In this document: one piece after another, positions 1-64,000 of the stretch
Layout: each line of letters begins with the position of its first letter
Position numbering within the stretch: position 1 is the first letter of the stretch
NCBI GenBank assembly: GCA_025463565.1
Contig: JAODAT010000075.1
Span: 1 to 64,000, forward strand
Length of the DNA: 64,000 nucleotides
Source: Microbacteriaceae bacterium
GTDB lineage: Bacteria > Actinomycetota > Actinomycetes > Actinomycetales > Microbacteriaceae
Direction: 5' to 3'
Notes under the pieces: generated by a model
Databases searched by the model: none
The model's input: the letters and a program-made list of their open reading frames with translations, nothing else
Told to the model about the DNA's origin: nothing
Translations under genes and position numbers: made by a program

Positions 1-30
1 CTCGATGGTGATGGATGTCAGTGAGGTCAT
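1..30 (-). CDS. 5' end of a gene running off the left edge (partial)
   Basis: Only the first ten codons are inside the window, reading MTSLTSITIE on the minus strand from an ATG at 30. The start is proposed because a -10-like TACCGT (37-42) lies exactly six bases upstream, the same geometry seen at many other genes here. The product cannot be identified from ten residues. The sequence to the left of the window would confirm or refute it. Confidence 0.35.
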   Translation of the reverse strand, partial: MTSLTSITIE

Positions 31-42
31 GAGACGACGGTA
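31..42 (-). promoter_or_regulatory. Putative leaderless promoter of the left-edge gene
   Basis: TACCGT at 37-42 followed by six bases and the ATG at 30. The transcript would start at or next to the start codon. Confidence 0.35.
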
Positions 43-116
43 CGTGCGGGGTGCCGAGGGTCGCTTCTCGAAAGCTGCTCGATGTGGGGGCACGTCGTCA
101 CGCCGTCCGTGAATCT

Positions 117-195
117 GGAAATTCAGGACTTTGGTCATCAAGCGCACTGCGTTCAGGGTCTGTGCGCGCAACCGTGACCAAAGTCCTGAATTTCC
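117..195. repeat. Inverted-repeat element copy 1 (43-bp interior)
   Basis: Left arm 117-134 (GGAAATTCAGGACTTTGG) and right arm 178-195 are perfect complements, extended inward by TCA/TGA. The interior is 43 bp and holds a small GCGCAC/GTGCGC pairing. The right flank CCGAAAGCAG matches that of copy 4. The copy lies just upstream of the small plus-strand gene at 225, so its right arm would overlap that promoter's -35 zone. Confidence 0.95.
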
Positions 196-212
196 GAAAG
201 CAGCGACATTGT

Positions 213-224
213 TAGTATCGGCGC
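213..224 (+). promoter_or_regulatory. Putative leaderless promoter for the gene at 225
   Basis: TAGTAT at 213-218, six bases, then GTG at 225. There is no Shine-Dalgarno sequence before the GTG. The expected -35 position falls inside the right arm of repeat copy 1. Confidence 0.5.
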
Positions 225-515
225 GTGATCGTATCGCTCTGTGCCCTGCTGTGGTCGCATCCGGGGAAGACCGTCGAGCTGCACGCCTACGAGGACCGAG
301 TGCTCGCTTTCGTGCCTGCCCACGCGGGACGAGTTGTTCACCGTATGTCAACGGACGGCGCAGACGGACAACCTCACGAGGTCCAGTTCTTCGAGTTCGA
401 GTCGCAGGCTGCCCTCGACGGATATCTGAACGACGAGCGCAGGCTCGCTCTCAGCGCGCAGCGAGATGAGGCGATCGCTCGCACCGAGCTCAGTTATCTC
501 CGCCCCGCACCGTGA
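225..515 (+). CDS. Small conserved hypothetical protein, possibly a ferredoxin-like (DUF1330/ABM-type) fold
   Basis: A 96-residue soluble protein with no signal peptide or membrane segment. The C-terminal half (FFEFESQAALDGYLNDERR...AIARTEL) has the pattern of small dimeric alpha-beta barrel proteins of the DUF1330/antibiotic-monooxygenase-like type: a beta strand, then a 'S.AA.DAYL.D.RR' helix, then an 'RTEL' strand. No catalytic residue can be assigned. The GTG start has no Shine-Dalgarno but sits six bases after TAGTAT, consistent with a leaderless mRNA. It converges with the tRNA at 524. Family assignment is by pattern only. Confidence 0.7.
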   Translation: MIVSLCALLWSHPGKTVELHAYEDRVLAFVPAHAGRVVHRMSTDGADGQPHEVQFFEFESQAALDGYLNDERRLALSAQRDEAIARTELSYLRPAP

Positions 516-523
516 AGTCTCGG

Positions 524-597
524 TGGGGCGGACGGGACTTGAACCCGTGACCGACGGATTATGAGTCCGCTGCTCTAACCAGCTGAGCTACCGCCCC
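524..597 (-). tRNA. tRNA with anticodon CAT (elongator Met or lysidine-modified Ile2)
   Basis: A complete cloverleaf reads on the minus strand. The acceptor stem is GGGGCGG/CCGCCCC, the D-arm contains TAGCTCAGCTGG, the anticodon loop is CTCATAA and the T-arm contains GGTTCAAGTCC. The discriminator base is A and CCA is not encoded. The CAT anticodon alone cannot distinguish elongator Met from Ile2; identity elements would need to be compared with the other CAT tRNAs of the genome. Confidence 0.95.
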
Positions 598-610
598 GCG
601 GCAGCTGGAG

Positions 611-1819
611 TCAGGACAGTTCCAGCGACGCGTCGGTGACCGGATCGGTCACCTTTTCACCACGATACAGGCCCTCGAACAGTGTCAGCGTGCGCTGGAT
701 GTCGTGCGCTGCGACGTAGCGTAGGGACCATTTCTTCATCGTGGTGAGCTGGTCTTGCGGCAGGGACAGTACCTTCGCGATCTTGGCCGTGAGGTCGGGC
801 ACGTCGCCCGGGGTGAAGAGGTAACCGTTCTCCCCCTCGTGCACCAGGTGCGGGAGCGCCATGGCGTTGGCCGCGACGATCGGCAGGCCAGAGGCCATGG
901 CCTCCAGCGTGGCGATGCTCTGCAGTTCGGCGATGGACGGCATCACGAACACGGTGGCGCGGCTGAGCAGGTCGCGCAGCTGCTCGTCGGTGACGTAGCC
1001 GGTGAAGGTGGTGCGGTCGCCGATGCCGAGCTCTTTCGCCATCTGGGTGAGCTCTTTCAAGAGGTCTCCCCCGCCCACGATGTCGAGCTTGGCATCCATC
1101 GCGGGGTCCAGCGCCGCGAACGCCTTCAGCAGCACGTCGATGTTCTTCTCGCCGGTGACCCGGCCCACGAAGATGACCCGGTTCTCGGTCTTCGGCGCGA
1201 AGCTCGGGCTGTACAGGCCGGCATCGATGCCGCAGGAGACGGCGTGCACGCCACGGATGCCCGTCTCGCGCTCGAGGAAGTCCGCCGCGATACGGCTGGG
1301 GCAGGTGACCGCCGAGACCAGCTGGTAGGTGCGCCCGGCATCCGCCCAGGCGAGCTGCTCCGCCTTGCGCTTCAGGAAGTTGGGGATCGGTGCGTGCGCT
1401 GTGAGGTTCTCGGGCATGAAGTGGTTGGTGGCCACGACACGGATGCCGCGGGCTTTCGCCTCGTGCACGAATCCGCGGCCGAGCACGATGTGCGACTGGG
1501 TGTGCACCACGTCGGGCTTGAAGTCGTCCAGGATCTCTCCAGCACGCTTGCGCGCACTCCACGGCCAGACGTAGCGCAGCCAGTCGTGCGGGTACCAGCG
1601 GTACGACTTCACCCGGTAGATGGGCAGCGTCGCGCCCTCGTGCGTCTCGTCGCGGTAGCCGTGCCAGCTGTCGGCGGCCGGCGAGGCGATGCGCACCTCG
1701 TGACCCCGCGAAGCGAGACCGGCGGCCAGGCGGGCGGAGAAGGTGGCAGCGCCGTTCACATCGGGCGGATAAGTATCGACGCCGATCAGAACCTTCAGCG
1801 GGGGCTTCGTATCAGCCAA
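611..1819 (-). CDS. GT4-family glycosyltransferase
   Basis: A 402-residue GT-B fold enzyme that would transfer a sugar from a nucleotide-sugar or polyprenyl-sugar donor to an envelope lipid or glycan at the cytoplasmic face. The N-terminal acceptor domain has the usual 'D.YPPDVNGAATF...LA..L..RGHEV' opening. The C-terminal donor domain has 'VGRVTGEKN', 'IVGGGD' and the E-x7-E motif (AELQSIATLE, around residue 300). It resembles actinobacterial glycolipid mannosyl/glucosyltransferases, but the acceptor cannot be inferred. Translation appears to start at a TTG (1817-1819). The gene ends 13 bp before the tRNA, with the DMT transporter upstream on the same strand. Confidence 0.88.
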   Translation of the reverse strand: MADTKPPLKVLIGVDTYPPDVNGAATFSARLAAGLASRGHEVRIASPAADSWHGYRDETHEGATLPIYRVKSYRWYPHDWLRYVWPWSARKRAGEILDDFKPDVVHTQSHIVLGRGFVHEAKARGIRVVATNHFMPENLTAHAPIPNFLKRKAEQLAWADAGRTYQLVSAVTCPSRIAADFLERETGIRGVHAVSCGIDAGLYSPSFAPKTENRVIFVGRVTGEKNIDVLLKAFAALDPAMDAKLDIVGGGDLLKELTQMAKELGIGDRTTFTGYVTDEQLRDLLSRATVFVMPSIAELQSIATLEAMASGLPIVAANAMALPHLVHEGENGYLFTPGDVPDLTAKIAKVLSLPQDQLTTMKKWSLRYVAAHDIQRTLTLFEGLYRGEKVTDPVTDASLELS

Positions 1820-1876
1820 TGTTTGCGGGTTCCCTTGTTCGAGCCGGAAGGTTCCAGTTTAGGTGCGAGATCCGGG

Positions 1877-2812
1877 TCAGTGCTGTGCCTGTGGATGGTA
1901 CTTGGCGAGTTGGAAAACTCCGTAAACGGCAAGGGCGCCCGCCACCACGAAGGCGACGATCGCGAACCAGGGAGCGCCATCCGCCTCCCGCAGCACGACG
2001 ACACCGATCGTGACGGCGACGATCGGATCGATGACGGTCAGCCCGGCGATCACCAGGTCCGGTGGGCCCGACGCGTATGCCGTCTGCACGAAGTACCCGC
2101 CGAGGGCGGTGGCCGCCAGCAGGGCGACGACGCAGACGATGGTCAGCCACTCGAAGCCATGCGCGTGGGTGATGATGATGGTGTGGATGCGGTCGATGAC
2201 GACCTTCGCCAGTGTCGCGACGAAACCGTAGAGCACGCCGGCACCGACGATGTAGATGATCGCCTTGAAGCGTTTGCGCAGGAACGCGAAGATCAACGAG
2301 AAGATCACCGTGATCGCGCCGAGCAGGATGAGCACCGTGATCAACTGCGTCTCGGTGATCTCCTTCGACTTCGCCGTGAACGTGGCGATGGTGACGAACA
2401 GCGCGACACCGACGATGCAGAACGCGATAGCCCGGATCGACTCCCTGGTGAGCGCGACGTGCGACACCCGGGAGTTCACGATGGACGTGATCACCAGTGC
2501 GACGGCACCGAGCGGCTGCACCACGATGATCGGCGCGAAACCGAGGCTGGTGAGCTGGAACACGACCGCCAGCCCGAGCATCAGCGTGCCGATCACCCAC
2601 GGGGCGCTGCGCACCAGGTTGAGAATCTGACCGACACTGAGACCCGATGATCCCTCGCGCTCGGTCTTCGCCTCCACGTTCGTGACGCCGCGGTGCTGGA
2701 ACTGGGCGCCGAGCGCCAGGAAGATCGAGCCGACCAGCGCGATCGGGATGCCCACCGCCTGAAGAGGCGTGAGACTGATCTGGCTGGCGAGGCCGGTCAG
2801 GTCGGGAGTCAC
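1877..2812 (-). CDS. DMT-superfamily (EamA/NIPA-like) membrane transporter
   Basis: A 311-residue polytopic protein with about nine or ten hydrophobic segments. It starts with 'LQAVGIPIALVGSIFLALGAQFQHRG' and ends with 'WFAIVAFVVAGALAVYGVFQLAKY', the layout of the drug/metabolite transporter superfamily. The 'IVVQPLGAVALVITSI' segment recalls the NIPA/EamA subgroup. The substrate is unknown. The GTG start (2812) has no Shine-Dalgarno but lies six bases after TAAAGT, so the mRNA is probably leaderless. The promoter faces away from that of def and overlaps it. Confidence 0.82.
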   Translation of the reverse strand: MTPDLTGLASQISLTPLQAVGIPIALVGSIFLALGAQFQHRGVTNVEAKTEREGSSGLSVGQILNLVRSAPWVIGTLMLGLAVVFQLTSLGFAPIIVVQPLGAVALVITSIVNSRVSHVALTRESIRAIAFCIVGVALFVTIATFTAKSKEITETQLITVLILLGAITVIFSLIFAFLRKRFKAIIYIVGAGVLYGFVATLAKVVIDRIHTIIITHAHGFEWLTIVCVVALLAATALGGYFVQTAYASGPPDLVIAGLTVIDPIVAVTIGVVVLREADGAPWFAIVAFVVAGALAVYGVFQLAKYHPQAQH

Positions 2813-2824
2813 GCCACGACTTTA
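2813..2824 (-). promoter_or_regulatory. Putative leaderless promoter of the DMT transporter
   Basis: TAAAGT (2819-2824) is followed by six bases and GTG at 2812. With a 17-bp spacer its -35 would coincide with the -10 of the divergent def promoter. Confidence 0.5.
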
Positions 2825-2840
2825 CAGTCTGCTCACACGA

Positions 2841-2852
2841 TATTCTTGGCAA
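2841..2852 (+). promoter_or_regulatory. Putative leaderless promoter of def
   Basis: TATTCT (2841-2846) followed by six bases and ATG at 2853. No Shine-Dalgarno is present in the 40-bp space shared with the divergent transporter gene. Confidence 0.5.
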
Positions 2853-3419
2853 ATGGCCGTACTCCCGATAGTGATCACCGGAGAGCCCGTGCTCCACACC
2901 CCCGCGGCCGAGGTCACCGGCTTCGACGAAACGCTCGCCACGCTCATCGCCGACATGTTCGACACCATGGCCGCGGCCCCCGGCGTCGGTCTCGCGGCGC
3001 CCCAGGTGGGCGTGCCGCTGCGGGTATTCGTCTACAACTGGATCGACGACGACAACCAGACCTGGCGGGGCGTCGCCATCAATCCCGAGCTCTGGATCAC
3101 CCCAGCGCCGGCCGGGGAACCGGATGAGGAGACCGAGTCGGAGGGCTGCCTCTCGATCCCGGGTGAGCGGTTTCCGCTCCGCAGGGGCGCGCGCGCCATC
3201 CTGCACGCACTGGATGCCGACGGCGCCCCGTACGAGGTCGAGGCGGAGGGCTGGCTGGCCCGCATCTTCCAGCACGAGTACGACCACCTCGACGGCACGC
3301 TCTACGCCGACCGTCTCGGGCACGCCGATTCCCGCGCGATCGGCAAGGTCATCCGCAAGAACGGCTGGGGTGAGCCCGGCGCGAGCTGGCTGCCCGGCGT
3401 TGACGACCTTGACGCCTAG
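2853..3419 (+). CDS. def: Peptide deformylase
   Basis: A 188-residue metalloenzyme that removes the N-formyl group from nascent proteins in the cytoplasm. All three family motifs are present: GVGLAAPQVG (motif 1), EGCLSIP (motif 2, with the metal-binding Cys) and HEYDHLDG (motif 3, with two metal-binding His and the catalytic Glu). The length is normal. The ORF track extends upstream to 2769, but ATG 2853 fits the family N-terminus ('AVLPIVITGEPVLHTPA') and the leaderless promoter spacing. The gene is convergent with the receiver-only protein, with six bases between the stops. Confidence 0.97.
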   Translation: MAVLPIVITGEPVLHTPAAEVTGFDETLATLIADMFDTMAAAPGVGLAAPQVGVPLRVFVYNWIDDDNQTWRGVAINPELWITPAPAGEPDEETESEGCLSIPGERFPLRRGARAILHALDADGAPYEVEAEGWLARIFQHEYDHLDGTLYADRLGHADSRAIGKVIRKNGWGEPGASWLPGVDDLDA

Positions 3420-3425
3420 CGGGGC

Positions 3426-3833
3426 CTAGAACTCGTCGCTCGCTGCGGCCTCACGGATGGCCGACAGCAGGCCCTCCGGTGGCAGATCTTTGTAGAGCAC
3501 CGCGAATACCCCGACCGTGGCGGCTTCGGCAATGTGATCCTCCACGTCGATCGCGGTCATCAGGATCACCCGCGGAGCCCGGCCGAGCTCGCGGACCGCG
3601 GCGTCGGTGGCGAGCCGTGCGGCCGCGACGATCCCGTTCATCCTGGGCATCTGGATGTCCATCAGCACGACATCCGCCACGGTGCTGCGCGCGAGGGCGA
3701 GCGCCTGGCCGCCGTCGCTGGCCTCGCCGACCACGGTCATGTCGCGCTGGGCGTCAACAATCATCCGGATGCCCTGCCGAAGCAGCGGCTGGTCGTCGGC
3801 GATCGCGACGCGGATCGGGCCTTTGCGCGCCAC
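3426..3833 (-). CDS. Receiver-only response regulator (no output domain)
   Basis: A 135-residue protein consisting solely of a CheY-like receiver. It has the acidic pocket DD (residues 14-15), the phospho-acceptor Asp in 'VLMDIQMP', a Thr in 'VILMTAID' and the conserved Lys in 'VLYKDLPP'. NarL-type regulators continue for about 80 residues with a LuxR helix-turn-helix, but this frame stops right after the receiver. It starts at a GTG just downstream of the sensor-like gene, so the two are an operon. It may act through protein-protein interaction or be a vestigial regulator. The absence of an HTH is seen directly. Confidence 0.85.
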   Translation of the reverse strand: MARKGPIRVAIADDQPLLRQGIRMIVDAQRDMTVVGEASDGGQALALARSTVADVVLMDIQMPRMNGIVAAARLATDAAVRELGRAPRVILMTAIDVEDHIAEAATVGVFAVLYKDLPPEGLLSAIREAAASDEF

Positions 3834-3836
3834 GAC

Positions 3837-4736
3837 TCAGGAACCGAGGTTGACGCCGTGAACGCCGTTGTCGTACCGCAGCGCGGGGAACATCGCAGAG
3901 ACCGAGAAACCCACCCCGGGCACCGCGTAGGCGTTGAAGATGCCGCCGTACAGCTCGGTGCGGTCGCGCATCTCGCTGATGCCGCGCCCGCTCACCACCT
4001 CGGTGAGCGCGTTGAGGTCTTCGTCGATCGTGTACGCCCGCTGTTGCGCGGCCTCGTTCGGGTCGAGTCCCTGCCTGCGGGCGGCCATCCGCGCGCCGTC
4101 ATCGTCGACAAGCACCTGCAGGCCCTCCTCGGTCCAGGTGAACGACACCTTCGCGTGTGCGCCGTCACCGCCGAACTTGAGCGCGTTGGTCAGCGCCTCC
4201 TGAAGGATGCGGAAAATGGCCAGCTCCGCGCCCTCCTGCAGGTCGAAGCGTTCGCCGCTCTCGACGAATTCGACCTCGAGCCCCGCATCCCGCATCACCT
4301 TGAACAGGTCGCGCGCGGTCTTCAGTCTCGGCTGCGGGGATGCCGCGGCCTCACCGTCGCGCACGATGGTCATGATGCGACGGAGGTCGGCGAGAGCCGC
4401 CCGGCCCATCTCGGCGATCACGACCGTTGCGCGAGTGGCAGCATCTCGGTCGGACTTGGCGGCATACTGAGCGCCGTCGGCCTGGCTGATGATGACGGAG
4501 ACGGTGTGCACTGCCACCTCACCGAGCTCGCGCACGATGCGCAGCCGGCCGAGCTCCTCCTGCAGCGAGAGCTCCAGTTCGAGGGCGTCACGCTGGGCGC
4601 TGACCCTGGCACCGAGCTGGCGGCTTCTGGCACGGGCGGATGATAGCCAGAGCACGAGGAAGAGGATGGCCGCAACGAGCAGAACGACAGCCGCGATTGC
4701 GATCGGCAGAGCATAGGCGGTCAGCCAGGCGTCCAT
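3837..4736 (-). CDS. Histidine-kinase-like protein lacking the phospho-acceptor histidine
   Basis: A 299-residue protein with one N-terminal membrane helix (about residues 8-30), a short coiled region, a HisKA_3-like dimerisation helix and a HATPase_c domain. The dimerisation helix reads RELGEVAVHTVSVIISQADGAQYAA. The intact kinase at 45225 reads ARDMHDVVAHSLAVVIAQADGARYAA at the same place, so the phospho-accepting His is Gly here. The N-box (ILQEALTNALKF) and a glycine-rich 'GRGISEMRDR' motif remain, with an insert of about 35 residues between the ATP-binding motifs. ATG 4736 is chosen over 4748 because GGAGGGG precedes it. It is followed four bases later by the receiver-only gene. Confidence 0.82.
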   Translation of the reverse strand: MDAWLTAYALPIAIAAVVLLVAAILFLVLWLSSARARSRQLGARVSAQRDALELELSLQEELGRLRIVRELGEVAVHTVSVIISQADGAQYAAKSDRDAATRATVVIAEMGRAALADLRRIMTIVRDGEAAASPQPRLKTARDLFKVMRDAGLEVEFVESGERFDLQEGAELAIFRILQEALTNALKFGGDGAHAKVSFTWTEEGLQVLVDDDGARMAARRQGLDPNEAAQQRAYTIDEDLNALTEVVSGRGISEMRDRTELYGGIFNAYAVPGVGFSVSAMFPALRYDNGVHGVNLGS

Positions 4737-4802
4737 GGTCCCCTCCATCTATGTCCAGAGTCGAGGGTACCCCGTTAAGCGGATCGAGCTGCGCGAGGCA
4801 AA

Positions 4803-4869
4803 GCGGGTCGAGCTCGTCGAGACCTCCCGAACGAATAACGTCGGTGAGGTCTCGACGAGCTCGACCCGC
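4803..4869. repeat. REP-like palindrome (24-bp arms, 19-bp loop)
   Basis: Arms 4803-4826 and 4846-4869 are exact reverse complements, containing GTCGAGCTCGTCGAGACC. It sits between the SHOCT gene and the sensor-like gene, both on the minus strand, and would form a very stable hairpin. Related half-copies appear at 27131-27156 and, more diverged, at about 62494-62518. Confidence 0.85.
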
Positions 4870-4874
4870 CAGTG

Positions 4875-5171
4875 TTACTGGCGGTTCGCGCGCAGCACCT
4901 CGAGGCGAGCGCGGTATTCCTTCTCGTCGATGTCACCGTTGGCGAAGCGCTCGGCGAGCGTCGACTCGGCACCGCGTGCGGCGCCCCAGCCGGCGAAGCC
5001 GGGGTGTCCGCCGTTCATGGCCCAGTTACGACGCCAGCGGCGACGGCCGAGGCCGACGAAGAGCGCGATGACGACGATCCAGAACAGCGGGATGAGGAGG
5101 AACAGGAACCCGAATCCGGGGCCGCCCATGGGGCCACCGAAGTGATGCACGAGAGCGAGTGATGCGAGCAC
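4875..5171 (-). CDS. SHOCT-domain small membrane protein
   Basis: A 98-residue protein. One hydrophobic segment (FGFLFLLIPLFWIVVIALFVGL) is followed by a basic stretch (RRRWRRNW) and a C-terminal SHOCT motif (LAERFANGDIDEKEYRARLEVL). SHOCT is a short oligomerisation or recruitment motif at the C-terminus of many bacterial membrane proteins; its exact role is unknown. The stop lies five bases from the REP-like palindrome. The GTG start is the best available. A nested hairpin at 5188-5217 lies in its leader. Confidence 0.8.
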   Translation of the reverse strand: MLASLALVHHFGGPMGGPGFGFLFLLIPLFWIVVIALFVGLGRRRWRRNWAMNGGHPGFAGWGAARGAESTLAERFANGDIDEKEYRARLEVLRANRQ

Positions 5172-5187
5172 GTTGAATCCATTTCTG

Positions 5188-5217
5188 TTGAGGTTCCGGC
5201 GGAACCGTTACCCTCAA
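5188..5217. promoter_or_regulatory. Nested inverted repeat upstream of the SHOCT gene
   Basis: GTTGAG...CTCAAC encloses GGTTCCG-G-CGGAACC (5192-5206). It lies 16-46 bp upstream of the SHOCT start, where an operator or leader hairpin could act. The function is not determined. Confidence 0.4.
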
Positions 5218-5320
5218 CACTCGTCGTCGCGACCCGATATGGAATCTGCCCGGTGGATGCTTCCGGTTACTCTCCCGGGAGCAGGTTGCGCTTCCGCAGG
5301 TACTTCTACTGCACGTGCTG

Positions 5321-5986
5321 CTACTGCTCGAACCCCGCGCGTACGAGACCGGTCTCATAGGCGACCACCACGAGCTGCACGCGGTCGCGAGCGACCAGTT
5401 TCGACATGATGCGAGACACGTGGGTTTTGGCCGTGAGGGGGCTGAGGAAGAGTTTGCGACCGATCTCGTCGTTGGTGAGGCCGTGGCCGACGAGACCGAG
5501 AACCTCGCGCTCACGCTCGGTCAGCACGTCTAGCTGGCGGGTGTCCGGTGACTCGCGAAGAGCGCCCGCCACCCGCTCCAGTAGGCGTTTGGTGACCCCG
5601 GGCGACAGCAACGCCTCTCCGCCGGCCACGACCCGCACCGCGCGGATCAGCTCCACCGGCTCGGTGTCTTTCACCAGGAACCCGCTCGCACCCGCGCGAA
5701 TGGCCTGCGCGACATACTCGTCCAGTTCGAAGGTCGTCACGATCACGATGTGCGTTCCAGCCAGGGCCGGGTTGGCCACGATCTGCTCGGTGGCCCAGAG
5801 CCCGTCCCCATCGGGCATGCGGATGTCCATGAGCACGACATCCGGGCGCTCGCGGGTGACCAGGGCGACCGCCTCTGCACCCGTTCCGGCCTCGCCGACG
5901 ATCTCGAGATCCGGTTCGGCCTCCAGCAGAGAGCGGAATCCGGCACGGATCAGCTGCTGGTCGTCGGCGATGGCTACGCGGATCAT
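5321..5986 (-). CDS. NarL/FixJ-family response regulator
   Basis: A 221-residue two-domain regulator. The receiver has DD near residues 8-9, the phospho-acceptor in 'VVLMDIRMP', a Thr and a Lys (FLVKD). The C-terminal LuxR-type HTH is LTEREREVLGLVGHGLTNDEIGRKLFLSPLTAKTHVSRIMSKL. It is the DNA-binding partner of the kinase encoded 14 bp upstream. ATG 5986 (MIRVAIADD) is preferred to the track start at 6031 because it has the family N-terminus and a GGAGAACC ribosome-binding site inside the kinase stop region. Confidence 0.94.
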   Translation of the reverse strand: MIRVAIADDQQLIRAGFRSLLEAEPDLEIVGEAGTGAEAVALVTRERPDVVLMDIRMPDGDGLWATEQIVANPALAGTHIVIVTTFELDEYVAQAIRAGASGFLVKDTEPVELIRAVRVVAGGEALLSPGVTKRLLERVAGALRESPDTRQLDVLTEREREVLGLVGHGLTNDEIGRKLFLSPLTAKTHVSRIMSKLVARDRVQLVVVAYETGLVRAGFEQ

Positions 5987-5999
5987 TGTGGGTTCTCCA

Positions 6000-7250
6000 T
6001 CAGTCGCCGACCTTCGCCGGGATGCGGGCACTCACCCGAAAACCAACGCCGCCGGGCACCGGACCGGCCTCGAGGCTGCCGCCGAGAAGTTCCGCGCGCT
6101 CGTGCATGCCGAGCAGGCCGCGACCGTCGGAGCGCGACGGGCCACCGCCCGAGCCGTTGTCGGTGATGGTGATCACGTAGTCGTCGGCGGACCGGCCGGC
6201 GTTCACGGTGACCTCGGTCGCCTTGGCGTGCCGCAGCACGTTGGTCAGCGACTCCTGGGCGATTCGGTACAGCGCGAGCTGCGTGGCCGCGGGCGGCGGA
6301 GTAGAAATGCTGTTCTCCAGGTGCACCTCGATGCCCTGGGCTTCGATGGATGCCGCGAGCCCGGCCAGCCGCGACAGGTCCGGTTCCGGCACGAGCGGCG
6401 CGCTCGGGTCGGATCCGCCCTCGGCCCGCAGTATCCCAAGCACGGAGCGCACCTCGTCCAGCGCCGTCTTCGAGGTGTCTTTGATGCTGGCCAGGGCATC
6501 CTTCGCCTTCTGCGGCTGCGCGTCCATCAGGTGCAGGCCCACGCCCGCCTGCACATTGATCTGGCTGAGCGAGTGCGCGAGCACGTCGTGCAGCTCGCGG
6601 GCGATGCGCACGCGTTCGGCCTGCACCTCGGACTGCTTGCGCTCGGCATACCTGCGGGAGAACTCGGCGTAGTTCTCGCGACGGGATCGCACGGCCTCGC
6701 CGATGCCCATGAGGATGAGGATGCCGAGCGTGATTCCCGCCACCCGGCCGGGCTGAAGGTCGATGCCCATTACCAGGCTGACCGCGAGGGTCAGCACCCA
6801 CGCGGCGGCGATCGAGATCCACGCCCAGACTCGGGCTCCCCGAATGATCGCTCCGACGATGGCGAACGCGAGTGCGATGTAGGGCGCCCGCCCGTCGTCG
6901 TTGAAGGCGAGAAGGTCGATCGCGCCGGCCGCGGCGCAGATCGCGACAACGGGACCGGGAAACCGGCGAGCGAAGATGAGCGCAACCGGTCCGAGAAGCG
7001 TGAGAGCGAGGTCGGCGATGGTGACCGGAAGCGGCGTCGTGCGGATGACGTTCTGCACGCCTACTCCGGGGTGAACGCGTACGAAAACGCCGGGGAGCTG
7101 GATGACGAGCGAAATGAATACGGGAAGCCACAGCCGCGCGCGTTTGTTGCCCTCGCGCGCGACCTCACGTCGCGCCATCGCCTGCTCGACCCAGGGGTCG
7201 TTCCAGCGGTGCTGCCAACGCTCGCGCGCGAAACGACCGTGGGGTGGCAT
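6000..7250 (-). CDS. Sensor histidine kinase (HisKA_3/NarX type)
   Basis: A 416-residue membrane kinase. The N-terminal half has about five membrane helices (residues ~40-190). The HisKA_3 helix has the phospho-acceptor His in 'IARELHDVLAHSLSQINVQAG', followed by HATPase_c with 'ESLTNVLRHAKA', 'TDNGSGGG' and 'GRGLLGMHERAELLGG'. The membrane part has no recognised sensor domain, so the signal is unknown. ATG 7250 lies six bases after TACGAT, so the operon mRNA may be leaderless. Its partner regulator follows directly. Confidence 0.93.
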   Translation of the reverse strand: MPPHGRFARERWQHRWNDPWVEQAMARREVAREGNKRARLWLPVFISLVIQLPGVFVRVHPGVGVQNVIRTTPLPVTIADLALTLLGPVALIFARRFPGPVVAICAAAGAIDLLAFNDDGRAPYIALAFAIVGAIIRGARVWAWISIAAAWVLTLAVSLVMGIDLQPGRVAGITLGILILMGIGEAVRSRRENYAEFSRRYAERKQSEVQAERVRIARELHDVLAHSLSQINVQAGVGLHLMDAQPQKAKDALASIKDTSKTALDEVRSVLGILRAEGGSDPSAPLVPEPDLSRLAGLAASIEAQGIEVHLENSISTPPPAATQLALYRIAQESLTNVLRHAKATEVTVNAGRSADDYVITITDNGSGGGPSRSDGRGLLGMHERAELLGGSLEAGPVPGGVGFRVSARIPAKVGD

Positions 7251-7262
7251 GGGTCGATCGTA
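7251..7262 (-). promoter_or_regulatory. Putative leaderless promoter of the kinase/regulator operon
   Basis: TACGAT (7257-7262), six bases, then ATG at 7250. No Shine-Dalgarno is seen. Confidence 0.45.
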
Positions 7263-7307
7263 TTCCGACCCGCGGCCGACCCGCGTCCGCCGCTCGGCGG
7301 CCGAGCC

Positions 7308-8201
7308 CTACTCCGTGGGGAGTACGGCGGTGTACACGGCCTCGAAGTGCCGGTAGTTCTTCGCGACGGCCGCGATGAGGTCGTCCTCCGAGCCGCCGGC
7401 GAGATGATCGCGCAGCGGCTGCTCCCAGATGCTGCGACCGATCGCGAACCCGATGAAACCGGGGGTCGCCGCCGCGATCGTCAGCCAGTGATCCAGGCGG
7501 TCGGTCGGGGCATCCCTGCCGAGCACGATGCAGCGAACCTCAGCACGATCGCCGACCTGCGCCTGACGAACGACCAACGTGGCGGCTTCGGCGGTCTCGA
7601 GTCCCTCGATCTTCCAGATCGTCGGCTCGATGGCGTGCTCCTGGAAGTCCTGCATCACCCGGACGGTGAGCCCGGGACGCAGCTCGGTGTCGTAGCGCAG
7701 CGCGTCACCACCGACGGAGGCGAGCTGGGCCGGAGTGGCGGGCACCAGGAGCTCGATGATGAACGTGCGGGCCGCTTGCTCGAGAGCCAGCGATACCGCC
7801 GCGAGCGACGCGAACTGGGCAGCGCGGTCGGCCGGGTCGGCATCCGGGTTGTCGCGCACCAGCACCTTCACCTGGTCGGGGTCGAAGTCGGCCACATGTT
7901 CCAGCCAGTCGTCGCCGTACTCGAGCACCAACAGCTTCTGCCCGCTGCGCTCGACCGGCATCGCCAGGTCGACCCCGTTGGCGCGCGCCCGCCGGGCTAC
8001 CGCCGAGCCGAAGCGCTCGTCGACCAGCACGCCCGCGCTCCCCGCATCGGCGCCGGCGGCGATCGCCGTCTCGAGCCCGCGGTACACCAGCAGCTTGCCG
8101 TGCTCGATCAGGGCGGACTCGGCGGGCGTTGGATCGGCCTTCAGGCCGTACACATCGTGCTCGAGCGAGTCGCGGTGGTCCATCGCCAACAGAAAAAGCA
8201 T
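7308..8201 (-). CDS. DUF2090-domain protein, IolC-C-terminal / sugar-phosphate aldolase-like
   Basis: A 297-residue TIM-barrel-like protein matching the domain found at the C-terminus of some IolC 5-dehydro-2-deoxygluconokinases (DUF2090), where it acts on 2-deoxy-5-keto-gluconate 6-phosphate or related sugar phosphates. The start 'MLFLLAMDHRDSL' and 'VLVDERFG' are typical of class I aldolase-like barrels. There is no kinase domain and no inositol gene nearby, so the substrate is uncertain. ATG 8201 has GAGGAG upstream and is preferred to the TTG at 8204. It lies downstream of tRNA-Asn on the same strand. Confidence 0.75.
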   Translation of the reverse strand: MLFLLAMDHRDSLEHDVYGLKADPTPAESALIEHGKLLVYRGLETAIAAGADAGSAGVLVDERFGSAVARRARANGVDLAMPVERSGQKLLVLEYGDDWLEHVADFDPDQVKVLVRDNPDADPADRAAQFASLAAVSLALEQAARTFIIELLVPATPAQLASVGGDALRYDTELRPGLTVRVMQDFQEHAIEPTIWKIEGLETAEAATLVVRQAQVGDRAEVRCIVLGRDAPTDRLDHWLTIAAATPGFIGFAIGRSIWEQPLRDHLAGGSEDDLIAAVAKNYRHFEAVYTAVLPTE

Positions 8202-8286
8202 CAACGCTCCTCAAAGAACCCGGACAAGCACACACCGTACAGACGAACAATGGCCGCAGGGGGTGGAGCCCCGTGCGGCCATCGAG

Positions 8287-8359
8287 CTCCCCGACTTGGA
8301 CTCGAACCAAGAACCGCCGCATTAACAGTGCGATGCTCTGCCAATTGAGCTATCGAGGA
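8287..8359 (-). tRNA. tRNA-Asn (GTT)
   Basis: A full cloverleaf on the minus strand. The acceptor stem is TCCTCGA/TCGGGGA with discriminator G. The D-arm contains TAGCTCAATTGG, the anticodon loop is CTGTTAA (anticodon GTT) and the T-arm contains GGTTCGAGTCC. CCA is not encoded. Confidence 0.96.
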
Positions 8360-8414
8360 TTGCTGGGAACAGCGTGACTACATTACCAAATGCCGGAGCG
8401 ACGACAAACCGCGA

Positions 8415-9395
8415 TCAATAGCCGGCAACCGGATCGACGATTCCCTCGAAACGGCCGTCGCCGAGAAACGCCACGACGTTGGCGCGAACGCGCTCGGCCA
8501 GCAGCGGCTCGACCATCTCGGGGGTGTCCGCGGTGTGCGGCGTGATGATGGCCAGCGGCTCCTCCCAGAGAGGATGCCCGTCGGGCAGCGGCTCCGGGTC
8601 CGTGACATCGAGGCCCGCGCCCCCGATCTGGCGGCTCGCCAGCGCACCGGCCAGGGCATCCGTGTCAACGAGCGATCCGCGGGCGATATTCACCAGGATC
8701 GCCGTGTCTTTCATAATGCGCAGCTCGGTCTCGCCGATCAGGTGTCGGGTGTCGGCGGTGGCCGCAGCGGCGATCACCACGACATCCGCCTCGGGCAGCA
8801 CGTCGAGAAAGTGCTCGGCCGTGACGGTGCGGTGGGCTCCGGGCACCTCGCCGGGGCCGCGGCGAACCACCGTGATGTTCACACCGAACGGCTCGAGCAA
8901 CCGAATCAGTTCCCGGGCGATCCCACCCGCGCCCACGATCAGAACTTTCAGCCCATAAAGAGACGTTCCGCTCGAGGCTCCCCAACTCGTCGCGAGAACC
9001 CGTTTCGGAAGCTCGCGCAGCAGGGCGAGCGCGAGCGTGAGGGCGTGCTCCGCGACCGGCTGGGCGAAGGCGCCCTTCGCGCTCGTCCAGATCAGGTGGG
9101 GATGATCGGCAAGCGTTCGGCCGAAGCGCTCGACTCCGGCCATCGGCAATTGCACCCAGCCGATACCGGGATGCTCGTCAAGCACGGTAGCCAGGTCGAT
9201 CGGGCGTCCGAAATTGCGCCAGATCAGGCCCCTCGTCGACCCCGAGAGCTCGCCAACCGTGCCGCCGGCCGCAATGATGGCCGCCTCGAGCGTGTCCGAC
9301 GACTCGGGCAGGATGGCGATCGGACCGACTTCGGGTCTGCGGCTCTTCGGAATTGCCTCGACCGGTACGGCGAGCACGGCACGATGTTGGCTCAT
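8415..9395 (-). CDS. D-isomer-specific 2-hydroxyacid dehydrogenase
   Basis: A 326-residue NAD(P)-dependent oxidoreductase that would interconvert a 2-hydroxy acid and its 2-keto acid. The Rossmann nucleotide motif is VLIVGAGGIA (around residue 150). The catalytic Arg lies in 'NIARGSLVD', a Glu in 'DVTDPEPLPDGHPLW' and a His in 'ITPHTADTPEM'. The N-terminal half carries the family 'WVQLPMAGVERF' segment. The ATG overlaps the stop of the upstream ABC ATPase gene (ATGA), so the two are cotranslated. The substrate is unknown. Confidence 0.9.
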   Translation of the reverse strand: MSQHRAVLAVPVEAIPKSRRPEVGPIAILPESSDTLEAAIIAAGGTVGELSGSTRGLIWRNFGRPIDLATVLDEHPGIGWVQLPMAGVERFGRTLADHPHLIWTSAKGAFAQPVAEHALTLALALLRELPKRVLATSWGASSGTSLYGLKVLIVGAGGIARELIRLLEPFGVNITVVRRGPGEVPGAHRTVTAEHFLDVLPEADVVVIAAAATADTRHLIGETELRIMKDTAILVNIARGSLVDTDALAGALASRQIGGAGLDVTDPEPLPDGHPLWEEPLAIITPHTADTPEMVEPLLAERVRANVVAFLGDGRFEGIVDPVAGY

Positions 9396-10219
9396 GATTT
9401 CACCAGCTGCATCGCTTTGGCCAGTCCTCTCAGGTACGGGTGCTGCGGATCGGTGAACATCTCATCGACGGTGCCGAGACCGATCAGGATCCCGTCCTGC
9501 ATGACGGCGAGGCGGCTGGAGATGCTGGTCGCCACGCCGAGGTCGCTGGAGATGACGATGGCGGAGAAATCGCGCTCCTCGCGCAGGTCGCGCAGCGCCT
9601 CCAGCACGCCATCGCGCACGCCGATGTCGACGCCCCGGGTCGGCTCGTCAGCGATGAGCAGCACCGGCTCGAGGATGAGCGCCCGCGCCAGGGCGACGCG
9701 CTGGCGCTGGCCGCTGCTCAGCTCCCACGGCATCCGTTCGATCGCGCTGAGCGGCAGGCGCAGCAGGTCGATGAGGTACGCAACCGCGTCCTGGGCTTCG
9801 CGCGGGTCGAAGCGCCGGTCGCGGCGGAAGATCGGTTCAGCGACGTTCTCGCCGACGGTGAGTGTGGAGTTGAGCCGCTCTGCGCCGTCCTGCCGGAGGA
9901 AGCCGACGCGCAGCGTCACATCGTCGCGGTCACGGACGCCGATACCGCGCATCTCGTGCCCGAGCACGCTGAGCGCGCCGCCACAGATCGAGGGAACTCC
10001 CGACCCTGGCAGCCCGGAACCCGCTTCGCCGGCCATCGCCATCGCCAGGGTCGACTTGCCCGCCCCGGACTCCCCCACGAGCCCCAGGATCTCCCCCGGC
10101 AGTACATCCAGGCTGACGCCACGGACGGCGACCACCTCGGACGGAAGACCGTTCGAACGGTAGTGGACCGAGACGTCCCGCGCCCTAACCATCTCGTGCG
10201 GGGCGGGGTTGCTGGCCAT
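9392..10219 (-). CDS. ABC transporter ATP-binding protein of the peptide/nickel (Dpp/Opp) type, orphan
   Basis: A 275-residue ATPase with Walker A GESGAGKST, Q-loop 'FLRQDG', signature LSSGQRQR, Walker B LLIADEP and the C-terminal 'PQHPYLRGLAKAM' tail typical of OppD/DppF-type ATPases. No permease or solute-binding gene is adjacent; instead it is coupled to a 2-hydroxyacid dehydrogenase. It may serve a transporter encoded elsewhere. It starts 27 bp after the dnaG stop, six bases after a CATACT hexamer. Confidence 0.88.
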   Translation of the reverse strand: MASNPAPHEMVRARDVSVHYRSNGLPSEVVAVRGVSLDVLPGEILGLVGESGAGKSTLAMAMAGEAGSGLPGSGVPSICGGALSVLGHEMRGIGVRDRDDVTLRVGFLRQDGAERLNSTLTVGENVAEPIFRRDRRFDPREAQDAVAYLIDLLRLPLSAIERMPWELSSGQRQRVALARALILEPVLLIADEPTRGVDIGVRDGVLEALRDLREERDFSAIVISSDLGVATSISSRLAVMQDGILIGLGTVDEMFTDPQHPYLRGLAKAMQLVKS

Positions 10220-10231
10220 GGAATCAGTATG
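10220..10231 (-). promoter_or_regulatory. Possible leaderless promoter of the ABC ATPase gene
   Basis: CATACT (10226-10231), six bases, then ATG 10219. The first -10 position deviates from T, so this is a weak call. Confidence 0.3.
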
Positions 10232-10246
10232 CCTGACGCGCCCGCC

Positions 10247-12121
10247 TCATTCGGGCTGGAGTGCGCGCCGTTCCGTCTCGAGTCGTACGATCTGCACCTG
10301 CAGTTCGCGATACTTCGCCGGTTCGGTCGCCTGGTCGGTGCGCTGCGCCTGGCGCATCAGGTCAGTCTTCAGTCTCAGCAGCTCGCGCTCGATGATGTCG
10401 ATCGTGATCGCGGTGCAATACGCGCCGACGTCCTTCGTGGGGCCGAGCGGAATGGGAGCGACCACCAGCTCCTTCACCAGGGTGGAGAGCGACGCCGGCA
10501 CCTCGGAGGCAACGCGATCGACCCAGTCCGGCCGTCCGAAGGTGTCAAGGCTCACGAAGATGCCGTCGCGCACGGCGGCGAGGTTCGGGTTCTGGAATGC
10601 CACCTGGCTGGCGCGGCGCACCAGGTCGATGCCCACGGAATTCGGATGCTGCAGGATCGCCATGAGAGCGTCGCGCTCGAGGCGCGTGGCGGGGTCGGTC
10701 GGCAAGTCGACCACGCTCACGCCACCCTCGGCCGGCTGCGGCTGCGCTTCCGGCTCCGCATAGCGCGGGCGAGACGGCTCGGCCGGTTTCGATTTCGCTT
10801 CGGTGACGGCGCGGCTGACCTCGGCGACATCCAGCCCCAGCCAGCCCGCCAGGTTGCGCACATAGCCGCTGGTGAGGGCCTGGTCGCGAATGCCGCCGAT
10901 GACCGGAGCGGCTGCACGCAGCGCAGCCACTCGACCCTCCACCGTGTCGAGGTCGTAGTCGGCGAGCACACGGCGAACCATGAACTCGAACATCGGCTTC
11001 TTCGACTCGACCAGGCGCCGCACCGCGTCGTCGCCGCGTTTGAGGCGCAGGTCGCAGGGATCGAGACCGTCGGGTGCGACCGCGACGAAGGTCTGGGCGG
11101 CGAAACGCTGCTCCTCGACGAACGCCCGGCTGGCCGCCTTCTGCCCGGCCTCATCGGGGTCGAAGGTGAAGATCACCTCGCCGAGACCGGTCGTGTTCGC
11201 GTTCTCGACGTCGCCGAGCACCCGGCGGATCACCTTGATGTGATCGACGCCGAAGGAGGTGCCGCAGGTGGCGACCGCCGTCGTGACACCCGCGAGATGG
11301 CACGCCATCACATCGGTATAGCCCTCCACCACCACGACCTGGCGGCCACGCGAGATGTCGCGCTTCGCGAGGTCGAGCCCGTAGAGCACTTGGGACTTGT
11401 GGTAGACCGCCGTCTCGGGGGTGTTGAGGTATTTGGGGCCCTGGTCATCATCCAGCAGCCTGCGCGCCCCGAAGCCGAGAGTCTGCCCGGTGACGTCGCG
11501 GATCGGCCACACCAGCCGGCCGCGGAAGCGGTCGTAGGTGCCGCGGTCGCCCTGGCCGAGGAGACCCGCGGCGAGCAGCTCCGCCTCGCTGTAGCCGAGC
11601 GTGGCGAGGTGCCTGGTGAGCGCGCCGGAGTTCTTCGGCGCGAAGCCGACACCGAACCGCTGGGCGGCGGACGCGTCGAAACCCCGCTCCTTGAGAAAGG
11701 CCTGCCCGATCGCGGCCTCCGGAGCGGCGAGCTGGGCGACGAAGAAATCGGCGGCCGCGGCGTTCGCACCGAGCAGCCGCGCGCGGTTGCCGTGGTCGGC
11801 GTTGGCCTGGCCGCCGTCCTCGTAGTGCAGCTCGTAGCCGATGCGGGCGGCCATCCGCTCCACGGCCTCCTGGAACGTCGTGTGGTCCATCTTCTGCAGG
11901 AAGCTGAAAACGTCGCCATCCTCGCCGCAGCCGAAGCAGTGATAGCGACCCACCTGCGGCCGCACGTGGAAGCTGGGGCTGCGCTCGTCGTGGAACGGGC
12001 AGAGGCCCTTCAGCGAGCCGACGCCGGCGCCCTTCAGCGTCACGTAGTCGCCGACGATGTCCGCGATGTTGACGCGCGACCGGACCTCGTCGATATCGCT
12101 GCGTTTGATCAGGCCGGGCAC
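10247..12121 (-). CDS. dnaG: DNA primase
   Basis: A 624-residue primase that makes RNA primers for the replication fork. The N-terminal CHC2 zinc finger is CPFHDERSPSFHV...YHCFGCGEDGD. The catalytic TOPRIM core has VVVVEGYTDVMA and FTFDPDEAGQ, and the C-terminal region would bind DnaB. The track starts at 12169, but GTG 12121 (VPGLIKRSDIDEV) matches the usual N-terminus and lies six bases after TACAAT, indicating a leaderless mRNA. It is the last gene of the dusB-dgt-dnaG backbone, here separated from dgt by a SnoaL gene bracketed by repeats. Confidence 0.96.
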   Translation of the reverse strand: MPGLIKRSDIDEVRSRVNIADIVGDYVTLKGAGVGSLKGLCPFHDERSPSFHVRPQVGRYHCFGCGEDGDVFSFLQKMDHTTFQEAVERMAARIGYELHYEDGGQANADHGNRARLLGANAAAADFFVAQLAAPEAAIGQAFLKERGFDASAAQRFGVGFAPKNSGALTRHLATLGYSEAELLAAGLLGQGDRGTYDRFRGRLVWPIRDVTGQTLGFGARRLLDDDQGPKYLNTPETAVYHKSQVLYGLDLAKRDISRGRQVVVVEGYTDVMACHLAGVTTAVATCGTSFGVDHIKVIRRVLGDVENANTTGLGEVIFTFDPDEAGQKAASRAFVEEQRFAAQTFVAVAPDGLDPCDLRLKRGDDAVRRLVESKKPMFEFMVRRVLADYDLDTVEGRVAALRAAAPVIGGIRDQALTSGYVRNLAGWLGLDVAEVSRAVTEAKSKPAEPSRPRYAEPEAQPQPAEGGVSVVDLPTDPATRLERDALMAILQHPNSVGIDLVRRASQVAFQNPNLAAVRDGIFVSLDTFGRPDWVDRVASEVPASLSTLVKELVVAPIPLGPTKDVGAYCTAITIDIIERELLRLKTDLMRQAQRTDQATEPAKYRELQVQIVRLETERRALQPE

Positions 12122-12133
12122 ACGCCCATTGTA
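12122..12133 (-). promoter_or_regulatory. Putative leaderless promoter of dnaG
   Basis: TACAAT (12128-12133) is a strong -10 hexamer followed by six bases and GTG 12121. This decides the dnaG start. Repeat copy 2 begins about 55 bp upstream. Confidence 0.6.
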
Positions 12134-12188
12134 AGTTCGGGCGGCGACCCCGGCCGCCGCCGGGTCCACATCCGTGCGCCCTGCTTTC

Positions 12189-12268
12189 GGAAATTCAGGA
12201 CTTTGGTTCGAGAACCGCCCTTGGAGGAATCAGCCCAGCCGGAACCGTGACCAAAGTCCTGAATTTCC
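12189..12268. repeat. Inverted-repeat element copy 2 (44-bp interior)
   Basis: Arms 12189-12206 and 12251-12268 are perfect complements. The left flank CTGCTTTCGG mirrors the right flanks of copies 1 and 4, so the pairing can extend outward. It lies 15 bp beyond the stop of the SnoaL gene and upstream of dnaG. Confidence 0.95.
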
Positions 12269-12282
12269 GAAGGTGCGGCGGA

Positions 12283-12696
12283 TCAGGCGAGCTGGATGGC
12301 GCAGGCCGCAGCAAGAGCCGTCGTGTCTTCGAGCACCTCGTCGTTCGTCATCCGGCCCCAGCGCAGCGTCGCCCACTGGCTCGCGACGTTGCGATACGGC
12401 GAGCCGTCGCGCAGAGTGGCTGAGATGGCCAGCCTGACCACCACGCGGGTGTTCCAGGGCGGCCCGGCGGCCACGACATCCGTCAGTCTCATTGTCAGTC
12501 CCGGGAAGATCTCGTACAGCCGCACGAACCACGCCTCGAAGGCGCCCCTGCCGCTCACGTCGGCGCTGATCGGGGTGTCGCCCAGGAAGCGGAAACGGAT
12601 GTCGGGGGCCGCGGTCGCGACCGCAACCGAGTACTCGCCGACGCCCACTTTCGCCCACAGCGCGCGCACCCGCTGCCTGACAATCGCGTGATACAT
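12283..12696 (-). CDS. SnoaL/NTF2-like domain protein
   Basis: A 137-residue protein with the cone-shaped NTF2-like layout: an N-terminal helix 'MYHAIVRQRVRALWAKVGVGEY', then 'IRFRFLGDTPISADVSGRGAFEAWFVRLYEIFPGLTMRLTDVVAAGPPWNTRVVVRLAI' strands. Such folds serve as small-molecule isomerases, hydrolases or stress proteins; no catalytic residue can be assigned. ATG 12696 has AGAGGT upstream, and the long upstream extension in the track (to 13506) is an antisense shadow of dgt. A perfect palindrome abuts the ribosome-binding site. Repeat copies 2 and 3 flank the gene on both sides, which suggests an insertion between dgt and dnaG. Confidence 0.8.
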   Translation of the reverse strand: MYHAIVRQRVRALWAKVGVGEYSVAVATAAPDIRFRFLGDTPISADVSGRGAFEAWFVRLYEIFPGLTMRLTDVVAAGPPWNTRVVVRLAISATLRDGSPYRNVASQWATLRWGRMTNDEVLEDTTALAAACAIQLA

Positions 12697-12704
12697 GGCA
12701 CCTC

Positions 12705-12724
12705 TTGTTATCGGCCGATAACAA
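12705..12724. promoter_or_regulatory. Perfect 20-bp palindrome upstream of the SnoaL gene (candidate operator)
   Basis: TTGTTATCGGCCGATAACAA is fully self-complementary. It ends eight bases before the SnoaL start codon, abutting the Shine-Dalgarno. This is the arrangement of a TetR/PadR-like operator, although no such regulator is adjacent. Confidence 0.65.
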
Positions 12725-12743
12725 ACCCTAGCGCCCCTCCTGC

Positions 12744-12835
12744 GGAAATTCAGGACTTTGGTTTCGCGCAGGCGCGCGCGGTCGCGTATCTGCGGGGGCT
12801 GCCGAACCGGCACCGCGCCAAAGTCCTGAATTTCC
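12744..12835. repeat. Inverted-repeat element copy 3 (56-bp interior)
   Basis: Arms 12744-12761 and 12818-12835 are perfect complements with a 56-bp GC-rich interior containing GCCG-AAC-CGGC. It lies 16 bp beyond the dgt stop and upstream of the SnoaL gene, forming a bracket with copy 2. Confidence 0.95.
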
Positions 12836-12851
12836 GCAATGGCTGTGCGGG

Positions 12852-14096
12852 TCAGCGCACCAGGCGCTCGTGCCACGACATGGCGGACTGGTCGGTGAGC
12901 GACGCGACCTGGTCGACGACCGCGCGCTTGCGGCCCGCATCCGTGGTTGCGGCACGCCAGTCGTCGGCGAAGCCGACATCGAGGTGCTCGTCGCCGGCGG
13001 CGAGCAGCGTGTCCGCCAGCTCGGTGAGCGTGGTGCGCTGCTGCGTGTAAATGGGCTGGCGGGTGTTTCGCGACATGACGAAGGCGGCGACGATGCCCTT
13101 CAGAACCGCGATCTCGGCCTGGATCTCCCGCGGAACGACGATGCCCGCATTGAACCGGATGAGGCTGTCCAGCGGGTGAGCGGCCCGCGTCGCCTGCACG
13201 GCCGACTGCGCGAACCGGCCGATGAGCTGCGAGGTGAGGTTCTTCAGACGGCCCTGCGCGACACGGCTGCCGTCCCAGTCGTCGAGCCAGACATCCAGGG
13301 AGTCGAGGCGGTCGAACGCGGCGATCAGCTCGTCGTGATCGAACTCGCCGCCGATCCAGGCGAACATCGACTCGACCAGCTCGTCGTGGCCGGTGCGTGC
13401 GCCGACGGCGGCGACGTCCACATAGTCGTTCACCACGGCATCCTCGAAATCGTGTACGGAGTATGCGATGTCGTCGGAGAGATCCATCACCTGGGCCTCG
13501 ATGCACAGGGTGCGCTCGGGCGCGCCATCGCGCAGCCAGCGGAACGCCTCGGCATCGTCACTGTAGAAGCCGAACTTGGCACGTCCGCTCGGGTCGTCGA
13601 CGCTCGAGGATTCCGGCCACGGGTACTTGCAGCTGGCGTCGAGACTCGCGCGGGTCAGGTTGAGCCCGTAGGAGTGTCCATCAGCGCCGAACACCTTCGG
13701 CTCGATGCGGGTGAGCACCCGGAGGGTCTGGGCGTTGCCCTCGAAGCCTCCGATGTCGGCGGCCCAGACGTTGAGCGCGCGCTCGCCGTTGTGACCGAAT
13801 GGCGGATGCCCGAGGTCGTGGGCAAGGCAGGCGGTGTCGACGACATCCGGGTCGAGCCCGAGGCTGGTGGCCAGTTCGCGCCCCACCTGCGCCACCTCGA
13901 GGGAGTGCGTGAGGCGGTTGCGGGCGAAGTCGACGCCGGCGGTCGGGCTCAGAACCTGCGTCTTCGCGGCGAGCCGGCGCAGCGCGCTCGAGTGCAGCAG
14001 GCGGGCGCGGTCGCGGGCGAAATCGCTGCGGCGGCTGGAGTGCTCCTCGGGAAACCAGCGCGCAGTGTCGTGCGGCCCGTAAGACTCAGCCACCAC
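12852..14096 (-). CDS. dgt: Deoxyguanosinetriphosphate triphosphohydrolase-like HD protein
   Basis: About 414 residues. It hydrolyses dGTP or other dNTPs to the nucleoside and tripolyphosphate, controlling dNTP pools. HD-superfamily metal ligands are visible: 'RLTHSLEVAQVGRE', 'CLAHDLGHPPFGHNGE' and 'MDLSDDIAYSVHDFED'. The track starts at 14141, but a GTG at 14096 or 14093 (VVAESYGPHD) gives the usual N-terminus and a short overlap with the dusB stop (14086), implying translational coupling. Confidence 0.9.
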   Translation of the reverse strand: MVAESYGPHDTARWFPEEHSSRRSDFARDRARLLHSSALRRLAAKTQVLSPTAGVDFARNRLTHSLEVAQVGRELATSLGLDPDVVDTACLAHDLGHPPFGHNGERALNVWAADIGGFEGNAQTLRVLTRIEPKVFGADGHSYGLNLTRASLDASCKYPWPESSSVDDPSGRAKFGFYSDDAEAFRWLRDGAPERTLCIEAQVMDLSDDIAYSVHDFEDAVVNDYVDVAAVGARTGHDELVESMFAWIGGEFDHDELIAAFDRLDSLDVWLDDWDGSRVAQGRLKNLTSQLIGRFAQSAVQATRAAHPLDSLIRFNAGIVVPREIQAEIAVLKGIVAAFVMSRNTRQPIYTQQRTTLTELADTLLAAGDEHLDVGFADDWRAATTDAGRKRAVVDQVASLTDQSAMSWHERLVR

Positions 14097-15243
14097 TGTT
14101 GTGCAGTTCTGCCTCGGCCACTTCTGCCCGGCGAGTGTCATCCAGTTCGCGACTCAGCAGCCAGCCGTCCGGCAGTGACGGGCGCTTCGGGGTGCCGGCA
14201 CGGCCGCGCGGGCCTTCCGCATCGGCACCCGGGTACGGCTGGTTCCAGTCCAGTTCACCGAGCAGATCGTCCATTTGCTGCAGACTCTCGACGGTCGCGA
14301 GCTTCGCTCGGATATCGCCACCCACCGGGTAGCCCTTGAAGTACCAGGCGATGTGCTTGCGGATGTCGCGGCAGGCATGATCTTCGTCACCGTCGAAGAA
14401 GTCGACGAGAAGCTCCGCGTGCCGGCGGAGGGTCGCGGCCACGACGCCGAGCGACGGGTACTGGCTCTCGCCGCGACCTCCGAACGCAGAACTCAGGTCC
14501 CCGAACAGCCACGGCCGCCCGAGGCAGCCGCGCCCGACGACGACGCCATCACAGCCGGTCTCGTCGACCATCCGCACGGCGTCCTCGCCCGACCAGATGT
14601 CACCGTTGCCGAGAACCGGAACGCTGGAAATTGTTTCTTTCAGTCGCGCGATCGCCGACCAGTCGGCGTGCCCGCTGTAGAACTCGGACGCCGTACGCGC
14701 GTGCAGTGCGATGCTCGCCACCCCTGCGCCCTCGGCGATGCGACCGGCCTCGAGGTAGGTGAGGTGATCGGAGTCGATTCCCTTGCGCATCTTGATGGTG
14801 AGCGGCAGATCGCCCGCGGCCTTCACAGCGCCCTCGACGATGTCACGGAACAGGTCGAGCTTCCAGGGAAGCGCCGCTCCCCCGCCCTTGCGCGTGACCT
14901 TCGGCACCGGGCATCCGAAATTCAAGTCGATGTGGTCGGCGCGATCTTCGGCGACCAGCATCGTGACCGCGTCCGCGACGGTCTTCGGGTCGACACCGTA
15001 GAGCTGGATGCTGCGCGGCGTCTCCGACTCGTGATGCTTGATCAGCCGCATCGACCCCTCGGTGCGTTCGACCAGGGCCCGGCTGGTGATCATCTCGGAG
15101 ACGTACAGGCCGGCGCCGAACTCGCGACAGAGCCGCCGAAATGCCGTGTTGGTGATGCCCGCCATCGGCGCGAGCACGACAGGCACCGACAACGCGAGGT
15201 TGCCGATCTGTAGCTTCTTAGCCGGGGCTGCGGTGACGGTCAC
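14086..15243 (-). CDS. dusB: tRNA-dihydrouridine synthase, DusB type
   Basis: A 385-residue FMN enzyme that reduces uridine to dihydrouridine in the tRNA D-loop. The TIM barrel begins with 'VVLAPMAGITNTAFRRLCREFGAGLYVSEMI'. The catalytic Cys lies in 'DLNFGCPVPKVTRKGGGAAL', and FMN/phosphate-binding segments 'TIKMRKGID', 'ALHARTASEFYSG' and 'VLGNGDIWS...VVVGRGCLGRPW' follow. GTG 15243 lies six bases after GAGAAT. It is part of the dusB-dgt-dnaG backbone. Confidence 0.95.
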   Translation of the reverse strand: MTVTAAPAKKLQIGNLALSVPVVLAPMAGITNTAFRRLCREFGAGLYVSEMITSRALVERTEGSMRLIKHHESETPRSIQLYGVDPKTVADAVTMLVAEDRADHIDLNFGCPVPKVTRKGGGAALPWKLDLFRDIVEGAVKAAGDLPLTIKMRKGIDSDHLTYLEAGRIAEGAGVASIALHARTASEFYSGHADWSAIARLKETISSVPVLGNGDIWSGEDAVRMVDETGCDGVVVGRGCLGRPWLFGDLSSAFGGRGESQYPSLGVVAATLRRHAELLVDFFDGDEDHACRDIRKHIAWYFKGYPVGGDIRAKLATVESLQQMDDLLGELDWNQPYPGADAEGPRGRAGTPKRPSLPDGWLLSRELDDTRRAEVAEAELHNSGG

Positions 15244-15297
15244 CCTGCAATTCTCGCAGGGATATCGGGGACACGCCTCCGGCCGTCGATATACAAC

Positions 15298-15356
15298 GTG
15301 TCCCGCCGCCTTCCGGTGCGATTCGGGGATTCGCTCTTCAGATGGCGGCGGGACAC
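15298..15356. repeat. 13-bp inverted repeat with 33-bp loop
   Basis: GTGTCCCGCCGCC (15298-15310) pairs exactly with GGCGGCGGGACAC (15344-15356). It could be terminal repeats of a small relic or a binding site. Confidence 0.6.
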
Positions 15357-15487
15357 TTCAGTGATCTCAATGGCTGGGAACTTGATCGATCGCTCGCGGC
15401 CCTTCGGGTAGGCCGGATGCTGTTGCGCGCACGATTTCCTTTCCCAGCGTGTCCCCCAAAAAGCGGACTTATCATTGTTTGATCGCT

Positions 15488-15515
15488 ATGTAAAACTTAC
15501 ATCAAGTATCTTGAT
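15488..15515. promoter_or_regulatory. Two overlapping inverted repeats upstream of marR (candidate MarR operator)
   Basis: ATGTAAAACTTACAT (15488-15502) and ATCAAGTATCTTGAT (15501-15515) are each perfect 6-3-6 inverted repeats sharing two bases. They lie in the AT-rich segment about 90 bp before the MarR start. MarR proteins usually bind such sites at their own promoter. Confidence 0.6.
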
Positions 15516-15604
15516 TGTCAAGCTTTATTCTTCCCAAGCTTCTCGAACGATAATCTTCTTGCAGGGAAGCAGTCCTTCGATCCACCGAGAAAGGCCCCGA
15601 CCCG

Positions 15605-16096
15605 ATGACCGCTGACATATCTCCGCCCGTCCCTCCGGCCAGCGACGCGAACGCCACCCTTTGGGAGCTGACAACGGCAGGCATCGCGCTCGTTCGCAGC
15701 ATCGAAAGCCTCCGTGCTTACGTCGCAGCTAAGGAGAGCATCGGCACGACCGAGATGCGCGCGCTCGCTCGCGTTGCCGAAGCAGACCGACTGACCCCGA
15801 AACAGCTCGCGACCTCCCTCGGACTCACGACGGGAGCGGTGACTGCAGTTGCGGACCGGCTGGTCACGAGCGGACTGCTCGCGCGATACGCGCACCCGAC
15901 AGACAGAAGAAGCCTCCATCTCGAACTCACCGCGTCCGGCCAGAAGGTCATCGATCGCATCGGCGTCACCTTCCGCGACGCCATCACCGATGCGTCCCGC
16001 GATGCCACGGCTGAGCAAATCCACGAAACCGCCCGCCTCCTCCAGGCGACCGCTGCCCGCGTGCTCGAGATCGCCGGAAACGATATCGCGAGCTAG
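15605..16096 (+). CDS. MarR-family transcriptional regulator
   Basis: A 163-residue winged-helix dimer. The core HTH is 'MRALARVAEADRLTPKQLATSLGLTTGAVTAVADRLVTSGLLARYAHPTDRRSLHLELTASGQ', with the family wing DRR. The N- and C-terminal helices would form the dimer interface. AAAGG precedes the ATG. It probably represses itself through the overlapping palindromes upstream. The next gene, YbaK, is 57 bp downstream and may be cotranscribed. The inducer is unknown. Confidence 0.92.
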   Translation: MTADISPPVPPASDANATLWELTTAGIALVRSIESLRAYVAAKESIGTTEMRALARVAEADRLTPKQLATSLGLTTGAVTAVADRLVTSGLLARYAHPTDRRSLHLELTASGQKVIDRIGVTFRDAITDASRDATAEQIHETARLLQATAARVLEIAGNDIAS

Positions 16097-16153
16097 CATC
16101 CGGCCGACATCGTTCCTGAGAGACTGTTCTCACCCACGAGAGCAGGAGAAACG

Positions 16154-16615
16154 ATGGCTGATGGCCGCGACCGGATGCTTTCCGACGCCGCACGGCGCGG
16201 CCTCGACATCGAGCTGGTCGAGCGCCCGGCGGCCGACAGCCTCGAAGGAGCCGCGGCCCTGCTCGGACTGACACCCCGCGACATCGTCAAGACCCTGGTT
16301 GTACGCGCGCACGACGGCAGCTACCTGTTCGCGCTCATTCCCGGCGACAAGCAGATCTCCTGGCCAAAGCTGCGTGCCGTCGTTGGCGTGAACAAACTCG
16401 CCCTCCCCTCCCCCGAGCTCGCGCTCGAGGCGACCGGGTTCGAGCGCGGAACCATCACCCCGATCGGGTCACTGGGAGACTGGCCGGTCTACGCGGATGC
16501 CTCGATCGTCGGCGCGCGGATCGCCCTCGGCGCCGGTGAACACGGATGGAGTGCGTTCGTCGACGCCGACGCGCTCATCGCTGTATACGGCGCGACCGTC
16601 GCAGATATCAGCTGA
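16154..16615 (+). CDS. YbaK/EbsC-family aminoacyl-tRNA deacylase
   Basis: A 153-residue protein resembling trans-editing domains that hydrolyse mischarged tRNA, such as Cys- or Ala-tRNAPro. Family features are 'LGLTPRDIVKTLVV' with the conserved Lys, 'LIPGDKQISWPKL', 'TGFERGTITPIG' and 'ADASIVGARIALGAGEHGW'. AGGAGA lies before the ATG. It acts alone in the cytoplasm; the exact amino acid specificity cannot be told from the sequence. Confidence 0.9.
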   Translation: MADGRDRMLSDAARRGLDIELVERPAADSLEGAAALLGLTPRDIVKTLVVRAHDGSYLFALIPGDKQISWPKLRAVVGVNKLALPSPELALEATGFERGTITPIGSLGDWPVYADASIVGARIALGAGEHGWSAFVDADALIAVYGATVADIS

Positions 16616-16690
16616 GCTTGCCCCGAAATGGGGTAACGAGGAATCGTCGACGGTCCCTAGGCTGGTCCCGCCGGATCGGGAGGGGACGCC

Positions 16691-17509
16691 ATGGATGCTT
16701 CGCGCGCGCCCGCCGCCGGATGGTACCCCGACCCTGCCGGAAGCCGACTGCTTCGCTGGTGGGACGGCCAGGCGTGGACCGACCATCTGCTCGATCCGAC
16801 CAACCCGCCGGCTTCGGCCGCGCCAGATCCCGTCTACGTACCGATGCGGTCCGCGCCCACATACCAACCAACCGAGCCGAGTCTCGAGAACGTCTCAACC
16901 AGCACGCGCGCGATCTGGATCATGGCGCTGTATCCGTTCTTCTCTTACGCGCTGACCTGGGCGGTCATCGCGATCACGAATACCCCCAATCCGACCCTGC
17001 TCGGCGTCATCTCCCTGACGACCCTGGTGCTCGAGGTGGCCACTGCGTTCCGCGATCATTCGGTGCTCCAGTCGCGGGGACTGCGCGCCGCGTCCGCGTG
17101 GTGGATCCTGCTCTCCCCGATCGCCTACCTGATCGCCCGGCGCATCCGGCTGAAGAAACTCGGAATCATCGCCAATGCTCCGGGCAACGTGTACGCACTC
17201 AGCCTCGTCGCAGGAGTGGCGCTCGCCTTCGTTGTCGCACCCCCGATCATCGCCAGATCCGCCGACACTGCGTCGATCGCGTCGCTGCAGACGCAGGCAG
17301 CCCTCGACCTCGAGCACCAGACCTCCACCGGCTGGACCGTAACCTGCCCGCAGGACGCGCCCGTCGAGACGGTGGCCGCCGTCTTCACCTGTCATGCGAC
17401 GGACACCACCGGCCACGCCGTCGACATCCAGGCGACCGTGGTGTTCGCGCGGCAATTCACCATCAAGCTGGAGCCGGCGAACGGCAGTGGCACGACGACC
17501 ACAACCTAG
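16691..17509 (+). CDS. DUF2510 membrane protein with extracytoplasmic C-terminal domain
   Basis: 272 residues. The N-terminal DUF2510 motif is 'AGWYPDPAGSRLLRWWDGQAWTDH'. Four hydrophobic segments follow (IWIMALYPFFSYALTWAVIAI, LLGVISLTTLVLEVATAF, ASAWWILLSPIAYLIARRI, YALSLVAGVALAFVVAPPII). The C-terminal domain of about 75 residues, containing two Cys ('VTCPQDAPV' and 'FTCHATD'), resembles DUF4333-type lipoprotein domains and may form a disulfide outside the membrane. GGAGGGG precedes the ATG. The stop overlaps that of the convergent hypothetical gene by four bases. Function unknown. Confidence 0.8.
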   Translation: MDASRAPAAGWYPDPAGSRLLRWWDGQAWTDHLLDPTNPPASAAPDPVYVPMRSAPTYQPTEPSLENVSTSTRAIWIMALYPFFSYALTWAVIAITNTPNPTLLGVISLTTLVLEVATAFRDHSVLQSRGLRAASAWWILLSPIAYLIARRIRLKKLGIIANAPGNVYALSLVAGVALAFVVAPPIIARSADTASIASLQTQAALDLEHQTSTGWTVTCPQDAPVETVAAVFTCHATDTTGHAVDIQATVVFARQFTIKLEPANGSGTTTTT

Positions 17510-17907
17510 CTGATCTCGTGCTGCTCGACCAGGCGCACCCCGTCCGAGCTGCTGAGCAGCGGGCCGCGCAGCCTCACACGCGCCAGGCAACCGGCGGTTT
17601 CGAGCAACCGGAACCACGCCACGTCGTCATCCGACACGACACTCGGCCCCGGACGCTCGAGAGTCACCGCGATCGAGTGGCACTCGGTGGCTTTCACGAC
17701 CTCCGAGAGAAAGGTTGAAAACGGTGCGGCATCGCGGCTGCTCGGCCGCGCCGGGATCGCCGTCGGCATCAGGATCGGCGACTGGATGTCATCCGCGTCC
17801 AGGAACATCAGCCAGAGCTGGCGCTCGCTGGCCGGGCCGACCAGGTCGGCAACCCTCGTGAGCAGTTGGTCTGGGGTGGTCACCGGTTCGCGCGAAGGAC
17901 GTTTCAT
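17506..17907 (-). CDS. Hypothetical protein
   Basis: 133 residues, soluble, no signal peptide. Visible features are an N-terminal 'TTPDQLLTRVADLVGPASERQLWLMFLDAD' and a C-terminal 'DDDVAWFRLLETAGCLARVRLRGPLLSSSDGVRLVEQ'. The 'RQLWLMFLDADDIQ' and 'DDVAWFRLLE' segments suggest a compact alpha/beta protein conserved among relatives, but I do not recognise a family. The ATG is preceded by a G-run that can serve as ribosome-binding site. It lies downstream of the frnE/small-protein pair on the same strand. Confidence 0.6.
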   Translation of the reverse strand: MKRPSREPVTTPDQLLTRVADLVGPASERQLWLMFLDADDIQSPILMPTAIPARPSSRDAAPFSTFLSEVVKATECHSIAVTLERPGPSVVSDDDVAWFRLLETAGCLARVRLRGPLLSSSDGVRLVEQHEIS

Positions 17908-17977
17908 GCCCCCAACGCTGGCAGCGTGTCATTCTGCGATCGGGCGCCGTCGCCGATCTGTGTACAACCGAGATGAA

Positions 17978-18115
17978 TCAGACGTTGTCGTCGTCAAGAC
18001 GACGATTGACGACCGACTGCTCGTGGTGATCCGGAATCAGGCAGGCATCGCCTTCGCACGCGGCCGCAGTCGGGTCGCCCACGATCTGCAATGGCATCGT
18101 TACGGCATCCGTCAT
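17978..18115 (-). CDS. Unannotated 45-residue protein with a C-x3-C motif, coupled to a DsbA-family gene
   Basis: Too short for the ORF track. It reads MTDAVTMPLQIVGDPTAAAC, then EGDACLIPDHHEQSVVNRRLDDDNV. Its ATG overlaps the TGA of the DsbA/FrnE gene (ATGA), a hallmark of translational coupling. There are exactly two Cys (ACEGDACLIP). No signal peptide or membrane segment is present. The position and paired Cys suggest a partner or substrate of the thiol oxidoreductase, or a small metal-binding protein; this is inference. Conservation of the CEGDxC core downstream of frnE homologues would confirm it as a gene. Confidence 0.6.
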   Translation of the reverse strand: MTDAVTMPLQIVGDPTAAACEGDACLIPDHHEQSVVNRRLDDDNV

Positions 18116-18765
18116 TGGACTATTTCCTTTTCGCTTGCAACCTGTGTGAGCACGTTAGCGAACGTCTCGGCCTCCTGCGCGCCGGACACACCGTACTTGC
18201 CGTCGATCACGAAAAACGGCACGCCGTTGATGCCGTATTCCTGGGCCTGGGCGACATCCGCCTTCACATCCGCGAGGAAGCGATGCGACTCGAGAGCCTC
18301 GGTCACCTCGGCGCGGTCGTAGCCGAGCTCGACCGCGATGTCGACCAGGTCGGGGATACGGCCGACGTGCTCGCCGTTGACGAAATACGCCTTCAGCAGG
18401 CGCTCCTTCATCTCCAGCTGGCGGCCCTTCGATTTGGCGAAGTGGATGAGTTCGTGCGAGATGACCGTGTTCGTCTGGTGCACGTGGTCGTAGTCGTAGT
18501 CGAGTCCGACGGACTTGGCGATTGCCGTGACGTTCGCCAGCATCTGCTCGACCTGCTGTTTCGGCATGCCCTTGCGCTGGCTCAGGTAGTCGACCGGCGT
18601 GCCATCGAAATCGACGGGGGTGTCGGGGCTGAGCTCGAACGAGTGGTACTCGATTTCGACGGCGCCGCCGAACTGCTTCGCACCCGCCTCGAACTTGCGT
18701 TTGCCGATGTAGCACCACGGGCACTGCACGTCTGACCAGATATCGACCTTGATTGCGTCACTCAC
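18112..18765 (-). CDS. DsbA-family (FrnE-like) thiol-disulfide oxidoreductase
   Basis: A 217-residue cytoplasmic thioredoxin-fold protein with inserted helical domain. The active site CPWC is in 'DVQCPWCYIGKRKF', 'TPVDYLSQRKGMP' is typical of the FrnE group, and the cis-Pro loop is 'GINGVPFFVIDGKYGVSGAQ'. Family members act in redox stress or as isomerases. The GTG start overlaps the stop of the DUF559 gene (GTGA), and its stop overlaps the start of the small C-x3-C protein. Confidence 0.93.
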   Translation of the reverse strand: MSDAIKVDIWSDVQCPWCYIGKRKFEAGAKQFGGAVEIEYHSFELSPDTPVDFDGTPVDYLSQRKGMPKQQVEQMLANVTAIAKSVGLDYDYDHVHQTNTVISHELIHFAKSKGRQLEMKERLLKAYFVNGEHVGRIPDLVDIAVELGYDRAEVTEALESHRFLADVKADVAQAQEYGINGVPFFVIDGKYGVSGAQEAETFANVLTQVASEKEIVQ

Positions 18766-19817
18766 CCCTGTGTCAACGCGCCTCCGGCATCCGTATTCCC
18801 ACCCCGTTCGGGTTGCCCTTTCGGTTGCCCTTTCGGATGCCCTTTCGGAAATTCAGGACTTTGGCGCTGAAGTCGCCTTTTGAGGCGCTTGGTTCCGGGG
18901 GCTGTCACGTCTGCCGCGCGCCAAAGTCCTGAATTTCCGAAAGCAGCGGGACGGGTGTCGACATGGGTGGCGACCGCGGTCTCGATCGCCCGGAGCACGC
19001 GAGGCCAGTCGTCGAAGACGGCCCGCGCACTCGGACGGATGCAGTGCAGCCGCTCGATCGTGATGTCGAGGTCTTTGGAGCGGTCCTCCTCGAACCTGTC
19101 CCAGTGGAAGCGTTCGCCGTCCGTCTCGACGCCGACGCAGCGATCCACCTCGAGGTCGATGTGCTCGAGGTCACCGAGCGGCCGCTGTGACTCGACGTGA
19201 TGTCCGCGCAGGCAAAGGCGGGTTCGGGACAGGCTCTCGGGCAGCGAGTCGCATTTCTCGTCAACCCAGTCGCGAAAGCGCCTGAGCTCGGCCGGCAGCG
19301 CCAGCAGGATCGACTCGAAATCCATCCTGTCGATCACCCCATTGCGCAGCGCCCAGTCAAGGGCCGCGATCGCCTGCTCGAACGGCTCGTCGAGCGCAAC
19401 GCGATACAGGGCGTCGCGGATGTCGACAGCCCAGGCGGTGCCGCGGCCCGCGACCCCGGCGTCGTCCCAGTGGAGCACCGCGGGGTCAGAAGTCCCGGCG
19501 AACCGCACCCGGCGGTTGAACTGCGACCTCAGTCGCGCCGCGTTGTCGTGCACGGAAACGTGCAGCGGATGCGTGCCCAACACCCAGCCGCCGGCCTGCG
19601 CGACGGCGGAGACGCCGGTCAACCGGCCGCCCACCCGCACAGCGCGCACCCTCGGGTCCATCGGCGGGAGGGTCGTGTACCAACCCTGGCGTGCGCGAAT
19701 TACTTCGCCATTGCGCACCGCGGAGGTGAGGTGATGATCGCGCGCGCCTCGGCGCACGAGCTGGCGCTTCTGGGCGATGCCGCCGAGCGAGGTGACGATG
19801 GATGCGATGTCGGGCAT
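18762..19817 (-). CDS. AbiEi-like HTH plus DUF559 nuclease-fold protein, 3' end formed by a repeat element
   Basis: 351 residues. The N-terminus (1-55: 'IASIVTSLGGIAQKRQLVRRGARDHHLTSAVRNGEVIRARQGWYTTL') is the winged-helix domain of type IV toxin-antitoxin AbiEi antitoxins. Residues ~205-290 ('DLEVDRCVGVETDGERFHWDRFEEDRSKDLDITIERLHCIRPSARAVFDDW') match DUF559, a Vsr-like PD-(D/E)xK fold. The last ~60 residues come from repeat copy 4 read in frame (FGNSGLW...QSPEFPK) and a GHPKGQPKGQP repeat, so the original stop was probably lost by element insertion. Copies 4 and 5 flank the gene. The role may be defence-related but is unproven; no toxin gene is adjacent. Confidence 0.75.
   Translation of the reverse strand: MPDIASIVTSLGGIAQKRQLVRRGARDHHLTSAVRNGEVIRARQGWYTTLPPMDPRVRAVRVGGRLTGVSAVAQAGGWVLGTHPLHVSVHDNAARLRSQFNRRVRFAGTSDPAVLHWDDAGVAGRGTAWAVDIRDALYRVALDEPFEQAIAALDWALRNGVIDRMDFESILLALPAELRRFRDWVDEKCDSLPESLSRTRLCLRGHHVESQRPLGDLEHIDLEVDRCVGVETDGERFHWDRFEEDRSKDLDITIERLHCIRPSARAVFDDWPRVLRAIETAVATHVDTRPAAFGNSGLWRAADVTAPGTKRLKRRLQRQSPEFPKGHPKGQPKGQPERGGNTDAGGALTQG
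18847..18938. repeat. Inverted-repeat element copy 4 (56-bp interior), inside an ORF 3' end
   Basis: Arms 18847-18864 and 18921-18938 are perfect complements, extended inward by CGC/GCG. The interior holds CGCCT-TTTG-AGGCG. The preceding bases repeat CCCTTTCGG three times in tandem. The copy is in frame with the DUF559 gene. Confidence 0.95.
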
Positions 19818-19926
19818 GACGCGATCCTGCGGGAGCCGAGGTGCGGGCGCGGCGGGATGCCGGGCCGCGGTGCACCCGCCGGCGGCTTGCCCGCTGTGGA
19901 GGGGCGGACATCCGCCCCGCCCTTTC

Positions 19927-20018
19927 GGAAATTCAGGACAATGGCGCGCACCCGCGCCGCCGAAGTCCGTTAATACTGGCCAGGCAGAGAGACCCCGTGA
20001 CCGAAGTCCTGAATTTCC
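19927..20018. repeat. Inverted-repeat element copy 5 (56-bp interior, variant arms)
   Basis: Left arm 19927-19944 is GGAAATTCAGGACAATGG and right arm 20001-20018 is CCGAAGTCCTGAATTTCC, so the inner three positions of the stem are mismatched. It lies 27 bp beyond the glyS stop and upstream of the DUF559 gene. Confidence 0.93.
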
Positions 20019-20045
20019 GAAGGTGCGAGAGCACGACCGCCGAAG

Positions 20046-21431
20046 TCAGGCGCCGATGAGGCGCTCGGCCAGGTAGCCCTGCAGGCGGTCCAGGGAGACG
20101 CGCTCCTGGGCCATCGAGTCGCGCTCGCGCACCGTGACGGCCTTGTCGTCGAGGGTGTCGAAGTCGACCGTGATGCAGAACGGGGTGCCGACCTCGTCCT
20201 GCCTGCGGTAGCGGCGGCCGATGGCGCCGGCGTCGTCGAACTCGATCATCCAGTACTTGCGGAGGTCGGCCGCGAGCTCGCGCGCGACCGGCGACAGCTG
20301 GTCGTTGCGCGACAGCGGCAGCACGGCGGCCTTCACCGGCGCCAGTCTGCGGTCGAGACGGAGAACCGTGCGCTTGTCGACTCCGCCCTTCGTGTTCGGC
20401 GCTTCGTCTTCGTGATAGGCGTCGACGAGAAACGCCATCAGCGCGCGCGTGAGACCGAATGCCGGCTCAATGACGTACGGAATCCACCGCTCGTTCTTGG
20501 TCTGGTCGAAGTAGGAGAGGTCGACACCGGATGCCTCGGAATGCGTCTTCAGGTCGAAGTCGGTGCGGTTGGCGACGCCCATCAGCTCGCCCCACTCGCT
20601 GCCGGCGAAGCGGAAACGGTATTCGACATCCACCGTGCGCTTCGAGTAGTGGCTGAGCTTCTCTTTCGGGTGCTCGTATAGGCGGAGGTTGTCAGCAGAA
20701 ATACCGAGATCCGTGTACCACTTGAGCGAGGCATCGATCCAATACTGGTGCCACGTCTCGTCGGTGCCGGGCTCGACGAAGAACTCCATCTCCATCTGCT
20801 CGAACTCGCGCGTGCGGAAGATGAAGTTGCCGGGCGTGATCTCGTTGCGGAAGCTCTTGCCGATTTGCGCGATGCCGAACGGCGGCTTCATGCGCGAGGC
20901 ACCGGCCACGTTGGCGAAGTTGACGAAGATGCCCTGCGCGGTCTCGGGCCGCAGGTAGTGCAGGCCCTCCTCGTTATCGACCGGGCCGAGGAAGGTCTTC
21001 AGCAGTCCTGAGAAGTTCTGCGGCTCCGTCCAGGAGCCGGGCTGGCCGGTGTCCGGGTCTCGGATATCGGCGAGGCCATTTGCCGGCGGATGACCGTGCT
21101 TCTCCTCGTACTGCTCCAGCAGGTGGTCCGCGCGATAGCGCTTGTGGGTGTGCAGCGACTCGACCAGCGGGTCGCTGAAGACCTCGACGTGGCCGGACGC
21201 TTCCCACACGCGGCGCGGCAGGATGACGGCGGAGTCGATGCCGACGATGTCGTCACGGCCCTGCACCATGAACTGCCACCACTGGCGCTTGATGTTTTCC
21301 TTCAGCGCCGTTCCGAGGGGGCCGTAGTCCCAGGCCGAGCGCGATCCGCCGTAGATCTCCCCCGACTGGAACACGAATCCGCGACGCTTCGCAAGGTTGA
21401 TGACGGGGTCGAGCGGTGAGGCGTTGGCCAC
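20046..21431 (-). CDS. glyS: Glycyl-tRNA synthetase (class II, alpha2 type)
   Basis: 461 residues; charges tRNA-Gly in the cytoplasm. Class II motifs: '[25 protein letters not shown]', '[17 protein letters not shown]', motif 2 '[32 protein letters not shown]', motif 3 '[16 protein letters not shown]', and the C-terminal anticodon-binding domain ([14 protein letters not shown]...[13 protein letters not shown]). GTG 21431 ([10 protein letters not shown]) has GGAG six bases upstream and is preferred to the TTG at 21443. Confidence 0.97.
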
Positions 21432-21504
21432 TGGGAACTCCAATATGGAACAGCCGTGCTGGATGCGCGGTCGAAAGCCTCAGCCTAGCGAAGCCGCATC
21501 CTTC

Positions 21505-21585
21505 GGAAATTCAGGACTTTGGCGCGGACGCCGTGACCAGTCCCGCGTGTCGCCCGCGGCATCCGCGCCAAAGTCCTGAATTTCC
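21505..21585. repeat. Inverted-repeat element copy 6 (45-bp interior)
   Basis: Arms 21505-21522 and 21568-21585 are perfect complements. Pairing continues inward as CGCGGA/TCCGCG, making the longest inner stem of all copies. It lies 15 bp beyond the stop of the aminotransferase gene and upstream of glyS. Confidence 0.95.
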
Positions 21586-21600
21586 AGAAAAAACGAGCCG

Positions 21601-22638
21601 CTAGCGGAGGGCCGCGAGCACGTGCTCCACGTCGATGTCGTCGTTCCAGAGGTGGAAGGCGGCGCGCAGGCGGCCGGCTCGGCCGGAGGCACGGATGCCG
21701 ACGGCGTTGAGCTTGCCGAGGTCGCTGCCGTCAGGGTCGGCCCAGGTCACGATCGCCTGGTGCTGCTGCGGGATGCCGAGCCCGTCGCACAGTGCGTCGC
21801 CGAGCCCGCTGGTGTAGTCCCACACCCCGGAGATGTCGAGGTCGGCGAACATCCGGATCGCCGGTTCCGCCCCCACCCAGGCCGGCCACGCCGGGGAGAC
21901 ATCGAACGCGCGAGCATCGCGCGCGAGCGTCATCGTGGGCCCGTAGCAGGACTGCCACACGTCGTCGCCCGCGTACCAGCCGGCCTGAAGCGGAACCAGC
22001 AAAGACTGAAAACGAGTCGACAGGGTCAGGAACGCGACCCCACGCGGGGAGCAGAGCCACTTGTAGGAGTGGCAGACGGTAGCGTCGAAGCGGGACGCGT
22101 CGACGGGATGAACGCCGGCGGACTGCGTGATGTCGCACAGCGTGTACGCGTCGTGCGCCTCGGCCGCCGCGGTGATCGCGTCGACATCCGCCACGACACC
22201 GGTCGCCGACTGCACGTGCGAGAACACGACGAGCCAGGTCGCGTCCGTGATCGCCGCGGCCAGGCCTGCCAGCGGCACGTTCCGCACCGTGATCGACGGA
22301 CGTTGCAGGAACGGGAAGATGATCGACGAGAAGTCGCCGTCGACGCACAGCACCTCGGCGCCATCGGGCACGGCGGCGGCGACCACGCTGACGATGACGG
22401 AGGTCTGCGAACCGCAGGCGACCCGGTCTGCGCCGACCCCGACCAGTCGGGCGAAGTGGCCGCGGGTGTTTTCGATGATGCCGTCGTAGTCCTGCGGGTC
22501 ACGGCGGGCAGCCGACCACAGGTCGAGGTCGCCCCGGAGCGCTGCGGTGGTCTCCCGCGTCGGGATGCCGACCGACGCGACGGCGAGAAAGTCCCGTCCG
22601 GCATCGAAGCTGTTCCGGGCTGTAGTGAGCGACGTCAT
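21601..22638 (-). CDS. Aminotransferase class V / cysteine-desulfurase-like PLP enzyme
   Basis: 345 residues, fold-type I PLP enzyme. The PLP Lys lies in 'ATVCHSYKWLCSPRGVAFL' (HSYKW), a cofactor-binding Asp in 'YTLCDITQSAGVHPVDASRFD' and the substrate loop in 'WLVVFSHVQSATG'. It resembles kynureninase-like/isopenicillin-N-epimerase-like members rather than IscS, as no active-site Cys loop is obvious. ATG 22638 (MTSLTTARNSF) is chosen over the track start 22710 because it leaves a 71-bp divergent promoter region with the LysR gene, the probable regulator. Confidence 0.85.
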   Translation of the reverse strand: MTSLTTARNSFDAGRDFLAVASVGIPTRETTAALRGDLDLWSAARRDPQDYDGIIENTRGHFARLVGVGADRVACGSQTSVIVSVVAAAVPDGAEVLCVDGDFSSIIFPFLQRPSITVRNVPLAGLAAAITDATWLVVFSHVQSATGVVADVDAITAAAEAHDAYTLCDITQSAGVHPVDASRFDATVCHSYKWLCSPRGVAFLTLSTRFQSLLVPLQAGWYAGDDVWQSCYGPTMTLARDARAFDVSPAWPAWVGAEPAIRMFADLDISGVWDYTSGLGDALCDGLGIPQQHQAIVTWADPDGSDLGKLNAVGIRASGRAGRLRAAFHLWNDDIDVEHVLAALR

Positions 22639-22665
22639 GCCGTACAGCCTCGCCCGGCCAGACGC

Positions 22666-22680
22666 ATGCCACAAGGGCAT
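22666..22680. promoter_or_regulatory. LysR-type T-N11-A operator between the aminotransferase and lysR genes
   Basis: ATGCC-ACAAG-GGCAT is a perfect 5-5-5 inverted repeat containing TGCC...GGCA with the T-N11-A spacing typical of LysR regulators. It lies mid-way in the 71-bp divergent region. Confidence 0.65.
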
Positions 22681-22697
22681 ACTTCGGATGCGACCGA

Positions 22698-22709
22698 TAA
22701 CATCACCCA
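22698..22709 (+). promoter_or_regulatory. Putative leaderless promoter of the lysR gene
   Basis: TAACAT (22698-22703), six bases, then ATG 22710. The LysR operator ends 18 bp upstream, near the -35. Confidence 0.5.
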
Positions 22710-23660
22710 ATGAGTATCGATCTCGACCCGCAACTCGACCTTCAGTCGGTGCGCATCGCGCGCGCCATCGCCGACTCGGGCTCCATCACCGGGGCGGCCC
22801 GTGCGCTCGGCTACAGCCAACCCGCGGTAAGCCAGCACCTGCAGCGCGCCGAAGCCCGGCTGGGACTCCCGCTCGTCACCCGCACTGGTCGCACGGTTCG
22901 GCTCACCGAGGCCGGACAGGTGCTGGCCCGCCACGCGCTCGCCATCACCTCCGCCTTCGACGCTGCCACCGGCGACCTCGCCGACCTCGCCGGACTCCGC
23001 ACCGGCACGGTGCGTCTGGCCGCGTTCCCGACGGCGTCGTCGACGATCGTGCCCCGACTACTGGCGATGCTGAGTGAACAGCACCCGGGCATCCGCGTCA
23101 GCTATGTTGAGGCGCAGCCGCCTCAGGCTGTCGCGATGGTGCGCGACGGGTCAGTCGACCTCGCGATCACGTTCAGCTACCCGGGCGACCGGTCAGACCC
23201 CCATCGCGACAGCGCGAACGGGCTCGCGACCGAGACGCTGTTCACCGAAGAGATGGTGGTCGTGCTCCCGGTCGGTCATCCGCACTCGGGCGACGATCCG
23301 ATCGACGTCTCCGCGCTCCGTACCGAGCGGTGGATCGCCGGATGTCCGCGCTGTCGCGGCCATCTTCTCGCCGTCTGCGAGGTGGCCGGCTTCGCCCCGC
23401 GGATCGAGTTCGAGACCGACAACGCCAGCGCGGTGCTCAACATGGTGGCGAGTGGTCTCGGGGTTGCGATGCTGCCGCGGCTCGCGCTCGCGACGGCGAC
23501 GCTACCGGCCGGCGCGGTCATCCGCACGCACACTCCGGCGAGCATGCGCAGCATCCACCTGGTCTCGAGCGACGGAGCGCGCACCGTGCCCAGCCTCGTC
23601 GCCGCGACGACCCTGCTGCACCGCCTGTCTGGCGACGACTGGGACCTGGTCAAAAACTAG
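22710..23660 (+). CDS. LysR-family transcriptional regulator
   Basis: 316 residues. The N-terminal HTH is 'LDLQSVRIARAIADSGSITGAARALGYSQPAVSQHLQRAEARLGLPLVTRTGRTVRLTEAG'. The C-terminal periplasmic-binding-like effector domain spans ~90-300. It is divergent from the PLP enzyme across a T-N11-A palindrome, so it most likely controls that gene and itself. The effector is unknown. The stop overlaps the oppositely oriented oxidoreductase stop by four bases. Confidence 0.93.
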   Translation: MSIDLDPQLDLQSVRIARAIADSGSITGAARALGYSQPAVSQHLQRAEARLGLPLVTRTGRTVRLTEAGQVLARHALAITSAFDAATGDLADLAGLRTGTVRLAAFPTASSTIVPRLLAMLSEQHPGIRVSYVEAQPPQAVAMVRDGSVDLAITFSYPGDRSDPHRDSANGLATETLFTEEMVVVLPVGHPHSGDDPIDVSALRTERWIAGCPRCRGHLLAVCEVAGFAPRIEFETDNASAVLNMVASGLGVAMLPRLALATATLPAGAVIRTHTPASMRSIHLVSSDGARTVPSLVAATTLLHRLSGDDWDLVKN

Positions 23661-24676
23661 AAGGAGTGCGCCTGCTCCAGGATGCTGAGGACGGCGAGCG
23701 AGTCCCTCGCGTCGACGGGGCTGGCGGCCCCGTCGAGCAGAGTCGCGGCCACACCGGCGTAGAAGGCCGCGTAGTCGCCGTGCTCCATCGGCACGGGCAC
23801 CAGGTCGGCACCGGTTCCGAGCGTGCCCCATGCGCTTTCGGGCTGCTCCCCGAATCCGGGATCGGCCGGTGAAGCACCGGCCATGAGTGCGGGCTCCTGC
23901 CCGTCGAGCCCGTACGAGGCGTAGGCGGATTTCGAGCCGAGCACCCGAAAGCGCGGCCCGCTCTGGCCGGCGAAGCGGCTCACCGTGAGATGCGAGTGCA
24001 CACCGCTGTCATGTCGAAGCGACAGGAAGGCGTCGTCGTCACTCACCCCGCCCTCCCGCAGCACGGAGAGCTCGGCATCCACCAGCGTCGCCGGCCCGAA
24101 CAGCTGCAGTGCCTGGTCGACGACGTGGCTGCCGAGGTCGAAGGTGATCCCGGCGCCCTGGCTGATCGGTGTGGTGTCCTGCCAGCGGTCGCGAAGCGCG
24201 GGTGACCAGCGCTCGAAGGTCGACTCGAAGCGATGCACCGTGCCGAGCGCGCCCGATTCGACGAGCTTGCGCACCGTCAGAAAATCGCCGTCCCAGCGGC
24301 GGTTCTGGTACACGAAGAGATTCCCGCCGGCGGCGATCAGCTGCTCGGCCTGGGATACGGATGCCGCGAACGGCTTGTCGATGACGACAGCGGCCCCGCT
24401 CGCCAGGGCCGCCAGACCCTGCTCGAGGTGCACGTGCGCCGGTGAGGCCAGCACCACCAGGTCGAGGCCCCGCTCGATGAGTTCTCCCGGGGTCGCCACG
24501 ATTTCGGCACCCGGGTGGTGCGCTCGCGCTTCGGCCTGGCGGGACGGGTCGCTCGTGGCGATCACGTCGAGGCTGAAACGGTCATTCGTCGCGACGAATG
24601 GGGAATGGAAAATGCGGCCGGAGAGGCCGTAGCCGATGATTCCGGTGCTGATTCTTTTCGAGGATCTTTCGTTCAC
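23657..24676 (-). CDS. Gfo/Idh/MocA-family oxidoreductase
   Basis: 339 residues. The N-terminal Rossmann domain has 'GIIGYGLSGRIFHSPFV', 'DLVVLASPAHVHLEQG' and 'VIDKPFA', the family EKP motif in a DKP form. The C-terminal alpha/beta domain contains 'GAGITFDLGSHVVDQAL' with the catalytic His/Asp region. It is probably NAD(P)-dependent and acts on a sugar or cyclitol. The GTG start lies six bases after TAGTCT. The substrate cannot be inferred from neighbours. Confidence 0.92.
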   Translation of the reverse strand: MNERSSKRISTGIIGYGLSGRIFHSPFVATNDRFSLDVIATSDPSRQAEARAHHPGAEIVATPGELIERGLDLVVLASPAHVHLEQGLAALASGAAVVIDKPFAASVSQAEQLIAAGGNLFVYQNRRWDGDFLTVRKLVESGALGTVHRFESTFERWSPALRDRWQDTTPISQGAGITFDLGSHVVDQALQLFGPATLVDAELSVLREGGVSDDDAFLSLRHDSGVHSHLTVSRFAGQSGPRFRVLGSKSAYASYGLDGQEPALMAGASPADPGFGEQPESAWGTLGTGADLVPVPMEHGDYAAFYAGVAATLLDGAASPVDARDSLAVLSILEQAHSF

Positions 24677-24688
24677 CCAGCCAGACTA
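24677..24688 (-). promoter_or_regulatory. Putative leaderless promoter of the Gfo/Idh/MocA gene
   Basis: TAGTCT (24683-24688) followed by six bases and GTG 24676. Confidence 0.5.
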
Positions 24689-24745
24689 GGCGCTAGCATC
24701 GGCATATTCCGGGCACCCCGAGCCCGGCGACCGCCCGGAGTACCC

Positions 24746-26362
24746 GTGAAAAATCTCCTCGCTGCTGCATCCGCGATCGTGCTCGCCCTCGGCGGCCTTG
24801 CGGTGGCGATTCCCGCGTCGGCCGCCACACCGACACCGAGTCCCGACAGCGTGCTGGTGTACACGGGAACCTCGACCACGTCAGCCGCCTCCGATCCTGG
24901 CACCGCGCTTTATTCCTCGTCCGCGGTCGCAACGGTCGACTGCGGTTCGGGGCACTGTCTGATCACGTCGATCTCGATCGACGGGAGCGTGCACGGCACC
25001 GGCATCCAACAGATGTACGGCGGAAAGCCGCCCTCGCTCGACCATGGCAAAGGCACCTTCTCCCTCTCGGCATACAACACCATTTGCAGCGACGATGAGT
25101 ACCTTCCTGCCGGCGTCTTCACGGTCGACATCAGCACGACCACCTTCAACGGTGTGTATAACGCGGAGGCCCAGCCCACTGTGCAGTGTCCGCAGGCGGA
25201 GCGGGGCCAGCCCGCCACCGTACTGACATTCGTGATGGCGCTGACCAGCGGCACCGCGTGCCTCATCGACTCGAGCTGCCCGACTCCAACGCCGACGCCA
25301 ACGGTCACCACCCTTGCGAACGGCGGCACGGCCCCGGGCCGCTCGACCGGGCCGCGGGCGGCATCCGTTCCGAGCGTGCTTAGCGTGCTGCCGACGGTGG
25401 TAAAGGCGTTCACCGTGCGGAACTCGATCTGGGCCGCAGCCGCTGCGGTCGTGCTCGTGCTGCTCATCGCCATCCCGACACACTTCTTCAATGAAGCCGC
25501 CGGCAAGACGAGTGAACTGTTCGAACGCTGGTGGCGCAAACGCCGGCCCGTGAAAACGGACAGGAAAGCGAAGCCGCTGAAGCCCGTGCGACTGGCCGGC
25601 TGGCCGCTCGCCGCTGGCGGAGTGGCCGCGGCGAGCATCATCTCGGCCTTCGTCGATCCAAGGTTCGGTTTCGACGCGGCCAGCGCACGCACCTTCGCGT
25701 CGATCCTCGTGTCGTTCGTGGTCGACGTCTGCATCGGCTGGTTCGTGCTGCTGTTCGTCGTTCGCAAGACGCATCCCGCCTCGACCGCCCGCTTCGAGTT
25801 CAAGCCGCTCACACTGCTGATCGTTGTCGTCGCCGTGTTGTTCAGCCGGCTCACCGACTTCCAGCCGGGCATCGTCTTCGGCCTGGTCGCGGGTATCGCG
25901 TTCGGCGGCTTGCTCGCAACGGCCGAGAAGGCGCGGGTCGCGCTGATCGGACTGGGCTGGTCGTTCGGCATCGGAGTGATCGCCTGGGTCGGCTACAGCC
26001 TCACCAGTGTGCACGCCGTATTCCTGCACGAGACACTGTCCGGGATCGCGATCGCCGGCAGCTCATCGCTGCCCATCGCACTACTGCCGGTGCGCGGACT
26101 CACGGGCGGTGTCGTCTGGAGATGGAAGCGCTGGGTCTGGGCGCTGGCCTACGGAGTCGGGCTGTTCGCGTTCATGGTGATGCTGATGCCAATGCCGTTC
26201 TCCTGGCAGAGCGTGCCGATCAACCTGGTGGTGTGGATCGTGCTCTATCTTGCCTACGCGGTCGTTGCGATCGGGCTGTGGCTGTTGGTCGAACGGCCAT
26301 GGAAGAAAGAAGAGTCAGGCGGAGGGAGCGTCGACCGCGCCGCCGAAGCGCCGGTTTCGTGA
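24746..26362 (+). CDS. Secreted-ectodomain polytopic membrane protein (possible FGLLP-motif family)
   Basis: 538 residues. A signal peptide ([25 protein letters not shown], cleavage near AxA) is followed by an extracellular beta-rich domain of ~200 residues with several Cys, a Pro/Thr linker (PTPTPTVTT), then about nine membrane helices. '[17 protein letters not shown]' resembles the motif of the actinobacterial FGLLP membrane family. GTG 24746 has GGAG upstream; the track's 24515 start is inside the divergent gene. Its 3' end overlaps uppS on the opposite strand by 48 bp. Function unknown. Confidence 0.75.
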
Positions 26363-27115
26363 GGCGTACAGCTCGATCGCGTTCCACAGGTCGACGCGGC
26401 TGAAATCCGGCCAGAGGGTGTCGAGGAAAACCATCTCGGCGTATGCCGACTGCCAGAGCATGAAATTGCTGGTGCGCTGCTCGCCCGACGACCGCACGAA
26501 CAGGTCGACATCCGGAAGATCAGGAATGTAGAGCGCGCGCTGGATGGTCTTCTCGGTGATTCCCGATGGTTTGAGCCGCCCGGCGGCCACCTCCTCGGCG
26601 ATCGCGCGCACGGAATCCTGAATTTCCGTGCGGCCACCGTAGTTGACGCACATCGTCAGGGTGAGAGTGCTGTTGCCCTCGGTGAGTCGCTCCGCGAACT
26701 GCAGCTCGTCGATCACCGAGCGCCACAGCCGGGGCTTGCGCCCCGCCCAGCGCACGCGAACGCCCCAGTCGTTGAGCTGGTCGCGGCGACGGTGCAGCAC
26801 GTCGCGGTTGAAGCCCATCAGGAAGCGAACCTCCTCGGGCGACCGCTTCCAGTTCTCCGTGGAGAACGCGTAGACGCTGATGTGCTTCACACCGATCTGG
26901 ATGGCGCCGGCGACGACATCGAGCAGCGCCGCCTCCCCCGCCTTGTGGCCTTCGATTCGGGTGAGCCCCTTGCCGTTCGCCCAGCGGCCGTTGCCGTCCA
27001 TGACGACGGCCACATGATCGGGGACGGCGGATTTCGGCAGCTGCGGCGGGTAGAGGCCGGTCCAGTCGACCGGCTTGAAGTCGACGGCATCTTTATGCGT
27101 CTTGTTGACCGGCAT
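26315..27115 (-). CDS. uppS: Isoprenyl transferase (undecaprenyl diphosphate synthase family)
   Basis: 266 residues; condenses isopentenyl diphosphate onto an allylic primer to make the polyprenyl carrier for peptidoglycan and glycan assembly. Motifs: '[14 protein letters not shown]' with the catalytic Asp, '[13 protein letters not shown]', '[15 protein letters not shown]', '[10 protein letters not shown]' and '[35 protein letters not shown]'. It is coupled to recO by a TGATG overlap, the recO-uppS pairing of Actinobacteria. The real chain length cannot be read off. Confidence 0.96.
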
Positions 27116-27888
27116 CAGGTATCTGTCCGTGAGATTTCGACAAGCTCAATCCGCGGTTCGGTGCGCCTCCGGTCGACGTGCTCCAGGGAACGGAGCCCGC
27201 GGTCGAGGTGGAACTGGGTGTATGCGGCGACGACGCCGCTCGCCTGCGCGCGGGTGCGGTCATCCGCCTCGTCCGCGGTGGCCCACTCTCCGGTGAGCAG
27301 GGATGACAGCAGCAGTATGGTCTGCCGGTCCAGTCGCGGGGCTCCGGGCGGTGCCACCTCGTCCGCCACCACCCCGCCCAGCTGCACCACGAACGCCGAG
27401 TGCGGCCCGGGGGCGCCCGTCACTGAGCAGGTGTCGAAGCTCGGCGACCAGCCGGCGATGGAGAGCGCGCGGAGGAGATACGAGTCGAGCGTCAGGCTCG
27501 CGCCGTGCTCCTGCTTCGAGAGCGAGCGGAGCGCACCGACCAGCAGGAGGTATTGCTGCAGGCTGGGTTCGGCATCCGTCAGCTTGTCCGCGGCCTCCAC
27601 CATGGCGCTTGCCGCCGTGTAGCTGCCGTAGTCGGCGGTGATTTCGGCCCCGTACGAGCCGACCGACTCGGCCTGGGTGACGATGTCGAGGCTGCGGCCC
27701 TCGTAGAGCTGCACGTCGGCCACCATGAACGGTTCCAGCCGGGCGCCGAATTTGGAGGCCGTTCGCCGGACGCCCTTCGCCACCGCGCGGATCTTGCCGT
27801 GCTCGCGGCTGAGCATCGTGACGATGCGATCGGCCTCACCGAGTTTGTGCGTGCGCAGCACGACGACTTCATCCCGGTAGAGCGGCAT
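27115..27888 (-). CDS. recO: DNA repair protein RecO
   Basis: 257 residues; loads RecA on SSB-coated DNA in the RecFOR pathway. The N-terminal OB fold is '[39 protein letters not shown]', then a helical domain. The zinc-finger region that many RecO proteins carry reads '[28 protein letters not shown]' here, with only one Cys, so zinc binding seems lost. The C-terminus ([12 protein letters not shown]) is encoded by a REP-like half site, probably an extension. ATG 27888 follows GATACT by six bases. Confidence 0.94.
27131..27156. repeat. Half-copy of the REP-like repeat in the recO 3' end
   Basis: GAGATTTCGACAAGCTCAAT followed by CCGCGG matches the right arm of the 4803-4869 palindrome with about five substitutions. 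It is read in frame as IELVEIS at the recO C-terminus. No partner arm is next to it. Confidence 0.6.
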
Positions 27889-27900
27889 CCTTCAAGTATC
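27889..27900 (-). promoter_or_regulatory. Possible leaderless promoter of recO-uppS
   Basis: GATACT (27895-27900), then TGAAGG and ATG 27888. The intervening GAAGG is too close to the ATG to be a normal Shine-Dalgarno. Confidence 0.35.
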
Positions 27901-27913
27901 GCCTGAAGGGCCG

Positions 27914-28906
27914 TCAGTGGGCCGATACGGCGCGGTGCTCGCCGCGGTCGATCAGTCGCGTCAGCAGCTCGGTGTAGCTCACGCCGACCGCCTGCCACAT
28001 GCGCGGGTACTGGCTGAACGCCGTGAGGCCTGGCAGGGTGTTCACCTCGTTGAGCGTGATCGCGCCGTCTTCGCCGACGAAGAAGTCGACGCGGGCAAGG
28101 CCGTCGCAGCCGAGGGTGCTGAAGGCCTCCTTCGCGTACTCGCCCAGCTGCACGCTGATGTGCTCCGGGATCTGCGCGGGCACCTCGAGCTCGGCGCCGC
28201 CGGAGGTGTATTTGGCCTCGTAGTCGAAGAACGCCGAGCTGGTGGGATGGATGCGCAGGGGCGCGCCGACCTCGAGCGAGCCGTCGACGTTCTGCAGCAC
28301 GCCGAGGTCGATCTCGTCGCCGACGACGGCCATCTGCACGAGCGCAACATCGTCGTGCTCGAGGGCGACGTCGATCGCCCGAAGCAGTTCGTACTGGTCG
28401 TCGGCCCGGCCGACCCCCACGCTCGAGCCCGAACGGTTCGGCTTCACGAACAGTGGAAATTCGAGATGCGCCACCAGCTCGAGCGCTCGATCACGGGTCT
28501 CCGCGGTAATGCCCATGCTCGGAATCGTCGGAATGCCGCCCGCCTCCAGCAGCGTCTGGGTCATCAGCTTGTCCATGGCCAGCGCGCTCGCGAGCACGCC
28601 GCAGCCGACGTAGGGCACTCCGGCAAGTTCGAGCAGGCCCTGCACGGTGCCGTCCTCGCCGAATCGGCCGTGCAGCACCGGGAACACCACATCGATGCCC
28701 TCGAGGTCGGGAAGCCGCGTGCCTCCGGTCGCGCTCGCCAGGTCGTCGATCGCGTCGACGCGGTGCCAGCGGCCGTCGCGCGCGATGCCGAACAGCACCG
28801 GCTCGAACAGAGCGGTGTCGAGGTTCGCGGCAACGCTGCGGGCCGAGTTGACGGAGACCTCGTGCTCGCTGTTCGCGCCGCCGAAGATGATGCCGATTCG
28901 CTTCAC
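27914..28906 (-). CDS. ddl: D-alanine--D-alanine ligase
   Basis: 330 residues, ATP-grasp enzyme that joins two D-Ala for peptidoglycan. N-terminal 'GIIFGGANSEHEVSVNSARSV' with catalytic Glu, 'VFPVLHGRFGEDGTVQGLLEL', 'PLFVKPNRSGSSVGV', the omega-loop 'FFDYEAKYTSGG' with the YxxKY-type signature of D-Ala ligases rather than the VanA type, and 'DGLARVDFFV...LNEVNTLPGLT'. The ATG overlaps the alr stop by four bases, so alr-ddl form a wall-precursor operon. Confidence 0.96.
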   Translation of the reverse strand: MKRIGIIFGGANSEHEVSVNSARSVAANLDTALFEPVLFGIARDGRWHRVDAIDDLASATGGTRLPDLEGIDVVFPVLHGRFGEDGTVQGLLELAGVPYVGCGVLASALAMDKLMTQTLLEAGGIPTIPSMGITAETRDRALELVAHLEFPLFVKPNRSGSSVGVGRADDQYELLRAIDVALEHDDVALVQMAVVGDEIDLGVLQNVDGSLEVGAPLRIHPTSSAFFDYEAKYTSGGAELEVPAQIPEHISVQLGEYAKEAFSTLGCDGLARVDFFVGEDGAITLNEVNTLPGLTAFSQYPRMWQAVGVSYTELLTRLIDRGEHRAVSAH

Positions 28907-30063
28907 AGTGTCGCCGCCCCGATGTATGTTGCCCCGATATGACTTCTGGCCATCCGGCCGCCGAGCCCGGTGAGGATCTCATGGGCGATCGTACCCGTCA
29001 CGTCCGCCCACTCCTGGGCGTCCGGTTCGCCGAGATCCGGCCGGCCGAGCAGCACCACCTCGTCCCCGAGACTGACGGCCGTCTCCCCGACGTCGACGAC
29101 GAGCTGGTCCATCGAGATGGCCCCGACGATGGGATGCCGTTTACCCGCGATCACGACCTCGCCGCCATGAGACAGGTCGCGCGGAATCCCGTCCCCGTAG
29201 CCCACCGGAACGAGCACCAGGGTGGTCGTGCGGTCGGTCACGTAGGCGTGGTTGTAGCTCACGCCGGTGCCCGCCGCCACCTCGCGCAGCTGGGTGACCC
29301 GCGACACCACCCGCATCGCCGGCTCGAGCCCGTGGCTCACGCCGCGCACCGTCTCGATTCCGTAGACGGAGGCGCCGCAGCGCACCACGTCGAACCAGGT
29401 CGTGTCGTGAGCAAGCGCGGCGGCCGAGTTGGCCAAGTGCAGCTGCGCTGGGGCGAGACCGAGTTCGCGGGCTTTCGCGACGCCGCTCTCGAATGCCAAG
29501 CGCTGGGTCTCGGTGGACAGCGGATCGGGATCCGCGGCGAGAGCCAGGTGCGACCAGACGCCGGTGACCGACAGCAGGCCCTCCGACTCGGCGGTCGCCG
29601 CGGCGCCGCAGAGCGCATCCCAGTCGGCCACCGGCGCGCCGCCGCGGGACATCCCGGTATCCAGCTCCAGGTGCACGAGAGCGGAAGTGCCCGCGTTGCG
29701 GGCCGCGGCCGCGACGGCGTTCAGGGTCTCCGTGTTCGCGCAGGAGATGGTCACCTGGGCGGCCACGGCATCCGCGAGTCTCGTCCATGGGTCGGCCAGC
29801 CAGCACAGCACCGGCGCGTCGATGCCGGCCTCGCGCAGACGCAGTGCCTCGTCGACGGTCGCGACGCCGAGCCAGGCCGCGCCCGAATCGAGGGCGGTTT
29901 TCGCCACCTCGAGCCAGCCGTGACCGAAGGCGTCCGCCTTGACGACCACCATGACCTCTTTGCCGGTGCGGGCCGCGAGTCGCCCGATGTTGCGGGAGAT
30001 GGCGGCCAGGTCGACGATTCGGGTGGCGAGCGGCGACGGCACAGTCGCGTCGGCCGGGGTCAT
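28903..30063 (-). CDS. alr: Alanine racemase
   Basis: 386 residues, PLP-dependent; supplies D-Ala to Ddl. The PLP Lys lies in 'VVVKADAFGHGW' (usual motif KADAYGHG, here Phe for Tyr). The second catalytic Tyr is in 'GTGVSYNHAYVTDRTTTLVLVPVGYGDGIPR', and 'GAISMDQLVVDVG' is the C-terminal motif. The track begins at 30450, but ATG 30063 (MTPADATVPSPLATR) leaves an 18-bp divergent gap to the NAD-binding gene and lies seven bases after TATCCT. Confidence 0.96.
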   Translation of the reverse strand: MTPADATVPSPLATRIVDLAAISRNIGRLAARTGKEVMVVVKADAFGHGWLEVAKTALDSGAAWLGVATVDEALRLREAGIDAPVLCWLADPWTRLADAVAAQVTISCANTETLNAVAAAARNAGTSALVHLELDTGMSRGGAPVADWDALCGAAATAESEGLLSVTGVWSHLALAADPDPLSTETQRLAFESGVAKARELGLAPAQLHLANSAAALAHDTTWFDVVRCGASVYGIETVRGVSHGLEPAMRVVSRVTQLREVAAGTGVSYNHAYVTDRTTTLVLVPVGYGDGIPRDLSHGGEVVIAGKRHPIVGAISMDQLVVDVGETAVSLGDEVVLLGRPDLGEPDAQEWADVTGTIAHEILTGLGGRMARSHIGATYIGAATL

Positions 30064-30076
30064 ATATACGAGGATA
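30064..30076 (-). promoter_or_regulatory. Putative leaderless promoter of alr-ddl
   Basis: TATCCT (30071-30076), seven bases, then ATG 30063. The hexamer lies within the 18 bp between alr and the divergent gene, overlapping that gene's ribosome-binding site. Confidence 0.4.
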
Positions 30077-30081
30077 GGTGA

Positions 30082-30798
30082 ATGGCAACCATCCTCGTCA
30101 CTGGTGGTACGGCGCAGCTGGGAAGACCGACCGTCGCGCTCTTGCGCGCCTCGGGCAACGACGTTCGCGTGCTCAGCAGGAAGCCCGGCAATGTCGTGGG
30201 TGATCTTGCTACCGGGGCCGGCATCCGCGACGCGCTCGACGGGGTCGACACGCTCGTGCACCTCGCCTCGGCTCCGCACGGCCCGCTGTTCGAGGCCGCG
30301 GTGGCCGCAGGAGTCGCGCATACCGTGTACATATCGATCGTCGGAATCGACGATATCCCGCTCGGTTACTATCGCGGCAAGCTGGCGGACGAGCGCGCAC
30401 TGGTCGCCTCCGAGCTCCCCCACACGATCCTCCGGGCGACCCAGTTCCACTCGTTCGTTGACGGCATCTTCGCCTCACAGCGTCTCTCGCCGTTGCTCAT
30501 CGCTCCGGCGTTCTCATTCCAGCCGATCGCGGTCGACGAGGTGGCCGCCCGGTTGGCCTCGTTGGCGATCGGTGCGCCGCAGGGCAGGGTCGCCGACATC
30601 GGCGGCCCGGAGCAGAAGACGGCGCTCGAGTTCGGCAGGCAGTGGCGGGATGCCGTCGGCGCGCGCCGACCCATGGTTCGAGTTTCCCTCCCCGGCGCGA
30701 CAATGCGCGGCTTCGCCGGCGGGCACAACCTGGTGCCCGGCACCCCATACGGGCGCGGCACCTTCACGGAATACCTGCAGGCGAGCCCACGCGCCTAG
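30082..30798 (+). CDS. NAD(P)-binding atypical SDR (NmrA/NAD-dependent epimerase-like)
   Basis: 238 residues. The N-terminal Rossmann motif is 'ILVTGGTAQLGRPTVALLRASGNDVRVLSRKPG', followed by 'VDTLVHLASAP', 'YISIVGIDDIPLGYYRGKLADERALVASELPHTILRATQF' and 'ADIGGPEQKTALEF', typical of NmrA/quinone-oxidoreductase-like atypical short-chain dehydrogenases. The canonical YxxxK is YYRGK. AGGA precedes the ATG. Substrate unknown. The gene is followed by two tandem repeat elements and convergent leuA. Confidence 0.87.
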   Translation: MATILVTGGTAQLGRPTVALLRASGNDVRVLSRKPGNVVGDLATGAGIRDALDGVDTLVHLASAPHGPLFEAAVAAGVAHTVYISIVGIDDIPLGYYRGKLADERALVASELPHTILRATQFHSFVDGIFASQRLSPLLIAPAFSFQPIAVDEVAARLASLAIGAPQGRVADIGGPEQKTALEFGRQWRDAVGARRPMVRVSLPGATMRGFAGGHNLVPGTPYGRGTFTEYLQASPRA

Positions 30799-30820
30799 CC
30801 GAGTACTGCACCCGAGCTGC

Positions 30821-30912
30821 GGAAATTCAGGACTTTGGCTCGAGGGCAGACTCTGCGTCCGCCTGTTTTCGGGACCTGCGTACTTGGTTCACGACCAAAG
30901 TCCTGAATTTCC
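30821..30912. repeat. Inverted-repeat element copy 7 (56-bp interior)
   Basis: Arms 30821-30838 and 30895-30912 are perfect complements. The copy starts 22 bp after the stop of the NAD-binding gene, and its right flank is CGAAGGTG. It is the first of two copies 67 bp apart between convergent genes. Confidence 0.95.
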
Positions 30913-30979
30913 GAAGGTGAGGATGCGGAACGTGCCAGTTACGGCGCGTCCCTTCGCGCGCTCCAGGCCCTCGAGTTGC

Positions 30980-31059
30980 GGAAATTCAGGACTTTGGCGC
31001 GCCCGAAACGCGGCTGAGCCCAAAATGGGCACACGGGATGACCAAAGTCCTGAATTTCC
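30980..31059. repeat. Inverted-repeat element copy 8 (44-bp interior)
   Basis: Arms 30980-30997 and 31042-31059 are perfect complements. The interior carries GCCCA-AAA-TGGGC. It lies 16 bp beyond the leuA stop. Copies 7 and 8 share the left flank pattern GAG(C/T)TGC and the right flank CGAAGGTG but have unrelated interiors. Confidence 0.95.
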
Positions 31060-31075
31060 GAAGGTGGAGGGCGGG

Positions 31076-32884
<1,809 letters not shown>

Positions 32885-32893
32885 TCAGCACTG

Positions 32894-32932
32894 GCCGCGA
32901 CGAGTGAGGCCTGGGTTAGGACTCGTCGCGGC
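32894..32932 (-). promoter_or_regulatory. Attenuator-type hairpin in the leuA leader
   Basis: On the minus strand GCCGCGACGAGT (32921-32932) pairs perfectly with ACTCGTCGCGGC (32894-32905) around a 15-nt loop. The 5' arm overlaps the last codons of the leader peptide, so ribosome position would decide whether the hairpin forms. It lies about 60 nt before the leuA ATG. Confidence 0.7.
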
Positions 32933-32960
32933 AGCTAAGGAGGAGCAGACCGAACAACAC
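32916..32960 (-). CDS. leuL: Leucine-rich leader peptide of leuA (14 residues)
   Basis: Far below the ORF-track cutoff. It reads (M)LFGLLLLSCRDES and stops at TAA, with five Leu codons in fourteen, four of them consecutive (CTG CTC CTC CTT). The GTG start (32960) lies exactly six bases after TACCCT, so translation would begin at the 5' end of a leaderless transcript. The Arg-Asp-Glu-Ser codons form the 5' arm of a perfect 12-bp hairpin. Ribosome-mediated attenuation of leuA by such peptides has been predicted for Actinobacteria. This copy fits: stalling at Leu codons leaves the arm free to pair, whereas reaching the stop covers it. Confidence 0.75.
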   Translation of the reverse strand: MLFGLLLLSCRDES

Positions 32961-32972
32961 GCTTTCAGGGTA
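32961..32972 (-). promoter_or_regulatory. Putative leaderless promoter of the leuA leader
   Basis: TACCCT (32967-32972), six bases, GTG 32960. The promoter overlaps the divergent Nudix promoter, whose -10 lies 13 bp away. Confidence 0.55.
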
Positions 32973-32984
32973 GCACCGCGGGCA

Positions 32985-32996
32985 TATGGTGGGGAA
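32985..32996 (+). promoter_or_regulatory. Putative leaderless promoter of the Nudix gene
   Basis: TATGGT (32985-32990), six bases, ATG 32997. Its -35 zone falls on the leuA-leader -10 region. Confidence 0.5.
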
Positions 32997-33692
32997 ATGG
33001 ACCCCAAGGCCTTCCGCGTCGCCGCGACGGTGCTGCTGGTGCGTGATGACCCATTCGAGGTTCTCATGGTGCGCCGGCATTCGAAAGCGACATTCGCCTC
33101 ACGTCTTGTCTTTCCCGGTGGCGTGGTCGATCCGGATGACTCAGACGAGGCGTGGCTGCCGCTGGTCACAGGTGCCGAGTCGCTCGACGCCGAGGAGCGG
33201 ACGCTGCGGATCTGCGCGTTCCGCGAAACGTGGGAGGAGACCTCGATTCTGATCGGCGCCGAGCGTTCGCCCGCACCCGGCGGCACGTTCCGTGAGGTCG
33301 TGACGGCCGCGGGCATCCGTCTCCCGCTTGACGCGTTGCAGCCGTTCGGGCACTGGATCACGCCGGATGCCGAACCCCGCCGCTTCGACACCTACTTCTA
33401 TCTGGCGCAGGCGCCCGCCGGCCAGACGGCGATAGCCGACGGCGGTGAGACGGTGGAGCTCGAGTGGCGCTCCCCCGCGCAGGAGGACGAGACGCTCATG
33501 TTTCCCACGTTGATGAACCTGATGCGGCTGGCCGGGAGTACGGATGTCGCGTCGGCCTTGCAGGCGGCGTCGGCTCGACCACAGGTCAGCGTGAAACCGA
33601 CGCTCGTGATGCGCGACGACGGAACGGCACTGGTCACCATCGATTCCGACGCAGGCTACCCCCTCACGGAATTCGTGCATCGACCGCTTTAG
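32997..33692 (+). CDS. Nudix hydrolase
   Basis: 231 residues. 'ATVLLVRDDPFEVLMVRRH...LVFPGGVVDPDD' is followed, after an insert, by the catalytic helix 'RICAFRETWEETSIL', a Nudix box with expanded spacing as in the NUDT19/CoA-diphosphatase-like group. The substrate may be a nucleoside diphosphate derivative or CoA ester; it cannot be fixed. ATG 32997 gives the family N-terminus and the track's 32634 start is inside leuA. The stop overlaps that of the MprF-like gene by four bases. Confidence 0.88.
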   Translation: MDPKAFRVAATVLLVRDDPFEVLMVRRHSKATFASRLVFPGGVVDPDDSDEAWLPLVTGAESLDAEERTLRICAFRETWEETSILIGAERSPAPGGTFREVVTAAGIRLPLDALQPFGHWITPDAEPRRFDTYFYLAQAPAGQTAIADGGETVELEWRSPAQEDETLMFPTLMNLMRLAGSTDVASALQAASARPQVSVKPTLVMRDDGTALVTIDSDAGYPLTEFVHRPL

Positions 33693-36142
33693 CCTCCGCG
33701 CAGCACACGCACGCTCTGCCGCACCGACAGGTCGGGCAGGTACGCGCGCCCGAGCGCGATACCAACCGCGGGGAGGGCTAGAGGGTCGGGGAACGACATC
33801 GATAGCGGCCGCAATTCGGGCTCGAATTTTCGTTTGAACGCGAACAGCGACCGGAAGCCGTAGACCGGCTCGAGCCGCGCGCCGATGCCGGCGAGTAGGC
33901 GTTCCGTGGCCGTCTCATCCGTCGTTCCGCCACTGGCGAGCGGCGCGGCAGACAGGCTCATGAACTCCAGTCCGTGGTCCCGGAAGAGCTCAGCGCAACG
34001 GGCGATGAGAAACTCCATGATGCCGTTCATGCCGTCGGGGTCCCGCCGCATGAAGTCGAGCGTCCAGCCGACGAGTATCGAGTCGCGCCAGGTCGGCAGC
34101 CAGCTCGTCACCCCGATCACCTGTCCGCGGGCATCCGTCGCGATCATCATGCGCACGTCGGCATCCCGCAACTCCTGCACGCCGCCGAGAGTGAACCCCA
34201 TCTCGGGCAGCTCCTTCTCGGCCACCCAGCGCTCCGACATATCGTCAATCTGGATCGCCTGGGCTGTCGTGAGGCTGGCGTAGCTGGTCCAGATGGCCTG
34301 TACGCCCTCACGCTCAGCGCGATTGATCGACGACCGGATATCCTGCCAGCGCTTGCCTTCGGTGCGCCAGTCCCCTGGCCGGATGACCGTTTCATCGCCC
34401 ACCGCGATCGACTGCCAACCCATTTCCTCGCAGAGCAGCCGCACCGGCTCGTGCACCGAGTAGAACACCGGCGTCCAGGCGTTGTCGTCGCAGAACCGGG
34501 CGAACCCGGCGATCGCCTCCGCCATCGCGTCGTCCGGGCCGATGGGATCTGACGTGGTGAAGGCGACACCGTTGACCACCCGGTAGGCGACGGCCGCGCT
34601 GCCGTCGGGCAGGAACCAGTAGGAGTTACCCGCCCAGGTCGACCAGAAGCCGAGAGATCCGCTTCCCGCGGAGAGCAGCGCGCGCACTCGGGCCTGGTCC
34701 GCGATCGACTCGCGAGAGCCATTCGACAGCACCACCATGAGCGCTCCGACGATCACCACGACCCAGAAGGCAGGCCCGATCCAGTAGTAGAGCAGTTTCG
34801 TGAGCGGGACGACCGGCAGGAAGGCGAGCCGCTCGACCCGCAGGAATCCGACGGGGATGAATCGGTCGGGCAGGTCCGCCGCCAGGTCGAGAAGGGAGGC
34901 CCTGGGACGGAACCCGGTCCGCATCGCACTTCCCACGGCGAGGTACAGGACGGACAGCCCGACGAACGAGCCGGCGACCACGACGAAGTATCTGCGCAGC
35001 GAACGGGTCGAAGCCCTGACGAACAGGTGACGCAGGTTCGCGGCCAGGACTCCGGCGATGGCGAGCGGCAGTAGAACCGAAACGGCCAGCGCGAGAGAGA
35101 CCTCCCAGTAATGGGTCGAACGGAACTTCGCGACGTGCTGTGATGCCAACAGCGGTAGGAACCCGTAGAACAGGGCTGCGATCGCGGCGAGCGCTACGTT
35201 CAGCCCGATCGCGAGGATCGCCGCAAACCGCCGCCCGCGCGCGATGCCGAGCGACGCGGCCAGCAGCGCGACAAGGGGAAGCACAGTGAGCAGGATCGGG
35301 CCGACGCCGCTGATGCGCTCGAGCGTCATGTCGTGAAGGCAGGCGCGCGTGATGTCGGATGCTCGGCACTCGTCGACGGCGGTGATGTTGTTGGGGCGGG
35401 GGTCTGCGAGCAGGAGACCGAGAGGTGCCAGCGGACCGAGCCGCAGCGTGCTGAACACGGTGATCGCCGGCCCGATGGCGGTGATAGCCACCACCGCGGA
35501 GAGCAGGACGCGCACCTCATGGTGCGAGCTCCGCTGCCAGCGCAGTGGGCCGCCGCCGGGTTTGAGCACGGCACCGAGCGCGAGGCCCGCCGCCGCGGCG
35601 AGCGCGCGGTAGAGATCGGACGGGTCACCCGCGTAGAGCAGAAAGACGAGCACGACCACCGAGGTGATGACCCGGATGCGGCGGCGCCAGAGCGGACCGG
35701 CGAACGCGCTGGCGGTCATGATGGTTCCGACCACGGCGGTCATCGGATCCAGCGTCACCAGTTCCACGGTGCGGCGAGACCAGAGTTCGCCCAGGAGATT
35801 ACCGATCTCCTGCACCACCACCCCCGCGATGACGCCGGCAACCGCGGTGACAGCGAAGGCGAGCACCGTGCGTGCCGTTCCCATGAGCCGTTCCGCAACA
35901 CCGACGACGAGCACCACCGAGACCGCGACAAGAGCGAGTTCGATTCCGCCGTTCGTGACGAAGACGGAGGTGATCGGCGTCCACCACCGGTGAGCGACAA
36001 CGAGCTGGCCGTACCCGGTGCCGAGAGCGAACTGCGTCGGCAGGTTCGGTCCGCGAAACCCACGGGAGAGTATCGCTCCCGCGAACGTGAGCACCACGAT
36101 GCCCAGCGTTGCGGGATGGCGCCTCAGAAGGCGCTCAATCAT
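33689..36142 (-). CDS. MprF-like (DUF2156) aminoacyl-lipid synthase with rhomboid-like membrane N-terminus
   Basis: 817 residues. The first ~200 residues look like a rhomboid-type membrane domain ('GTGYGQLVVAHRWWTPITSVFV') but lack the GxSG serine motif, so protease activity is unlikely. More membrane helices follow to about residue 480. The C-terminal ~310 residues are a DUF2156 GNAT-like domain (GFWSTWAGNSYWFLPDGSAAVAYRVVNGVAFTTSDPIGPDD ... FMSLSAAPLA), which in MprF/LysX-type proteins transfers an amino acid from aminoacyl-tRNA to a membrane lipid. It overlaps the upstream membrane hydrolase by eight bases. Lipid and amino acid are not determined. Confidence 0.85.
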   Translation of the reverse strand: MIERLLRRHPATLGIVVLTFAGAILSRGFRGPNLPTQFALGTGYGQLVVAHRWWTPITSVFVTNGGIELALVAVSVVLVVGVAERLMGTARTVLAFAVTAVAGVIAGVVVQEIGNLLGELWSRRTVELVTLDPMTAVVGTIMTASAFAGPLWRRRIRVITSVVVLVFLLYAGDPSDLYRALAAAAGLALGAVLKPGGGPLRWQRSSHHEVRVLLSAVVAITAIGPAITVFSTLRLGPLAPLGLLLADPRPNNITAVDECRASDITRACLHDMTLERISGVGPILLTVLPLVALLAASLGIARGRRFAAILAIGLNVALAAIAALFYGFLPLLASQHVAKFRSTHYWEVSLALAVSVLLPLAIAGVLAANLRHLFVRASTRSLRRYFVVVAGSFVGLSVLYLAVGSAMRTGFRPRASLLDLAADLPDRFIPVGFLRVERLAFLPVVPLTKLLYYWIGPAFWVVVIVGALMVVLSNGSRESIADQARVRALLSAGSGSLGFWSTWAGNSYWFLPDGSAAVAYRVVNGVAFTTSDPIGPDDAMAEAIAGFARFCDDNAWTPVFYSVHEPVRLLCEEMGWQSIAVGDETVIRPGDWRTEGKRWQDIRSSINRAEREGVQAIWTSYASLTTAQAIQIDDMSERWVAEKELPEMGFTLGGVQELRDADVRMMIATDARGQVIGVTSWLPTWRDSILVGWTLDFMRRDPDGMNGIMEFLIARCAELFRDHGLEFMSLSAAPLASGGTTDETATERLLAGIGARLEPVYGFRSLFAFKRKFEPELRPLSMSFPDPLALPAVGIALGRAYLPDLSVRQSVRVLRGG

Positions 36143-37430
36143 CGAGCCGGCTCACGTCGAGTTTCCAGTGTCGTTCAATCACCGGAAGGGTCTGCTCGAA
36201 AGCGAACGACACCGTGCGCCAGTCGTGCGCGGTGCCTGGCGAGACGTACAGGTGAGTGGTCATACCCGCGGATGCGGCATCACTCGCCACCGTCGCGAGC
36301 CCGGGACCATACTTGCTGTCGCCCTGTCCTACTGCGAAGAGGGCGAGTGTGTGCTGGTAGCCACCCACGCGGCGCATCACATCGGCCGGAATCGACGCGT
36401 CGTAGGCCGCGCGTGATCCGGCAAAACCGGTATCGATGGTGTGCTGGAGGTTTCCCGACTTCGGGGCGACCTCGCCCGAGATGTCGAGAATGGTTCCGTA
36501 CTGCGTGGGCAACGCCGAGCCGAACTGGATCGAGCAGGTACCGCCCTGGGAGAATCCGCCGATCCCCCACGCGCTGGGCCCGGTTTCGACGACGAGGTGC
36601 TCGGTGATCCACTTCGGAACATCGACGGTGACATAGGTCGCGGAATTGCCGAGTGCCGAGTTCACGCACATCGGGTTGTTCGACGGCTCGCCGAGCTGGT
36701 CCGGAACGACGACGATGGGCGCGAGCCCGTGATTGTCCTGCGCCAGCCGATTGAGATATGCGGCGAGCCCACCTTTGACGAACAGGTCGTCCGGCTGCCC
36801 GGGCTGGCCGGAGAGCAGCTCGAGCACGGGGAGTCTGGGCGGATTCTTGACGAGTGCCGCCGGGGGAAGATAAACGTCTGCCGGGCGAGCCTTGAAGTCC
36901 GAGGTGGCGGCGGGAATCGTCACGCTGCCCACCCGGCCGGTGCGAGGAAGATCTTTCGGTGCCACCCATCCGGTGAGCGGAACACTGTCGGCTGTGTTCG
37001 GCAGCGCCATCGTGTCGTACTGCCCGATGCCGAGCGCGTTTCGCACGGTGGGGAACTCCCCCAGGTCGCTGTTCAGCCCCAGGCATCCGACGAGGGCGAG
37101 GATCACCGCTGATGCCGCCCAGACCGCTGCCGACCGTTTGCGCGAGAAGATGAGTCTCGCGACGCCGACGCCGAATCCCGCGACAGCGATGCCGAACCAG
37201 ACGCGGCTGGCCACGGAGAGCGTCACCCCGAACAGGTTGAGCACGTCTCCGAGCACCCAGCAGGCGAGGATGCCCAGGAAAAACCCGACGAACGCCACGC
37301 TCACCGCGATCGGCAGCCACCTGCGCCAGCGGGGCGTCAGCAGGATCGCGACCAGGGCGATGATTCCGAGGATATTGACCACGACGGGCACCGGGCCGTC
37401 GATCAGGTGCAAGTGCAACACCGTATTCAT
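36135..37430 (-). CDS. Membrane-anchored alpha/beta hydrolase (esterase family)
   Basis: 431 residues. Four N-terminal membrane helices (~15-130) precede an alpha/beta-hydrolase domain with nucleophile elbow GGFSQGG and the catalytic His in 'VSPGTAHDWRTV', similar to esterase-D/mycolyltransferase-like secreted esterases. AAGGAGG lies before the ATG. It is translationally coupled to the MprF-like synthase. In Corynebacterium and Enterococcus aminoacyl-lipid synthases are paired with hydrolases that remove the amino acid, so a matched synthase/hydrolase pair is a plausible inference. Confidence 0.85.
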   Translation of the reverse strand: MNTVLHLHLIDGPVPVVVNILGIIALVAILLTPRWRRWLPIAVSVAFVGFFLGILACWVLGDVLNLFGVTLSVASRVWFGIAVAGFGVGVARLIFSRKRSAAVWAASAVILALVGCLGLNSDLGEFPTVRNALGIGQYDTMALPNTADSVPLTGWVAPKDLPRTGRVGSVTIPAATSDFKARPADVYLPPAALVKNPPRLPVLELLSGQPGQPDDLFVKGGLAAYLNRLAQDNHGLAPIVVVPDQLGEPSNNPMCVNSALGNSATYVTVDVPKWITEHLVVETGPSAWGIGGFSQGGTCSIQFGSALPTQYGTILDISGEVAPKSGNLQHTIDTGFAGSRAAYDASIPADVMRRVGGYQHTLALFAVGQGDSKYGPGLATVASDAASAGMTTHLYVSPGTAHDWRTVSFAFEQTLPVIERHWKLDVSRLDD

Positions 37431-37551
37431 CGCCCTCGGCCTCCTTACCGTCTCTCAGGTGGCCCAGTATGCGAGACCGATCAGGAGGGCGGAGGGATTT
37501 TTGGGCATCCTGAGAGAGCCCTCAGCGGAAACCATGAAAATCTGAGTGCGA

Positions 37552-37583
37552 GCCGCTGACAGCGGCTGACAGTGCCGCGACAG
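37552..37583 (+). promoter_or_regulatory. Helically phased GACAG repeats upstream of the DrrAB-type exporter
   Basis: Heptamers CTGACAG (37556-37562), CTGACAG (37566-37572) and GCGACAG (37577-37583) are spaced 10 and 11 bp. The first two overlap the inverted repeat GCCGCTGACAGCGGC (37552-37566). The last repeat ends 10 bp before a CAGACT hexamer (37594-37599), itself six bases before the ATG. SARP/AfsR-like activators bind such direct repeats. Confidence 0.5.
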
Positions 37584-37605
37584 TGCCGCCCGCCAGACTT
37601 GGGGC

Positions 37606-38556
37606 ATGACAAAGGCAATCGAGGCACATGGCCTCACGAAACGCTTCGGCAAGACACAGGCTCTCGCCGGCATCGACCTGGAGGTCGACGAGGGGCGCGT
37701 GCTCGGTGTTCTCGGCCCGAACGGGGCCGGCAAGACCACTGCGGTGCGCATCCTCGCCACCCTGCTCAAGCCAGACTCGGGCACCGCGCTCGTCTCCGGC
37801 CGGGACGTCGTTCATCAGGCCAAGGAGGTGCGCCGCACGATCGGCCTCACCGGCCAGTACGCCAGCGTCGACGAGGATCTCACCGGGGTGCAGAACCTCG
37901 TGATGATCGGCCAGCTGCTCGACCTCAGCACCAAACAGGCGAAGGTGCGGGCCGACGAACTGCTCGCCGAGTTCGATCTCACGGATGCCGGCAGACGGCT
38001 GACGAAGACCTACTCCGGCGGCATGCGCCGACGCCTCGACCTCGCAGCATCGCTGATCGGGCGCCCGGATGTCGTCTTTCTCGACGAGCCGACCACGGGC
38101 CTCGACCCGGCCAAGAGAGACGACGTGTGGGGAATGATCCGCATGCTCGTCAAGCAGGGTACCACCGTGCTGCTGACCACCCAATACCTGGAGGAGGCGG
38201 ACGCTCTCGCCAACGAGATCACGGTGATCGACCACGGCAAGGTGATCGCGCACGACACCCCGCAGGGGCTCAAGCGCCAGCTCGGCGGGCAGACGCTCGA
38301 CGTTCGCGCCGCGTCACCCGCCGATCTGCCCCACATCCGCGAACTGCTGGTCTCGGTCGGCACCCGCGAACCCGAGCAGCCCTCCCCCGACCAGCTGTCG
38401 GTGCCGGTGCGCGACGACGGCGCGCTCACTACCGTCGTCGCCGCCCTGGCACAGGAGAAGATCTCGGTCGCTGAGCTCTCGCTCCGGCTCCCCAGCCTCG
38501 ACGAGGTCTTCTACTCGCTCACCGGCAAGACCGTCTCGGAAGAAGGTGCGGCATGA
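37606..38556 (+). CDS. DrrA-family ABC transporter ATP-binding protein
   Basis: 316 residues. Walker A GPNGAGKTT, signature YSGGMRRRLDLAAS, Walker B VVFLDEPTTGLDP and the C-terminal extension typical of daunorubicin-resistance DrrA ATPases. It energises export through the permease encoded directly downstream (four-base ATGA overlap). Phased GACAG repeats lie upstream and an NB-ARC regulator is convergent, suggesting dedicated control. The substrate could be a drug, lipid or antibiotic; not determined. Confidence 0.93.
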   Translation: MTKAIEAHGLTKRFGKTQALAGIDLEVDEGRVLGVLGPNGAGKTTAVRILATLLKPDSGTALVSGRDVVHQAKEVRRTIGLTGQYASVDEDLTGVQNLVMIGQLLDLSTKQAKVRADELLAEFDLTDAGRRLTKTYSGGMRRRLDLAASLIGRPDVVFLDEPTTGLDPAKRDDVWGMIRMLVKQGTTVLLTTQYLEEADALANEITVIDHGKVIAHDTPQGLKRQLGGQTLDVRAASPADLPHIRELLVSVGTREPEQPSPDQLSVPVRDDGALTTVVAALAQEKISVAELSLRLPSLDEVFYSLTGKTVSEEGAA

Positions 38557-39320
38557 TCCGCGACTCGCTCATCCTCGCCAAACGGACCGTCACCAAGATG
38601 TTCCGCAACCCCGAGCAGTTCGTCGACGTCACCGTGCAGCCGATCATCATGACGGTCATCTTCGTGTTCATCTTCGGTGGCGCGATCGCGGGATCAACGG
38701 GCAAGTACGTCGAGTTCGCCCTGCCGGGCATCATCGTGCAGACCATCATGTTCACCTCGCTGACGATCGGCGTGAACCTGAACACCGACATCCAGAAGGG
38801 CGTGTTCGACCGCTTCAGGTCGCTGCCGATCGCCCGGTCGGCGCCACTCTTCGGCGCCGTGCTCGGCGACATCGTGCGTCATTCGATCGCCATCACGGTC
38901 ACCCTGGTGTTCGGTGCCATCATCGGCTTCGAGTTCGTCACGCCCTGGTGGCACGTCGCCCTGGCGATCGTGCTCATCATCGGCTTCGCCGTCAGCCTGT
39001 GCTGGGTCTCTGTGCTGATCGGAATGCTCGCGCGGTCATCCGGTGCTGTGCAGGGAATCTCGTTCCTGATCGTCTTCCCGCTCACCTTCGGATCGTCGAC
39101 CTTCGTGCCGGCGTCGACGCTGCCCACCTGGCTTCAGGGCTGGGTCTCGATCAACCCGGTCACCCACGTGATCGAGTCGATGCGCGGACTGCTGACCGGT
39201 AATACCGGGGTGGTCGGCGACACGCTGACCGGCCAGGTGCTCTGGGTGATCGCATCCTGCGTGGCGCTGGTCGCGATCTTCTTCCCGCTGGCGACCTGGG
39301 CTTATCGCCGCAAGATCTGA
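38553..39320 (+). CDS. DrrB-family ABC-2 type permease
   Basis: 255 residues with about six membrane helices and the ABC-2 pattern ('RNPEQFVDVTVQPIIMTVIFVFIFGGAI', 'FDRFRSLPIARSAPLFGAVLGDIVR', 'STLPTWLQGWVSINPVTHVIESMRGLL', 'PLATWAYRRKI'). It forms an exporter with the preceding ATPase. The stop overlaps the convergent regulator gene by 19 bp. Confidence 0.93.
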   Translation: MIRDSLILAKRTVTKMFRNPEQFVDVTVQPIIMTVIFVFIFGGAIAGSTGKYVEFALPGIIVQTIMFTSLTIGVNLNTDIQKGVFDRFRSLPIARSAPLFGAVLGDIVRHSIAITVTLVFGAIIGFEFVTPWWHVALAIVLIIGFAVSLCWVSVLIGMLARSSGAVQGISFLIVFPLTFGSSTFVPASTLPTWLQGWVSINPVTHVIESMRGLLTGNTGVVGDTLTGQVLWVIASCVALVAIFFPLATWAYRRKI

Positions 39321-42193
39321 CCGAGCTCGGTGAGCGCGCTTGAGCGGGTCGGCACCTCGGTGCCGGCCCGCTCTATGCCCGCCTCCGACGCTGCCCTCTC
39401 GATCGCAACGCGACGCGGCTCCGTCGCGTCACGGATGCCGACGATCGCCGCAGCGAGATCCGCTGCCCTCAGCGCATCGGCCACGTCACCGCGCTCGAGC
39501 GCCAGTGCACCGAGGCCCAGGGCCACCATCCCGATCACCGGGTGGTCGTGGGTCTGGAGGGCGGCATCCACTGCCCTCCGCATCGCGTTCTCGGCCGCCT
39601 GGCGGTCGCCACGGAGCAACTCGACGCCTGCCCTGGCGGACTCCATCATCGCCGTCGTCTGGCCGGGGAACCGCGGCCAGCCGGCAACCAGGCTGTCGAG
39701 GTAGGCGAGCTGCTCGATCGCGGGCTGCAGCTCCCCGAGGGCGACGAACGCCGACAGCGCTGTCGCTGCGGCCTGGAGCTGGGTGCGCACGTTGCCGGAT
39801 TCCTCGCCTTCCGCAAGGAGGATCTGCACACGAACCCGCGCCTCGTCGACCCTGCCCTGCCTGAGCATGATGGTAATCGCGAGCGCCTGCTGCTGCGCGA
39901 GATCCCAGCTCGGGGTGATTCTGCGGAAGTTCTCGGTCGACGACTCCGTGATCTCGAAGGCCTCATCGAGCCGGCCGTTCAGCACCAGCCACTCGGCACG
40001 CATCTGCTGGGCGAGCGCGAGCGCCCAGACATCTCCGATGCCCTCGAACATCGTGATCGACAGTTCGGACTCCTCGCCGAGCACCGCGATGTCGCCGCGA
40101 TTCTGCGCCATCGCCGCACGGACGATATGCAGTACAGCGGTCGGCCACGGGTCGAGGTCGAGATCCTCGCCGCGCGGAACCTCGACCTCCAGCATCCACG
40201 CCCGCTGATCGGTTCCCGCCGAAGCGAACGCCGTGAGGGTCGGCTTCAGCAGCTGCAGCAGCTCGTGGCCGCCGGTGCCGATCACCGGGAAGTCGGCCGA
40301 CATCAACCACTTCATCGCCTCGGCCATCTGCGCCTCTTCCGGCTGCGTCTCCCGCTGCGGGCCGGAGAACATCTGCACGATCGGGGCGATTAGTGCAATG
40401 ACGCGTGCCTCATCGGTCTCGATACCCGACGCCAGCGGGCTCACCGCGCTGAACCAGGTGACCGTGTCCTCCTCGCGTCCGCGGATCACCCAGTACCAGC
40501 CGCACGCCATCGCCGCGCGCACCGCGACCTCGGCGAGCGGCGCGCGCGTCGCGTAGCGCAGGGCCGCGGCGATGTTGTCGTCCTCCGCGTCGAACCAGGA
40601 GATGGCATCGAGGATGCCCGGCCCGCGCAGCATGCGGTCGTACCGCACCGCCTGGTCGGCGATGAATCGCGCCTGCGCTTCGCGCGCCGCCGCGAGGTCG
40701 CCGCTTTCCGCAAGCCGCTCGACCCCGTACTCGCGGATCGTCTCCAGCGCCCGGTAGCGTCCGCGGCTGCGCTGCAGCAGCGAGCGGTCCACGAGGGAGT
40801 CGAACACAGAGGCGGACGGCACCCCCATCGTTGCCGCGACCGGCCCGGCGTCGGCCGCGGCCATGCCCGCGGGGAACACCGCGAACCAGGCCAGCGCGGT
40901 GCGCTCCTCTTCCGTGAGAAGGCTCCAGCTCCAGTCCACCATGGCACGCAGGGTGCGATGGCGCGGAAGCGCGGTACGGTAGCCGCCGGTGAGCAGCGCG
41001 AAACGGTCCTCGAGCCCGGCGAGCACCTCGGCCGGCGTCATCGTGCGGAGCTTCGCCGCGGCCAGCTCCAACGCCAGCGGCAGACCGTCCAGCCGCACGC
41101 AGATTCGGGCGGCGATCGCGAGCTCGTCATTGTCGAGCGCGCTCCCGCATGCCGCGAGGGCGCGCTGGGCGAATAGTTCAACGGCGTCGAAGGAGCGCAG
41201 TTCCGCCGGAGTCGCGGTGGCGAGCCCCGCCTCGGTCGGATGCGGCAGCGGCCCGACGGAGACGAAGGCCTCGCCCGGGATGGTCAGCGGCTCGCGGCTG
41301 GTCGCGAGGATGCGCAGCTGCGGCAGAGCACCCAGCAGCCACTCCGCTGCGGCGGCCACGTCATCCACGATGTGCTCGCAGTTGTCGAGCACCAGGAGCG
41401 CGGGGCGACCGGCCAGCGCCTCGAGCAGGCGTTCGCGCGACCCGGCCAGTCCGCTGCCGTCGGCCGTGCGCAGCTCGCGCCCCGTGGCTGCGAGGATGGC
41501 GGCGAAGAGTTCACCCGGCCCGACCGGAGCGAGCTCCACCAGCACCGTGCCCGGGATGCCCGCGGCCGTCTCCACCGCCAGGCGCGTCTTGCCTGCCCCG
41601 CCTACGCCGACGATGGTGACCAGTCGCGAGACGGCGAGCTGCTCGGCGATCGCATCCAGCTCGCCGGTGCGCCCGACCAGGTCGGTCAGCGGTGCCGGAA
41701 TGGTTGTCGCTCGCGGGCGCATCACGGCGATGCCCCCGAGTTCGAGCGCGGTGGCCCGGTCGCGCCGCAGGTCGCGTTCGAACCAGTCGAAATCTGGTGA
41801 GGGAATCCACGGCTCCCCCGCCCACAGCGCCAGCGCATCCGACGCGAGACGGGAACGCTCGTCGCCCTCCGCCACTAGCGCCTGCGCGACCAGATCGGCG
41901 AAGGCGAGAGCGTCCACGTCGTCCCGGGAGACCGTGAGGCGATAGCCGCCGGTCGTCGACTCGATCGATCCGCTGGGCAGTTGGGAGCGCAGCCTCGACA
42001 CGATCGACTGGAGGGCGGCCTTCTCGTTCTCCGGGGCATCCGCCCAGACATCTTCCGCGATCGCGCGGTAGCTCACGGCCGAGCCGGCATCCACTGCCAG
42101 TCGGAACAGCACGGCGAGCTGCATCGCACCGGTGACCGCGACGGGACGGCCATCGTGCTCGACGCGGAGCCCTCCGAGCAGTCCGATACGCAC
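39302..42193 (-). CDS. AfsR/SARP-like NB-ARC transcriptional regulator
   Basis: 963 residues. An N-terminal OmpR-type winged helix (1-95: 'MRIGLLGGLRVEHDGRPVAVTGAMQLAVLFRLAVDAG...RLRSQLPSG...GYRLTV') is joined by only ~60 residues, a shortened BTAD, to an NB-ARC ATPase: P-loop GVGGAGKT near 195, 'LLVLDNCEHIVDDVAAAAEWLL', 'ILATSREPLTIPGE' and 'GLPLALELAAAKL'. TPR-like repeats fill the C-terminal half. Such STAND regulators switch on nucleotide and ligand binding. It is convergent with the DrrAB exporter, whose promoter carries phased repeats. GTG 42193 follows TAGGGT by six bases. Repeat copy 9 lies upstream. Confidence 0.9.
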   Translation of the reverse strand: MRIGLLGGLRVEHDGRPVAVTGAMQLAVLFRLAVDAGSAVSYRAIAEDVWADAPENEKAALQSIVSRLRSQLPSGSIESTTGGYRLTVSRDDVDALAFADLVAQALVAEGDERSRLASDALALWAGEPWIPSPDFDWFERDLRRDRATALELGGIAVMRPRATTIPAPLTDLVGRTGELDAIAEQLAVSRLVTIVGVGGAGKTRLAVETAAGIPGTVLVELAPVGPGELFAAILAATGRELRTADGSGLAGSRERLLEALAGRPALLVLDNCEHIVDDVAAAAEWLLGALPQLRILATSREPLTIPGEAFVSVGPLPHPTEAGLATATPAELRSFDAVELFAQRALAACGSALDNDELAIAARICVRLDGLPLALELAAAKLRTMTPAEVLAGLEDRFALLTGGYRTALPRHRTLRAMVDWSWSLLTEEERTALAWFAVFPAGMAAADAGPVAATMGVPSASVFDSLVDRSLLQRSRGRYRALETIREYGVERLAESGDLAAAREAQARFIADQAVRYDRMLRGPGILDAISWFDAEDDNIAAALRYATRAPLAEVAVRAAMACGWYWVIRGREEDTVTWFSAVSPLASGIETDEARVIALIAPIVQMFSGPQRETQPEEAQMAEAMKWLMSADFPVIGTGGHELLQLLKPTLTAFASAGTDQRAWMLEVEVPRGEDLDLDPWPTAVLHIVRAAMAQNRGDIAVLGEESELSITMFEGIGDVWALALAQQMRAEWLVLNGRLDEAFEITESSTENFRRITPSWDLAQQQALAITIMLRQGRVDEARVRVQILLAEGEESGNVRTQLQAAATALSAFVALGELQPAIEQLAYLDSLVAGWPRFPGQTTAMMESARAGVELLRGDRQAAENAMRRAVDAALQTHDHPVIGMVALGLGALALERGDVADALRAADLAAAIVGIRDATEPRRVAIERAASEAGIERAGTEVPTRSSALTELGQILRR

Positions 42194-42205
42194 GGTTCAA
42201 CCCTA
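42194..42205 (-). promoter_or_regulatory. Putative leaderless promoter of the AfsR-like gene
   Basis: TAGGGT (42200-42205), six bases, GTG 42193. Repeat copy 9 starts 40 bp upstream, so an arm would cover the -35 to UP region. Confidence 0.45.
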
Positions 42206-42245
42206 GGGCCGGGGCGTTACTCCGCGGAGAGTATCCTCCACCTTC

Positions 42246-42360
42246 GGAAATTCAGGACAATGGCGCGACCGCCACCTTTGGAAATTCAGGACAATGGCGC
42301 AGCCGCACCAGGGACACGCCGACGCAGACACCACCGGCGTGACCAAAGTCCTGAATTTCC
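42246..42360. repeat. Inverted-repeat element copy 9 with a duplicated left arm (45-bp interior)
   Basis: Two left arms of the ACAATGG variant (42246-42263 and 42280-42297) are 34 bp apart, followed by one right arm 42343-42360 of the standard sequence. The inner pair gives a 45-bp interior, with two mismatched inner positions in the stem. It lies 18 bp beyond the FtsX permease stop. Confidence 0.93.
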
Positions 42361-42378
42361 GAAGGTTGGGCGAAGGGG

Positions 42379-43758
42379 TCAGTCGGCGGCGAGGGCCGCG
42401 ACCGGGGCGATGCGCGTGGCGCGGCGGGCCGGCGCGACCGACGCCACCGCGATGAGCACGAGGGCTGCGCCGACGATCACGACCAGCAGCAGCCCCGGGA
42501 TCGCCGGGGCGACGATGCCATGCACGGATGCCCCGAGCAGCGACTGCGCGCCCGCCCAGCCGTAGAAGGTGCCGAGCACCAGTCCCACCAGCACGGAGGC
42601 CACGGTGAGCTGCGCGCTCTCCGCCAGGATCATGGTGCGCACCTGTCGCACCGTGAACCCGAGCGCGCGCAGGAGCCCGAGCTCGCGGGTGCGCTGCAGC
42701 ACGCTCAGCGAGAGCGTATTCACCATGCCGACGGCGGCGATCAGGGCGCTGAATCCCATCAGGATGGAGAACACCGCGACCGTCGTACTCAGCACTGTGT
42801 CGGTGCCCTGATAGGAATCGGGCGACTGCAACCGGTCCTGCGCGATGAACACCTGGAAGCTCGCTACAGCCACCGCGAACATGGTGATCAGGGTGACCCC
42901 GATCACCATACCGATGGTGCTGCGAGAGCTTCGCTCTGGGTACCTGACGGCATTCTCGGACGCGAGCCGCGCAGTCGCGCTCCGGCCGAACAAGCGGCCG
43001 ACGAGACGCAGGGCCAGCGGCATCACCAGCTGCGCGCCGAGCACGAGACCGGTGAACGAGAGGATGCCGCCGACTACTCCGATGAGAACGCCGAGTGGAC
43101 TGACCAGGCCGGCCAGCATCCCGAGCATCATCGTCGCGATGCCGACGATGAAGAGCACGATCGCGAGCGCATTCCGTCGCGGACGGCGAGCCGCCTCCTC
43201 GCGCGAACGCTCGACGGCGACACCGGTCGCCTCGATCGGCGAGACCTCCAGCACGCGGCGGGATCCGATCCACGAGGCAAGCCAGGTAGTGAGGATGACC
43301 GCGACGGCCGGCAGCGCAACAACGGGAGTGAACCAGCCATAGTCGATGTTCGGCAGGGTATGACTGCCGACGCCGATGGCCACCAGGAGCGCCGTCAAGG
43401 CGGTGCCGATCACTGTGCCGATGACCCCGCCGGCGACCCCGACGAGCAGGCCTTCACGAGCGACGGCCTTGCGCTGGTCTGAGGCGCTCGACCCGATCAG
43501 TCTCAGCAACGCGATAGTGCGCGTGCGGCCGGCGATGATTGTGGCGAAGGTGTTCGCCGTCACGATCGTTCCGACGTACACGGCGATCGCGATGAAGACC
43601 CAGGCAACCGCGGCGAGCATGATGCGAACCGTATGGCTGGAACCGGTGACGTCGTTAGCCTGAATCATCTCGGAAAGAACGTTCGTCACCTCGAGAAGCG
43701 TGACGCCGAAGGCGGAACTCAGTGAGGCGACCAGGATGCTGGGGGCATGGTTTCTCAT
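42379..43758 (-). CDS. FtsX-like ABC transporter permease
   Basis: 459 residues with eight hydrophobic helices in two FtsX blocks. The first (~45-165: 'FIAIAVYVGTIVTANTFATIIAGRTRTIALLRLIGSSASDQRKAVAREGLLVGV') and the second (~330-455: 'MGFSALIAAVGMVNTLSLSVLQRTRELGLLRALGFTVRQVRTMILAE') each show the coupling-helix motif. It pairs with the LolD/MacB-type ATPase upstream (ATGA overlap), forming an exporter or lipoprotein/peptide-detoxification module next to a two-component system. Confidence 0.92.
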   Translation of the reverse strand: MRNHAPSILVASLSSAFGVTLLEVTNVLSEMIQANDVTGSSHTVRIMLAAVAWVFIAIAVYVGTIVTANTFATIIAGRTRTIALLRLIGSSASDQRKAVAREGLLVGVAGGVIGTVIGTALTALLVAIGVGSHTLPNIDYGWFTPVVALPAVAVILTTWLASWIGSRRVLEVSPIEATGVAVERSREEAARRPRRNALAIVLFIVGIATMMLGMLAGLVSPLGVLIGVVGGILSFTGLVLGAQLVMPLALRLVGRLFGRSATARLASENAVRYPERSSRSTIGMVIGVTLITMFAVAVASFQVFIAQDRLQSPDSYQGTDTVLSTTVAVFSILMGFSALIAAVGMVNTLSLSVLQRTRELGLLRALGFTVRQVRTMILAESAQLTVASVLVGLVLGTFYGWAGAQSLLGASVHGIVAPAIPGLLLVVIVGAALVLIAVASVAPARRATRIAPVAALAAD

Positions 43759-44516
43759 GCCGTGACCTCGATCCCGAGCATGAAGGTCGAGATCTCTTCG
43801 GCTGTGGAGCGCTCGCGCTCTTCGACTACGCGGCCATCCGCGAGAAACAGGATGCGGTCGGCATAGCTCGCCGCGATCGGATCGTGGGTGACCATCGCTA
43901 TCCCCTGCCCGTACTCGGTGCTGGCAGCGGCGAGCAGCGAGAGCACCTCGCGGCTGGTGCGCGAGTCGAGGTTGCCAGTCGGCTCGTCGGCGAACACGAG
44001 GTCGGGCCTGGCCGCGAGGGCACGGGCGATGGCGACGCGCTGCTGCTGCCCACCGGAGAGTTCATGCGGACGATGCGTGAGCCGGTCCCGCAGCCCGAGC
44101 GAGTCGATGAGGCGTTCCGTCCAGGCCGTCTCGTCGGCGCTCGGTCGGCGACCGTCGAGTTCGAAGGGCAGGCGGATATTCGCACGTACGTCGAGCGTCG
44201 GCACGAGGTTGAAGGCCTGGAAGACGAATCCGACGCGACGGCGGCGGAGCACGGTGAGCTCGGCGTCGGCGAGGCCGGTAATCTCGGTCGACCCGAGCCA
44301 CGCCCGCCCGCTGCTGGCAGTGTCGAGTCCCGCCATGATGTGCATGAGCGTCGACTTGCCCGAGCCGCTGGGACCCATGATCGCGGTGAACTGGCCCTGG
44401 CGAAGGCCGATGCTGACGTCGTCGAGCGCCGTCACCGTGTTCGTGCCGCTTCCGTAGGACTTGCTGAGGTTCTCGACGCGGGCGACGAGCCCTGCGTCCG
44501 AATGGTTATGTGTCAT
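43755..44516 (-). CDS. MacB/LolD-type ABC transporter ATP-binding protein
   Basis: 253 residues. Walker [10 protein letters not shown], '[18 protein letters not shown]', signature [16 protein letters not shown], Walker [23 protein letters not shown] 44516 (MTHNHSDAG) is preferred to the track start 44582. It lies 73 bp after the response regulator gene and overlaps the permease. The TCS-ABC arrangement recalls antimicrobial-peptide-sensing modules, although the kinase is of NarL and not BceS type. Confidence 0.93.
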
Positions 44517-44589
44517 GGTTCCATGCTCGGGCGATGCGATGAGCAGAACATCGGGCGCGAGTCTCGACCCGCTACATCGCAAGGATGAT

Positions 44590-45228
44590 CTAGTTCAACC
44601 CGTGCTCGTACGCGAACACGACCAGCTGCACGCGATCCCTGAGCCCCAGCTTGCCGAGCACGCGGCTGATGTGGGTCTTCACCGTGGCCTCGCTGAGAAA
44701 CTCGCTGGCGGCGATCTCCGCGTTGCTCAAACCTCGCGCTGCCAGGTGGAAGATCTCCTTCTCGCGAGCGGTCAGCTCGCCGAATACCGCAGGCGCCTCG
44801 CGTGGCGCGGTGCCGGCGAAATGCTCGAACAGTTCACGGGTCGCGGATGCCGCGAACACAGTTGTACCGGCGTGCACCGTGCGGATGGCGGCCAGCAGGA
44901 ATTCCGGGTCGGCATCCTTCAGCACGAACCCGCTCGCCCCGCCGCGGATCGCTCGGGCGGCGGCCTCATCGAGATCGAAGGTGGTCAGCACGATCACTCG
45001 CGGAGGGTTTGGGGCTGCGGTGATCTCGACGGTGGCCGCGATGCCATCCATCACCGGCATCCGGATGTCCATGAGCACGACATCGGGCCGCGTCTCGGCG
45101 ACCATGCCCACGGCGTCCATCCCATTGCCGGCTTCACCCACGAAGGCGAGGTCGGCCTGGGACTCGACCAGCATGCGAATGCCCGCCCGGAACAGGGCCT
45201 GGTCGTCGACCAGCGCAACCCGGATCAC
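44590..45228 (-). CDS. NarL/FixJ-family response regulator
   Basis: 212 residues. Receiver 'VIRVALVDDQALFRAGIRML', phospho-acceptor in 'VVLMDIRMP', Thr and Lys (FVLKDADPE), then a LuxR HTH (ELTAREKEIFHLAARGLSNAEIAASEFLSEATVKTHISRVLGKL). The track merges it with an out-of-frame upstream stretch; GTG 45228 overlaps the kinase stop (GTGA) and gives the family N-terminus. It probably controls the ABC/FtsX genes downstream. Confidence 0.94.
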   Translation of the reverse strand: MIRVALVDDQALFRAGIRMLVESQADLAFVGEAGNGMDAVGMVAETRPDVVLMDIRMPVMDGIAATVEITAAPNPPRVIVLTTFDLDEAAARAIRGGASGFVLKDADPEFLLAAIRTVHAGTTVFAASATRELFEHFAGTAPREAPAVFGELTAREKEIFHLAARGLSNAEIAASEFLSEATVKTHISRVLGKLGLRDRVQLVVFAYEHGLN

Positions 45229-46361
45229 GACGGCACCCTTGCCGTAACGACCCAGGAGTCGCCGACAGCTCCGGCCTCGAACGCTCCACCGACGAGGGCG
45301 GCCCGCTCCCGCATTCCGATCACACCGTGGCCACCACTGTTCGACGCCGAGTCGCCGATCGGGTTGGAGATCACGACCGACACCGGGTCGGACCACTCGA
45401 ACGCAACCGTGACGGGCCGCCCGACGGCGCCGTGCCGAAGCGCATTCGTCAACGCCTCCTGCACGATGCGATACAGCGCCAGCTGCTGGCCGCTCGCCAG
45501 AGTTCCCGGCGAACCCGTGTCGGTGCGTTGCACATCCACTCCGGAGCTGCGGAACTGGTCGACCAGCCGGTCGAGGTCGACGAGTGCCGGCTGCGGTCCG
45601 TCGCCCTGGCTGTGTCTCAGCTGGGTCAGCAGCAGGCGCACGTCGCCGAGAGCCTCCCGGGCGGTCGCGGAGATCGTGGTGAGGGCCGTCTCGACGGCCG
45701 CCGGGTCCTTCGCCGCCGCATAGCGGGCGCCATCGGCCTGCGCGATCACCACGGCGAGCGAGTGGGCGACGACGTCGTGCATGTCGCGGGCGATGCGGTT
45801 GCGTTCCTGCTCGACCACGACATCCTTCTCGGCCAGCGCCTGCGCCCGGCGGCTGTCGCGCGCCCGCCGGTAGGTGCGCACGAGTTGCCCGATCGTCCAG
45901 GACAGGCCGAGCACGGCGAGCAGCCCGAAGAAGGCGATGACGAACGACCGGATCGCATCCGAAACGTTCGGATAGGCGAAGCCGTACTCGCCGAAGAACG
46001 GCAGGATGACGAGGTAGAGCTCTGCCACGAGAGAGCCAACCACTGCCGACGCCAGCCCGACCCAGCGAACCAGCCGCCCGCCGTAGGCCGCGGTGCAGTA
46101 CAGGACGCCGAGTACCGCCACGTCGACGAAGGCCGGTGCGTTCACCCGGAACAGCATCTGCACTATCGCGCCCACCCAGGCCAGCACGAGCGCGAGACAG
46201 GGGCTGAACCGCCTGATGGCCAGCGCGATCGTCATCACGACGAGAACGCCGATCGACGCCCAATTCTCATCCTTGGCCTGGATGGCGTACCCGACCAGCA
46301 GGAACACGAGCGCGATGATGACGTCGGCAGCGAGCTGCGGACGGGTCAACGAGCGGAACAT
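45225..46361 (-). CDS. Sensor histidine kinase (HisKA_3 type)
   Basis: 378 residues. Four to five N-terminal membrane helices (~10-150), HisKA_3 with the phospho-acceptor in 'RIARDMHDVVAHSLAVVIAQADGARYAA', then HATPase_c ('IVQEALTNALRHGA', 'SNPIGDSASNSGGHGVIGMRERAALVGG'). The classic DxGxG motif is replaced by 'NPIGDSASNSGGHG', a known NarL-kinase variation. GAGGG precedes the ATG. It heads the kinase-regulator-ATPase-permease operon. Confidence 0.93.
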   Translation of the reverse strand: MFRSLTRPQLAADVIIALVFLLVGYAIQAKDENWASIGVLVVMTIALAIRRFSPCLALVLAWVGAIVQMLFRVNAPAFVDVAVLGVLYCTAAYGGRLVRWVGLASAVVGSLVAELYLVILPFFGEYGFAYPNVSDAIRSFVIAFFGLLAVLGLSWTIGQLVRTYRRARDSRRAQALAEKDVVVEQERNRIARDMHDVVAHSLAVVIAQADGARYAAAKDPAAVETALTTISATAREALGDVRLLLTQLRHSQGDGPQPALVDLDRLVDQFRSSGVDVQRTDTGSPGTLASGQQLALYRIVQEALTNALRHGAVGRPVTVAFEWSDPVSVVISNPIGDSASNSGGHGVIGMRERAALVGGAFEAGAVGDSWVVTARVPS

Positions 46362-46412
46362 CCCTCAACCGTATGGCCAACGCCACCCGAAAGAATCAGT
46401 CGAGCGATGTAC

Positions 46413-47315
46413 CTAGAATCCCAGCCGCCCGAGCTGCTTCGGGTCGCGCTGCCAGTCCTTCGCGACCTTCACCCGCAGCGAGAGGAAGACCTGCTTGCCC
46501 ACCAGCGGTTCGATCTGCGCTCGGGCCCTGGCGCCGACATCCGCCAGCCTCGAACCCTGGTGACCGATGATGATGCCCTTCTGGCTGTCCCGCTCGACGA
46601 AGAGGTTGGCGAAGATCTCGACCAGGTCTTTGTCGTCGCGCTCGATGATGTCGTCGATCGTCACCGCGATCGAGTGCGGCAATTCGTCTTCGACGCCCTC
46701 GAGCACCGCCTCGCGGATGAGTTCGGAGATGCGCGCCTCGAGACCTTCTTCTGTCACAGCATCGGCCGGGTAGAGCGCCGCCGAGAGCGGCAGCAGCTTG
46801 ATGAGCTCGGTCGCGAGCGTGTCGAGCTGGATGCGGTCGGTGGCGGAGACGGGAATGATCGCCGCCCAGTCGCGCAACTCCGACACGGCCTGCAATTGCA
46901 GCGCCACCTGCGGCTTCGAGGTCGCGTCGATCTTGGTGACGATCGCCACCTTCTTCGCGCGCGGGAAGGAGTCGAGTTGCTCGTTGATGTAGCGGTCGCC
47001 CGGGCCGATCTTCTCGTCGGCCGGCACACAGAACCCGACAACATCGACGTCTCCGAGCGTGGTCTGCACGATGGCGTTGAGCCGCTCGCCGAGCAGGGTG
47101 CGTGGCCGGTGCATGCCGGGGGTGTCGACGAGTATGAGCTGGCCGCCGGCCGAGTGTGCGATGCCGCGGATGGCGCGGCGGGTGGTCTGCGGCTTCGACG
47201 AGGTGATCGCCACCTTCTCGCCCACCAGCGCGTTGGTCAGAGTCGACTTGCCGACGTTGGGGCGTCCGACGAAGGAGACGAACCCTGCCCTGAAGCCATC
47301 TGGTTGGTCAGGCAC
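46413..47315 (-). CDS. era: GTPase Era
   Basis: 300 residues; binds 16S rRNA 3' end in 30S maturation. G1 GRPNVGKST, G2 region 'QTTRRAIRG', G3 DTPG, G4 TKID, G5 'VSATD', then the C-terminal KH domain 'GIIIGHQGSRLADVGARARAQIEPLVGKQVFLSLRVKVAKDW'. The track's longer frame is an artefact; GTG 47315 (VPDQPDG) overlaps the CNNM stop by eight bases. Confidence 0.96.
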   Translation of the reverse strand: MPDQPDGFRAGFVSFVGRPNVGKSTLTNALVGEKVAITSSKPQTTRRAIRGIAHSAGGQLILVDTPGMHRPRTLLGERLNAIVQTTLGDVDVVGFCVPADEKIGPGDRYINEQLDSFPRAKKVAIVTKIDATSKPQVALQLQAVSELRDWAAIIPVSATDRIQLDTLATELIKLLPLSAALYPADAVTEEGLEARISELIREAVLEGVEDELPHSIAVTIDDIIERDDKDLVEIFANLFVERDSQKGIIIGHQGSRLADVGARARAQIEPLVGKQVFLSLRVKVAKDWQRDPKQLGRLGF

Positions 47316-48612
47316 TGGTTTCACCGGTTTCTTTGCTGGTCTTGCGGAAGGCGGCCTGGGCGTCCATGAGGGCCTGGTCACGTTCGACCAGCACCGTTGA
47401 CACCTGTTTGCGCCTGCCCTCCACGCGATCGGCGGTGAGGATGAGTCCAGAATACGTGGCCACCGAGCCGGCGACGGGCAGACGGCCGAGCGCTTTCGCC
47501 AGGAGGCCGCCGACGGAATCGACGTCATCGTCTTCGAGCTCGATGTCGAACAACTCGCCGAGTTCGTCGACCGGAAGGCGCGCCGCGACCCGGTACCGGC
47601 CCGGCGACAGCTCCTCGATCTCCACCACCTCGTGGTCATACTCATCGGAGATGTCGCCCACGAGCTCCTCGATCAGGTCCTCCAGTGTGACGAGACCCGC
47701 GATGCCGCCGTACTCGTCGATCACCATGGCCAGGTGGTTCGACTCGAGTTGCATCTGGCGCAGGGTGTCGTCGGCCTTCTTCGACTCGGGGATGAACAGG
47801 GCCGGCCGCGCGAGGGATGCCACGGTGACCCCGTCGAGTGTCTTCGGGCGTTCGTAGCTGATGCGCGCGACATCCCGAAGGTAGAGGATGCCGATCACCT
47901 CGTCGACATCGCCGCCGATCACCGGCATGCGCGACACGCCCTTCGAGAGGAAGAGCGCCATCGCCGAGCCGACGCCCGAATCGTCGTCGATGGTGATCAT
48001 GTCGATACGCGGAATCATCACCTCACGCACGAGAGTGTCGTTGAACTCGAAGATCGAGTGGATGAGTTCGCGGTCATCCTCCTCCAGCACGTCCTGCTCG
48101 GTGGCCTCATCGACCATGCTGAGCAGCTGCTCCTCCGAGGAGAAGGTCGCGTTGCGACCCGGAGTGACACGGTCCCCGACTGCGACCAGCGCGGCGGCGA
48201 CCGGGCCGAGCAGCAGTCGGAGGGCGTGAACCAGCCAGGCGGAGAAAGTCACTACGCCGCGGGCGTGCACTCGCCCCACGCTGCGCGGACTAGAGCCGAC
48301 GAGCACGAACGACACCACGATCATGATCAGGGCGGAGGCGAGCAGCGCCCACCACCAGTCCCAGATGTATGCAAACGACAGGGAGACCAGCACAGCCGCG
48401 GTGGTCTCGGCGACGACCCGTGTGAAGTTGACGGCGTTGACGTGCGCCCCGACGTCGCCCGCGATCGCGACCAGCGAATTGCGTGCCCGGGCGTGGGTGG
48501 AGAGCTCAAGCAGGTCCGCGCGCGACAATACCCCGAGCGCGGAGTCGATGGCGGCGAGCAGCCCGCCGAGGATCACCAGCAGCACGGCGACGCCGATGAA
48601 GATGGGGATCAT
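47308..48612 (-). CDS. CNNM/CorC (hemolysin-C-like) membrane protein with CBS pair
   Basis: 434 residues. The N-terminal DUF21 membrane domain has three to four helices and a small-residue opening 'GLLAAIDSALGVLSRADLLEL'. Two CBS domains occupy ~190-330 (MIPRIDMITIDDDSGVGSAMALFLSKGVSRMPVIG ... VIDEYGGIAGLVTLEDLIEELVGDI), followed by the CorC_HlyC domain. It is linked to Mg2+/Co2+ efflux or homeostasis and is normally encoded between ybeY and era, as here. Confidence 0.94.
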   Translation of the reverse strand: MIPIFIGVAVLLVILGGLLAAIDSALGVLSRADLLELSTHARARNSLVAIAGDVGAHVNAVNFTRVVAETTAAVLVSLSFAYIWDWWWALLASALIMIVVSFVLVGSSPRSVGRVHARGVVTFSAWLVHALRLLLGPVAAALVAVGDRVTPGRNATFSSEEQLLSMVDEATEQDVLEEDDRELIHSIFEFNDTLVREVMIPRIDMITIDDDSGVGSAMALFLSKGVSRMPVIGGDVDEVIGILYLRDVARISYERPKTLDGVTVASLARPALFIPESKKADDTLRQMQLESNHLAMVIDEYGGIAGLVTLEDLIEELVGDISDEYDHEVVEIEELSPGRYRVAARLPVDELGELFDIELEDDDVDSVGGLLAKALGRLPVAGSVATYSGLILTADRVEGRRKQVSTVLVERDQALMDAQAAFRKTSKETGETSA

Positions 48613-48619
48613 GGTTCGA

Positions 48620-49081
48620 CTATTTTCGTCGTTCGGCGAGCGCGAAGGCGGCGAGAATCTCGCCCTGGATGCCGAACATCTCCTTCTCCTCGTCTGGCTC
48701 CGCGTGATCGAAGCCGAGCAGGTGAAGGATTCCGTGAGTGGTCAGCAGAAGCAGCTCATCGAGCGTCGAGTGGCCTGCCGTCTCGGCCTGGCCGATGGCA
48801 ACCTGCGGACAGAGCACGATGTCGCCGAGAAGACCGGCCGGGGTCATGGCCTCTTCCGTGCCCGGGCGCAGCTCATCCATGGGGAAGCTGAGCACGTCGG
48901 TCGGACCGGGCTCGTCCATCCACTGCAGGTGAAGCTGCTCCATCGCTCCTTCGTCGACGAGCACGATCGCGAGCTCGGCGTCCGGATGCACGTGCAGGTA
49001 GTCGAGCGCGAAGGTCGACAGGCGCAGCAGTGCGGTCTCGTCGACCGAGATCACCGACTCGTTGTTGATGTCGATGCTCAC
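48620..49081 (-). CDS. ybeY: Endoribonuclease YbeY
   Basis: 153 residues; metal-dependent RNase in rRNA maturation and ribosome quality control. The zinc motif HGILHLLGFDH and 'GPTDVLSFPMDE' are intact. The ATG overlaps the phoH stop (ATGA). Confidence 0.96.
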   Translation of the reverse strand: MSIDINNESVISVDETALLRLSTFALDYLHVHPDAELAIVLVDEGAMEQLHLQWMDEPGPTDVLSFPMDELRPGTEEAMTPAGLLGDIVLCPQVAIGQAETAGHSTLDELLLLTTHGILHLLGFDHAEPDEEKEMFGIQGEILAAFALAERRK

Positions 49082-50091
49082 TGTTTTCTGCTCTCTCGTT
49101 CGAACCGCGCCGCCTGCCGCTCGGCGTCGTATCGCGTGTAGGCGTCGACTATTCGGCCGACCAGGTTGTGGCGAACGACGTCGTCGCTGGTCAGCCGCGC
49201 GAAGTGGATGTCGTCGATGTCATCGAGCACGCTCGTCACCAACTGCAGCCCGCTGGCCCCGGTCGGCAGGTCCACTTGGGTGATGTCCCCCGTGACGACC
49301 ATCTTCGAGCCGTGGCCGAGCCGGGTGAGGAACATCTTCATCTGCTCGGGCGTGGTGTTCTGTGCCTCGTCCAGCACCACGAAAGCCTCGTTGAGCGTGC
49401 GACCGCGCATGTAGGCGAGAGGAGCGACCTCGATGGTGCCCGCAGCGAGCAGCTTCGGCACGATCTCCGGGTCCATCATCTCGTTCAGCGCGTCGTACAG
49501 CGGGCGCAGATACGGGTCGATCTTGTCGGTGAGCGTGCCCGGCAGATAGCCGAGGCGTTCCCCCGCCTCGACCGCTGGCCGGGTGAGGATGATACGGCTC
49601 ACCTCTTTGCGCTGCAGCGCCTGCACGGCCTTCGCCATCGCGAGGTAGGTCTTGCCTGTGCCTGCGGGCCCGATGCCGAAGGTGATGGTGTTCACATCGA
49701 TGGCGTCGACGTAGGCCTTCTGGCCGAGCGTCTTCGGACGGATGCTCTTGCCACGGCTGGTGAGGATCGCCTGACTGAGCAGCTCGGCCGGGCTCGACCG
49801 TGGGTCGTCGCGCAGGATTTTGGCGGACTCGGTGACGTCGCGCGAACCCAGCTCGAAGTCGGCGCGGATCATGCTGACCAGCTCATCCACCAGGCGCTCC
49901 GCCGCACGCACCTGATCAGGGTCGCCCTCGAGAGTGATGACGTTGCCGCGGACGAGCACGCTCACCGAGGGGAACTGGCCCTCGATGGTTTTCAGCAGTC
50001 GGTCCTGCGGGCCGAGCAATCGCACCATGGCGACGCCATCGACACTGATCTCGACTCGACCGAAACCTGCGGGTTGATTAATTGAAGCCAA
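49078..50091 (-). CDS. phoH: PhoH-like ATPase
   Basis: 337 residues. An N-terminal KH-like RNA-binding segment (~15-75: 'SVSVLVRGNVITLEGDPDQVRAAERLVDELV') precedes the ATPase with Walker A GPAGTGKT and Walker B 'FVVLDEAQN', plus 'RPAVEAGERLGYLPG'. It is thought to act with YbeY in RNA metabolism, the next gene. The track starts upstream out of frame; TTG 50091 overlaps the HIT gene by 14 bp and has AAGGA upstream. Confidence 0.94.
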   Translation of the reverse strand: MASINQPAGFGRVEISVDGVAMVRLLGPQDRLLKTIEGQFPSVSVLVRGNVITLEGDPDQVRAAERLVDELVSMIRADFELGSRDVTESAKILRDDPRSSPAELLSQAILTSRGKSIRPKTLGQKAYVDAIDVNTITFGIGPAGTGKTYLAMAKAVQALQRKEVSRIILTRPAVEAGERLGYLPGTLTDKIDPYLRPLYDALNEMMDPEIVPKLLAAGTIEVAPLAYMRGRTLNEAFVVLDEAQNTTPEQMKMFLTRLGHGSKMVVTGDITQVDLPTGASGLQLVTSVLDDIDDIHFARLTSDDVVRHNLVGRIVDAYTRYDAERQAARFERESRKQ

Positions 50092-50452
50092 GGGATCCTT
50101 CGGTGAGGCCGGGTTCGCCGGGTTCGGCGCCCAGCACATGAGCATGAACATGGAACACGGTCTGGCCGGAACGCTCGCCCGTGTTGAAGATGAGTCGGTA
50201 CTGGCCGCCGGTGCGCTCGTCGGCGAGCTGCTGGCCGACGGCGATGATCTCGGCGAGCAGCGCCGGGTCCGCCGCGGCAATTTCGGAGACGTTGCGATAG
50301 TCCGGCGTCTTCGGCACCACGAGCAGGTGCACGGGGGCTTTGGGCGCAATGTCGGTGAACGCGATGATGCGCTCGTTCTCGAACACAATATCGGCCGGGA
50401 TCTGCCGGTCGACGATCATCGAGAAGACGGACTTCTCTCCTGTGCTTGCCAT
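50078..50452 (-). CDS. HIT-family nucleotide hydrolase
   Basis: 124 residues. The catalytic triad HVHAHVL and 'FTDIAPKAPVHLLVVPK' define the Hint/HinT branch, which hydrolyses AMP-linked amines and aminoacyl adenylates. ATG 50452 follows TACGCT by six bases, so an internal promoter may start a transcript for HIT-phoH-ybeY here. Confidence 0.94.
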   Translation of the reverse strand: MASTGEKSVFSMIVDRQIPADIVFENERIIAFTDIAPKAPVHLLVVPKTPDYRNVSEIAAADPALLAEIIAVGQQLADERTGGQYRLIFNTGERSGQTVFHVHAHVLGAEPGEPGLTEGSLGFN

Positions 50453-50464
50453 GCGACTAGCGTA
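50453..50464 (-). promoter_or_regulatory. Putative leaderless promoter of the HIT-phoH-ybeY segment
   Basis: TACGCT (50459-50464), six bases, ATG 50452, inside the 25-bp gap after rsmE. Confidence 0.4.
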
Positions 50465-50477
50465 ACCGGGGGTTCCG

Positions 50478-51206
50478 TCACCAGCGCCCGAGTTTCGCGC
50501 TCAGCACAGCGAGCGCGGCGGGGCCTGCGGTCGATGTGCGCAGCACGGTGTCGCCCAGCCGGACGAGTTCGGCGCCGCCCGCCTGCAGCCGAGAAAGCTC
50601 CGCCGGTACGATTCCGCCCTCGGGGCCGACGACCAGCACGATGTCGCGATCGTCGGGCTCGAGCGCGCTCAGGGCCAGCTCGGCGGTGGGTTCGAGCACC
50701 AGCATCCGGGTCTCTGCCGCAAGCGTCGCGAGCACCTGGGTCGAGGCGAGATCCGCCACCTCGGGAATCCACGGTCGCACCGACTGCTTGGTCGCCTCGC
50801 GCACGATCGCCGACCAGCGCTCGTGGCCCTTCCGCACTTTGGCACCCTCCCACTTCACGATGGAGCGCTGGGCCGACCACGGGATGACGCCGTCGACTCC
50901 GAGCTCGGTCGCCTGCTGCACGGCGTATTCGTCGCGGTCGCCCTTCGCCAGGGCCTGCGCCAGCCAGATCGCCGGACTCGCCGCCGGGGTCGTCACCACC
51001 TCATCCACCTCGACGACGAACTGGGTCGGCTCGGCGGAGACGATCACCCCCGAGGCGACGAATCCCGACCCGTTGCCGACCGTGATGCGCTCCCCCACGG
51101 CGACCCGGCTCACCGTCACCGCGTGCCGGGCCTCGGGCCCGGATACCGTGATTCGGGCGCCCGGTTCGACCGGAGGCTGGTCCTCGCTCAGGTAGAAGTG
51201 CGCCAT
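50478..51206 (-). CDS. rsmE: 16S rRNA (uracil-1498-N3)-methyltransferase
   Basis: 242 residues, SPOUT-fold SAM enzyme. 'GSGFVASGVIVSAE' is in the N-terminal PUA-like domain. The C-terminal knot has 'QATELGVDGVIPWSAQRSIVKW', 'VVGPEGGIVPAELSRLQAGGAELVRLGDTVLRTSTAGPAAL'. It lies between dnaJ and the HIT gene. Repeat copy 10 lies 17 bp upstream, between rsmE and dnaJ. Confidence 0.95.
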   Translation of the reverse strand: MAHFYLSEDQPPVEPGARITVSGPEARHAVTVSRVAVGERITVGNGSGFVASGVIVSAEPTQFVVEVDEVVTTPAASPAIWLAQALAKGDRDEYAVQQATELGVDGVIPWSAQRSIVKWEGAKVRKGHERWSAIVREATKQSVRPWIPEVADLASTQVLATLAAETRMLVLEPTAELALSALEPDDRDIVLVVGPEGGIVPAELSRLQAGGAELVRLGDTVLRTSTAGPAALAVLSAKLGRW

Positions 51207-51223
51207 CCGTCACCGCCCCTTTC

Positions 51224-51315
51224 GGAAATTCAGGACTTTGGTCATGCGAGTTGAGCAAGGTTGCCGACAACGCGGGATGTCCGGTGCGCTGCTTTGACCA
51301 TTGTCCTGAATTTCC
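51224..51315. repeat. Inverted-repeat element copy 10 (56-bp interior, variant right arm)
   Basis: Left arm 51224-51241 is standard; right arm 51298-51315 is CCATTGTCCTGAATTTCC, so two inner positions are mismatched. It separates dnaJ (stop 35 bp away) from rsmE within an otherwise tight operon. Confidence 0.93.
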
Positions 51316-51350
51316 GAAGGTGCACGGGAGCGAGGGGCGACAGGACGGGG

Positions 51351-52457
51351 TCAGATGTTGAGAAAACGGTCGCGGAGCTTCGCGAACAGTCCCTGCTGGA
51401 AGTGCGTGAGTGCGGGCGGGCTCACCTTGCGGCCGCCCGCGAACTGCTTGATGAGCTCCTGCTCCTTGCCGGTCAGTTTCGTGGGCGTCGCCACCTGGAT
51501 GCCGATCTTCAGGTCTCCGCGACCGCTCCCGCGGAGGTGCGTGATGCCGCGCTCCTTGACCGTGACGACCTCGGCGCTCTGGGTGCCGGGCTTGATGTCG
51601 AACGAGACCTCGCCATCGAGGGTCTTCAGGTTCGCCTTGGTTCCGAGGATGGCATCCGTCATCTGCACCTCGAGTGTCGCGAGCAGGTCATCGCCGTTGC
51701 GGCTGAACTGGTCGTGATGCTTCACCTTGATTTCGAGGTAGAGATCGCCGCTCTGGCCGCCGGCCGGGCCGACCTCGCCCTGGCCGGGAAGCTGGAGACG
51801 CAGTCCGGTCTCGACACCGCCCGGGATGTCGACCGGGACGGTGCGACGGGCGCGCACGCGGCCTTGGCCCTGGCAGGTGGGGCACGGGTTGGGGATGACG
51901 GTGCCGTAGCCACGGCAGGTTCCGCAGGGGCTCGAGGTCATGACATTGCCGAGCAGGCTGCGCACGGTGCGCTGGATCTGGCCGCTGCCGCGGCAGATGT
52001 CGCAGGTGACCGGGGTGGTTCCCGGCGCGCAGCAGTCGCCGTGGCAGGTCTCGCACAGCACGGCTGTGTCGATCTCGATCTCGCGCTTCGTTCCGAAGAC
52101 GATCTCGTCGAGATCCACCTCCACCCGCACCAAGGCATCCTGGCCACGCTCGCGTCGGGAGCGCGGGCCGCGGGTCTGCTGCCCGCCGCCGAAGAAGGTC
52201 TCGAAGATGTCGCTGAAGCCGCCGAAGTTGCCGCCGCCTCCGCCGAACCCGGCCTGCGGCCCGAGGTCGTACTGCTCGCGCTGTTGCGGGTCTGACAGCA
52301 CGTCATAGGCGTGCGTCACCAGCTTGAACCGCTCGGACGCGTCGGCGCCGGGGTTCACGTCGGGATGCAGCTCGCGCGCGAGGCGGCGATACGCCTTCTT
52401 GATCTCGTCCGTGGTCGCGCTGCGATCGACGCCGAGTACTTCGTAATGGTCAGCCAA
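51351..52457 (-). CDS. dnaJ: Chaperone protein DnaJ
   Basis: 368 residues; DnaK co-chaperone. J-domain with HPD ([10 protein letters not shown]), Gly/Phe-rich linker ([16 protein letters not shown]), four zinc-finger repeats ([32 protein letters not shown]; the first has D for G) and the C-terminal substrate domain. TTG 52457 ([14 protein letters not shown]) is the only start giving the J-domain N-terminus; AGGA lies upstream. It is cotranscribed with hrcA, 16 bp before it, and so is under CIRCE control. Confidence 0.96.
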
Positions 52458-52473
52458 GTGTGAGGTTCCTAAA

Positions 52474-53496
52474 TCAGTCCTCGCCGAGAAGGCGGGAGAG
52501 GTAGCGGGCGACGGCGCGAACCGCCGCGATGTTGTTCGAATAGTCCATGCGCGTGGGGCCGATGACGCCGAGTTTCGACACCTCACCGCCACTCGCCGAA
52601 TAGCCGGTCGCGAGCACCGAGGTCTCCCCCAGCCCGAACGACGCGTTCTCCTTGCCGATGCTCACCGAGAAGCCGTTCTGCTCAGGCTCCATCTCGCCGA
52701 ACAGTCGGAGAAGCGTGACCTGCTCCTCGATCGCTTCGAGCACCGGATAGATGCTGCCGGTGAAGTCGTCTTCCGTGCGCACCAGGTTGGCTGTGCCGGC
52801 CATCACCAGTCGTTCCTGCCGGTTCGCCAGCACCTGGTCCATCAGCGCGGCCGCAACCTGTTCGACCACTTTTCGCTGATGCTGGGCGAACTGCTGCGGC
52901 AGCGCGCCGAGCTTCTCTGCGGCCTCGGCCAGCCCGAGGCCTCCGAGCGCCGCATTGAGGCTGGTACGTAACTGCCTGAGGAACTCCTCATCGACGACCG
53001 CGTTCACGTCGATGAGCCGCTGCTCGACGCGACCGGTGTCGGTGATCAGCACCGTCATCATGCGCGTGGCGCTGAGGCTCACGAGTTCGATGTGCCGGAT
53101 GCGGGATCGGCTGAGCGAGGGATATTGCACGAGAGCGACCTGGTGGGTCAGCTGGGAAAGCAGGCGAACGGTTCGGCTGAGCACCTCGTCGAGGTCGGTG
53201 GATGAGCCGAGAAAGGTCTCGATGGCGGTGCGCTGGGCGGGGCTCAACGGCCGCAGGTCGGCGAGCTGGTTGACGAAGACCCGGTAGCCCTTGTCGGTGG
53301 GGATGCGACCCGACGAGGTGTGCGGGGCCGCGATCAGCTCCTCCTCTTCGAGGAGCGCCATGTCGTTGCGGATGGTCGCCGCCGACACGCCGAACGAGTG
53401 TCGATCGACGATCGACTTCGAGCCAACGGGCTCGCGGGAGGCGACGTAATCCTGCACGATGACCCGCAACACCTCGAGACTCCGCTCCGAGACCAC
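52474..53496 (-). CDS. hrcA: Heat-inducible transcription repressor HrcA
   Basis: 340 residues. Winged-helix N-terminus '[70 protein letters not shown]', then the GAF-like and dimerisation domains ending '[29 protein letters not shown]'. It represses heat-shock genes by binding CIRCE, which is present 22 bp upstream of its own GTG start. Confidence 0.97.
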
Positions 53497-53518
53497 CGCT
53501 CACCGCCCTTCCACAGCC

Positions 53519-53545
53519 TTAGCACTCGACACACTCGACTGCTAA
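53519..53545. promoter_or_regulatory. CIRCE operator of hrcA-dnaJ
   Basis: TTAGCACTC-N9-GACTGCTAA differs from the consensus (TTAGCACTC-N9-GAGTGCTAA) at one position. A -10 hexamer TACAAT for hrcA (minus strand, 53545-53550) directly abuts it, so HrcA binding would block transcription start. Confidence 0.92.
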
Positions 53546-53589
53546 TTGTATCGCGAGATGGGACGACTCACCCATTGCACGCGGGGCAA

Positions 53590-53606
53590 ATAAGGCGCTA
53601 CCTTAT
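53590..53606. promoter_or_regulatory. Inverted repeat overlapping the promoter of the first DUF4870 gene
   Basis: ATAAGG-CGCTA-CCTTAT is a perfect 6-5-6 repeat. It overlaps a possible plus-strand promoter, TTGCAC (53575-53580), 18 bp, TACCTT (53599-53604). Confidence 0.5.
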
Positions 53607-53711
53607 GGCTGTGCTTGCGCAGTGCCACCACATCGGGGGCCAGCACCGGCGCAGGCCCAAACTCTTTCCTGCTCCCCAGGACAGACCCGTTCACCTGAAA
53701 GGCATCGCACA

Positions 53712-54086
53712 ATGACCGAACCCACTCCCGCACCTGCAGCAGCCGCTCCGTTCACCGAGGCCGAGGACAAGCAGTACTCGATGCTGGCGACGTTCCTCAA
53801 CATCATCCTTCTCATCCCGGGGCTCGTCTTCTACATCGCCTTCCGCACTCGTGGCCCGAAGATCGGCGAGCAGAGCAAGGAGAACCTGAACTGGACGATC
53901 AACATCACGGCGCTCTACATCATCTGCTTCATCCTTGAGCTCATCCCGTTCATCGGCCTCCTGTTCCTGCTGCTCACCTTCGCGCTGGGCATCATCAACC
54001 TGATCTTCTCGATCCTCGGCGGCGTCAAGCTCAGCAACACGGGCGAGACCTACCGCTACCCGGTCAACATCCGCTGGATCAAGTAG
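53712..54086 (+). CDS. DUF4870-domain membrane protein
   Basis: 124 residues. Hydrophilic N-terminus, then three membrane helices in the Tic20-like DUF4870 pattern ('YSMLATFLNIILLIPGLVFYIAF', 'NWTINITALYIICFILELIPFIGLLFLLLTFALGIINLIFSILGG') and the terminal 'YRYPVNIRWIK'. Function unknown. ATG 53712 has AAAGG upstream. It ends before a strong hairpin and a second DUF4870 gene. Confidence 0.88.
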   Translation: MTEPTPAPAAAAPFTEAEDKQYSMLATFLNIILLIPGLVFYIAFRTRGPKIGEQSKENLNWTINITALYIICFILELIPFIGLLFLLLTFALGIINLIFSILGGVKLSNTGETYRYPVNIRWIK

Positions 54087-54100
54087 TCGCTTTCTTCACC

Positions 54101-54138
54101 GCACGAGGCCCCGGAACCCAGGTTCCGGGGCCTCGTGC
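54101..54138 (+). terminator. Perfect 18-bp stem-loop after the first DUF4870 gene
   Basis: GCACGAGGCCCCGGAACC and its complement are separated by only two bases, followed by CGTTTAAT. It is GC-rich and has a weak T-tract, so a terminator is plausible. The same T-run is the -10 of the next gene. Confidence 0.75.
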
Positions 54139-54152
54139 CGTTTAATGGAGCC

Positions 54153-54494
54153 ATGACAGACAACGCCATAACAGACAACGACAGCCGCCTCTGGGCGACG
54201 CTCATCCATCTCGGCGGCATCTTCTTCCACCTGGTTCCGGCGCTCATCGGCTTCGTCGTCCTCGGCGAACGTGGGGCCTTCATCCGCAATGAGACGCGCT
54301 CGGCCCTCAACTTCCAGCTGACGCTCCTGATCGGCTACGTCGTCGGCTTCTTCACCGTCTGGATCCTGGTCGGCTTCGTCGTGCTCTTCGTCGCGGTTGT
54401 GTTCAACATCGTCTTCAGCATCCTCGCCGCGATCTCGGCGTACCGCGGCGAGCACTGGGACTACCCGGTCTCGATCGCCTTCATCAAGGCCTAG
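54153..54494 (+). CDS. DUF4870-domain membrane protein (paralogue)
   Basis: 113 residues with the DUF4870 layout: 'RLWATLIHLGGIFFHLVPALIGFVVLGER', 'NFQLTLLIGYVVGFFTVWILVGFVVLFVAVVFNIVFSILAAISAYRGEHWDYPVSIAFIK'. It is a diverged tandem paralogue of the preceding gene. ATG 54153 is preceded by GGAG and also lies six bases after TTTAAT. The stop overlaps convergent hemW by four bases. Confidence 0.88.
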   Translation: MTDNAITDNDSRLWATLIHLGGIFFHLVPALIGFVVLGERGAFIRNETRSALNFQLTLLIGYVVGFFTVWILVGFVVLFVAVVFNIVFSILAAISAYRGEHWDYPVSIAFIKA

Positions 54495-55711
54495 TCGCCC
54501 AATAGGCGCCGCACCACGAGGTCGGCAAGAAGTCGTCCCCGCAGGGTGAGGGTCACTGTGCCGTGGAGTGCTTCGGCCGGTTCCACCAGTCCCTCGGCAA
54601 TCAGTCCGGCGACGGCGGTGCGCCCCGCCGGCTCGAGCTCGGACACCGCGAGCCCCTCCCGGATGCGCGAGCGCAGCAGCACTCGCTCCACCCGGCGCGT
54701 CTCGTCGTCCAGGGTCTCGCGGCCGGCGGCCGGGGACTGCCCGGCCAGAATGCGCTCGGCGTAGGCCGCCGGGTGCTTCACGTTCCACCAGCGCACACCG
54801 CCGATGTGGCTGTGGGCACCCGGCCCGATGCCCCACCAGTCGTGACCCTGCCAGTACGCGAGGTTGTGGCGAGAGGCGTGTTCCTCGGACCGTGACCAAT
54901 TGCTCACCTCGTACCAGTCGAATCCCTCGTCGCCGAGGCGGGCATCCGCCAGTTCGTACATGTCGGCCTGCAGGTCGTCGTCCGGTTGCGCGATCTCGCC
55001 CCGCCTGATCTGTCGCGCCAGCTTTGTGCCGTTCTCGACGATGAGCGCGTATGCGGAGATATGGTCCGGCTGCTGCGCGAGCGCCATGTCGACGGATGTC
55101 GCCCAGTCGTCCAGCGACTCCCCCGGCGTCCCGTAGATGAGGTCAAGGCTCACCTGCAGGCCGGCATCCCGCGCCCACTCGACCACCAACGGGATTCGCG
55201 CGGGGTCGTGGGTGCGCTCCAGGGTTGCGAGCACGTGCGGCACAGCGGACTGCATGCCGAACGAGACCCGGGTGAAGCCGGCATCCGCGAGCCGGCGAAG
55301 ATACGCGGCGTCCACCGAGTCCGGGTTCGCCTCGGTTGTCACCTCGGCGCCAGGCGCGAGCCCCCACGCGGCGCGAACGGCGGCGAGCATGTCCGCCAGG
55401 TCGGACGACGGAAGCATCGTGGGCGTGCCGCCGCCGAAGAACACCGTCGAGACCTCGCGCTGCGGCAGATCGCCGAGCACGCGAGTGGCAAACGCCACCT
55501 CGGTGATGGCCTGGCCTGAGTAGTCGGAGCGCGAGACCCCGCGCAGCTCCTCCGCCGTGTATGTGTTGAAGTCGCAATACCCGCATCGAACCCGGCAGAA
55601 CGGCACGTGCAGGTAGACGCCGAAGTTGCGCGTCTCCGCGCCAACGGCGACGGATGCCGGCAATGCCCCGTCGAGCGGTGCCGGGTCGGCGATCGGCAGG
55701 GCGCTGGGCAT
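54491..55711 (-). CDS. hemW: Radical SAM HemW (coproporphyrinogen III oxidase-like)
   Basis: 406 residues. The radical-SAM cluster motif CRVRCGYCDFNTY (CxxxCxxC), 'VFFGGGTPTMLPS', 'VTTEANPDSVD', 'RVSFGMQSAVPHVL' and 'SLDLIYGTPGESLDDW' match HemN-like proteins. Actinobacterial members at this locus are HemW heme chaperones rather than true oxygen-independent oxidases. It lies upstream of hrcA, in conserved order, apart from the two DUF4870 genes. Confidence 0.93.
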   Translation of the reverse strand: MPSALPIADPAPLDGALPASVAVGAETRNFGVYLHVPFCRVRCGYCDFNTYTAEELRGVSRSDYSGQAITEVAFATRVLGDLPQREVSTVFFGGGTPTMLPSSDLADMLAAVRAAWGLAPGAEVTTEANPDSVDAAYLRRLADAGFTRVSFGMQSAVPHVLATLERTHDPARIPLVVEWARDAGLQVSLDLIYGTPGESLDDWATSVDMALAQQPDHISAYALIVENGTKLARQIRRGEIAQPDDDLQADMYELADARLGDEGFDWYEVSNWSRSEEHASRHNLAYWQGHDWWGIGPGAHSHIGGVRWWNVKHPAAYAERILAGQSPAAGRETLDDETRRVERVLLRSRIREGLAVSELEPAGRTAVAGLIAEGLVEPAEALHGTVTLTLRGRLLADLVVRRLLGD

Positions 55712-55723
55712 CCCGCAATTCTC
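55712..55723 (-). promoter_or_regulatory. Possible leaderless promoter of hemW
   Basis: GAGAAT (55718-55723), TGCGGG, ATG 55711. The dusB start has a nearly identical arrangement, GAGAAT-TGCAGG-GTG at 15243-15255. Confidence 0.3.
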
Positions 55724-55729
55724 CCAGTG

Positions 55730-56386
55730 TTAGGAGAGCTGCCCGGACAGTGTGGCGAAATAGCGGCGGGTGTAGAAGGCCTGCGACACCCGCAGCACCG
55801 GGTAGACGACCCACCAGAACCGGCTGGCCGGGCGCGAGAATGCCCGGATCTCGAGCCAGACCGAGCCGTCCTCCGTGCGGTCGACGACGAACGACTCCTC
55901 GCCGTCCTCCGGATGCCCGCGCAGCGTGCCGTAGGCGAATCCCTTGCGGTTCGGCTCGTCGATGACGTAGACCACTCGCGCCGGCGCCTTCACCCGGAAC
56001 GGCCCAAACGGAACGCCGAGCAGCGCGGTGTCACCCGGCGCCACGAAGGCCACGCCATCGGGACCGAAGGTGTGCTCCCCGTCGGTGTCGATCGACGAGG
56101 GGGTGATCGGCTCCCCCGTCTCGTCGAAAGAGACCGGCATATAGGTGAGCTCGCTCACCTCGGTCGGCGATTCCGTGAGTTCCACCTTGAAACCGGCGCG
56201 GCGCTGGATGCCCCAGGTGAGGATCTCCGTGCAGGCGTAGCGCCAGCGAGCGTCGCCGTGCCCGATACGGGTGCGCTCGGAGAACGGACGGTACCCGGCG
56301 GGCGGGTACGTCATGAGGTCTGGGGCCTGGGTGGCGCCGACGGCGCCGTAGCTGACCGGGCGCTCCCAGAGGGCGAGAGCGGACAT
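55730..56386 (-). CDS. DUF1990-family protein
   Basis: 218 residues, soluble. 'PPAGYRPFSERTRIGHGDARWRYACTEILTWGIQRRAGF' is the hallmark opening of DUF1990, and 'FGPFRVKAPARVVYVIDEPNRKGFAYGTLRGHPEDGEESFVV' the core. Homologues are plant and actinobacterial proteins of unknown activity, possibly START/lipocalin-like. ATG 56386 follows TAAAAT by six bases. Confidence 0.88.
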   Translation of the reverse strand: MSALALWERPVSYGAVGATQAPDLMTYPPAGYRPFSERTRIGHGDARWRYACTEILTWGIQRRAGFKVELTESPTEVSELTYMPVSFDETGEPITPSSIDTDGEHTFGPDGVAFVAPGDTALLGVPFGPFRVKAPARVVYVIDEPNRKGFAYGTLRGHPEDGEESFVVDRTEDGSVWLEIRAFSRPASRFWWVVYPVLRVSQAFYTRRYFATLSGQLS

Positions 56387-56398
56387 GTCGCCATTTTA
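56387..56398 (-). promoter_or_regulatory. Putative leaderless promoter of the DUF1990 gene
   Basis: TAAAAT (56393-56398), six bases, ATG 56386; no Shine-Dalgarno. Confidence 0.5.
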
Positions 56399-56443
56399 CG
56401 GCGATGTCCTCACTTATGCCGACCGGGAGCTACCGGTTGACAG

Positions 56444-58219
56444 CTAGACCCCCAAAAGCTGCTTCGCGTCGAGGGCGAACAGGTCGTCCGATCCCGCGGT
56501 CGCTGCGCCGAACAGGCCGCCGGCCTGCGGCAGCAACTGCTCGGCGAAGAAGCGGGCGAGCACGAGCTGCTGCTCCGCCTGCGAGGCGTCGTCCAGGGTC
56601 GCAGCGACGACAGCCGACTTGGCGAGAAGCCAGCCGCCGACGATGAGCCCCCACATGCGCTGGTACGGCGACGAGCCGGACAGGATCGCGTTCGGGTCTT
56701 TCTGGCCGGTGCGCAGCATCCACTCGGTCGTCTTCTGCAGAATGTCGAACTGGGTTCCGAGCTCCGCGCGCATGCTCGCGAAGCCGTCGCCGGCGGCGTC
56801 GAGCTGAGGCAGGATCTCGCGCATCTGGTCGATGAACTCCAGGAACGAGGCGCCGCTGCGAACACCGAGCTTGCGGCCGACGAGGTCCGCCGCCTGGATG
56901 CCGTTCGTGCCCTCGTAGATGGGGGTGATGCGCACGTCGCGGTAGTGCTGCGCGGCGCCGGTCTCCTCGATGAAGCCCATGCCGCCGAAGCACTGCAGCG
57001 CGAGCGACGAGACCTCGACGCCCATGTCGGTGCCGAACGCCTTGCAGATCGGGGTGAGCAGGCCGACGATCTCGGATGCCCGGGTGCGGCGTGCGTCGTC
57101 CGTGTCGTGGGTCGAGTGGTCGATTTGCACGGCGTTGAACAGCATCATGCGGCGCATCGCTGCGAGGTAGGCCTTCTGCGTGAGCAGCAGGCGGCGAACG
57201 TCGGGGAAGTCGATGATCGGTGAGTCCTCGGTCGCGCCGATCGCGCGCCCCTGCTTGCGCTCCTGCGCGTATGCGAGGGCACCCTGATAGGCGCGCTCCC
57301 CGATCGACAGTCCCTGGAGACCGACCGACAGCCGGGCGCTGTTCATCATGACGAACATGATGCGCATGCCGAGGTTCTCTTCACCGATGAGGTAGCCGGT
57401 CGCGTTGTCGTACTCGAGAACGCACGTCGGCGACGCGTGGATGCCGAGCTTGTGCTCGAGCGACAGCAGGTTGACGCCGTTTTTCTCGCCCGGGGTGCCG
57501 TCCTCCTTGAGGTGGTACTTCGGCACGATGAAGCACGAGATGCCGCGGGTGCCGGCGGGAGCGCCGGGCGTGCGCGCGAGCACCAGGTGCACGATCTGCT
57601 CGGCCATGTCGTGCTCGCCGTATGTAATGAAGATCTTCTGGCCGCTGATGGCGAAACTGCCGTCGCCGTTCGGGACGGCCTTCGTGACCAGGGCGCCGAC
57701 ATCCGACCCCGCCTGCGGCTCGGTGAGGTTCATGGTGCCGGTCCATTTGCCGGAGATCATGTTCGGCAGGTAGGTGTTCTTCTGCTCGTCGCTGCCATAG
57801 TGCAGCAGCGCGTCGATCGCGCCCTGGGTGAGCAGCGGGCACAGGGCGAATGCCATGTTGGAAGTGCCCATGATCTCCTGGATGGCGAGACCGACCGACC
57901 ACGGGAAGCCGCCGCCGTCGTACTCTTCCGGGAACGGCACCGAGCCCCACCCGGCGTCGACGTACTTCGCGTACGCCTCCTTGAAGCCGGTCGGCGTCAC
58001 GACGGAGCCATCGGGCTGGCGAACCGAGCCTTCGACATCTCCGGCACGGTTGGTGGGTGCGACCGTCTCGACCATGAAGTCCGCGCACTCCTCGAGGAGC
58101 CCTTTGACGGTGTCGAGGTCGGCGTGCTCGTAACCGGGCAGCGCGGCGACCTCCTGATAACCGACCACATGCTCGAGAACGAAGCCGAGATCGGACAGGG
58201 GTGGACGATATTCGCTCAT
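56444..58219 (-). CDS. Acyl-CoA dehydrogenase
   Basis: 591 residues, FAD-dependent first step of fatty acid beta-oxidation. It belongs to the long FadE5-like group with a C-terminal extension. 'NLTEPQAGSDVGAL' (FAD/acyl-CoA binding), 'ITYGEHDMAEQIVHLVLAR', 'CFGGMGFIEETGAAQHYRDVRITPIYEGTNGIQA' with the catalytic Glu in YEGTNGIQ. No other beta-oxidation gene is adjacent. ATG 58219 follows TACGCT by seven bases. Confidence 0.94.
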   Translation of the reverse strand: MSEYRPPLSDLGFVLEHVVGYQEVAALPGYEHADLDTVKGLLEECADFMVETVAPTNRAGDVEGSVRQPDGSVVTPTGFKEAYAKYVDAGWGSVPFPEEYDGGGFPWSVGLAIQEIMGTSNMAFALCPLLTQGAIDALLHYGSDEQKNTYLPNMISGKWTGTMNLTEPQAGSDVGALVTKAVPNGDGSFAISGQKIFITYGEHDMAEQIVHLVLARTPGAPAGTRGISCFIVPKYHLKEDGTPGEKNGVNLLSLEHKLGIHASPTCVLEYDNATGYLIGEENLGMRIMFVMMNSARLSVGLQGLSIGERAYQGALAYAQERKQGRAIGATEDSPIIDFPDVRRLLLTQKAYLAAMRRMMLFNAVQIDHSTHDTDDARRTRASEIVGLLTPICKAFGTDMGVEVSSLALQCFGGMGFIEETGAAQHYRDVRITPIYEGTNGIQAADLVGRKLGVRSGASFLEFIDQMREILPQLDAAGDGFASMRAELGTQFDILQKTTEWMLRTGQKDPNAILSGSSPYQRMWGLIVGGWLLAKSAVVAATLDDASQAEQQLVLARFFAEQLLPQAGGLFGAATAGSDDLFALDAKQLLGV

Positions 58220-58232
58220 GAATCGAAGCGTA
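58220..58232 (-). promoter_or_regulatory. Possible leaderless promoter of the acyl-CoA dehydrogenase gene
   Basis: TACGCT (58227-58232), seven bases, ATG 58219. Confidence 0.35.
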
Positions 58233-58338
58233 GTCGGGCTCGCGCAACGGTTCTAACCGGTTGACGTGTGCCACAACGCAACGCCTGCGAACGCTATTGG
58301 CATTGTGCCAATTGGCTAGAGCGTGCACCTGCTACTTC

Positions 58339-58430
58339 GGAAATTCAGGACTTTGGTCGAGTCCCGAAAGCCGGATGCCCGGCTTCCCGGGTCGCCTGGA
58401 AATCGCGAGTGACCAAAGTCCTGAATTTCC
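58339..58430. repeat. Inverted-repeat element copy 11 (56-bp interior)
   Basis: Arms 58339-58356 and 58413-58430 are perfect complements, extended by TC/GA. The interior contains AAGCCGG-ATGC-CCGGCTT, the strongest internal hairpin of the family. It lies 61 bp beyond the TM2 gene stop. Confidence 0.95.
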
Positions 58431-58491
58431 GAATGCGGCGGCGCGAAGTCGTCGGTTCGGAACAACTGACTCACTCCATCGGGCGCTTCGG

Positions 58492-58824
58492 CTACTCCCA
58501 GCGCGTGACGGGAAGCCCATCACCGTCGTGCGCGGAGCCGGCCAGGATGATGATCCAGTCGATGAGCGGCCAGATTCCCGCAGTGGCCCAGCCGAGGAGC
58601 AGTTTCGCAACGCCCATCCCGATGTTGCCGAGATAGAAACGGTCAACGCCGAGACCCCCGAGGAAGAATCCGAGAATGGATGCGACGGTACGGCTCTTCG
58701 GCGAGACCGCTCCCGCGTAGCGCACCAGCGGCCGCGACTCGACGTAGCTCGTGCCATCCCACCAGTGCTCGAGTGCGGGATTGCTTGGATCGGTGTACCA
58801 GCCGGGAGGCGCGGTGTTCGTCAT
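58492..58824 (-). CDS. DUF2510-TM2 domain membrane protein
   Basis: 110 residues. N-terminal DUF2510 motif 'PPGWYTDPSNPALEHWWDGTSYVE', then TM2: 'KSRTVASILGFFLGGLGVDRFYLGNIGMGVAKLLLGWATAGIWPLIDWIIIL' with the DRFYLG signature. TM2 proteins are small membrane proteins of unknown role. ATG 58824 follows TAGCAT by six bases. Confidence 0.92.
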   Translation of the reverse strand: MTNTAPPGWYTDPSNPALEHWWDGTSYVESRPLVRYAGAVSPKSRTVASILGFFLGGLGVDRFYLGNIGMGVAKLLLGWATAGIWPLIDWIIILAGSAHDGDGLPVTRWE

Positions 58825-58836
58825 CTCGCCATGCTA
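58825..58836 (-). promoter_or_regulatory. Putative leaderless promoter of the TM2 gene
   Basis: TAGCAT (58831-58836), six bases, ATG 58824. Confidence 0.5.
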
Positions 58837-58858
58837 CGGCGTGGGCACCTATCAGCCA

Positions 58859-58915
58859 CGAGAGTCGCCAAATTGTCCGTGCCACATACCTCTAGGGGCC
58901 ATTTGGCAACTCTCG
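58859..58915. terminator. 15-bp stem-loop after lepA
   Basis: CGAGAGTCGCCAAAT (58859-58873) pairs with ATTTGGCAACTCTCG (58901-58915), one mismatch, 27-nt loop. It starts 27 bp beyond the lepA stop and upstream of the TM2 promoter. It could be a lepA terminator or an operator; there is no T-run. Confidence 0.45.
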
Positions 58916-58942
58916 CGACCTGGTGGCCGAAAGAGCCTAGGG

Positions 58943-60814
58943 CTACTTCTTTTCCTTCTTCACCTCGGTGTCGCCCGACAGCGCGGCGATGAACGCCTCT
59001 TGCGGGACCTCGACGCGACCCACCATCTTCATGCGCTTCTTGCCCTCTTTCTGCTTCTCGAGCAGTTTGCGCTTGCGGGTGATGTCACCGCCGTAACACT
59101 TGGCGAGCACGTCTTTGCGCATCGCGCTGATCGACTCGCGCGCGATGATGCGAGCACCGATCGCCGCCTGGATCGGCACCTCGAACTGCTGGCGCGGGAT
59201 GAGTTTCTTGAGGCGCTCCGTCATCAGAAGCCCGTACGCGTACGCCTTCTCGCGGTGCACGATGGCGGAGAACGCGTCGACCGCTTCGCCCTGCAACAGG
59301 ATGTCGACCTTCACGAGGTCGGCCTCCTGGTCGCCGGACGGTTCGTAGTCGAGAGACGCATAGCCGGCGGTCTTGCTCTTCAGCTGGTCGAAGAAGTCGA
59401 ACACGATCTCGCCGAGCGGCATCGTGTAACGGATCTCAACCCGGTCTTCGCCGAAGTACTCCATGCCCAGCAGCGTGCCCCGGCGTCCCTGGCAGAGCTC
59501 CATGATCGTGCCCACGTAGTCCTTGGGCGCGAGGATCGCGGCCTTCACCATCGGCTCGGTGACCGTAGCGATCTTGGTGCCGGACGGGAACTCGCTCGGG
59601 TTGGTGACCGTGTACTGCTTCTTGTCCTCTGTCGTGACCTCGTAAGTCACTGAGGGGGCGGTCGCGATCAGGTCGAGACCGAACTCGCGCTCCAGGCGCT
59701 CGGTGATGATCTCGAGGTGCAGCAGGCCGAGGAATCCGCAGCGGAAACCGAAGCCGAGAGCGACCGAGGTCTCCGGCTCGTAGTTGAGGGAAGCATCCGA
59801 CAGTTTCAGCTTGTCGAGCGCCTCGCGCAGGATTGGGTAGTCGCTGCCGTCGATCGGGTACAGCCCCGAGAACACCATCGGCTTCGGGTCGGTGTATCCG
59901 GGCAGCGCCTTGGTCGACGGTTTCTGCGCGTTGGTGACCGTGTCGCCCACCTTCGACTGGCGAACGTCTTTCACGCCGGTGATCAGGTAGCCAACCTCGC
60001 CTACGCCCAGGCCCTTGGTGGGGGTCGGCTCCGGTGAGCTCACGCCGATCTCGAGCAGTTCGTGGATGGCGCGGGTCGACATCATCTGCACCCGCTCACG
60101 CGGCGAGAGCGAGCCGTCGATCATGCGCACATAGGTGATGACGCCGCGGTACGAGTCGTAGACGGAGTCGAAGATCATCGCTCGCGCGGGAGCCTTCGGG
60201 TCGCCCTGCGGCGCGGGAATCAGCCGCACGACCTCGTCGAGCAGCTCCTCGACGCCCATTCCCGTCTTGCCCGAGACGCGAAGAACGTCTTCCGGCTTGC
60301 CGCCGATGAGACCGGCCAGCTCCTTCGCGTACTTCTCCGGGTCGGCGGCCGGCAGGTCGATCTTGTTGAGCACCGGGATGATGGTGAGGTCGTTGTCGAG
60401 CGCCAGGTACAGGTTCGCGAGCGTCTGCGCCTCGATGCCCTGGGCGGCGTCCACCAGGAGGATCGCGCCCTCGCAGGCGGCGAGCGAGCGCGACACCTCG
60501 TAGGTGAAGTCGACGTGCCCGGGGGTGTCGATCATGTTCAGCGCGTAGGTCTGGCTTGCGCCTGAAGAATCGGAGAAGGCCCACGGCATCCGCACGGCCT
60601 GGCTCTTGATGGTGATGCCGCGCTCGCGCTCGATGTCCATGCGGTCGAGGTACTGGGCGCGCATGTCGCGGTCGCTGACCACGCCGGTGATGCCCAGCAT
60701 GCGATCGGCGAGGGTCGACTTGCCATGGTCGATGTGCGCGATGATGCAGAAGTTGCGGATGAAGGCGGGGTCGGTGGATGCCGGCTGGAGGGCCTTGGAT
60801 GCGCGCGGGGACAT
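58943..60814 (-). CDS. lepA: Elongation factor 4 (LepA)
   Basis: 623 residues from ATG 60814 (626 from ATG 60823). Ribosome-associated GTPase: G1 [10 protein letters not shown]2 'RERGITI', G3 DTPGHVDF, G4 NKIDLPAA, then domains II, IV and the EF4-specific C-terminal domain '[25 protein letters not shown]'. [11 protein letters not shown] is the more usual start, and GACAAT lies seven bases before it; the upstream ATG has no better signal. Confidence 0.96.
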
Positions 60815-60844
60815 TTGACACATTGTCCCATGAGGGAAGCCCGG

Positions 60845-61996
60845 TCAGTGCACCGTGCCGGGCACCGGCAGCCGGCGGATGCCCTCCAGCAGATCCGCCT
60901 CGCTGGCGGCGGCGCAGAGACGGATCCAGCCCTCCCCGGATCGCCCGAATGCACTGCCGGGGGCTACCGCGACCCGCTCGTGCAGCAGGAACCGCTCTGC
61001 CCAGCCTGCGACATCCCCGCCGGTGGCGTGCGAGACATCCACCCACAGGTAGAAGGCGCCGGCGGGCACGATGTGACGGAAACCGAGTTCGTCGAGCAGC
61101 GATGCGCCCGCGGTGAGGTTCGACAGGTAGTGCCGCCGCGCGTCCGCGACATGCTCGTGGTCGCCGGTGATCGCGGCGACCGCAGCGATCTGGTCCGGCA
61201 TCGCGACACATCCGATGGACGCCTCCTGCAGCGTACGCATAACCGTGCTGAGACCGGGCGGCGTGACCAGGTAGCCCACGCGGGCTCCGGTCAGCGCGTA
61301 GGTCTTCGACAGCGAGAAGACGCTGAACACACGATTGTCATGATCGAGGCTCGCCATGCTGGTGTGACGCTCGCCGTAGGTGAAGTATTCATAGACCTCA
61401 TCGCTCAGCACCCACAGGTCGTGACGTTTGGCGAAGTCGAGCAGCTCCAGCTGCAGGTCCCGACCGAGCACAGTACCGAGCGGGTTGGATGGCGAATTCA
61501 CGATGAGCACCCTGGTGCGATCGGTGACCAGGCGCTCGAGTTCGTCGAGGTCGGGCAGAAAGTCGTTCTCCGCGCGCAGGTTATACGGCACCGGCTCGAC
61601 CTCGAGCATCCGCGCACTCATGGTGAAGGTCGTGTACCCCGGGTCGGGAACCAGCACCTGGTCGCCGGCGCCGAGCAACATCCGCATGGCCACATGCAGC
61701 GCCTGCGTGCCGCCGACCGTCACCCAGACCTGTTCGACATCGACCTCGATGGCGTTCTCGCGGGCGAGCTTCGCCACGATCGCCTCGCGCAGCGGGCCGA
61801 TTCCACCGTTCGGCGTGTATCCGGTGAGGTCGTCCGCCCAGGCCTGCGCGCCCGCGGCGAGGATGTGGGGCGCCCCCGGCTGGTCGGGCTCACCGACGCC
61901 GAGAGAGATCACGTCGTCGAGTTCCACCGCGATCTCATAGATGCGACGGATGCCCGACTCGGGAACGGAGGCGATGTGCGGCGCGAGAGACGGCAT
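60845..61996 (-). CDS. Class I/II pyridoxal-phosphate aminotransferase
   Basis: 383 residues. 'ISLGVGEPDQPGAPHI', 'GYTPNGGIGPLREAI', 'VPDPGYTTFTMSARM', 'NSPSNPLGTVLGRDL', the PLP Lys in 'FSLSKTYALTGARVGYL' and the C-terminal Arg in 'EGWIRLCAAAS'. Subgroup I-gamma, acting on an aliphatic or aromatic amino acid; substrate not determined. ATG 61996 follows TACGGT by six bases. Confidence 0.93.
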   Translation of the reverse strand: MPSLAPHIASVPESGIRRIYEIAVELDDVISLGVGEPDQPGAPHILAAGAQAWADDLTGYTPNGGIGPLREAIVAKLARENAIEVDVEQVWVTVGGTQALHVAMRMLLGAGDQVLVPDPGYTTFTMSARMLEVEPVPYNLRAENDFLPDLDELERLVTDRTRVLIVNSPSNPLGTVLGRDLQLELLDFAKRHDLWVLSDEVYEYFTYGERHTSMASLDHDNRVFSVFSLSKTYALTGARVGYLVTPPGLSTVMRTLQEASIGCVAMPDQIAAVAAITGDHEHVADARRHYLSNLTAGASLLDELGFRHIVPAGAFYLWVDVSHATGGDVAGWAERFLLHERVAVAPGSAFGRSGEGWIRLCAAASEADLLEGIRRLPVPGTVH

Positions 61997-62008
61997 GCTG
62001 ATACCGTA
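61997..62008 (-). promoter_or_regulatory. Putative leaderless promoter of the aminotransferase gene
   Basis: TACGGT (62003-62008), six bases, ATG 61996. Confidence 0.45.
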
Positions 62009-62027
62009 CCGGCGTGCCCGGCTCCGA

Positions 62028-62056
62028 TTGCCTTGAGGCTCCGGCTACGGTAATGT
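62028..62056 (+). promoter_or_regulatory. Promoter of rpsT
   Basis: TTGCCT (62028-62033), 17-bp spacer, TAATGT (62051-62056). This gives a 5' leader of about 118 nt, in contrast to the leaderless genes around it. The leader may serve S20 autoregulation as in other bacteria. Confidence 0.6.
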
Positions 62057-62180
62057 TGCCTGTTGGCTTGCGCGCAGTGTTCGGTATCGAATGCTTTCGC
62101 GATTCGCAGCCCGGATCCCACCCAAACTGGAACCGGTTCGCGGCTGCCCCCATCATTTCCTCAACAAGAAAGCAACACAC

Positions 62181-62441
62181 GTGGCAAACATCAAGTCGCA
62201 GATCAAGCGCATCGGCACCAACAAGAAGTCGCAGGAGCGCAACAAGGCCGTCAAGAGTGAGGTCAAGACCGCTATCCGCGCGACCCGCGAGGCCGTCGTC
62301 GCCGGCGACAAGAGCAAGGCCACCGCTGCCCTGCTCGTCGCGAGCAAGAAGCTCGACAAGGCCGCCAGCAAGGGCGTGCTGCACAAGAACCAGGTCGCGA
62401 ACCGCAAGTCGGCCATCGCCAAGCAGGTCGCCGCGCTGTAA
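62181..62441 (+). CDS. rpsT: 30S ribosomal protein S20
   Basis: 86 residues, Lys/Ala-rich three-helix protein: '[32 protein letters not shown]', ending '[22 protein letters not shown]'. The track starts at 62091; GTG 62181 gives the exact family N-terminus. It is in opposite orientation to lepA and holA, which flank it. Confidence 0.97.
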
Positions 62442-62458
62442 CAGCGAGAAACTTCGCG

Positions 62459-62485
62459 GAACCCCGTCACGGTGTGGCGGGGTTC
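62459..62485 (+). terminator. Rho-independent terminator of rpsT
   Basis: GAACCCCG...CGGGGTTC with inner CAC/GTG pairing, followed by TTCGGTTT, 17 bp after the rpsT stop. Confidence 0.75.
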
Positions 62486-62493
62486 TTCGGTTT

Positions 62494-62600
62494 AAGCGGG
62501 TTGAGCTCAAGTTGAGCTCAAGCAGTCGCCCAACGAAGCGCAGCTTCGTCGGCGCTGGCGTCGCGCGATTGCAATGCAATCGCCATAGCTCCAGCGCGCC
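62494..62600. repeat. Hairpin-rich spacer between rpsT and holA
   Basis: It contains a tandem TTGAGCTCAAG repeat (~62498-62520), related to the REP-like palindrome at 4803. Next come ACGAAGC-GCA-GCTTCGT (62533-62549) and GCGATTGC-AAT-GCAATCGC (62565-62583), the latter nested in an outer GGCGCTGG/CCAGCGC pairing that ends at the holA stop. These probably terminate holA transcription from the other side. Confidence 0.55.
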
Positions 62601-63614
62601 CTAGTTACCTCGAACCGAGATGACGCCGATCATGCGCTCGATCGCGAAAACCGGGTCGCGACCGCCGCCCTTTACCGCGGCATCCGTCTCGGCGAGTAGT
62701 TCGATGCTGCGGCCGAGACCCGATTCGTCCCAGCCCTGAAGGTCGCGTCGAGCCCGGTCTACCTGCCAGGGCGCGAGCCCGAACTGCTGCGCGAGCTGAC
62801 CCGCCGAACCGCGGTTGCCGAAGATCTTTGCCATGGTACGCAGCTTGCTCGCGAAGGCGGCGACGATCGGGACGGGATCGGCCCCGGAGGCGAGGGCGTG
62901 CCGCAAGAGAATCAATGCCTCTCCGTGGCGGCCCGCGATAGCCGTGTCCGCGACCCGGAAGGCGTTCGTCTCGACCCGGCCAGAGTAGTACTTCTCGACC
63001 GTGGCCTCGGTGATCTCTTCCGCCGAATCCTGAAGCAGCTGCTGGCAGGCCGCGGCAAGTTCTGCGAGGTCGTCGGAGAATGCCGCGGTGAGAGCGCGAA
63101 GCGCGCCGCCGGTCACCCTCCGGTTCTCCGCGGCGAACTCGGCCGCCGCAAAATCGTACTTCTCTGCGTCTTTCTTGAGTTCGGTGCAGACGATCTCGAT
63201 GCCGCCGCCGAGTCCGCCACGCAGCGCATCGAGCAGCTTCTTGCCTCGCACTCCCCCGGCGTGCCGAAGCACCAGGTAGGTGTCGTCCGCCGGCGACTCG
63301 AGGTAGCGCAGGGTCTCGGTGATGAATGCGTCCGTGCACTTCTCCACCCCGGTCACCCGAATCATGCGCGGTTCGGCGAACAGCGACGGGCTGGCGAGAG
63401 TGATCAGCTCGCCGGGGCTGTAGTCGTCGGCGAGCAGATCGCTGACTTCGAGGCTCGGATCCTCCGCCCGAAGAGTGTCGCGCAACATTCGAATAGCCCG
63501 CTCGGCGAGAAAGTCCTCGGTGCCGGAGACCAGAAGCACGGGGGCCGGTCTGATGCGATCCCAGGCCAGTTGCGGGATGGCGACGGGCGCTTTCGCTGCC
63601 GGCTTGCCTGCCAT
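62601..63614 (-). CDS. holA: DNA polymerase III subunit delta
   Basis: 337 residues, clamp-loader subunit that opens the beta clamp. 'PAPVLLVSGTEDFLAERAIRMLRDTLR', 'SPSLFAEPRMIRVTGVEK', 'DDTYLVLRHAGGVRGKKLLDALR' and the C-terminal 'VAAFASKLRTMAKIFG...QFGLAPWQVDRARRDLQGW' fit the family. The Walker A is degenerate, as usual for delta. ATG 63614 (MAGKPAAKAPVA) has AGGTGG upstream; the track's 63731 start is too long. Confidence 0.95.
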   Translation of the reverse strand: MAGKPAAKAPVAIPQLAWDRIRPAPVLLVSGTEDFLAERAIRMLRDTLRAEDPSLEVSDLLADDYSPGELITLASPSLFAEPRMIRVTGVEKCTDAFITETLRYLESPADDTYLVLRHAGGVRGKKLLDALRGGLGGGIEIVCTELKKDAEKYDFAAAEFAAENRRVTGGALRALTAAFSDDLAELAAACQQLLQDSAEEITEATVEKYYSGRVETNAFRVADTAIAGRHGEALILLRHALASGADPVPIVAAFASKLRTMAKIFGNRGSAGQLAQQFGLAPWQVDRARRDLQGWDESGLGRSIELLAETDAAVKGGGRDPVFAIERMIGVISVRGN

Positions 63615-63675
63615 CCGCGTCCCACCTCTCGTCGTTCGCTTAACCCTAACGGCGGCTGCCGTCACAGCCGCGCGG

Positions 63676-64000
63676 TCAGTGCTGTGTGAGCTTGGCCGCC
63701 GGCATCGATCGCTCCGTCCACACGGTTTCACCGCCGCCGGGCAGGGGCGACACCAAAATCATCCCTTCGTAGTCGGTGCGGAAGGCGAGCGTGCCCGCGC
63801 GGTTAAGGATGCCGAGCAGCCGGTCCGTCGGATGCCCATAGGTATTGCCGAGGCCTACGCTGATCAGCCCCACTGTTGCCTTGATCGTCTGGTACATCTG
63901 TTCGTCCTGGTCCGCTGACCCGTGGTGTGCCACCTTCACGACATCGACCTTTCCAAGGGTCGGATTCGCACCGAGCACCCGCGACTGCGGCTGGTCGCCA
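63676..64000 (-). CDS. comEC: ComEC/Rec2-type DNA internalisation protein, C-terminal part (runs off the right edge)
   Basis: Only the last 107 codons are visible, open to the window edge. The sequence 'VLGANPTLGKVDVVKVAHHGSADQDEQMYQTIKATVGLISVGLGNTYGHPTDRLLGIL' is the end of the metallo-beta-lactamase-like domain found at the ComEC C-terminus (VxHHGS). The comEC-holA order is common. The full protein would carry the membrane channel upstream. Confidence 0.9.
   Translation of the reverse strand, partial: GDQPQSRVLGANPTLGKVDVVKVAHHGSADQDEQMYQTIKATVGLISVGLGNTYGHPTDRLLGILNRAGTLAFRTDYEGMILVSPLPGGGETVWTERSMPAAKLTQH

Follow-up and report, generated by a model that had tools for sequence, protein, structure and literature searches.

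The 64,000-nucleotide stretch analysed here (the window) encodes HKx, a histidine kinase relative without its phospho-acceptor histidine, and REC, a bare receiver domain, as adjacent genes (Table 1). HKx shows no sign of decay. It has lost the acceptor histidine with both fold and gene under selection and, by sequence, appears to belong to the known class of pseudo-histidine kinases. To our knowledge, this class comprises a handful of cases, of which DivL is the best known. The window protein may be a kinase-dead HisKA_3 protein that is kept as a phosphatase, or phospho-reader, of REC; this is the explanation that we favour, although tentatively and at a little under an even chance.

Table 1. 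Features of the HKx-REC locus and of the repeats in the window.
Feature	Position	Strand	Basis
REC, single-domain receiver, 135 aa	3426..3833	-	ORF list, Pfam, orthologues
REC Lys115 codon, conserved active-site Lys	3489..3491	-	sequence
REC phospho-acceptor Asp59 codon	3657..3659	-	sequence
HKx, 303 aa, ATG start	3837..4748	-	ORF list, Pfam, AlphaFold, orthologues
HKx C-terminal tail YDNGVHGVNL, conserved	3846..3875	-	alignment, AlphaFold, genome pattern search
HKx G2 box GRG, residues 254-256, 3' of family-specific ATP-lid insert	3981..3989	-	
HKx G1 box DDDG, residues 215-218	4095..4106	-	
HKx N-box Asn188	4185..4187	-	
HKx codon 81, His at +5 (HisKA_3 phosphatase position)	4506..4508	-	
HKx codon 77, Glu at +1	4518..4520	-	
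HKx codon 76, GGT (Gly), acceptor site; His in most orthologues	4521..4523	-	
Palindrome pair GGTCTCGACGAGCTCGACC	4806-4866		
Small membrane protein, SHOCT-like end (read from translation)	4875..5171	-	ORF list, orthologous loci
Full-length LuxR/NarL-type response regulator of neighbouring intact two-component system	5321..6031	-	Pfam, loci
Intact HisKA_3 kinase (RELHDVLAH) of neighbouring two-component system	6000..7250	-	ORF list, Pfam
Intact paralogue with RDMHDVVAH	45225-46361	-	
Inverted repeats with arms CGGAAATTCAGGACTTTGGTC	118-194, 12190-12267, 12745-12834, 18848-18937, 19928-20017, 21506-21584, 30822-30911, 30981-31058, about 42247-42359, 51225-51314, 58340-58429		

HKx consists of one membrane helix followed by a HisKA_3 DHp domain (Pfam, 26.8 bits; gathering cut-off 24) and a HATPase_c domain (33.6 bits; gathering cut-off 26.4). 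The stretch around the acceptor site reads RELGEVAVH, against RDMHDVVAH in the intact paralogue, and the codon for Gly76 is two base changes away from any His codon. The N, G1 and G2 ATP-binding boxes are all present. The initial annotation was therefore correct in reporting a missing phospho-acceptor and retained ATP-binding motifs. HKx also carries the HisKA_3 phosphatase signature of the NarX/DesK type, an acidic residue at +1 and Gln or His at +5 relative to the acceptor (Glu77 and His81). His at +5 is presumably a phosphatase residue like Gln (DxxxQ/H).

The AlphaFold model of HKx, built from 17 sequences, is of modest overall confidence (mean pLDDT 71.7, pTM 0.46). In it the N-terminal membrane helix runs into the DHp domain, continuing as a long coiled coil, and the ATPase fold follows. 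The protein had been called a sensor; its kinase-like character holds, but neither Pfam nor the model revealed a recognisable sensor domain. The Foldseek matches that rank highest come from DesK, among them the H188V and H188E variants and the phosphatase complex 7SSJ. The conserved C-terminal tail has pLDDT values below 50 and is probably a disordered peptide that requires a partner. A genome-wide pattern search for the sequence encoding this tail gave a single match, the HKx gene itself. GC content by codon position is 0.72/0.45/0.86 in HKx and 0.76/0.45/0.88 in REC, in line with the neighbouring genes.

REC starts at a GTG codon that is separated from the HKx TGA by a 3 bp gap (GTC). It contains one Response_reg domain and nothing beyond, as Pfam reports it, with DD at residues 12-13, Asp59 and Lys115, has the Asp/Thr/Lys active site, and is thus a single-domain response regulator; the bare receiver with its Asp had likewise been recognised from the letters. 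Of 400 Microbacteriaceae genomes, 24 contain a REC orthologue (25 matches, E-value: ≤1.4e-41), and each of these genes starts no more than 45 bp beyond the 3' end of HKx. No output domain or HTH was seen in the loci read in these 24 genomes, and the 20 aligned rows all carry the Asp and the Lys. Because the receiver is bare in every orthologue found and always lies 3' of HKx, REC is not a truncated regulator, and no full-length form from which it could have decayed was found among these genomes. A decayed full-length regulator was ruled out on the same grounds. Fusion of HKx to REC, suspected from long open frames, was also rejected, as the 20 REC loci sampled first have the two as separate genes, mostly with overlapping frames. 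REC is best taken as an old single-domain partner of HKx that has been dropped in many lineages, including most of the window genus. Two REC copies (G238:C7:16869-17252 and G331:C16:28749-29141) contain an in-frame stop and are possible recent pseudogenes.

The HKx family was seen in Microbacteriaceae alone. An orthologue is present in all 13 genomes of the window genus and, at an E-value of 1e-40 or below, in 157 of 400 genomes of the family (40 of 85 genera), a count in which a few of the weakest matches may be ordinary kinases. The gene is nearly always single-copy; named relatives that bear it include Lacisediminihabitans changchengi and L. profunda, and it is found even in genomes of 1.2-1.4 Mb. 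A search at the level of the order, beyond Microbacteriaceae, returned ordinary kinases only, most of them aligning short of the lid insert and tail. The locus is syntenic. On one side the order is glycosyltransferase, EamA permease, peptide deformylase, azlCD (some loci; a putative identity read from translations), REC (some loci) and HKx. Beyond HKx lie the SHOCT-like protein, which is the next upstream gene in many orthologous loci, a NarL-type regulator, a kinase or a 2-hydroxyacid dehydrogenase. The window comes from a draft assembly (162 contigs, 88% complete, 3.1 Mb), and no second strain of its species was found. A search of the available literature combining Microbacteriaceae with the conserved His gave no match.

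Two kinds of repeat occur in the window. About eleven inverted-repeat elements with arms CGGAAATTCAGGACTTTGGTC and a variable middle of 40-60 bases are present in the window; in the draft genome, matches to CGGAAATTCAGGACTTTGGTC are confined to the window contig (its first 58.4 kb) and contig C121. A variant of this repeat in L. changchengi (G001) forms a cluster at C1:589,000-653,000, close to the HKx locus at 679,000. These elements are a conserved, locally clustered hairpin family. The interval that separates HKx from the SHOCT-like gene contains the palindrome pair GGTCTCGACGAGCTCGACC. With approximately 203 matches genome-wide (≤2 mismatches, both strands), this pair is an abundant dispersed intergenic repeat.

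Loss of the acceptor histidine is recurrent in the HKx family. In an initial set of 100 members, the acceptor site shows H (61), Q (17), N (9), G (4), E (3), L (2), D (2), F (1) and a gap (1), so that seven kinds of residue replace His. After deduplication and the addition of further loci, His is present in 73 of 111 HKx proteins and absent from 38. At least 12 changes at this site are required on a 93-row tree and at least 14 on a 111-row tree, both being quick-search trees built with the acceptor column masked. Gly occurs at three places on the tree (the window, G246 (L137) and genus g56). Members without His mostly keep the ATP-binding boxes (N-box Asn in 33/36, G1 Gly in 33/36, G2 in 28-33/36). 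The NG dipeptide of the tail is present in 75 of 92 members, and the smallest genomes, like several further lineages, have lost the tail. In genus g46 (L107, L108 and L153), the His is missing from HKx along with the N box, G1 and G2, and the protein keeps the tail HHNGVHGVDLA (omega 0.25-0.29, indicating purifying selection). In genus g11 (L087, L088, L148 and L149; genomes of 1.2-1.4 Mb), the acceptor residue is Asn, and the regulator that follows HKx keeps the receiver Asp, has seemingly lost the conserved Lys and in most cases has a LuxR-like end. This pair seems to be a pseudokinase adjoining a pseudo-receiver in streamlined genomes.

The initial annotation had offered joint decay of the two genes as one explanation, and this was not borne out. 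Both ORFs are intact, and neither frameshifts, stops nor relaxed selection was found. Relative to the His-bearing sister, HKx has an omega of 0.27 and REC one of 0.34, compared with 0.32 for a His/His pair of like distance (NG86; the high GC content of these genomes makes dS too low). The end branch of the window HKx (0.17) is as long as that of the sister (0.16), and pairwise dN/dS values for His-less pairs (0.005-0.42) overlap those for His pairs (0.04-0.32). The check for purifying selection that had been proposed thus came out in favour of maintenance. Alignment of the orthologues gave a divided answer: absence of the HTH is conserved, but the Gly is not, since L. changchengi (L033) keeps His and the Gly of the window is lineage-specific. 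A close relative with both an intact His and a full-length regulator would, as had been stated, identify a recent pseudogene pair; L033 supplies the former, but its regulator is equally bare.

An association was observed between REC and the +5 position of HKx. His occupies this position in all 26 REC-linked HKx proteins, including both with Gly at the acceptor site, and the +1 residue is acidic in all 19 REC-linked proteins tested. In HKx proteins without REC, which are the majority of the family, the +5 residue is His in 34/85 (40%), Gln in 13/85 and another residue in 38/85. Only 3 of 79 comparably variable columns are invariant in the REC-linked set: 81, 91 (in the lower DHp helix) and 146 (in the linker). 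A two-state simulation on the tree reproduced the invariance of column 81 in 3 of 578 conditioned runs, a figure to be read with the facts that the association was spotted post hoc in the same data, that REC-linked rows are less diverged generally and that sign tests on independent pairs, of which there were too few, did not reach significance. The acceptor His itself, present in 24 of 26 REC-linked proteins, is not unusual by the column-invariance measure.

The HisKA_3 literature bears on this pattern. As described there, the acceptor His of NarX is dispensable for dephosphorylation, the key part in this reaction is played by the residue located one turn lower (PMC5231405 citing Huynh 2010; PMC3510030), and the phosphatase role at +5 is demonstrated for Gln (PMC5231405, PMC3510030). 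The DesK variant H188V has been termed phosphatase-trapped (PMC5231405). Taken together with this literature, the conservation of +5 alongside REC makes a phosphatase, or at least a receiver-facing, role the preferred one for the window pair. Phosphatase activity cannot explain the family as a whole, since many HKx proteins occur with neither His/Gln at +5 nor REC.

The proposed model for the HKx-REC pair is as follows. The two genes would form a translationally close operon pair descended from an ancestral kinase-receiver couple. Its sequence shows that HKx of the window lineage is unable to autophosphorylate on the usual His and that it retains the dimer/phosphotransfer helices, the ATP site and the acidic +1/His +5 pair. 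Asp59 of REC would be phosphorylated by another kinase, the one at 6000..7250 being a possible donor, or by a small phospho-donor. Nucleotide and membrane state would set the conformation of HKx, and removal of the His may lock it in a phosphatase-like state, as in DesK H188V. HKx would then strip the phosphate from REC~P or, at minimum, bind REC~P specifically. REC, as it has no DNA-binding domain, would act by protein-protein contact.

Several other explanations were weighed against this model. HKx might bind REC~P and relay this state to another protein, perhaps through the tail, neither adding nor removing phosphate, as the pseudo-histidine kinase DivL, which has neither kinase nor phosphatase activity, binds the single-domain receiver DivK~P (PMC4211667). 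The tail, conserved yet of low confidence in the model and encoded once in the window genome, suits such a relay, as do positions 91 and 146, which are likewise invariant with REC. This explanation is unlikely, although it deserves serious attention: by itself it leaves the invariance of the phosphatase position unexplained, the tail is not restricted to REC-bearing loci, and DivL is an alphaproteobacterial multi-PAS protein rather than a HisKA_3 protein. Somewhat more doubtful is a family-wide scaffold function, in which a membrane dimer makes the NGVHGV tail and the lid insert available to a partner, with catalysis and ATP binding optional and REC an accessory in some lineages. The genus g46 proteins, which keep tail and purifying selection after loss of His, N-box Asn, G1 Gly and G2 Gly, argue for it, as do the persistence of HKx in the 1.2-1.4 Mb genomes and the absence of REC beside most HKx genes. 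The tail is, however, missing from the smallest genomes and several other lineages, and the ATP boxes and REC are intact in the window, so the window HKx need not be a pure scaffold.

HKx could also pair with an intact HisKA_3 kinase, such as the one at 6000-7250, and alter its output or trans-phosphorylate its His. The retained ATP-binding boxes would be consistent with this, an intact HisKA_3 system adjoins HKx in many loci, and Corynebacterium ChrS and HrrS heterodimerise, with a ChrS pseudokinase modifying signalling (PMC9491836). Such a heterodimer is improbable given an identity of approximately 31% between HKx and the neighbouring kinase and the absence of the neighbouring system from many HKx loci. 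Recent decay, with the loss of His as the onset of pseudogenisation and REC next, is less probable again. It would accord with the His retained by the nearest relative (L033), the lack of REC in most of the genus, the interrupted REC copies of G238 and G331, and the far more frequent absence of His from proteins without REC (34/73) than with REC (2/19). This last difference has a raw Fisher p of 0.004, but sign tests on independent pairs are not significant, and because these pairs are too few to decide, no statistical tie of His loss to REC loss is claimed. Against decay stand the intact ORFs, omega below 1 and unlengthened branch, the retention of all REC catalytic residues and the invariant HKx positions, and the at least 12-14 parallel losses of His with long survival. 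That HKx is an active kinase autophosphorylating on His81 is scarcely credible. His81 is invariant wherever REC occurs, but +5 is rotated by approximately 140 degrees around the helix relative to the acceptor side, both His residues are present in 24 of 26 REC-linked proteins, and +5 is a known phosphatase position (PMC5231405). A non-canonical module, the other explanation in the initial annotation (a phosphatase, decoy or allosteric sensor), is thus supported as a class, and that annotation stands in part.

For the family as a whole, the DHp/ATPase fold and the NGVHGV(N/D)L tail could carry the function, with histidine phosphorylation dispensable and lineages moving, each on its own, from kinase through receiver phosphatase to ATP-free scaffold; this scheme is possible, but it is held with less assurance than the phosphatase model for the window pair. 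If it is true, the HKx family preserves successive stages of pseudokinase evolution as a natural series. One syntenic family that combines at least 12 parallel losses with intact sister proteins and a partner of one domain makes the order in which parts are lost testable, and could show what persists once the kinase reaction is gone. The label "sensor histidine kinase" is wrong for roughly one in three of its members.

By analogy, DesK H188V and DivL-DivK appear to be the closest precedents for the window pair. DesK of the DesK-DesR system (Bacillus subtilis) shares the HisKA_3 and HATPase_c core of HKx and provides its best structural matches, and removal of its His gives a phosphatase state (PMC5231405). 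Unlike HKx, DesK naturally bears the His, is bifunctional and has a DNA-binding regulator, H188V being man-made, whereas HKx has one membrane helix, the lid insert and the conserved tail. DivL of Caulobacter is a natural pseudo-histidine kinase that acts with a bare receiver (PMC4211667), an architecture to which that of HKx and the adjacent REC is similar. In DivL the acceptor site holds Tyr, PAS domains are present and the DHp domain is of a different class; the protein acts on CckA, whereas HKx is HisKA_3 by Pfam. The ChrS pseudokinase of Corynebacterium glutamicum is also actinobacterial and still affects signalling (PMC9491836), but arose by a laboratory-evolution frameshift in the catalytic/ATPase domain and retains the acceptor His. 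The bacteriophytochrome DrBphP resembles the proposed HKx as a histidine-kinase relative with ATP-dependent phosphatase activity only (PMC8292422); it differs in being a light-sensing protein of the HisKA class with DrRR as its target, and loss of its acceptor His is not reported. Finally, the C-terminal tail of WalK is disordered and conserved, resembling the conserved and probably disordered tail of HKx, and binds the regulator (PMC9087282), although its W-acidic motif consists of Trp and acids rather than NGVHGV(N/D)L.

Follow-up and report, generated by a model that had tools for sequence, protein, structure and literature searches.

A LEU element with a predicted leaderless leucine leader peptide before leuA of a Microbacteriaceae bacterium, and its probable action by ribosome-controlled translational attenuation

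The LEU element of actinobacterial leuA genes was described by Seliverstov et al. in 2005 as an open reading frame with Leu codons, a hairpin whose loop enters a pseudoknot, and a base stem in which the Leu codons pair with the leuA ribosome-binding site (PMC1262725). The genomes of that study included Leifsonia xyli, which belongs to the Microbacteriaceae. The element has been known since then without an accepted mechanism, and the published view doubted that the peptide is sensed. Leu-codon mutants of S. coelicolor, as they are cited in that paper, gave ambivalent results that were not those of attenuation (PMC1262725). In Streptomyces lividans TK24 the leader leuL1 was mapped as leaderless, and no Rho-independent terminator was found (PMC8079986). 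The leu leaders of Corynebacterium have been filed as ribosome-mediated, transcriptional attenuation, in the passages that treat them without mechanistic proof (PMC4046766, PMC5784534; Neshat et al. 2014 cited therein).

The leader analysed here lies before leuA of a Microbacteriaceae bacterium, in a stretch of 64,000 nucleotides which is called the window throughout. This leader belongs to the LEU elements published for actinobacterial leuA: like those of PMC1262725, it stands before leuA and has an ORF with a Leu run, a hairpin (in the window with a candidate loop pseudoknot), a base stem and no terminator. A leaderless Leu peptide before leuA is already known, and the window adds another member. 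The coordinates of its features are collected in Table 1. The nearest named relatives are Microbacteriaceae.

A preliminary description of the locus had reported a 14-codon GTG ORF six bases after TACCCT and a perfect 12-bp hairpin (H1) upstream of leuA, and both are present in the sequence. The ORF, 14 codons and a stop (GTG TTG TTC GGT CTG CTC CTC CTT AGC TGC CGC GAC GAG TCC TAA), carries four Leu codons in succession. The stop codon had been placed within the 5′ arm of the hairpin; it was found at 32918-32916, in the loop just 3′ of that arm, and 85 nt separate it from leuA, whose ATG is at 32830. A leucine leader peptide for leuA is supported; an attenuator in the sense of a transcription terminator is not, since H1 has no U-run. 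The proposed leaderless start agrees with the strict −10 spacing in the family and with the leaderless mapping of the S. lividans homologue (PMC8079986). The spacer between TACCCT and the GTG (32960-32958) is the 6-nt GAAAGC. Transcription probably starts at 32960, and the message would then begin with the leader GUG.

On the plus strand, a MutT-like (Nudix-type) gene (32997-33689) is divergent from leuA. Its start codon and the −10 hexamer of leuA are about 25 bp apart, which means that the promoter regions of the two genes must overlap. Directly downstream of leuA, at 30808-31072, inverted repeats of 27-35 nt occur in two pairs (CGGAAATTCAGGACTTTGG / CCAAAGTCCTGAATTTCCG) and resemble a mobile palindromic repeat.

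Table 1. Coordinates of the leuA leader and its predicted RNA elements in the window
Feature	Position	Strand	Remark
−10 hexamer TACCCT, TGC before it (extended −10)	32967..32972	-	6 nt 5′ of GTG
Leader peptide ORF MLFGLLLLSCRDES and TAA stop, predicted leaderless	32916..32960	-	homologue S. lividans LeuL1 MRFGLLLLSCRGEGL (PMC8079986)
5′ strand of base stem GGUCUGCUC (Gly4-Leu5-Leu6 codons)	32943..32951	-	minimum-free-energy and centroid fold
Sensor codons CUG CUC CUC CUU	32937..32948	-	last is CUU in 195/208 relatives
5′ arm of hairpin H1 (GCCGCGACGAGT)	32921..32932	-	perfect 12-bp; 4/10 core pairs compensated
H1 loop strand CCAGGCC, candidate pseudoknot partner	32908..32914	-	
3′ arm of hairpin H1 (ACTCGTCGCGGC)	32894..32905	-	no U-tract after
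Candidate pseudoknot strand GGUCUGG, pairs with H1 loop	32861..32867	-	
3′ strand of base stem and leuA ribosome-binding site GAGCAAGAGACC (GAGC, AGACC paired)	32831..32842	-	
leuA, 2-isopropylmalate synthase, 584 aa	31076..32830	-	TIGR00970 839 bits vs cut-off 697

The arrangement of promoter and leader was compared among leuA loci. For loci of the Microbacteriaceae type, TAnnnT-N5-8-RTG with a Leu-rich leader was found in 107 of 110, and the remaining three also had the element, with a variant Leu run or spacing. Among the 107, 92 had a spacer of 6 nt between TAnnnT and RTG and 13 had one of 7 nt, TG stood at the extended −10 position in 96, and the start codon was always GTG or ATG. When RTG codons of the window were taken at random, only 0.4-0.9% of them had TAnnnT at this distance. 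Nearly all of 109 further loci from the class had a Leu-rich leader, with the −10 hexamer at the same spacing in 78. A covariance model was built from 47 leuA leaders, and the window element scored 54.3 bits against it (E 2e-9), a value that is partly circular because the window sequence was in the training set. Of 80 genomes from the family 78 contained a match to the model, as did 240 of 246 from the class. It also scored strongly in two families outside the class, where the fetched loci again precede leuA-like genes. Rfam, which is without a LEU element family, gave two tRNAs and no leader match over the window at the gathering threshold, and chance matches only at a relaxed E-value.

The 139-nt leader folds with a z of −3.8 relative to 200 dinucleotide shuffles; the predicted folding of the region is not chance. 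Of 209 loci, 208 kept 9 or all 10 pairs of H1. Two-sided compensatory changes were seen at 4 of its 10 core pairs in the 47 sequences, and the leader stop codon fell in its loop in 207 of 208 loci. In the minimum-energy and centroid folds of the window, the base stem joins GGUCUGCUC with GAGC...AGACC and ends immediately 5′ of the leuA ATG; it is modest, with 5 + 4 bp and a 3-nt bulge.

The pseudoknot was assessed by swap tests, the alignment there being too gappy for column-wise covariation. In 33 of 38 families the H1 loop was a better fit to its own downstream strand than to the strand taken from another family (P 4e-6, with incomplete correction for relatedness, as in all the swap tests). 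In the window, which has an insertion there, CCAGGCC can pair with GGUCUGG. For the sensor strand, that is the Leu run, the ribosome-binding site of its own gene was a better partner than a swapped one in 26 of 38 families (P 0.03); among the leuC elements this held for 12 of 14 (P 0.001). Compensated helices between the two were seen in the leuA test (CTCCTGCTT/GAGCAGGAG in L151 and TCCTTCTTA/TAAGAAGGA in L024) and in elements with other targets (TCTCCTGCTT/AAGCAGGAGA in L261 and TCTTCGTACTTCGC/GCGAAGACGGAGA in L269). One control was flat, and one, the H1 loop against the ribosome-binding site, was nominally significant with a tiny effect (11.69 vs 11.60), so composition adds some bias to these tests. 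Duplex energies of the whole leader start with the 40 nt upstream of leuA, set against shuffled, swapped and recoded partners, gave almost no signal because unrelated helices dominate; the signal emerged once the pairing of the sensor strand with the ribosome-binding site was taken alone. A pairing of UUAGC with a downstream GCUGA, picked out by eye in the family, was rejected, as it is not kept in the Microbacterium and Curtobacterium types.

The accessibility of the leuA site (−15 to +3) was then modelled by folding with a 30-nt ribosome footprint held unpaired. Over 200 leaders the mean unpaired probability was 0.36 for the free RNA, 0.52 with a ribosome stalled on the Leu codons and 0.40 with a ribosome of the same size at the stop codon. 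The modelled value was higher for the stalled than for the free state in 161 leaders, and higher than for the stop-codon state in 158. For the window the model gave 0.40, 0.68 and 0.42, respectively. Together with the exchange of sensor codons described below, this modelled accessibility is why translational attenuation is favoured, and the LEU element of the window probably works by ribosome-controlled translational attenuation. With RNA polymerase starting at 32960, the leader GUG would open the message. When leucine is ample, the ribosome would pass the four Leu codons and reach the stop in the H1 loop; the strand GGUCUGCUC would then be free to pair with GAGC...AGACC at the leuA ribosome-binding site, and translation of leuA would stay low. 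When charged tRNA-Leu is scarce, the ribosome would stall on the Leu codons and cover the GGUCUGCUC strand, and the leuA site would open. H1 and the pseudoknot of its loop with the downstream sequence would shape the fold. The sequences themselves show the ORF, the promoter spacing, H1 and its covariation, the cognate fit of sensor strand and ribosome-binding site, and the dependence of the sensor codons on the target gene; the transcription start, the stalling and the direction of the leucine response are inferred from them. Rho might add termination when leuA is untranslated.

The choice of sensor codons was also uneven. The last Leu codon was CUU in 195 of 208 loci and CUC in the others save one CUG; among the Leu codons of these leuA genes as a whole, CUU accounts for 2.9% and CUG for 53%. 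To judge from such counts, rare codons are selected in the sensors. The two codons preceding the last Leu were nearly all CUC or CUU within the family, where C or U at the third bases of the Leu codons matched the gene's own ribosome-binding site (P < 0.0005); outside the family this match was negative (P 0.61). Pairing was rejected as the reason for the near-invariant CUU: CUC or CUG would pair more strongly. Because CUU is not the best-pairing choice, the reason probably lies in decoding; the isoacceptor for CUU and CUC might, for example, be what is sensed.

Elements of this type were also found before other genes. A second one in the same genome (G000 contig C134, 7735-7829, minus strand; L220 1501-1595, L233) lies directly before leuC and scored 66.4 bits, higher than the leuA one. 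Its leader MFLGLLLLRCRDES follows TAGCCT-N6-GTG and is predicted to be leaderless. Weak model matches elsewhere in this genome (C66 and C75, E 0.3-0.75) were discarded as chance, being without a leader and in one case within a coding frame. At least two elements were present in 53 of 80 family genomes. For 50 further elements the targets were assigned as leuC (14), LeuA or LeuA2 paralogues (14) and leuB, mostly followed by ilvE (22), and H1 with the stop in its loop was retained in nearly all. The sensors before leuA, leuC and leuA2 counted 793 Leu to 17 Val/Ile codons, those before leuB-ilvE 29 Leu to 44 Val/Ile (Fisher P 1e-40, a nominal value, as codons of relatives are not independent); an example of a leuB-type leader peptide is MRSVFVLIDCRGEA. 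The covariance model that yielded these candidates derives from leuA leaders, so the switch to Val/Ile runs against its bias. In the leuB-type sensors GUA supplied 21 of 23 Val codons, compared with 1.4% in leuB genes, and AUU 9 of 21 Ile codons, compared with 3%.

We lean towards the view that the elements form a regulon-wide and class-wide RNA chassis of Actinomycetes. H1 with its loop stop would serve leuA, leuA2, leuC and leuB-ilvE, the sensor codons would be replaced according to the product (Leu or Val/Leu/Ile), the strand that carries them would at the same time be the anti-RBS strand, and the rare CUU, GUA and AUU would be selected for sensitive decoding. In the literature searched (many subscription papers lie outside it), no description was found of leuC, leuA2 and leuB-ilvE as further targets whose sensor codons are exchanged.

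Several further features were observed at these loci. Elements with Val/Leu/Ile sensors and a strong preference for GUA stand before leuB-ilvE in L242, L243, L248, L254, L258, L264, L269, L278, L282 and others, and at some of these loci a citramalate synthase-like gene comes next. Between the element and leuB, the loci L254, L258, L264, L269, L278, L279 and L282 share a small conserved ORF, about 32-45 codons long, which ends in an ALQ..MDRRDNGG-like motif at the C-terminus of its product. At several leuB-type loci the sensor strand pairs with the ribosome-binding site of this small ORF and not with that of leuB. Overall, the test of sensor and ribosome-binding site pairing was not significant for the leuB type (11 of 20); the leuB-type element seems to control the small ORF or a distant start. 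Weaker elements of one family (L245, L246 and L247), with leaders MLVVRRRSGV, QKLLVTRRSGV and ALVTRRSGV, precede short proteins; that of L245 matches a stand-alone LeuA allosteric domain (PF08502), and those of L246 and L247 had no Pfam match.

Other explanations of the leader were weighed against translational attenuation. If leuA is not translated, its mRNA would for that reason alone be open to Rho, and Rho-dependent attenuation, in which replete ribosomes leave the leader early and Rho binds the untranslated stretch while stalling protects or reshapes it, draws on this as well as on the lack of an intrinsic terminator; Rho has been proposed for actinobacterial cys leaders (PMC1262725). The cognate pairing of the sensor codons with the ribosome-binding site, and the shift of its accessibility with the position of the ribosome, would be left unexplained, and as an account of its own this one is unlikely, but it could act jointly with the translational switch. 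In classical transcription attenuation, intrinsic termination would take place at H1 or a relative of it, and a ribosome stalled on the Leu codons would let an antiterminator form. The overlap of the leader peptide with a stable GC-rich hairpin fits this, and the actinobacterial ilvB and leuS leaders act in this way or resemble such attenuators (PMC1262725, PMC13236596). However, no U-run follows H1 in the window, where the next sequence is CAGUGCUGAUUAAACGC, and none is reported for S. lividans leuL1 (PMC8079986); terminator-like sites were not found on the minus strand of the window, nor was a conserved antiterminator, the consensus fold of the 47 sequences being without a conserved alternative helix. 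A ribosome at the stop codon in the loop would, moreover, melt H1 and not favour it. A classical attenuator is very improbable.

Very improbable, too, is the reading in which a regulatory protein binds the LEU element, an ML1624-type DEAD-box protein as suggested in 2005, and the peptide is not sensed. This was proposed from the phylogenetic pattern and from the S. coelicolor mutants that did not fit attenuation (PMC1262725), but it does not predict that Leu runs give way to Val/Leu/Ile sensors at other target operons with H1 retained, that the reading frame and the position of the stop are kept, or that rare synonymous codons are selected. The leader might also be translated from an ordinary initiation site on a transcript that starts further upstream. 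As this would allow, TAnnnT is absent 5-8 nt before the start codon in some other families, at several loci of the Streptomyces and other types and in most leaders of the leuB type; the strict spacing in the family, the window GTG without a ribosome-binding site upstream and the S. lividans homologue mapped as leaderless (PMC8079986) speak against it, and we regard such a start as improbable.

For translational attenuation by the ribosome, the change of sensor codons with the target operon in a constant RNA frame is natural evidence of ribosome sensing, and it argues against the protein-binding idea. If the Leu codons are both the sensor and a pairing strand, Leu-codon mutants would alter the two at once, and ambiguous results would be expected from them. 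A test by Leu-codon replacement, as suggested in the preliminary description, is confounded in the same way, because these codons also pair with the leuA ribosome-binding site. The genes leuC, leuA2 and leuB-ilvE join those likely to be under LEU-type control, and leuA attenuation is a target in amino-acid production strains of Corynebacterium.

Compared with the described systems, the present reading departs from PMC1262725 in two respects: leader-peptide control was set aside there for a protein ligand, whereas ribosome sensing is favoured here, and the element was reported only before leuA and inside one transposase, whereas it is also found here before leuC, leuA2 and leuB-ilvE with changed sensor codons. 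The peptide of S. lividans TK24 leuL1, MRFGLLLLSCRGEGL, is nearly identical to that of the window and differs in the second codon and the C-terminus (PMC8079986). The leu leaders of Corynebacterium glutamicum and C. diphtheriae likewise have four successive Leu codons upstream of leuA, but the C-terminal half (LLLLRRGG) differs from that of the window (PMC4046766, PMC5784534). In the leaderless polycysteine attenuators of mycobacteria (Canestrari et al. 2020, as cited in PMC9094748) the sensor codons match the product of the operon, as they do here; the amino acid and the genes are others, and the comparison covers the leaderless sensor ORF and its codons. The ilvB1 leader of Mycobacterium tuberculosis resembles the LEU design in that branched-chain amino acid codons (LVVI) in a leader ORF control a branched-chain amino acid operon, but it works with a Rho-independent terminator and antiterminator, unlike the base stem with the ribosome-binding site described here (PMC13236596).
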